DNA from: a virus
DNA: 21,935 bases
Strand: one strand, 5' to 3'
IMG/VR virus record: IMGVR_UViG_3300027911_000072
Location: 1 to 21,935 of that record
Positions 1 through 21,935 of the stretch are shown here, in pieces. The first letter of the stretch is position 1. Each line of letters opens with the position of its first letter. Made by a program: the position numbers and the translations under genes. The notes under the pieces were generated by a model. That model searched no databases, was not told where the DNA came from, and worked only from the letters and a program-made list of their open reading frames with translations.

Positions 1-159
1 AGTCTTATCATTGAGATAAACTTTTTTTACTTCCGGAGGAAGTTGTGATACAAGATCTTCATAAACTAACTTACGTATAGCTTCAGTGTGGTCAATGCTA
101 GGCACGTCCTGCATTACGGCTGAGATGAAAGCATCTCTCATGTAGTTCATCAGTTGCAT
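1..159 (-). CDS. Phage protein of unknown function, N-terminal 53 residues (cut by window edge)
   Basis: An open frame on the minus strand begins with ATG at 159-157 and runs without a stop to base 1, giving 53 codons. The peptide starts MQLMNYMRDAFISAVMQDVP and continues with an acidic/amphipathic stretch ending near VYLNDKT. The start is set by an AAAGGAG ribosome binding site just upstream (complement of about 164-171). It is the only gene here on the minus strand and is divergent from the primase gene, as early or regulatory phage genes often are. The opening resembles small phage proteins that I associate with the Nmad5 (nucleotide-modification-associated) family, but this is recall from a partial sequence, so no function is assigned. 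Confidence 0.75.
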   Translation of the reverse strand, partial: MQLMNYMRDAFISAVMQDVPSIDHTEAIRKLVYEDLVSQLPPEVKKVYLNDKT

Positions 160-188
160 TTGTTTCTCCTTTTTGAATGCACAAATGA

Positions 189-218
189 AGTATACCACAG
201 TTTTTTAGAAGTACACAA
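189..218 (-). promoter_or_regulatory. Predicted promoter for the leftward gene (extended -10)
   Basis: Read on the minus strand, TATACT (189-194) is preceded by TGG, which gives an extended -10 (TGnTATACT). A weak -35 candidate, TTGTGT (213-218), lies 18 bases upstream. Transcription would start about 10 bases before the ribosome binding site of the leftward gene. The -10 is good and the -35 is poor. Confidence 0.5.
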
Positions 219-234
219 AAAAATAAAAAATTTT

Positions 235-262
235 TTTATCGCAGGGAAAATAGATGTACAAT
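235..262 (+). promoter_or_regulatory. Weak candidate rightward promoter before the leader RNA
   Basis: TACAAT at 257-262 matches five of six -10 consensus bases. The best -35 at normal spacing is TTTATC (235-240), which is weak, and the stretch just upstream is A/T-rich. It would start an RNA near 269, just ahead of the hairpin-rich leader and the primase gene. Its position supports it more than its sequence does. Confidence 0.3.
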
Positions 263-266
263 AGCT

Positions 267-377
267 AAACTCTTGGAGGAGTTTTTGTTGTTAAGTCTCC
301 CGTCTGATAGCTTTGTCTCCATAGCTGTTCCTCCAACCTTCACTTGCTGATTGAGACGGGAGACCTAACAATAACAA
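267..377 (+). ncRNA. Structured leader RNA: long imperfect hairpin with crossing pairs
   Basis: Bases 285-307 pair with 352-374 over 23 positions, with mismatches at 294/365 and 306/353 and one G-U at 287/372. The core is GTCTCCCGTCT (295-305) against AGACGGGAGAC (354-364). The loop is 44 nt. TTGGAGGA (273-280), which lies upstream and looks like a ribosome binding site, is complementary to TCCTCCAA (329-336) in that loop, so the two pairings cross as in a pseudoknot. A small hairpin AAACTC/GAGTTT (267-272/279-284) competes for the same bases. ATAGCT occurs three times (261, 307, 321). It could be a regulatory leader, a separate small RNA or a DNA site; no known RNA family was recognised. Confidence 0.5.
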
Positions 378-389
378 GGATGTAAAACA

Positions 390-473
390 ATGTCTACAAA
401 CAGCGAAAAAGCCCATAAGTTTGGCGTTTATGGGCTTTTTCTATCTCAACTTACCGGTGAAAGAAAGTATTAA
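390..473 (+). CDS. Possible 27-residue leader peptide ahead of the primase gene
   Basis: ATG at 390 follows an AAGGA motif (376-380) at a spacing of 9 and opens a frame of 27 codons, starting MSTNSEKAHKF and ending TGERKY, with stop TAA at 471-473. The stop is only 5 bases before the primase ATG at 479, which itself has just a weak purine-rich upstream stretch, so translation of the two could be coupled. The ORF contains the whole terminator hairpin at 406-440. No homolog is recognised. It may be a true leader peptide or a chance frame over a terminator. Confidence 0.35.
   Translation: MSTNSEKAHKFGVYGLFLSQLTGERKY
406..440 (+). terminator. Strong bidirectional intrinsic terminator
   Basis: AAAAAGCCCATAA (406-418) pairs perfectly with TTATGGGCTTTTT (428-440) around a 9-base loop. 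A G/C core followed by a T-run is the classic intrinsic terminator. The leading A-run makes it work on the opposite strand too. It sits between the structured leader and the primase gene, so primase expression needs readthrough, or the hairpin ends a small RNA. Confidence 0.8.
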
Positions 474-478
474 GACCT

Positions 479-2326
479 ATGAATTATACACCAGGAAAGG
501 TTGCTTTAGACGAAGCAATCTTAAAACAATCAAGGTGGATTCCTTGGTTCCTTGAAGGAGACAAAAAGAAACCTGCTGTTGAATGGAGCGATTACAACAA
601 CCGTAAGCCCTATTCAGCAATTGAAGGCAACGTAGGCATTGTCTTTGATAAGCAGGTAGATCTATTAGTTGGCTTAGACCTTGATGATTGCATAGATGAT
701 CAAGGAAAGTACAACGACCAAGCTGCTAGAGCTATGGAGCTATTCCAAGGTAAAGCATATATAGAGCGAAGTGTAAGTGGACATGGCTTACACTTCATTT
801 TTTATGCAGACTTAGGTATCAGCTTCAATGCCAAGCCGATTGAATACTATGAACAAGGCAGGTATTTCACTGTAAGTGGCGATGTGGTTCCCGGATCCGT
901 GTCAACGCCCCAATACTGCCAAAAAGAGATCAAGCAATTCATTCAGGAATATGCACCTCATAAACTGAACCCAAAGGTTAAGGAAGCAGCTTCAGACATT
1001 GGGCTGGTTTCTTCAGCCAAGGTCAGGGAGGCTTTGGCTAAGATTAGCCCAGACTGCAACCGTGGGGATTGGTTTACAGCAGCTTGTGCTTTACACTATG
1101 AATTTGAAGGGGATGAAAAAGGGTTCGAACTTTTCCATGAATGGTCTGCTAAAGCTGATGAGAAATACAAAGGCGAAGAAGATTGCAGGAAAGTCTGGGA
1201 AAGCTTAGGCGGCTATAGCGGTTCACCTATTACTATAGGTAGTTTATTTGAATTAGCCAAAGTTACGGAGTTTAGCCCAGTTTATGAAGATTCAATAAAA
1301 CCTACCGATGATGATAGCATTGAGATCCATGCCAAAGATGAAGACAAAAAGCGTTGGCTAACTACCCGAGACTTAGATAGCAAGCTTGGCCCGATCGAAT
1401 GGCTTATAGATAATTACTTCGAAGCCAATACCATTTCTATCATTTGGGGCGACACGATGGCTTTTAAGTCATTCTTAGCCTTGGAGGTATGCTTTTGCGT
1501 TGCTGCAGGATTAGATTGGCATGGCCAAGAGGTTAAACAAGGATCAGTGCTATATGTCTGCGGCGAAGGCGCTAATGGTATTGCTAGGCGTATTACGGGT
1601 CTTAGACAGAAGTACAACGTATGGAATGAAATACCGCTTTATGTTTCCTCAGGTAGCAGGGACATGATGGAGCGGGATGCAATGAAAGAAGTAATCAGCT
1701 TCGGTAAAAGCTTAGGCACCCAAATCAACTTAGTAATGGTTGATACAGTGAACAGGAATTTCAGTGGTGAGGAGAACTCATCTAAGGACGTGGCTAAAGC
1801 TTATAAGCACTTGGACATGATCAAGGAAGCTTTTGATTGTTCTTTAGCTATGGTGCATCATACAGGAAAGTCCGGAACGATCATACGTGGTTCAGCAGCC
1901 TGGGTTCAGAACGTCGATGCATCTTACGAAATGAAAAGATCAGCAAAGACCTTTTACACTACTTTCATACCCCATAAGATGAAGGATGCTGCTTTAGGGG
2001 AAGAAATGAACTTCGAAATGAAAGAGGTTATTCTGAAGCGAAAAGGACACGAAAAGGACACGATGTTGACCACGTTAGTGAGCCACAGGATCGATGAAAT
2101 CCCAGTGGAAAGGACACGTAGAAAAGAAGGTGGTGTAACGGTTACAATCCTACGATGCTTAGAGGAAAAGGGAGTAGCTACTAAGCTGAAAGAAATAGAA
2201 GATTATGCGTTTGAGAACGGCCAAGCCATTGATTCTATTAAGACTTCTTTATTGCGTATGGTTAAAAATGGCGAAGTGGTTAGGGTAAAACCAGGCTTAT
2301 ATGAACTACCACCGCTTACAAAATAA
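479..2326 (+). CDS. Phage replicative primase-helicase (primase/polymerase domain, PriCT-2, RecA-fold ATPase)
   Basis: This 615-residue protein likely makes primers and unwinds DNA at the phage origin. Residues about 15-155 look like an archaeo-eukaryotic primase/polymerase domain: GLDLDD at 65-70 supplies the metal-binding acidic residues, SGHGLH at 100-105 is the second motif, and GRYFTVSGD at about 127-135 is the third. Residues about 184-262 match a PriCT-2 domain (PDCNRGDW, ITIGSLF). Residues about 303-520 are a RecA/AAA_25-type ATPase with Walker A GDTMAFKS (324-331), Walker B LVMVD (418-422) and the pair HH at 460-461. The C-terminal 60 residues look like a winged helix that could bind DNA. 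A repeat-rich candidate origin follows directly, and GGACACG repeats begin within the 3' end of the gene. The ribosome binding site is weak. I am sure of the family, less of the exact activities. Confidence 0.9.
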   Translation: MNYTPGKVALDEAILKQSRWIPWFLEGDKKKPAVEWSDYNNRKPYSAIEGNVGIVFDKQVDLLVGLDLDDCIDDQGKYNDQAARAMELFQGKAYIERSVSGHGLHFIFYADLGISFNAKPIEYYEQGRYFTVSGDVVPGSVSTPQYCQKEIKQFIQEYAPHKLNPKVKEAASDIGLVSSAKVREALAKISPDCNRGDWFTAACALHYEFEGDEKGFELFHEWSAKADEKYKGEEDCRKVWESLGGYSGSPITIGSLFELAKVTEFSPVYEDSIKPTDDDSIEIHAKDEDKKRWLTTRDLDSKLGPIEWLIDNYFEANTISIIWGDTMAFKSFLALEVCFCVAAGLDWHGQEVKQGSVLYVCGEGANGIARRITGLRQKYNVWNEIPLYVSSGSRDMMERDAMKEVISFGKSLGTQINLVMVDTVNRNFSGEENSSKDVAKAYKHLDMIKEAFDCSLAMVHHTGKSGTIIRGSAAWVQNVDASYEMKRSAKTFYTTFIPHKMKDAALGEEMNFEMKEVILKRKGHEKDTMLTTLVSHRIDEIPVERTRRKEGGVTVTILRCLEEKGVATKLKEIEDYAFENGQAIDSIKTSLLRMVKNGEVVRVKPGLYELPPLTK

Positions 2327-2453
2327 TGGAAAAGGAGACGAAAAAGGACACGGTCGATTTACGTGTCCTTTCACCGTGTCCTCCCTATATAAAACACGTG
2401 AGGACACGTTGTTGTGTATATCTTATATACACAACGTGTCTCTCTACGTGTCT
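2045..2453. repeat. Cluster of GGACACG/CGTGTC(C/T) repeats
   Basis: GGACACG lies at 2045-2051, 2056-2062 and 2112-2118 inside the primase gene, and at 2346-2352 and 2402-2408 after it. The complement CGTGTC(C/T) lies at 2362-2368, 2375-2381, 2435-2441 and 2447-2453. That makes nine copies, six of them within 108 bases of non-coding DNA. The intragenic copies are mostly preceded by an A-run. This density looks like binding sites for a replication or regulatory protein. Confidence 0.7.
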
Positions 2454-2480
2454 AGGGCTTAAATGATGTTTGATTCTTTA
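2327..2480. other. Candidate replication origin: three hairpins and A/T-rich cores after the primase-helicase gene
   Basis: Three inverted repeats follow one another. AAAGGACACG (2343-2352) pairs with CGTGTCCTTT (2362-2371). CGTGTCCTC (2375-2383) pairs with GAGGACACG (2400-2408) around an A/T-rich loop containing TATATAAAA. GACACGTT (2403-2410) pairs with AACGTGTC (2433-2440), with GTGTATA/TATACAC (2414-2420/2426-2432) nested inside. The arms are built from the GGACACG repeat. Phage origins often lie next to the replication initiator and combine short repeats with easily melted DNA, so an origin is my inference. Operators or terminators are the alternatives; no clean T-run follows the hairpins. 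Confidence 0.5.
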
Positions 2481-2492
2481 AAAGGAATAAAA

Positions 2493-2573
2493 ATGAGCAG
2501 ATGTGGTAATATCCAGCTAATCGGTCTTGGTTATCCTTTATCCAAGACGCTGGATAAACGTAACCAGCACTAA
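2493..2573 (+). CDS. Possible 26-residue small protein or leader
   Basis: ATG at 2493 follows AAAGGA (2481-2486) at a spacing of 6 and opens 26 codons (starting MSRCGNIQLIG, ending LDKRNQH) with stop TAA at 2571-2573. The ribosome binding site of the next gene begins at the following base, an arrangement consistent with coupled translation. Two mutually exclusive stems lie inside the ORF: GTCTTGG/CCAAGAC (2524-2530/2542-2548) and TTTATCC/GGATAAA (2537-2543/2552-2558). No homolog is recognised, so it may act as a regulatory leader rather than a functional protein. Confidence 0.4.
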   Translation: MSRCGNIQLIGLGYPLSKTLDKRNQH

Positions 2574-2585
2574 AAAGGAGAATGG

Positions 2586-3008
2586 ATGAGTAAGAGATTT
2601 ACTGATCCTGTTTTTGAGGATATTTGTGTGAACTTCTGGCGCTATGTCAAAGCGCATAGATTCCTTAGCCCCCGTATGCCACCAGCATTTTCTTTTGTGC
2701 TTGAAGCTAGTTCAGGAAATGGGGATATGGATTATCCGCTCAGTCCTTATTTTCCTGCTTTAATGATAGCAATAGAAAGCTTAGCCGAAGATGAACAAAT
2801 AGCTTTTTATGCTGTGTACATCAGTTCAGCTTATAGGAAAGGCAAAAAGGTTCCTATCAAAACTATAGCAAATGAAATGGGTATCAATAAAGCCAACTTT
2901 TATAAGAAAGCTAATAACTCTGCTAAAAAGGTTTGGCTTCGAGCCGTAAACCTAGCAGAACTCCATCGTAAACTTAACAAGGTACAAGAAGATGTTATCG
3001 TCGATTAA
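2586..3008 (+). CDS. Helix-turn-helix protein of unknown function, possible late-gene regulator
   Basis: This is a 140-residue protein with a good AAAAAGGAG ribosome binding site ending 5 bases before the ATG. The overlapping ATG at 2582 dies after three codons, so 2586 is the start. The N-terminal half (FEDICVNFWRYVKAH) is aromatic-rich and helical. Residues about 88-118 (VPIKTIANEMGINKANFYKKA) fit a helix-turn-helix, as in sigma region 4-like or antiterminator-like phage regulators. It lies between the replication block and the packaging genes and is followed by a terminator, the classic place for a Q-type late regulator. That role is inferred from position and fold only. Confidence 0.7.
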   Translation: MSKRFTDPVFEDICVNFWRYVKAHRFLSPRMPPAFSFVLEASSGNGDMDYPLSPYFPALMIAIESLAEDEQIAFYAVYISSAYRKGKKVPIKTIANEMGINKANFYKKANNSAKKVWLRAVNLAELHRKLNKVQEDVIVD

Positions 3009-3051
3009 AAAGTATCCTATAATGGGATACGATTTAGAAGGATACTTTTTT
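3007..3051 (+). terminator. Intrinsic terminator after the helix-turn-helix gene
   Basis: AAAAAGTATCC (3007-3017) pairs with GGATACTTTTT (3040-3050), followed by a further T. An inner competing stem GTATCC/GGATAC (3012-3017/3025-3030) can form instead. The left arm begins within the stop codon of the preceding gene. The A-run and T-run make it usable in both directions. It separates early/middle genes from the packaging and head genes. Confidence 0.75.
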
Positions 3052-3100
3052 AATGAAAAGATGTACATTTCTGATAACGTGGGACTTACCCTGAACAACT

Positions 3101-3646
3101 ATGGCAGGTAAATCAAAACTCACAGAACACCAATGGGCAGAGATCGAAGAACGATTGCTTGCAGGTGAATCCCAAAGCCAAATCGCTAAAGATTACGACA
3201 TCACTCAGCGTGCCATTTCTAAGCAAATGAGTTCTAGGGTAAAAACCGTAGAAATTGTTGCGCATCAAATGGTAGAAGCTAAAAAAGCTTTCGATACCCT
3301 GCCAGTGAGTTCTAGGGTAAACGCACAAACCCTTATTGATCGGTTATTGAACATTTCTGATCACATGGCAAGTGCAGCAGAGTATTCAGCACGGAACGCC
3401 CACAAGCTTTCCCGACTTGCTACCGACCATTTAGAATCCATTGATAGCGATTCCCTACTTAAGGATCCAAACACTTTACGAGTGGTCACTGGACTTACTA
3501 ACATGGCGAACGAAGCTTCAAAAATCCCGTTGGGGTTAATGAACGCAAGTAAAGAACAAATGCAACGGATCAACGAACCCGAAGCAGAACAAATAAAGAC
3601 GCTTGATGAGTTCTACGGCAATAGTCCAACTAGCCCCGACTCTTAA
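3101..3646 (+). CDS. Terminase small subunit
   Basis: This 181-residue protein likely recognises the phage packaging site and recruits the large subunit. Residues about 7-45 (LTEHQWAEIEERLLAGESQS then QIAKDYDITQRAISKQMSSR) form an N-terminal helix-turn-helix as in small terminase subunits, followed by a helical middle suitable for ring assembly and an acidic C-terminal tail. It lies directly before, and overlaps, the large terminase gene. No Shine-Dalgarno sequence is visible before ATG 3101, but the helix-turn-helix needs this start. The gene contains a 16-bp direct repeat that may be a packaging site. Confidence 0.85.
   Translation: MAGKSKLTEHQWAEIEERLLAGESQSQIAKDYDITQRAISKQMSSRVKTVEIVAHQMVEAKKAFDTLPVSSRVNAQTLIDRLLNISDHMASAAEYSARNAHKLSRLATDHLESIDSDSLLKDPNTLRVVTGLTNMANEASKIPLGLMNASKEQMQRINEPEAEQIKTLDEFYGNSPTSPDS
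3228..3321 (+). repeat. 16-bp direct repeat in the small terminase gene
   Basis: TGAGTTCTAGGGTAAA occurs at 3228-3243 and again at 3306-3321, a distance of 78 bases (26 codons, same frame, encoding SSRVK and SSRVN). A degenerate third copy (TGAGTTCTACGGCAAT, 13 of 16 identical) lies at 3607-3622, over the start of the large terminase gene. Headful-packaging phages often carry pac within or near the small terminase gene, so these could be recognition boxes. Confidence 0.6.
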
Positions 3647-4988
3647 TCCTGTTCTTAAGGATTTCTGGCTTACCCCTGCTCGTAACAGGGTTTTGCATGG
3701 TGGACGATCCAGTTCCAAATCTTGGGACGCAGCAGGGTTTGCAATCTTTCTTGCTAACTCGTTAAAGGTTCGGGTACTTTGTACTAGGCAATTCCAAAGC
3801 AAAATTGAGGAATCAGTTTATACTTTGTTGAAAGTGCAGATAGCTCGGTTTGGTCTATCGCACAGATTTAAAATCTTAGAAAATAAGATCATTAACCGGT
3901 ATACGGGTAGTGAGTTTATTTTCTATGGTTTATGGCGTTCCATCGATGAGATTAAATCTTTGGAAGGCGTGGATATACATTGGGCAGAAGAAGCCCATTT
4001 GCTTACTGAAGAACAATGGGAAATTCTGAACCCAACGATTCGTAAGCAAGGATCACAACATTGGATCATCTTTAACCCACGCTTAGCTACGGACTTTGTT
4101 TACAAACGCTTCGTGACTAATCCGCCACCGAATACAATCGTTCGGCAGATTAACTACATGGAGAATCCTTTTCTTAGTCAAACAATGCTTGACGAGATTA
4201 AGGCAGCTAAAGAAGAAGATTATGAAAACTATCTTCATGTTTATGAAGGAGTTCCTCGGAGTGACGATGAGGAATCTGTTATCAAGCGCTCTCACGTTAT
4301 GGCTGCTATTGATGGTCATCGTGCTCTTGGTATCACTCCCATTGGCTTACGACGCATTGGTTTCGACGTTGCTGATGCAGGTGAAGATTACTGTGCGATG
4401 GTGGAGTCCTATGGTTCATTGAACACTTGGGCGGATCAATGGAAAGCTAAAGATGATGAGCTTCTTAAATCCTGCACTAAAGTATGGACACGAGCAAGAG
4501 AGTCAGAAGCCCATATCATTTACGATGCGATTGGCGTAGGTGCTACATCAGGGGCTAAGTTTAATGAGCTCAATACCGAGCACAGAATAACAATACCGCA
4601 TCAGAAATTCTTTGCAGGTGGATCGGTTACTAAGCCGGATTCATCCTATCAAAAGTCGGGAATAAAGAACAAAGACTATTTCTCAAACATTAAAGCACAA
4701 GCCTGGTGGCTTATTGCTGATCGTTTCAGAAATACTTTTAATGCCGTTAGGAATGGACATTCGTTCAACGATGATGATATGATCTTCATTGATGGCAATA
4801 TGCCTTATCTAAATCAACTGATAGACGAACTTACTTCGCCCAAACAGGATTATGATAATGCAGGTAGAGTTAAGGTAGAAAGCAAAAAAGATCTAAGCAA
4901 ACGAGACGTAGCTTCTCCGAACTTAGCAGATGCTTTCATCATGGCGAACTTACCGGGCGAAATGCGCAAACGCTCGTTTTTTGGATAG
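3606..4988 (+). CDS. terL: Terminase large subunit (ATPase and nuclease)
   Basis: This is the packaging motor and DNA-cutting subunit, about 460 residues, the usual length for a Terminase_3/PBSX-type protein. The ATPase half shows Walker A-like HGGRSSSKS (about 31-39) and Walker B-type DIHWAEEAH (about 123-131). The nuclease half shows three acidic motifs: FDVADAGED (about 254-262), IIYDAIGVG (about 304-312) and SPNLADAF near the C-terminus. The gene overlaps the small subunit by 41 bases. A TTG at 3603 directly precedes ATG 3606; I chose the ATG. There is only a weak AAAG-type upstream motif, so translation may be coupled to the small subunit gene. Portal follows after 6 bases. Confidence 0.95.
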   Translation: MSSTAIVQLAPTLNPVLKDFWLTPARNRVLHGGRSSSKSWDAAGFAIFLANSLKVRVLCTRQFQSKIEESVYTLLKVQIARFGLSHRFKILENKIINRYTGSEFIFYGLWRSIDEIKSLEGVDIHWAEEAHLLTEEQWEILNPTIRKQGSQHWIIFNPRLATDFVYKRFVTNPPPNTIVRQINYMENPFLSQTMLDEIKAAKEEDYENYLHVYEGVPRSDDEESVIKRSHVMAAIDGHRALGITPIGLRRIGFDVADAGEDYCAMVESYGSLNTWADQWKAKDDELLKSCTKVWTRARESEAHIIYDAIGVGATSGAKFNELNTEHRITIPHQKFFAGGSVTKPDSSYQKSGIKNKDYFSNIKAQAWWLIADRFRNTFNAVRNGHSFNDDDMIFIDGNMPYLNQLIDELTSPKQDYDNAGRVKVESKKDLSKRDVASPNLADAFIMANLPGEMRKRSFFG

Positions 4989-4994
4989 GGATTT

Positions 4995-6518
4995 ATGTTT
5001 AACTGGCTATTTGGTAAAAAGGAAGAGGTTCAATCAGAACCACAAGCGCCAAAAAAGCGTAAAAGCTTATTCAGCACCCATGAGTTTGAAACATACGATC
5101 CGGCTTCATTGAAAGCCAAGATCGCTGATACACTTACAGCATTTGAAAAACAACAACCTGCTCTCTATGGCGAATACGCCATGGATGATTCAAGCAATGG
5201 TGTTCCTGGTTTCAAAATGTATGCTGCTGGTACGAACTCTGTATCAGACAACGTTGTGTATTGGTATGCTTCTCAAGGATTCATCGGTGCTCAGCTATGC
5301 GGCATCATTGCCCAAAACTGGTTAGTAAACAAAGCATGCTCAATGCCTGCTGATGATGCCATCCGTAAAGGCTACAATATTGTTACTGTGGATGGCGAAG
5401 AACTTGATCCAGAAGCAGTGAAAGTTATTAAAGCTTACGACAAAGCTTACCGAGTTACTTTCAACTTACGTGAGTTTATCCGTAAAGGAAGAATCTTCGG
5501 CGTTCGTGTGTTGATGTTCAAGGTAATGTCCACCGATCCAGATTACTACGAGAAGCCATTCAACATCGATGGCGTAACTCCAGGTAGCTACAAAGGTATG
5601 GTTCAAGTTGATCCGTACTGGACTGCTCCGATGCTTGATGGTGCATCAGCAAGTCAACCTGACACAATGCATTTTTATGAACCTACCTGGTGGATCATTA
5701 ACGGTAAGAAGATTCATAGATCGCACTTGATCATCTTCCGCCATGCTGAGCCAGTAGACGTTCTAAAGCCCCAATATATTTATGGCGGTATTCCATTGAC
5801 TCAACAGATCATGGAACGCGTATATGCAGCAGAAAGAGTTTCCAACGAAGCTCCAATGCTAGCTATGTCTAAGCGTACTACTGTTTGGTTGACCGATATG
5901 GAAGCGGTAATGCAGGATTCAAATGCTGCAGTAAGCCGCTTACAACAATGGGCACAATATCGCGATAACTATGGTGTGAAACTAGGTGATAAAGAAGGCG
6001 ATGAGTTTGCCCAATTTGATACATCATTGGCAGATTTTGATAATTTGATCATGACTCAGTATCAATTGGTTGCTGCAATCGCTAACGTGCCATCCACTAA
6101 GCTAATGGGTACACAGCCAAAAGGATTTAATTCCACTGGCGATTATGAAGAAGCAAGCTACCATGAAATGCTTGAATCACTTCAAACTCATGACCTAACC
6201 CCATTGCTTGAACGTCATCATCAATTGGTTATCAAATCTTTCGTTGAGCCACAACTCCGTAAGAAAATGACTTTGGAAACTACAGTCAATTGGTTGCCAT
6301 TGGATACACCAACAGCAGAAGAATTGGCAGCAACTAACCTTTCTAAAGCTCAGACTGATCAAGCACTTCTGGAAGCAGGAGCAATCTCTAGTGAAGATAT
6401 TCGCCAACGTGTTGCAACTGATAAAAACAGTGGCTACAATGAAATCGGTATCATGGAAGATGAAGATCCTGAAGCTTCAGAACTAGCTGAAAGAGATTAC
6501 CTTAAAGTTCCTGACTAA
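4995..6518 (+). CDS. Portal protein (DUF1073-type)
   Basis: This 507-residue protein forms the dodecameric ring at the capsid vertex through which DNA is packaged. It follows the large terminase gene and precedes MuF, the standard order. Recognisable portal features include the N-terminal RKGRIFGVRVLMF stretch, the YIYGGIPLTQQIMERVYAAE helix region in the middle, a conserved PSTKLMGTQPKGFNSTGD segment, and the C-terminal EELAATNLSKAQTDQALLEA region common in portal proteins. Length fits the DUF1073 family. Some database relatives carry an anti-CBASS Acb1 label; I see no paired catalytic histidine motifs here to support that. A TAGGGA element serves as ribosome binding site. Confidence 0.92.
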   Translation: MFNWLFGKKEEVQSEPQAPKKRKSLFSTHEFETYDPASLKAKIADTLTAFEKQQPALYGEYAMDDSSNGVPGFKMYAAGTNSVSDNVVYWYASQGFIGAQLCGIIAQNWLVNKACSMPADDAIRKGYNIVTVDGEELDPEAVKVIKAYDKAYRVTFNLREFIRKGRIFGVRVLMFKVMSTDPDYYEKPFNIDGVTPGSYKGMVQVDPYWTAPMLDGASASQPDTMHFYEPTWWIINGKKIHRSHLIIFRHAEPVDVLKPQYIYGGIPLTQQIMERVYAAERVSNEAPMLAMSKRTTVWLTDMEAVMQDSNAAVSRLQQWAQYRDNYGVKLGDKEGDEFAQFDTSLADFDNLIMTQYQLVAAIANVPSTKLMGTQPKGFNSTGDYEEASYHEMLESLQTHDLTPLLERHHQLVIKSFVEPQLRKKMTLETTVNWLPLDTPTAEELAATNLSKAQTDQALLEAGAISSEDIRQRVATDKNSGYNEIGIMEDEDPEASELAERDYLKVPD

Positions 6519-6520
6519 CT

Positions 6521-7351
6521 ATGGCTACTCGTAAACCCATTACAAAGAAGGGTGCGACAGGTAAGGCATTAAGACCTAATCTGAGTATTGGGTCCGACTT
6601 TGCTAAGCCACAAGTAGCTTTAATAGAATTGATGTACAAAGACATCAAACGGGAACTTATTAAAGTTTTTAAGCAAACCGATTTCACGTCGGCAATGGAT
6701 GCTTCAACCACTAGCCAAGCAAGGATAATCCTGAACTACCTGCTTCGTAAATGGTCTAAACGATTTGATGATATTGCTAAGAGTGCAGCCGAACGTATGG
6801 TTGAACGAACACTTCGCAATTCAGCAGTAACCCTTAACCTATCTTTAAAGGATGTGAGTGAGGATTTCAAAATTGATACATCTTTTAGCGATGAAAGATT
6901 AAAAGAAGTAATCAAAGCAAGTACACAGGAAGCAGCAAACCTCATCAAAGTTATTCCTGAACGATTCATCAATGACGTTCAAGGCCAAGTGATGAGAAGC
7001 ATTACTACCGGAAAGGGTTTGGCAGATTTAACTCCTTACCTGACTAAAATGTATCACGGTAATGTAAAGCGTGCAACCAATACAGCTTTGGATCAAACCC
7101 GTAAAGCTTACCAATCTATTAACACTACTAGATTAAAATCTCTTGGTGTTAAAAGTTTTATCTGGATTCACTCCGGAGGTGGTAAAGTACCCAGACAAGA
7201 GCATATTAGAATGTCTGGGAAAGAGTACAGATTCGACGACCCACCGGTAATCGGTACTATGTATGGATCGGAAGTACGGGGACTTCCCGGGGATTTACCA
7301 AATTGCCGATGTATTTGCAAACCTGTCATCAACTTTGATTTAGAGGATTAA
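6521..7351 (+). CDS. MuF/SPP1 gp7-type minor head (head morphogenesis) protein
   Basis: This 276-residue minor head protein would bind the portal and help head assembly. The N-terminal half is helical and charged. The C-terminal domain (about 180-270) carries the family pattern: TNTALDQTRKAYQ, then FIWIHSGGG, RQEHIRMSGK, YRFDDPP, and the cysteine motif PNCRCICKP at about 260-268. It starts 2 bases after the portal stop and lacks a clear Shine-Dalgarno sequence, so it is probably translated by coupling. It is followed not by the protease, as is common, but by a block of virion accessory and fibre genes. Confidence 0.92.
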   Translation: MATRKPITKKGATGKALRPNLSIGSDFAKPQVALIELMYKDIKRELIKVFKQTDFTSAMDASTTSQARIILNYLLRKWSKRFDDIAKSAAERMVERTLRNSAVTLNLSLKDVSEDFKIDTSFSDERLKEVIKASTQEAANLIKVIPERFINDVQGQVMRSITTGKGLADLTPYLTKMYHGNVKRATNTALDQTRKAYQSINTTRLKSLGVKSFIWIHSGGGKVPRQEHIRMSGKEYRFDDPPVIGTMYGSEVRGLPGDLPNCRCICKPVINFDLED

Positions 7352-7353
7352 AC

Positions 7354-7935
7354 ATGAAAGAAAAACTGAATGCTGTTGAATCAGCAAATGCTAGTCTGGT
7401 CTCAATGGCCGGTATGGGCGAACAAGCTCATGCAGAAGGTGTTTACACTTTCCGCTGCTTTGAATATGAAGGTGGTCCACTCCTTTGGGAAGAAACTATC
7501 GACAACGTAGTTTGTACCGTTGGTAAAAACTTGATGCTCCAAACAGCATTGACTGGTTCCGGCTATACAGTAACTGGTCCTTACATGGGATTGATCAGCT
7601 CAGTGTCTTATACAGCAGTTGCTGCTTCTGACACAATGGCATCTCACCCAGGTTGGTTGGAAGCTGGTTCTACTAATGCTCCAACATTCGCTGCTCGTAT
7701 TGCTCCTAGTTTTGGTACCGCTTCAGCTGGTGCTATTAGTACTTCAACTCCAGTAAGCTTTACAATGACTGGTAACGGTACATTGGTTGGTGCATTTATT
7801 ACTTATGGCACTGGCGCAGTTACTACTTTGATGAACACTTCAGGTACTTTGCTATCAGCAGGCGCATTCACCGGCGGTAATCAGCCTGTTAACAGCGGTA
7901 ACGTTGTGCAAGTTTCCTACTCACTCAGCCTATAA
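7354..7935 (+). CDS. Conserved phage virion-type protein of unknown function
   Basis: This 193-residue protein starts 2 bases after MuF with an AGAGGA ribosome binding site. It has a hydrophilic start (about 1-27), then GVYTFRCFEYEG and LLWEETIDNVV, then a Gly/Ala/Ser/Thr-rich body with a YMGLISS segment and a C-terminal run rich in small residues ending in VVQVSYSLSL. I recognise the pattern (WE-TI-N-V, LGLISS, DTMASHPGW) from uncharacterised structural proteins of other phages, usually near head or fibre genes. A beta-rich surface or decoration protein is plausible, but the function is not established. Confidence 0.75.
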   Translation: MKEKLNAVESANASLVSMAGMGEQAHAEGVYTFRCFEYEGGPLLWEETIDNVVCTVGKNLMLQTALTGSGYTVTGPYMGLISSVSYTAVAASDTMASHPGWLEAGSTNAPTFAARIAPSFGTASAGAISTSTPVSFTMTGNGTLVGAFITYGTGAVTTLMNTSGTLLSAGAFTGGNQPVNSGNVVQVSYSLSL

Positions 7936-7946
7936 GGACTTAAATC

Positions 7947-8129
7947 ATGACAGCATTTACACAGGGTCAAAAAGTTACCCAAGTTCTCCCAGCTCCTATT
8001 ACTGGAACTGTTGAGAAGTTTTCTTTTGATGAAAACACTGCTGAAATTACCGTTCTTGTATCTTACCAAGATGCAGAAGGTAATGATCAACAACGTTACT
8101 TCAAACAATCTGAAATTCAAGCTGCCTAA
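7947..8129 (+). CDS. Small conserved phage protein, SH3-like fold suspected
   Basis: This is a 60-residue acidic protein with an AAGGA-type ribosome binding site (in ataaggactt) before ATG 7947. The pattern GQKVTQVLPAPITGTVEKF, then AEITVLVSYQDAEG, then RYFKQSEIQAA suggests a small beta-barrel of the SH3/KOW kind. Similar short proteins sit among virion genes of other phages. It lies between the accessory virion protein and the fibre gene. Function is unknown. Confidence 0.65.
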   Translation: MTAFTQGQKVTQVLPAPITGTVEKFSFDENTAEITVLVSYQDAEGNDQQRYFKQSEIQAA

Positions 8130-8136
8130 TTAAATT

Positions 8137-10041
8137 ATGACATTCCTTGTCGCGGATAGAGTTCAAGAAACGTGTAATTCCCCAGGAACCGGTAATGTCA
8201 CCTTATTGGGTGCCGTTACTGGTTATCAATCTTTTTCTTCAGCAATTGGTAATAGCAATACCACTTATTACACCATTGCGGATCAAAACGGAGCAAACTG
8301 GGAAGTAGGTTACGGCACGTATTCTTCTAGTGGAAATACTTTAGCCCGCACAACGGTTTTGGCATCCTCTAATAGCGGTTCTTTAGTAAACTTCAGTGGC
8401 GGACTTCAAAATGTTTGGTGTGATTACCCAGCAGGGAAGTCCGTTCTACTGGATTCTTCGAATTACGTTACCGGTTATAGCTTATCCAAAACTACTATCG
8501 TAGATAGCCAAACATGGACTCCGATTGGTACTGCTCCAACTTGGGCAAACGGCTTACTTTGGTATGACTCAGTAAACGGGTTTTTGGATTTTTATAATGG
8601 AACATCGGGCCAACAAAACGATGTTCACTTAGGTAGTGAAATTCAGTTTGCCGTATATAACAATACTGGCTCAACAATTCCAATTGGATCTGCTGTTTAC
8701 ATAAATGGTCAGCATGCTCAAATTCCTACTGTTGCATTGGCTAAAGCCGATTCAGCAACCACTGCAAACTGCATTGGCTTAACTAATACAGCAATTGCAA
8801 ATAACACTACAGGCTATGTAGTTGTGTTAGGTAAGTTTACTGGCGTAGATACTAGTGCAATGACTTCGGGTCAAACTATTTATCTGTCCGCATCGACTGC
8901 GGGGGGAATAACAAGCACTCTTCCTTCCGCTCCTAATCTTCAAGTAGTTTTAGGCTATTGCACTTATAGCAATCCATCTGTAGGTGTTGTAGAGCTAACC
9001 GTACCTCTTCCAGCTCCTTTAGCTTCAAGTCTTGTTGGTCAAGTATCCGTGGCTCACGGCGGAACCGGTTTATCTTCTTTACCAGTTGGGTATATTCCAT
9101 TCGGCAATGGAACAAGTGCTTTCGGCAACAACGGTTATTTGTTTTGGGATAACACCAACGTAAGATTAGGTGTAGGTACAAGTTCTCCTATCACTCTTTT
9201 CCAAGTTAATACTCCAACAGGAGCAGCTTCTACCAATTGGGCGTTTTTCCCTTTAAATTCTACTAACCCTCCCGCTGGAGCTACTTCAGGTATTTTGCTT
9301 GGTTCGAATCTTTCCCAAGGCGGAACTGAAAGCAATTTAGTTTGGGGACAAGGTATTAACTCTAGCCAATATCTTGCTATTGGCAAATGGACAGGATCTG
9401 CTTATACCGAGCAAATGCGTATCGATTCCAGCAATAATGTTATTGTTGGGGGCACAACTGCTTTAGGTAGGTTTAGTGCTTATAGCGGCGTATCATTCTT
9501 TGGTGTAGGTCCAACTACTTATGACTCAGCATGGTTTGGTCCACGACCAGCCAATGATGGTATTTGTAGCGTATTATGGAAATACGGCGGAACTGCTGGA
9601 GACTTTTGGAAAATTGAAACTGGCGCGAGTGCTTTAGCTTTTTGGCAATATGTAGGCGGCGTTGGCTATAACCGCTACACAATGGATAGTGGAGGTAACT
9701 TCACTGCTACTAATTCTGTTGTTTCGAATAACACAATTACCGCCCAAAACAATATCAATACTGTTGGCGGTGTTATGTATGGCGCTGGTACTTGGATTTG
9801 TACTTTCACAGGTAACATTGATGCCAATGCTAACCGTGCTCCAGGAGTATGGGGTTCTTATGCTTCTGGGGCTACTAATGCTCCAGACAATTCAGGTATT
9901 CTTTGGAATGGCATGTCGGGGGGAGCAGGTGCAGGTATTGGAGACGGTGGCCAATTATGGCAAGATTATAGCGATAATAAATTCTGGACAAGGAAACGTT
10001 GGGGCGGTAGCTTTGGTGGTTGGACTTATATCGGGGGATAA
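8137..10041 (+). CDS. Tail fibre-like / receptor-binding virion protein
   Basis: This is a 634-residue, Gly/Ser/Thr/Asn-rich protein. Residues 1-106 (VADRVQETCNSPGTGNVTL, ANWEVGYGTYSSSGNTLART, VWCDYPAGKSV) match an N-terminal module shared by many phage fibre and structural proteins. Residues about 165-292 look like a beta-rich module seen in fibre stems (NNTGSTIPIGSAVYINGQ, TGYVVVLGKF). AHGGTGLSSLPVGYIPFGNG at 306-325 is a typical fibre repeat. The C-terminal end (GDGGQLWQDYSDNKFWTRKR, then GGWTYIGG) resembles the knob of fibre tips. The following genes are XkdW-like and DUF7936-like proteins that often accompany fibres. It most likely contacts the host surface; the receptor cannot be guessed. 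Confidence 0.82.
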   Translation: MTFLVADRVQETCNSPGTGNVTLLGAVTGYQSFSSAIGNSNTTYYTIADQNGANWEVGYGTYSSSGNTLARTTVLASSNSGSLVNFSGGLQNVWCDYPAGKSVLLDSSNYVTGYSLSKTTIVDSQTWTPIGTAPTWANGLLWYDSVNGFLDFYNGTSGQQNDVHLGSEIQFAVYNNTGSTIPIGSAVYINGQHAQIPTVALAKADSATTANCIGLTNTAIANNTTGYVVVLGKFTGVDTSAMTSGQTIYLSASTAGGITSTLPSAPNLQVVLGYCTYSNPSVGVVELTVPLPAPLASSLVGQVSVAHGGTGLSSLPVGYIPFGNGTSAFGNNGYLFWDNTNVRLGVGTSSPITLFQVNTPTGAASTNWAFFPLNSTNPPAGATSGILLGSNLSQGGTESNLVWGQGINSSQYLAIGKWTGSAYTEQMRIDSSNNVIVGGTTALGRFSAYSGVSFFGVGPTTYDSAWFGPRPANDGICSVLWKYGGTAGDFWKIETGASALAFWQYVGGVGYNRYTMDSGGNFTATNSVVSNNTITAQNNINTVGGVMYGAGTWICTFTGNIDANANRAPGVWGSYASGATNAPDNSGILWNGMSGGAGAGIGDGGQLWQDYSDNKFWTRKRWGGSFGGWTYIGG

Positions 10042-10044
10042 ATT

Positions 10045-10380
10045 ATGAAATGTATTTTTGATAAAAACGGAAAACTCTTCCTTCGTGGTCCAGACAATCA
10101 TAGGGATTATGACGGTCATACTTCTTATGTTGTTCCTGATGAAATCAATTTCCATGTTAATGATATTGATCCTCTGACAAAACAACCTGGCGTTAGAGAT
10201 GTTACCGAACAAGAGCTAAAAGATAGAGTAGATGCATATATGGCAGTTTATAGTAATGCTCGTAAGGTTTCTTACCCTTCTATTCAAGATCAATTGGATA
10301 CTTTGTACCATCAAGGATATGATGGATGGAAAGCACAAATTGATGCAATCAAAGCTAAATATCCTAAAGCGAGTTCCTGA
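10045..10380 (+). CDS. XkdW-like fibre-associated protein
   Basis: This is a 111-residue hydrophilic protein located 3 bases after the fibre gene. The C-terminal half (PSIQDQLDTLYHQGYDGWKA then QIDAIKAKYPKASS) closely matches the XkdW domain found near tail fibre genes. The N-terminal half (CIFDKNGKLFLRGP, VVPDEINFHV) is less conserved. It may be a fibre assembly factor or a minor structural protein. Its stop overlaps the next start as TGATG. Confidence 0.75.
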   Translation: MKCIFDKNGKLFLRGPDNHRDYDGHTSYVVPDEINFHVNDIDPLTKQPGVRDVTEQELKDRVDAYMAVYSNARKVSYPSIQDQLDTLYHQGYDGWKAQIDAIKAKYPKASS

Positions 10381-10730
10381 TGACTACAACGTTTAATTGG
10401 ACCATCGAAAAGATGGATTGCTATCCTCAATACGCTGGCCAAACAGACGTTGTGTTTACTGTTTATTGGCGATTGACTGGAATAGATGGAACTTATAGTG
10501 CTTGGGATGCAGGTTCTTTAGCTTTGACTTATACGGCAGGAACACCTTATACCCCATACAATCAATTGACTCAAGATCAAGTAGTTGGATGGGTTAAAGA
10601 TGGTTTAGGTCCAGCAGTTGTTGCTTCATTAGAAGCTAATGTAAGCCAAGCAATTGCTAACCAAATCAATCCACCAGTTGTTCAACCTCCTTTGCCTTGG
10701 GCTCCTCCTGCTACATTAACTGGGTCTTAA
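10380..10730 (+). CDS. DUF7936-like phage protein
   Basis: This is a 116-residue protein whose ATG overlaps the stop of the preceding gene. The pattern FNWTIEKMDCYPQYAGQTDV, then VFTVYWRLTG, then LTQDQVVGWVKDGLGPAVVA, then INPPVVQPPLPW matches a conserved phage family I know as DUF7936, regularly found beside fibre genes. The proline-rich C-terminus (NPPVVQPPLPWAPP) may be extended. Its role is unknown; association with the fibre or baseplate is inferred from context. Confidence 0.72.
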   Translation: MTTTFNWTIEKMDCYPQYAGQTDVVFTVYWRLTGIDGTYSAWDAGSLALTYTAGTPYTPYNQLTQDQVVGWVKDGLGPAVVASLEANVSQAIANQINPPVVQPPLPWAPPATLTGS

Positions 10731-10734
10731 ATAA

Positions 10735-12417
10735 ATGTTTGGCGTTAATCCCTTTTCCTATACGGCTATATCGGGAAACCCAAAACAACCAGTCATTTAT
10801 GTCCTTACCATTACCGAAGCAGGTAATGCTCAAGATTCTGAATCTGAAGTTGTTCAAGTTCCTACAGCAATAGTAGAAGCTGGTAATGCAGTAGATACTA
10901 CGTCGGAAATTATGACAGCTTCGATAGCTATTACTGAAGCAGGTACTGCTGTAGATACAGTAGCAGAGTCTATGTCAGCGCCTGTAAGCGTTTCAGAAAT
11001 AGCTAATGCTATTGATACTCCGTCTGAAAATATGACCGCAGGCGTAAGCCTAGCTGAGTCTGGGAATGCTTTAGATACAGTATCTGATGTAAACTTTGCA
11101 AGCTTAAATATTACTGAAGCAACAAGTGGATCAGATAGCTATTCTGAAACAATGGCTGCTCCAGTAAGTGTGTCCGAAATTGGTAATGCCCAAGACTCGC
11201 AGTCGGAAAATATGACTGCACCAATTAGCTTATCTGAATCAGGTAATGCTATTGATACTGTATCAGAAGCTATGACTGCTCCAGTTAGCTTATCCGAATC
11301 GGGTAATGCAATTGATACTCAGTCAGAAAATACTATTTCGGCTTTGCTTGTAAATGAAACAGGAAATGCTTTAGATAGCCAATCCGAAAGCATGACAGCT
11401 CCTGTATTCATAAGTGAATCGGGTAATGCGGTTGATACTCCATCCGAAAATATGACGGCTTCAGTTGATATAGCTGAAGCAGGTAATGCAGTAGATACGG
11501 TTTCAGAAAATACAACCACTCCAGTTACCGTTACTGAAGCAGCTAATGCTTTAGATACACAATCCGAAACTATGTCAGCTCCGGTTAGCGTATCCGAAAC
11601 CGGTAATGCAATAGATACCCAGTCAGAAAATATGACTGCAGGAGTTAGCGTATCTGAAACAGGTAATGCAGTCGATACGGTTTCAGAAAATATGACTGCT
11701 CCAGTTAGTTTAGCTGAAGCTGGTAATGCAGTAGCTACCCAATCGGAGAATATGATTTCTCCTCTTACCGTGTCTGAAACAGGTAATGCAGTAGCTACTC
11801 AATCGCAAAATATGACAGCTGGCTTAAGCGTGTCTGAAACTGGTAATGCTATAGACACAGTATCGGAGAATATGATTGCTCCAGTTAGTTTAGCTGAAGC
11901 GGCTAATGCTAGAGATAACTATAGCCAAAACTTAACAGCTTTCCTAACTGTTAATGAGTCTTCTTTAGCTTCTGATTCATATTCAGAAAATATGATAGCT
12001 TTATTGGCTATTGTAGAATCTGGATTAGCTAGCGATACAGTTACCGAGCAAATGATTTCCTATTTGGAAGTCAATGAGTCTGCAAATGCTGAAGATGTTG
12101 TATCGCAAAATATGATGGCTAATTTAACCGTCATAGAAAATGCAGCAGCACAAGATTTACAATCTTTGCTATTGATAGCAGCTTTACAAGTTGATGAGTT
12201 TGGAAATGCGCAAGATTCAACAAGTGAAGAAACCCATGTTATAGTTGCAGTTATAGAACAGGGTAATGCGACAGACATTTACTTTGTTGCTCCTATTTTC
12301 AGGCTTTCAGAAAATGTATGGCATGTATCACCTAGGAAAGATTTATGGCGTTTAGCACCTCGTACAGATTACTGGAAAGTTTCACCAAGAAAAGATTATT
12401 GGCGGCCAAATGAATAA
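10735..12417 (+). CDS. Virion-type protein made of 25 tandem 20-residue repeats
   Basis: This is a 560-residue protein. After a 24-residue N-terminus, residues 25-524 consist of 25 repeats of exactly 20 residues with no insertion or gap. The repeat pattern is roughly [ST]-[hydrophobic]-[ST]-E-[ATS]-G-N-A-[hydrophobic]-D-T-x-S-E-N-M-T-A-P-V. Repeats 3-18 are most alike; the last seven have diverged. It is rich in Ser, Thr, Ala, Glu and Asp and very acidic. Residues 525-560 change character to a basic/aromatic tail with 9-residue units ([33 protein letters not shown]). Similar acidic repeat proteins with such tails occur beside small Ig-like genes in other phages. I read it as a rod-like virion fibre or spacer; there is no enzyme motif. 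Confidence 0.8.
   Translation: MFGVNPFSYTAISGNPKQPVIYVLTITEAGNAQDSESEVVQVPTAIVEAGNAVDTTSEIMTASIAITEAGTAVDTVAESMSAPVSVSEIANAIDTPSENMTAGVSLAESGNALDTVSDVNFASLNITEATSGSDSYSETMAAPVSVSEIGNAQDSQSENMTAPISLSESGNAIDTVSEAMTAPVSLSESGNAIDTQSENTISALLVNETGNALDSQSESMTAPVFISESGNAVDTPSENMTASVDIAEAGNAVDTVSENTTTPVTVTEAANALDTQSETMSAPVSVSETGNAIDTQSENMTAGVSVSETGNAVDTVSENMTAPVSLAEAGNAVATQSENMISPLTVSETGNAVATQSQNMTAGLSVSETGNAIDTVSENMIAPVSLAEAANARDNYSQNLTAFLTVNESSLASDSYSENMIALLAIVESGLASDTVTEQMISYLEVNESANAEDVVSQNMMANLTVIENAAAQDLQSLLLIAALQVDEFGNAQDSTSEETHVIVAVIEQGNATDIYFVAPIFRLSENVWHVSPRKDLWRLAPRTDYWKVSPRKDYWRPNE
10807..12306 (+). repeat. 25 tandem 60-bp coding repeats
   Basis: These 1500 bases are an uninterrupted array with a period of exactly 60 bp. 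The DNA copies differ at many third codon positions while the protein pattern is kept (for example GGTAATGC[TA], GA[TC]AC, TC[AGC]GAAAA[TC]ATGAC at fixed places). This implies old duplications kept by protein-level selection rather than fresh slippage. Confidence 0.9.
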
Positions 12418-12775
12418 TTTCTATGTTTTAGAAAAACGAACCACAGAATCGATCTGGTACGATATTGATTGCACTTTGATCCTTGATCCTGTAGAAACTA
12501 TTGACACGATCATTAGCATTGAAGCTGATCAAGAAGGTTTAACTTTTGCAGGACAAGCAATCAATCCTGATCCAGTAGTTTTCCCAGACGGTTATACAGC
12601 TTTGCCGGGTAAAGTGATTTCTGTACAAATTGGCGGTGGAATTATTCCTACTCCCCAAATAAATCAGCTTTATACCATTAGAGCACTTTTTAATACCACG
12701 GAAAATAATACAAGAGAAGCCACAGTGCTTTTAAATGTAACTAATCTTCCAGTCCAAACAGGAAGGGTTTGCTAA
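12410..12775 (+). CDS. Small Ig-like phage virion protein
   Basis: This is a 121-residue protein overlapping the repeat-protein gene by 8 bases. The order [58 protein letters not shown] and [10 protein letters not shown] suggests a beta-sandwich like the small phage proteins with bacterial Ig-like folds that usually follow acidic repeat or decoration proteins. It is followed by the protease gene with a TAATG overlap. Function is not known; capsid or tail surface decoration is an inference. Confidence 0.65.
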
Positions 12776-14439
12776 TGCCACTTAAACCAGGATACTCAAA
12801 AGAAGTCCTTCAGGATAACATTAGAGAGCTAATTAAAGCCGGTCACGATCCTAAACAATCGGTAGCTATTGCTTACTCTAATGCTCGTAAATCCCATGGC
12901 GTAGATGCTGATGAATCTCATAAAAGGGATTTGAATGAAGAACCAGATTCGGAAATTGTTGCTTTTATAGTTTATACTGACGGGGACAGGATACTTTGGA
13001 TGCGTCGTACGAAAGATAATACCTGGGGCTTCCCAGGCGGACACGTAGAAGAAGGCGAATCAGCAATTGAAGGAGCTATTCGTGAATCTCGGGAAGAGAC
13101 CATGCATGTTCCTAAAACTGGTTTAAACTTAATTTATGAAGAAGGCAAAGTTCGTTTATTCGGTTGTAATGACGGAGAATTCGAACCCGACTTAAATGAT
13201 GAACATGATGCTTATGTTTGGGCTACTTTAGAGGACGCACCGGATCCTATGTTTCCGAAAATTGCTGACGACGCAGAACAAATTGCGGAAGAAGCTGAAG
13301 CTAATGCTTCGGCTATGGATAAACGTGAATATGATACCAATGGATGGTTTGAAGTAAAAGACAATCCTTTATCTATGGTAGGAGTATTTCCTTATTCCGG
13401 CGGATCAATCTCTCCTGAGTGCGATCAAAACAAGATTTATATGGTTTACCGTCCTGCAGAAGAACTTTCTTCCGCAGACTGTATCGATTCCTTTAAGCTG
13501 ATACCGTGGATTGATAACCACGTGATGCTAGGTAGCGAAGACGCAGGACTCACTCCTTCCGAACAAAAAGGAGTACAAGGCGTTATCGGACAAGAAGTTT
13601 ACTTTGATGGTAATACTCTTAAAGGTAACATTAAAGTATTTTCAGAAGCAATGGCTAATCTCATTGCTAATGGGAAAAAGGAATTGTCCTGCGGATACCG
13701 TTGCAGATATGAATATTCTCCCGGCGTTTTCGACGGAATGAAGTATGATTATGTGCAACGGGACATTCGAGGCAATCATCTTGCTCTGGTCGAAAACGGC
13801 CGTATGGGCCCGGATGTAGCGGTATTGGATCACTTCACTTTCACTGTAGATAACAAGGAGTTTTTAAACATGGCTGAAGAAAATAAAGTCGCTGAAGGCG
13901 GCGAAAAGAAGGAAATAACTCTTGAAGAAGCCCACAAGTTTCTTGAAGATGTTATGCCAAAATTGGCAAAAATCTTAGAATTGACTGGTCAATCAGCAGG
14001 TTCAGCAGGTTTAGAAGCTGTTGCTGACGAAGATACTGAGAAGCCTGATGGCGACGAAGAAAAACCAGGCAATATGATGGACGAAGAAGGTCCTGAATAT
14101 GGCGTTGGTGGTCAGAAAAAAGAAGAAAAAGAAGGCGAACGTGGTGCAGGTATGGACGCAGCAGCAATTGCTCGCACTGTACAAGCTAACATCGCTCAAA
14201 AATCTAAGCTATACGACAAGCTTTCTGCTCATATTGGCGCATTTGACCATGCTGATATGGATTTAGATAAGATGGCTAAGTATGGCTGCAAAAAACTTGG
14301 CTTGGAAGCCCCTAAAGAAGCTCGCGTAGTTGCTTTGGAAGCTTTCCTACAGGGCAAGGGTGCTCCAACTCGTACAGGTATGGATTCCATGCCAGCACGT
14401 AAGGGCAATTTCGTTCAACGTTTCTTAGAAGGTAAATAA
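12775..14439 (+). CDS. NUDIX hydrolase - head maturation protease (DUF2213) - scaffold fusion
   Basis: This 554-residue protein starts at ATG 12775 after AGGAAGGG and overlaps the previous stop (TAATG). Residues 1-40 ([10 protein letters not shown]...[13 protein letters not shown]) are a short module common at the start of phage head proteins. Residues about 58-165 are a NUDIX domain with box G89-x5-E95-x7-R103-E104-S-R-E107-E108; the last box glycine is Met110. Residues about 185-352 match DUF2213, a prohead protease; His249 (DNHVMLG) and Ser305 (LSCGY) are candidate catalytic residues. From about 366 there follows an acidic, Glu/Lys-rich scaffold-like region ending [20 protein letters not shown] and VQRFLEGK. 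The protease cuts scaffold and capsid during head maturation. The inserted NUDIX domain would cleave a nucleoside-diphosphate-linked substrate that I cannot name. An internal ribosome binding site allows the scaffold part to be made alone. Confidence 0.9.
13855..13872 (+). promoter_or_regulatory. Internal ribosome binding site and start codon for nested scaffold
   Basis: AAGGAG (13855-13860) lies 9 bases before an in-frame ATG (13870-13872, residue 366 of the protease fusion). It is one of the best Shine-Dalgarno matches in the window, although it sits inside a gene, and it falls exactly at the protease-scaffold boundary. Confidence 0.65.
13870..14439 (+). CDS. Predicted nested scaffold protein, same frame as the protease
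   Basis: This is a 189-residue product from the internal ATG, beginning [20 protein letters not shown]. It holds an amphipathic helix ([20 protein letters not shown]), a very acidic linker ([15 protein letters not shown]), a charged [10 protein letters not shown] stretch and a conserved C-terminal helical part ([30 protein letters not shown]). In phage lambda the scaffold Nu3 is translated from an internal start within protease gene C in the same frame, and this layout matches. Major capsid protein lies two genes downstream. The protein region is certain; its separate translation is inferred. Confidence 0.6.
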
Positions 14440-14441
14440 TC

Positions 14442-14954
14442 ATGACTGCTGCGACTTTTCAATCCACAGTTAACGTCAATCTGGGATTTGGAGTTCCCGG
14501 TGAATTGATTGTTGACGGTCCACAACGTGTTGACTCACTTACTCTTGACAGCACTGGTGGTACTATCGGTTTGGCTTTCACCAAATCAAATACTACTAAC
14601 GTAGCTACTCAAGGCGGTACTGTTACTCCAGGCACTTCCGTATTTGCTGGTATTTTGGTTAACCCAAAATCTTATGCTTCTTACGGCGCTGTTGGTGGTG
14701 CTCCTCTCGATCCAACTTTGTTCCTCGGTCCTAATACTCAAGGCGAGTTTATGACTATGGGTACGATCGTGGTTACTTTGGTTGGTGCTGCTAATATTGG
14801 TGACATCGTTCAATACAACACTACAACTGGTGTTCTCTCTGCACTCACCCCTGGTAGCTCTGCTTCCTCTGGTAATGCATTGATTCCTAATTGCGTTGTT
14901 TGGAATTACCCAACAAGCGGTACTGGCTTAGCTGCTATCCGTATCACTGAATAA
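14442..14954 (+). CDS. Capsid cement/decoration protein
   Basis: This 170-residue beta-rich protein begins 2 bases after the protease gene, with AAGG upstream. It matches the phage structural cement family: VNVNLGFGVPGELIVDGPQR near the N-terminus, then FAGILVNPKSYASYG, TQGEFMTMGTIVVTLVGAAN, IGDIVQYNTTTGVLSAL, and the ending GTGLAAIRITE. Such proteins stabilise the expanded capsid from outside. Its place between the protease and the major capsid gene is typical. Confidence 0.85.
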   Translation: MTAATFQSTVNVNLGFGVPGELIVDGPQRVDSLTLDSTGGTIGLAFTKSNTTNVATQGGTVTPGTSVFAGILVNPKSYASYGAVGGAPLDPTLFLGPNTQGEFMTMGTIVVTLVGAANIGDIVQYNTTTGVLSALTPGSSASSGNALIPNCVVWNYPTSGTGLAAIRITE

Positions 14955-14967
14955 CAAGGACTGAAAC

Positions 14968-16068
14968 ATGAACAAATCTATCGAACGCAGCTCACTCTCA
15001 CCACGTCAAGTTGGCGTGGTGCAAATGTCCGCCGATGATGTTTCCGATTACGCTGCACTCGGAGACCTCGGTATTAACTTTGGTACTCAAAATATCAAGG
15101 CAATGGCTAACTACGCAATGGATACCCAAAGCGATGTTACCACTCCTTCTATTACTACTCCAGTTCAGTTCTTGCAAAACTGGCTTCCTGGCTTTGTTAA
15201 AGTAATTACAGCAGCTCGTAAAATCGACGAACTCTGCGGTATTACTACTACAGGTTCTTGGGAAGATCAAGAGATCGTTCAAGGTCTGTTGGAACCAATT
15301 GGTAACGCTGTTCCTTATGGCGATTACACAAACGTTCCTTTGGCTTCTTGGAACACCAACTTCGTACGCCGCACTGTGGTTCGTTTCGAAAAAGGTATCA
15401 AAGTAGGCATGTTGGAAGAAGCACGTGCAGCTCGCATCCGTATCAGCACTTCTGCTGAAAAACGTGCATCTGCAGCTTTGGCTTTGGAAATTCAACGTAA
15501 CTTGGTTGGCTTCTACGGTTTCAATAACGGTAGCAACTTGACTTATGGTTTTTTGAATGATCCAGGTTTGCCAGCGTACGTAACAGTTGCTGCAACTGGT
15601 ACAGGTGGTTCTACTCTTTGGTCTACTAAGACTTTCTTGCAAATCGTTGCTGACATTCGTGTTGCTGCAGCTCAATTGCAAACTCAGTCTCAAGACACAA
15701 TCAACCCAGAAGATGCAGAATTGACTTTGGCATTGCCAACCAATTCTTACCAATATCTGTCAGTTACTTCTGACTTCGGTATTTCAGTTCGTGATTGGTT
15801 GAACAAGACTTATCCTAAGTTACGCGTAATTTCAGCTCCTCAGTTGAACTTGGCTAACGGTGGTGCTAACGTGTTCTACCTCTACGCTGAAAAAGTTGAA
15901 AATGGTGCTAGCGACGACAGCCGTACTTGGGTACAAGTTGTTCCAGCTAAGTTCCAAGCTTTGGGTGTTGAGAAACAAGCTAAAGCCTACGAAGAAGATT
16001 ATGCCAACGCTACTGCTGGTGTGCTTTTGAAGCGTCCTTATGCTGTAGTTCGCTACTCAGGTATCTAA
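14968..16068 (+). CDS. Major capsid protein (DUF2184-type)
   Basis: This 366-residue shell protein has an AACAAGGA ribosome binding site. Family-typical segments are VQFLQNWLPGFVKVITAARK, then IDELCGITTTGSWEDQEIVQ, TNFVRRTVVRFEKGIKVGML, AALALEIQRNLVGFYG, AELTLALPTNSYQYLSV, and the C-terminal GVLLKRPYAVVRYSGI. The set cement, DUF2213 protease and this capsid family usually occur together, which supports the call. A long open frame on the opposite strand is only a shadow of this strongly biased gene. Hairpins follow the stop, as expected after a very highly expressed gene. Confidence 0.92.
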   Translation: MNKSIERSSLSPRQVGVVQMSADDVSDYAALGDLGINFGTQNIKAMANYAMDTQSDVTTPSITTPVQFLQNWLPGFVKVITAARKIDELCGITTTGSWEDQEIVQGLLEPIGNAVPYGDYTNVPLASWNTNFVRRTVVRFEKGIKVGMLEEARAARIRISTSAEKRASAALALEIQRNLVGFYGFNNGSNLTYGFLNDPGLPAYVTVAATGTGGSTLWSTKTFLQIVADIRVAAAQLQTQSQDTINPEDAELTLALPTNSYQYLSVTSDFGISVRDWLNKTYPKLRVISAPQLNLANGGANVFYLYAEKVENGASDDSRTWVQVVPAKFQALGVEKQAKAYEEDYANATAGVLLKRPYAVVRYSGI

Positions 16069-16069
16069 G

Positions 16070-16104
16070 AAAAAGGTGGTTCTTACGAACTACCCAATCT
16101 TTTT
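16070..16104 (+). terminator. Possible (partial) intrinsic terminator after the capsid gene
   Basis: GGTGGTTC (16075-16082) pairs with GAACTACC (16087-16094), with one G-U, around a 4-base loop. It is flanked by A5 (16070-16074) and T5 (16100-16104), but five bases separate stem and T-run. It would lower, rather than stop, transcription into the neck and tail genes. Confidence 0.45.
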
Positions 16105-16116
16105 GTTGTAAGATAG

Positions 16117-16142
16117 ACAGGATGGAGGAAACTTCATCCTGT
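16117..16142 (+). other. Stable RNA hairpin with GAAA tetraloop
   Basis: ACAGGATGGAG (16117-16127) pairs with CTTCATCCTGT (16132-16142) over 11 base pairs with one G-U, closed by a GAAA loop (16128-16131). Only a short TTT follows, so it is probably not a classic terminator. It lies between the capsid gene and the next ribosome binding site and may protect or process the capsid mRNA. Confidence 0.55.
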
Positions 16143-16168
16143 TTAACCAATCAAAAAGGAATTATTAA

Positions 16169-16531
16169 ATGGCTAAAAATTACGTGTTTTCGACACTAGC
16201 TAACGATCAGCTTTATACAAACTGGATTCAAGGCGGTGCCGATATTCCTATCAAAGGACATTCTGTTCTTATTAAAGGCGGAACAGGTGTAGCAAACGAT
16301 CGATTGATTACTCCATTGGGAGTTTCAACAGAAATTACTGACTACGATTTAGAAGAGCTACAAAAAAATGTCTCTTTTAAAGCTCATGAAAAAGATGGCT
16401 TTATTGTGGTTAAAGCTAAAAAAGCAGAAACTGAAAAAGTGGCTGCTGATATGAATCTTAAAGACGAATCTGCCCCAATGACTGAAGCAGATTACAAAAC
16501 AGAAGATGCTCCGAAAGTTGGAGCTAATTAA
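16169..16531 (+). CDS. Conserved phage protein of the neck region, function unknown
   Basis: This is a 120-residue protein with an AAAAAGGA ribosome binding site. The N-terminal two-thirds (YVFSTLANDQLYTNWIQGGA, ADIPIKGHSVLIKGGTGVAN, DLEELQKNVSFKAHEKDGFI) is beta-rich and matches uncharacterised phage proteins located between capsid and DUF4054 genes. The C-terminal 35 residues are acidic, Lys/Glu-rich and probably disordered. A minor head or connector role is inferred from position. Confidence 0.7.
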   Translation: MAKNYVFSTLANDQLYTNWIQGGADIPIKGHSVLIKGGTGVANDRLITPLGVSTEITDYDLEELQKNVSFKAHEKDGFIVVKAKKAETEKVAADMNLKDESAPMTEADYKTEDAPKVGAN

Positions 16532-16533
16532 AA

Positions 16534-16980
16534 ATGACATCCACTACACCAGTTTACAACGACGAGAATTTTAGAAATCAGTTTCCTCAATTTGAGAATA
16601 CTACTATCTATCCTCCCGCACAGTTGGAAAGCTGGTGGGAAATGGGCACGGCTTACATCAATATCGATAATAACTATCCTTGGAATTTCCGTTCTAAGCA
16701 ACTTCAGTTAGCTATCGATTTGATGTGTGCCCATTTGGCTGCATCTTTTACTTTGATAAACAATGGAATTCCTTCCGTGGTTGTTCAAGGAACTACGGAA
16801 GGATCAGTCAGTGTTTCTCTTGTACCTCCAGTTATTAAATCTTCTTTTGGCTGGTGGTTAGCTACTACCCCTTACGGCGCTCAGCTTCGTGCTTTGCTAC
16901 GTACTGTAGCAAACGTAGGTTTATACGTTGGTGGTTTACCAGAAGGTTCTGGGTTTAGGAAAATAGGTGGTGTATTTTGA
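16534..16980 (+). CDS. Head-tail connector protein (DUF4054)
   Basis: This 148-residue protein matches DUF4054: DENFRNQFPQFENTTIYPPA, then QLESWWEMGTAYIN, LQLAIDLMCAHLAA, VSVSLVPPVIKSSFGWWLAT and TPYGAQLRALLRTV. Family members are treated as head-tail connectors. It sits as the first of four neck genes. Its TGA stop overlaps the next gene's TTG start. Confidence 0.85.
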   Translation: MTSTTPVYNDENFRNQFPQFENTTIYPPAQLESWWEMGTAYINIDNNYPWNFRSKQLQLAIDLMCAHLAASFTLINNGIPSVVVQGTTEGSVSVSLVPPVIKSSFGWWLATTPYGAQLRALLRTVANVGLYVGGLPEGSGFRKIGGVF

Positions 16981-17453
16981 AACAATTAAACCTCGATAAG
17001 ATTAAGGTAGCTCTAGAAAGAGTTCCTGAAGAATTCGAAGGTTTAGTTGCTCAAATAGGTTTTCCTTCAGGTCAGCATTACCCAGACGGAACAAATGTTG
17101 CATTTGTTGCAGCAGTTAATGAATTTGGAGCTCCTGCAGTTAATGTACCTGCAAGACCTTTTATACAACCCACAGTAAGAGCTAAAAAAGATACTTGGAC
17201 TAAAACTATCAGTAAAAAAATTCCTGATGTGGTTACGGGTAAATTAACTGCTTTTGATGTATTAGATTTAGTAGGAATTCAGGCAGCTGCCGATATTCAA
17301 GATACAATTTCTAAAGTAACAAGCCCTCCTTTAGCTCCAGCAACAATAGCTAGAAAAGGGTCTGCTAAGCCTTTAATTGACACTGGCTTAATGATGGCTT
17401 CGGTAAGAAATTCTGTAGCCCCAATTGGATCAGATTTTACTGCTAAGGATTAA
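16977..17453 (+). CDS. Neck/tail-completion protein, HK97 gp10-like
   Basis: This is a 158-residue protein starting at TTG 16977, supported by TAGGTGG (about 16964-16970) and an overlap (TTGA) with the previous stop. No ATG is available near the N-terminus. The core AFVAAVNEFGAPAVNVPARP then FIQPTVRAKKDTW is typical of gp10-like head closure or tail-completion proteins. The C-terminus has APATIARKGSAKPLIDTGLM, seen in the same group. It would help join head and tail. Confidence 0.8.
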   Translation: MKQLNLDKIKVALERVPEEFEGLVAQIGFPSGQHYPDGTNVAFVAAVNEFGAPAVNVPARPFIQPTVRAKKDTWTKTISKKIPDVVTGKLTAFDVLDLVGIQAAADIQDTISKVTSPPLAPATIARKGSAKPLIDTGLMMASVRNSVAPIGSDFTAKD

Positions 17454-17455
17454 AA

Positions 17456-17839
17456 ATGAACTTGCGTGGCATTGCTAATAAGTACACCCAAGTTACCAAT
17501 AAAAATATCCCCATCAATTGGGTTCAGTCTACTGGGTATGTAACCGATGATGCAGGGAAAAGAGTACCAACTACAATCACTCTTTCCGTGCAAGCCCAAG
17601 TACAAGCTCTTAGTGCTACTGATTTAAAGCATATTGATGGATTAAATATGACTGGCGTTATGCGATCAGTCTATATGTATGGTAATGCAGCAGGAGTAGT
17701 TAGAGCCGATCAAATCGGCGGAGATATTTTGGTATTCCCTGAAACACCCGGGGGATGCAATAAAAATTGGCTGGTAACTCAAGTTATGGAAACTTGGCCG
17801 GATTGGTGTAGAGTAATCGTAACTCTTCAACAGGATTAA
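17456..17839 (+). CDS. Conserved neck-region phage protein (possible head closure/stopper)
   Basis: This 127-residue protein starts 2 bases after the gp10-like gene with AAGGA. It contains the conserved string VQAQVQALSATDLKHIDGLN, then MTGVMRSVYMYG, VVRADQIGGDILVFP and WLVTQVMETWPDWCRVIVTL. I recognise the pattern as a conserved phage family positioned between gp10-like and gp12-like neck proteins, but I do not know an established function. Head-tail joining is inferred from context. Confidence 0.72.
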   Translation: MNLRGIANKYTQVTNKNIPINWVQSTGYVTDDAGKRVPTTITLSVQAQVQALSATDLKHIDGLNMTGVMRSVYMYGNAAGVVRADQIGGDILVFPETPGGCNKNWLVTQVMETWPDWCRVIVTLQQD

Positions 17840-17841
17840 AT

Positions 17842-18360
17842 ATGGCAGTTACTATTGACATAATTGACCAAGACGTTTTTAGAGCTTTGGTTGTGTTTTT
17901 TAGATCCTTTCTACCTGCTAATGTTGAGGTAGTACAAGCACAGGATAACAGAGTTCCAATGCCAAAAGGCGGTTTTGTGGCTATGAACAATATCGGCATG
18001 GATAGGCTATCTTTTAACGTAGATAGCTATAATTCTTTTACGCAGGGAAAGTCAATACTTACCCCAACTAAGTTCGATATGCAGTTAGATTTTTATGGTC
18101 CTACAGCTCAGGAATGGGCAATAAAAACCGTATCTTTGTTTCGAGACGAATATGCAACGGAAATTTTCCCGCCAAATATTCAACCGTTGTATGCAGATGA
18201 CCCTGACCAAATTCCTTTGATCGATGGTGAAGACCAATACGAACAACGTTGGAGATTGGCAGCGACATTACAATACAACCCAATCCTTTCAACTTCACAG
18301 CAATCTATGATAGCTGTGGAAATTGAACTGGCTCCAATTGACCAGACTTTTAACCCCTAG
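17842..18360 (+). CDS. Neck terminator protein, gp12-like (LIC_12616 family)
   Basis: This 172-residue protein has AGGA before the start. FRALVVFFRSFLPANVEVVQ, then GGFVAMNNIG, KFDMQLDFYGPTAQEWAIKT, FPPNIQPLYADDPDQIPLID and QYEQRWRLAATLQYNP match the gp12-like neck or tail terminator family. It would cap the tail tube and sheath and dock onto the head. Its place immediately before the sheath gene is the standard one. Confidence 0.82.
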   Translation: MAVTIDIIDQDVFRALVVFFRSFLPANVEVVQAQDNRVPMPKGGFVAMNNIGMDRLSFNVDSYNSFTQGKSILTPTKFDMQLDFYGPTAQEWAIKTVSLFRDEYATEIFPPNIQPLYADDPDQIPLIDGEDQYEQRWRLAATLQYNPILSTSQQSMIAVEIELAPIDQTFNP

Positions 18361-18368
18361 GAGATTTC

Positions 18369-19859
18369 ATGAGCACCATTCCTTTTTCGCAAGTAGTCCA
18401 AGTCGTTCCCTCAGTCCTATCGGCTAATGGCGTAGCAGTTGACCTGAATGGTCTAGTGCTTACCCAGAACGCCCTAGCGCCAAATGGAGCAATTCTTCAA
18501 TTTTCTGACGCAGCAGCTGTACAAAGTTACTTTGGAGCAAATTCTAGCGAAGCTTCAGTAGCAGATGTTTATTTCAACGGCTATAACAATGGCACTCAAT
18601 TGCCAGGCGCTTTGCTAATGACTCGTTATCCAGAAACAGCAATTGCTGGTTGGTTACGTAGTGGCTCTTTGGCTAATGTTACATTAGGCCAATTACAAGC
18701 TTACACAGGTGTTTTAGTAATCACTGTTGCTGGTGTGGCTAAAACTTCTGGTACTATTAACCTCTCTGGGGCAACAAGCTTTAGTAATGCAGCTGCTATT
18801 ATTCAAGCCGCATTTACAAGCCCAGGTTTCACAGTAACATTTGATTCCACTACAAGTGCTTTCATCTTTACTACTACAACTACTGGCGCTACTCAAACTA
18901 TGAGCTATGCTGCTACTGGATCATTAGCAACAGAATTGCTATTGACTCAAGCTACTGGCGCAACTCTTTCCCAAGGCGCAGACGTTGCTTCTCCAGCATC
19001 ATTTATGGCTGGTATCTTGAATCAAAATCAAAACTGGGCTACTTTCATGACAGTTTGGGAAGCTCAATCCTCTGAGAAACAAGCTTTTGCACAATGGAGT
19101 AATTCAGCAGCACCTCGTTGGTTGTATGTTTGCCAAGATTCAGATCCAAATGCAATTATTGCTGGTTCTACAACTACTTTCGGTAACTATCTCCAAGTTA
19201 ATGAATTGACAGGTACTTGCCCAATTTATGGCGATTTAACTCACGCAGCATTTGTTTGCGGATTTGCAGCTTCTTTGAACTTCGGCCGATTGAACGGACG
19301 TGCAACTTTGGACTTTAAATCTCAATCAGGTTTGGTTCCATCTGTTACTACTTCTACTGCATACAATGCTGCTATTGGTAATGGCTATAACGTGTACGGC
19401 GCTTTTGGCTCTAACAATCCTGCTAACAATGCTAACTGGTTTGCTCCAGGTTCAGTATCTGGCAATTGGAAGTGGGCTGATACTTACTTGAACCAAATTT
19501 GGCTTAATGCTAATCTTCAATTGGCTATGGTTAATTTGTTGCAAGAAACTAGCGCAGTACCTTATAACAGTCAAGGTAATGGTTTGATTTACTCAGCTGC
19601 ATTGGACCCAATCAATGCTGCAGTAAACTTCGGAGCTATCCGTGCAGGTATTAACGTATCAGCTGCTCAAGCTGCTGAGATTCAATATGCAACTGGCGTA
19701 AATGCAGCTCCAATGATTGCTGCACAAGGTTTCTATTTGCAGATTTTGCCAGCTACCGCTCAAACTCGTGCAGCTAGACTCTCGCCTCCAATTACGTTAT
19801 ATTACCAAGACGGTGAAGCTGTTCAACAGATCACTATGGCTTCTATTGCTATTCAATAA
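18369..19859 (+). CDS. Tail sheath protein (DUF3383)
   Basis: This 496-residue protein forms the outer contractile sheath that drives tail injection, and shows that the phage is a myovirus. It has AGGAG before ATG 18369. DUF3383-type features: IPFSQVVQVVPSVLSANGVA at the N-terminus, LMTRYPETAIAGWLRSG, a variable Thr/Ala-rich domain (about 100-215), then WATFMTVWEAQSSEKQAFAQ, YGDLTHAAFVCGFAASLNF and the conserved C-terminal part (NLLQETSAVPYNSQGNGLIY, FYLQILPATAQTRAARLSPP). The following gene is the tube protein. Confidence 0.92.
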   Translation: MSTIPFSQVVQVVPSVLSANGVAVDLNGLVLTQNALAPNGAILQFSDAAAVQSYFGANSSEASVADVYFNGYNNGTQLPGALLMTRYPETAIAGWLRSGSLANVTLGQLQAYTGVLVITVAGVAKTSGTINLSGATSFSNAAAIIQAAFTSPGFTVTFDSTTSAFIFTTTTTGATQTMSYAATGSLATELLLTQATGATLSQGADVASPASFMAGILNQNQNWATFMTVWEAQSSEKQAFAQWSNSAAPRWLYVCQDSDPNAIIAGSTTTFGNYLQVNELTGTCPIYGDLTHAAFVCGFAASLNFGRLNGRATLDFKSQSGLVPSVTTSTAYNAAIGNGYNVYGAFGSNNPANNANWFAPGSVSGNWKWADTYLNQIWLNANLQLAMVNLLQETSAVPYNSQGNGLIYSAALDPINAAVNFGAIRAGINVSAAQAAEIQYATGVNAAPMIAAQGFYLQILPATAQTRAARLSPPITLYYQDGEAVQQITMASIAIQ

Positions 19860-19868
19860 GGATAAATC

Positions 19869-20300
19869 ATGTCAACAATAACCTCAGCAAATTCGGTTCT
19901 ATCTCTTGCCATTAACAAGTACTTTCCAGTACCCCAAATCATTCAAGGCTATGCAGTTGATGATGCTTTCGAAAGTGAAGCAGTTCAACAGTCAGAAACT
20001 TTGATGGGTGTTGATGGTGTATTGAGCGGTGGTAAGGTATTCGTTCCATACAAAATGACTATTCATCTTCAAGCTGATAGTCCAAGCGTATTTTTGTTCG
20101 ATGCATGGCGTAATGCTCAAGATGCTGCAACTGACGTTTTCTCAGCTAGCGGATCAATTACGCTTCCGTCCACAAGTATGGTGTATACTCTACAAAATGG
20201 CTTTCTAACTCAGGCAACTCCGTTCCCAGCAGTTAAAAAGACATTGCAACCTCTCGTTTACGAGATTACTTGGCAACGTATTATTGGTGGACAAATCTAA
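19869..20300 (+). CDS. Tail tube protein
   Basis: This is a 143-residue protein with an AAGGA ribosome binding site, directly after the sheath gene. It shows the size and pattern of a myovirus tube subunit: YAVDDAFESEAVQQSETLMG, VDGVLSGGKVFVPYKMTIHL, SVFLFDAWRNAQDAATDVFS, and a C-terminal beta region ending VYEITWQRIIGGQI. It would polymerise around the tape measure into the inner DNA channel. Position between sheath and chaperones supports the call. Confidence 0.85.
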   Translation: MSTITSANSVLSLAINKYFPVPQIIQGYAVDDAFESEAVQQSETLMGVDGVLSGGKVFVPYKMTIHLQADSPSVFLFDAWRNAQDAATDVFSASGSITLPSTSMVYTLQNGFLTQATPFPAVKKTLQPLVYEITWQRIIGGQI

Positions 20301-20302
20301 CT

Positions 20303-20770
20303 ATGGCACGCAAAGAAGCAACATTTACAGCTGAATCTGGTAGAGATAAAGGGAAGCAATTCCATATCACTGAAATGTCTGCTTCGCAGGCTGAAAGTTG
20401 GGCCTTTAGGGTTCTCCTCGCTATCGGCAATGCCGGTATCGAGGTGCCTGAAGGTTTGGCAGAACAAGGCATGGCAGGACTTATGGCAGTTGGCTATATG
20501 AATCTGCTAAAAATTCCATACGAGGCTGCAAAGCCTCTTTTGGATGAAATGATGTCTTGTGTCCAAATAGTTCCCTCAGCTGGTATCAAACGACCTTTAA
20601 TCGAGGACGATATTGAGGAAGTTACCACTCGTTTACAATTGCGTAAAGCAGTGTGGAATCTTCACATGGATTTTTTTTTAGACGTAGGCCAGTCGACTTC
20701 GGGATCAGAAGCGCAAGCTCCGGCCCAACAAAACGCCTCGTTGAGTATCAAGCCGCCCCGCAAACGATAG
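20303..20770 (+). CDS. Tail assembly chaperone, zero-frame product (lambda gpG analogue)
   Basis: This 156-residue protein starts at ATG 20303, two bases after the tube gene stop and without a clear Shine-Dalgarno sequence. An upstream TTG at 20270 in the same frame was rejected because it lies inside the tube gene. The protein has a beta-rich start (ATFTAESGRDKGKQFHI), a helical middle (AESWAFRVLLAIGNAG, GLMAVGYMNLLKIPYEAAKP) and a polar tail (QSTSGSEAQAPAQQN, ending PPRKR). Its place between tube and tape measure, and the slippery site at 20674-20680, identify it as the shorter chaperone that holds the tape measure during tail assembly. Confidence 0.85.
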   Translation: MARKEATFTAESGRDKGKQFHITEMSASQAESWAFRVLLAIGNAGIEVPEGLAEQGMAGLMAVGYMNLLKIPYEAAKPLLDEMMSCVQIVPSAGIKRPLIEDDIEEVTTRLQLRKAVWNLHMDFFLDVGQSTSGSEAQAPAQQNASLSIKPPRKR

Positions 20771-20901
20771 CAACTGTAGTATCGTCAAGGTTGGCTACTC
20801 TCCATGAACTCGATACTGTCTATGGTGTAGAAGATTTGTGGATATTGCTTGAGGTTTATGCCGTTGATCGGCACAATGCTTACCTTGTGAGTCAAAAATA
20901 A
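20303..20901 (+). CDS. Tail assembly chaperone, -1 frameshift fusion (lambda gpGT analogue)
   Basis: After codon 126 (TTA at 20678-20680) a -1 shift leads into a frame open to 20901, giving a product of about 199 residues. The added part begins RRRPVDFGIR and ends with a typical T-domain pattern: ATLHELDTVYGVEDLWILLE then VYAVDRHNAYLVSQK. The -1 frame has no good start of its own beyond an ATG at 20653 without a ribosome binding site. Its stop overlaps the tape measure start (TAATG). In lambda the analogous fusion is needed in a fixed ratio to the short form. Here I infer this from sequence layout. Confidence 0.8.
20674..20680 (+). promoter_or_regulatory. Slippery heptamer T TTT TTA for -1 frameshifting
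   Basis: The last seven bases of a T9A run (20671-20680) form T_TTT_TTA in the zero frame of the chaperone gene, the ideal X_XXY_YYZ arrangement. A small stem CTTC/GAAG follows (about 20697-20711), but no strong pseudoknot is obvious. RNA polymerase slippage on the nine-T run is an alternative mechanism. Confidence 0.8.
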
Positions 20902-21935
20902 TGGCAACAGTCATAGACAGTTTACTAATCGAACTTGGATTAGATACATCTAAGTTCGATTCGGCTCAGAAGAAGTCAGTAGAACAACTTCGCAAATTCG
21001 ATGAGCAAGCCAATAAAACGGCTAAAAATACCCAGCAAGGTTCCAAGAATATTGGAGAAGGTTTCGAAAAAGCAAAAGATGCTTTACTTTCTCTTGGCGT
21101 AGCTCTTGTAGGGGTTAAAGGATTTACTTCTTTTGTGGGTAGCATGACCACAGGAAATGCTGCACTAGGAAGAAATGCTAATCTTCTAAGTATGTCCGCC
21201 CGAGAATTAGATGCTTGGGGCGGTGTACTTAAATCAGTAGGTGGCAACGTAGAATCTTTCCAAGGTTCAATGCAAGCAATGCAACAAGGCATTGCAAATG
21301 TGAAACTTGGTGATGCTGCTATTCTTACTCCGCTGGCACGCCTAGGCGCGCTTAGCTCAGTCGATTTAAACAAGAATACAGTAGATGTATATAAGCTAGC
21401 AGATGCGCTTAAACGCTTCAAAGATCAAAATGGCGAACAACTAACTTACACTTTAGCACAACAACTAGGTCTCAACAAAGAGACCTTTATGGTGCTGGAG
21501 AAAGGTTCAGAATCTGTTCGTAAACTTTATGGCGAAAACTATAAGCTTTCCGGCATAAATGAAAAAAATGCTGAAGCAGCTCAAAAGTTCCAAGCTCAAT
21601 TAGGTTTACTTTCCCAAGCTATTTCTGGTGCTTCTAACGAAGTAATGGATCAGCTTTATCCATCTTTGGGAGCATTGGTAGAAGGTACTTCTTCTGCTAT
21701 TACTAAGTTAGTTGAATGGGATAAGCAATTAGACGGTGGAATAAGTAAAGCCGGCTTATTTGCTGCAGGCATTGGTTCAGTTATGTCTGCTTTGAAATTT
21801 TTAGGCATTTCGTTTACTTCCCAAATAGCTACTATAGCTAAATGGGGAAGCACAATTGAAGGCATTGTTACTGCTGGATGGTTTACCAAATTCTTAGGCG
21901 CTGCAGGTCTAATGCTACATAGCGAAGATCTGAAC
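20901..21935 (+). CDS. Tail tape measure protein, N-terminal 345 codons (cut by window edge)
   Basis: ATG 20901 overlaps the stop of the chaperone fusion (TAATG), and the frame stays open to the end of the window. It begins MATVIDSLLIELGLDTSKFD, followed by a charged, coiled-coil-like stretch (SVEQLRKFDEQANKTAKNTQ), a hydrophobic segment (DALLSLGVALVGVKGF), a MSARELDAWGGVLKSVGGNV region typical of tape measures, and another hydrophobic segment near the right edge (GLFAAGIGSVMSALKFLGIS). It sets tail length and is threaded in the tube. The order sheath, tube, chaperones, tape measure makes the call secure. Confidence 0.9.
   Translation, partial: MATVIDSLLIELGLDTSKFDSAQKKSVEQLRKFDEQANKTAKNTQQGSKNIGEGFEKAKDALLSLGVALVGVKGFTSFVGSMTTGNAALGRNANLLSMSARELDAWGGVLKSVGGNVESFQGSMQAMQQGIANVKLGDAAILTPLARLGALSSVDLNKNTVDVYKLADALKRFKDQNGEQLTYTLAQQLGLNKETFMVLEKGSESVRKLYGENYKLSGINEKNAEAAQKFQAQLGLLSQAISGASNEVMDQLYPSLGALVEGTSSAITKLVEWDKQLDGGISKAGLFAAGIGSVMSALKFLGISFTSQIATIAKWGSTIEGIVTAGWFTKFLGAAGLMLHSEDLN

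Follow-up and report, generated by a model that had tools for sequence, protein, structure and literature searches.

A NUDIX domain with conserved catalytic residues fused to a DUF2213 head maturation protease, and a predicted cleavage motif at the domain boundary

What is a NUDIX domain doing in a head maturation protease? The question is raised by a freshwater phage sequence, IMG/VR record IMGVR_UViG_3300027911_000072, analysed here over its whole length of 21,935 bases (the window). By profile matches its head/tail module is myovirus-like, with terminase, portal, MuF, protease, cement, capsid and sheath-like (18369-19859) proteins. The protease gene lies ahead of the cement and capsid genes, which start at 14442 and 14968 respectively, and includes the following features:

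12775..14439, + strand: one ORF of 554 aa encoding N-module, NUDIX, DUF2213 head-maturation protease and scaffold-like C-terminus
12775..12906, + strand: N-module, residues 1-44 (phrog_2423, E=2e-16)
12958..13251, + strand: NUDIX domain, residues 62-159 (Pfam PF00293; pLDDT about 90; Foldseek)
13039..13110, + strand: NUDIX box, residues 89-112 (G89, E95, R103, E104, E107 and E108 invariant in 76/76)
13324..13833, + strand: DUF2213 protease domain PF09979, residues 184-353 (Pfam E=4e-42)

The initial annotation had described an unbroken frame of 554 residues, with NUDIX placed between a short N-terminal module and DUF2213; the ORF (554 codons plus a stop) and the profile boundaries above bear it out. 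An alignment of the window with 80 viral loci, duplicates among them, shows the same box in frame in 76 of the 81 sequences. Since this in-frame fusion is shared by many independent contigs and also by contigs from cultured strains of Curvibacter, Paraburkholderia and Rhizobium, an assembly chimera or artefact is ruled out. The best match of phrog_3778 ("head maturation protease") covers residues 1-453 of the window protein; thus the fused architecture is already present in PHROG. All 26 representative homologues match this family.

The domain is recognized both by profile and by predicted fold, two of the checks proposed at the outset. PF00293 matches at 59.4 bits (cut-off 21.1; E=4.7e-16). 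AlphaFold2 run on residues 1-170 with 26 sequences gave a model with a mean pLDDT of 81.6, about 90 over the NUDIX domain, and with a predicted NUDIX fold; its Foldseek matches in the PDB are NUDIX enzymes throughout (best E 1.5e-9; 4dyw TM 0.74 by target). The full-length model, with a mean pLDDT of 56, is of low quality except in NUDIX and part of the protease. Profile, fold and conservation together rule out a chance NUDIX-like box. Compared with GX5EX7REUXEEXGU, the G, E, RE and EE are present at exactly the residues originally assigned; the final Gly is Met110, as had also been reported, and the hydrophobic U after RE is Ser. Met110 can be dismissed as a sign of inactivity: position 110 varies freely among the 76 viral homologues, some of which are duplicates (M 38, G 16, A 8, Q 5, also C and others), whereas the glutamates do not vary. 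With Gly at this position in 16 homologues of the same architecture, the substitution is no mark of lost activity. By median pairwise dN/dS, NUDIX (0.047) is under purifying selection as strong as that on the protease (0.052); the N-module has a median of 0.131 and the scaffold-like region one of 0.158. Judged by conservation and selection, the pattern expected of an active enzyme, the NUDIX looks intact. As to its substrate, no NCBIfam enzyme model reached cut-off for the domain, and the best PDB profile matches are spread over dihydroneopterin-triphosphate, MutT, Dcp2 and RppH enzymes.

The earlier suggestion that no function had been described for a NUDIX built into a prohead protease was wrong. 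Nudix domains fused to MuF, portal and head serine peptidase have been reported, and their packaging and injection proposed (Iyer et al. 2022, Viruses, section 3.5.2, PMC9503650); DUF2213 is listed with NUDIX (PF00293) as a Pfam architecture, and with LPD3 and DUF1073 (2022, PMC8770471). These sources thus already cover both the architecture and the idea of packaging, and the window protein is a new member of the class, with Nudix and head protein likewise in one polypeptide. What is added here is a likely release mechanism through a cut-site-like motif at the domain boundary; the passages on head-fused Nudix domains in PMC9503650 describe no cleavage site. The same passages call the fusions T4 NudE-like. 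Placement in the NudE clade was not recovered in our tree, in which the NudE relatives PM2 and ZQ3 were placed elsewhere with weak support and T4 NudE itself was absent as it missed the box filter.

In relatives of the window protein the NUDIX domain behaves as a cassette. One relative with a 73% identical protease (L095) has the N-module and protease without NUDIX, and a second, 75% identical (L094), has neither N-module nor NUDIX, nor has a third at 55% identity (L113). Head maturation thus does not require NUDIX. Obolenskvirus IME-AB2 combines the N-module with the protease. The cultured Pbunavirus members examined, whose PB1-like proteases belong to phrog_3778, differ from the window in encoding protease and N-module as separate genes without a fused NUDIX. 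Phage Bm1 has a separate NUDIX gene between MuF and protease, with an N-module match apparently in the next small ORF.

A second family, phrog_6216 (labelled unknown function), includes Pantoea PdC23 gp04 and proteins of Klebsiella Chronis, Yersinia 29.18 and Shewanella QDWS. Like the window protein, these occupy this gene slot and join a NUDIX at the N-terminus to a protein of DUF2213 type; unlike it, they have a divergent protease and lack this kind of N-module, and [A/G]MD is missing both from the boundary and from the capsid protein. The NUDIX-protease fusion was found in 12 records of the cultured-phage collection, all of the phrog_6216 type; matches to some part of the window protein occur in up to 790 records, in some maybe by NUDIX alone. 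The Naesvirus phages Bcep1, Bcep43, Bcep781 and BcepNY3 also have a related NUDIX on a head protein, but at the portal C-terminus, and the BcepNY3 protease lacks NUDIX. Hence NUDIX occurs in the head module in several forms: protease-fused in two families, at the portal C-terminus, and free-standing.

Several neighbouring cases were noted in passing. The Yersinia NUDIX-protease (L031:5073-6704; e.g. vB_YenM_29.18) is annotated as "glycosyl transferase", a domain that Pfam does not show. A Gallibacterium anatis contig (L126:4831-7290) has an 820-residue ORF in which the N-terminal region ahead of a DUF2213-like protease is a different one and not NUDIX; varied fusion partners thus seem to be accepted at the protease N-terminus. 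At L125:5824-7581 and L030:4926-6770, another short module, SExQxRAMEAAAHGHSTLGIP..VGEEFV, precedes NUDIX in place of the phrog_2423 module; in L030 the replacement is phrog_16759. By eye, the portal homologue at L113:112-2103 has a C-terminal extension with DHPRADNGQFGSGG and a ParB-like IDGHHRTARD stretch, which appears to be another effector-like domain fused to a head protein.

In the protease, H249 and S305, to which a catalytic role is provisionally assigned, are invariant in 26/26. Behind the protease lies a region that in Pbunavirus Pa193 corresponds to a gene at the equivalent place, the putative scaffold gp24:

13855..13872, + strand: AAGGAG Shine-Dalgarno-like sequence and ATG of M366 (AAGGAG in 57, AAGGAA in 7 homologues)
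13870..14436, + strand: scaffold-like C-terminal region, residues 366-554 (helical or disordered in the model)

Translation probably also starts internally at M366, at the protease/scaffold boundary, which would yield a nested scaffold protein of 189 aa. BcepNY3 has an annotated nested gene, 13', at the place equivalent to this start.

Elsewhere in the window, a 251-residue minus-strand open frame (14998-15753) lies opposite the capsid gene and is probably an antisense shadow ORF. A 560-residue protein (10735-12417) next to the gp77-like fibre-tail adaptor gene consists mostly of a ~21-residue repeat (..SENMTAPVSVSExGNAxDTQ..) and gave no family match. In the same slot L094 encodes a protein of 103 aa and L095 one of 419 aa; the repeat number thus appears to vary.

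A short motif, [A/G]-M-D, stands between NUDIX and protease and recurs in the head proteins of the window:

13312..13320, + strand: A180-M181-D182 between NUDIX and protease, predicted to be cut during maturation (D182 in 81/81)
14149..14157, + strand: G459-M460-D461 within the scaffold region (M and D invariant in 71/71)
14377..14385, + strand: G535-M536-D537 near the C-terminus (D in 67/68)
5178..5186, + strand: portal A62-M63-D64 (D in 17/17 aligned portals; middle residue M/Q/V)
6692..6700, + strand: MuF-like protein A58-M59-D60 (D in 23/23 aligned; middle residue M/Q/V)
15115..15123, + strand: major capsid protein A50-M51-D52 (MD in 51/51 capsid sequences)

In capsid, portal and MuF the motif lies in the N-terminal region. 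The boundary triplet in the 81 sequences is AMD in 54, GMD in 19, ALD in 3, AQD and SMD in 2 each and TMD in 1, giving M in 76, L in 3 and Q in 2 at the middle position; the residues upstream are more variable. At the Curvibacter lanceolatus ATCC 14669 locus (L122), QMD takes the place of A/GMD ahead of the protease. The middle residue varies in a similar manner in portal and MuF (M to Q or V there, L or Q at the boundary). Five head proteins of the window contain six [A/G]MD against 0.62 expected, a count reached in 0/5000 shuffles, and the 18 other window proteins contain one against 0.96 expected. Because the motif was picked after inspection of the window, the shuffle P value is exploratory; the family alignments of capsid, portal and MuF are a more independent test. 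An internal start at M181, producing a NUDIX-free protease, was considered and rejected. No Shine-Dalgarno sequence precedes it in any homologue examined, leaving no obvious start codon, and the residue is Leu (CTG) in two homologues (L017/L018).

Pbunavirus structures suggest that the motif may mark cleavage, the link being drawn from disorder and missing peptides as opposed to mapped N-termini. AMD 50-52 of the window capsid protein aligns with AMD 62-64 of the E217 and Pa193 capsid proteins (9b40/8frs). Only residues 66-382 of these are modelled, and the ordered part starts right behind AMDS 62-65; the E217 authors suggested cleavage or disorder for the unseen N-terminus. Residues 1-93 of the Pa193 portal gave neither density nor LC-MS peptides, and the portal of another Pbunavirus, SCUT-S1, has AMD at 70-72. 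SCUT-S1 virions were also found by mass spectrometry to contain the free-standing N-module (ORF22, 7.46 kDa, 7 peptides, 77% coverage) and the protease ORF24 (14 peptides) (PMC6521218). The N-module, modelled as two helices (9-21 and 26-40) followed by a disordered linker (45-57), could thus belong in the particle. The initial suggestion that the NUDIX is packaged or clipped off gains indirect support from the finding of this free-standing N-module in virions and from the recurrence of the boundary motif in capsid, portal and MuF.

These observations led to a model that we hold with about even confidence: the protein is a prohead protease-scaffold with a competent NUDIX as N-terminal cargo, which is released in the head by an [A/G]-x-D cut, ejected, and active in the host. 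The protease/scaffold part would bring the whole protein into the prohead. During maturation the protease would cut after [A/G]-x-D in capsid, portal, MuF and its own chain; cleavage after D is predicted by analogy with AXE in SPN3US. A cut after D182 would set free residues 1-182, a ~20 kDa N-module-NUDIX fragment, inside the head. We infer that this fragment would stay there, leave with the DNA at ejection and, once in the new host cell, hydrolyse a nucleotide of the NDP-X type, the published guess being ADP-ribose or NAD-type signals.

Parts of this scheme have precedents. T4 gp21 and the SPN3US protease trim internal or ejection proteins, SPN3US at AXE motifs which, like the one proposed here, end in an acidic residue. 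The T4 internal proteins and Alt and the SPN3US ejection proteins are, as would be the NUDIX fragment, injected head-internal proteins trimmed by the prohead protease. That cargo is a separate protein, however, whereas the window cargo would be part of the protease chain. If packaged and injected, the NUDIX fragment would fit the class of polyvalent effector proteins carried in virions (PMC5512222). Release by this route cannot be general, since [A/G]MD is missing at the boundary in the PdC23/QDWS family, whose capsid protein apparently has no N-terminal extension; nor does the motif closely precede the Naesvirus portal-NUDIX.

An active NUDIX that works late in the infected cell, for example in nucleotide house-cleaning, and is fused for convenient expression rather than delivered by the virion would show the same active-site conservation and purifying selection. 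We regard this reading as unlikely. Viral Nudix domains are typically stand-alone proteins according to PMC9503650, as would suit such an enzyme, but the domain recurs in the head module, on two protease families, on the portal or free-standing in Bm1, and a prohead-bound fusion partner would be a poor route to a soluble enzyme. A NUDIX that stays attached and regulates or positions the protease or scaffold, e.g. by timing maturation through nucleotide binding, is doubtful to a greater degree. The domain is always N-terminal to an otherwise intact protease in the window family; against this, relatives 73-75% identical in the protease dispense with it, the motif-bearing linker predicts separation, and such a role would give no need to keep all metal-binding glutamates. 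A NUDIX without catalytic activity that serves as structure or filler within the scaffold, an option left by the initial annotation, is very improbable: Met replaces the closing Gly of the box at a position variable in relatives, but that position is Gly in 16 homologues of the same architecture, the metal-binding and catalytic residues are all invariant (76/76), and dN/dS is as low as in the protease.

The preferred model, release of a NUDIX cargo by a maturation cut, can be taken a step further, with somewhat less than even confidence. The enzyme may be the protease's own propeptide, with the [A/G]-x-D cut proposed for the maturation of capsid, portal and MuF also freeing it inside the closed prohead, and the protease N-terminus may be a general cargo slot; in relatives it is occupied by NUDIX, the N-module alone, other domains, or nothing. 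The largely open-access literature searched contained no release mechanism for an enzyme fused to a head protease and no candidate cleavage motif placed between cargo and protease. No study by virion mass spectrometry of a head protein with a fused NUDIX turned up there, nor any cleavage, virion or enzyme assay on a family member.

If the cleavage prediction holds, it would explain how a protease-fused enzyme becomes an injected internal protein. It would also provide a candidate cleavage motif for DUF2213 proteases, bearing on the unseen capsid and portal N-termini that the Pbunavirus structure papers leave open as cleaved or disordered. If the propeptide reading is true, it would be the protease itself that sets the number of NUDIX copies injected and their timing. 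The NUDIX part would be a candidate counter-defence or takeover enzyme acting in the first minute of infection.
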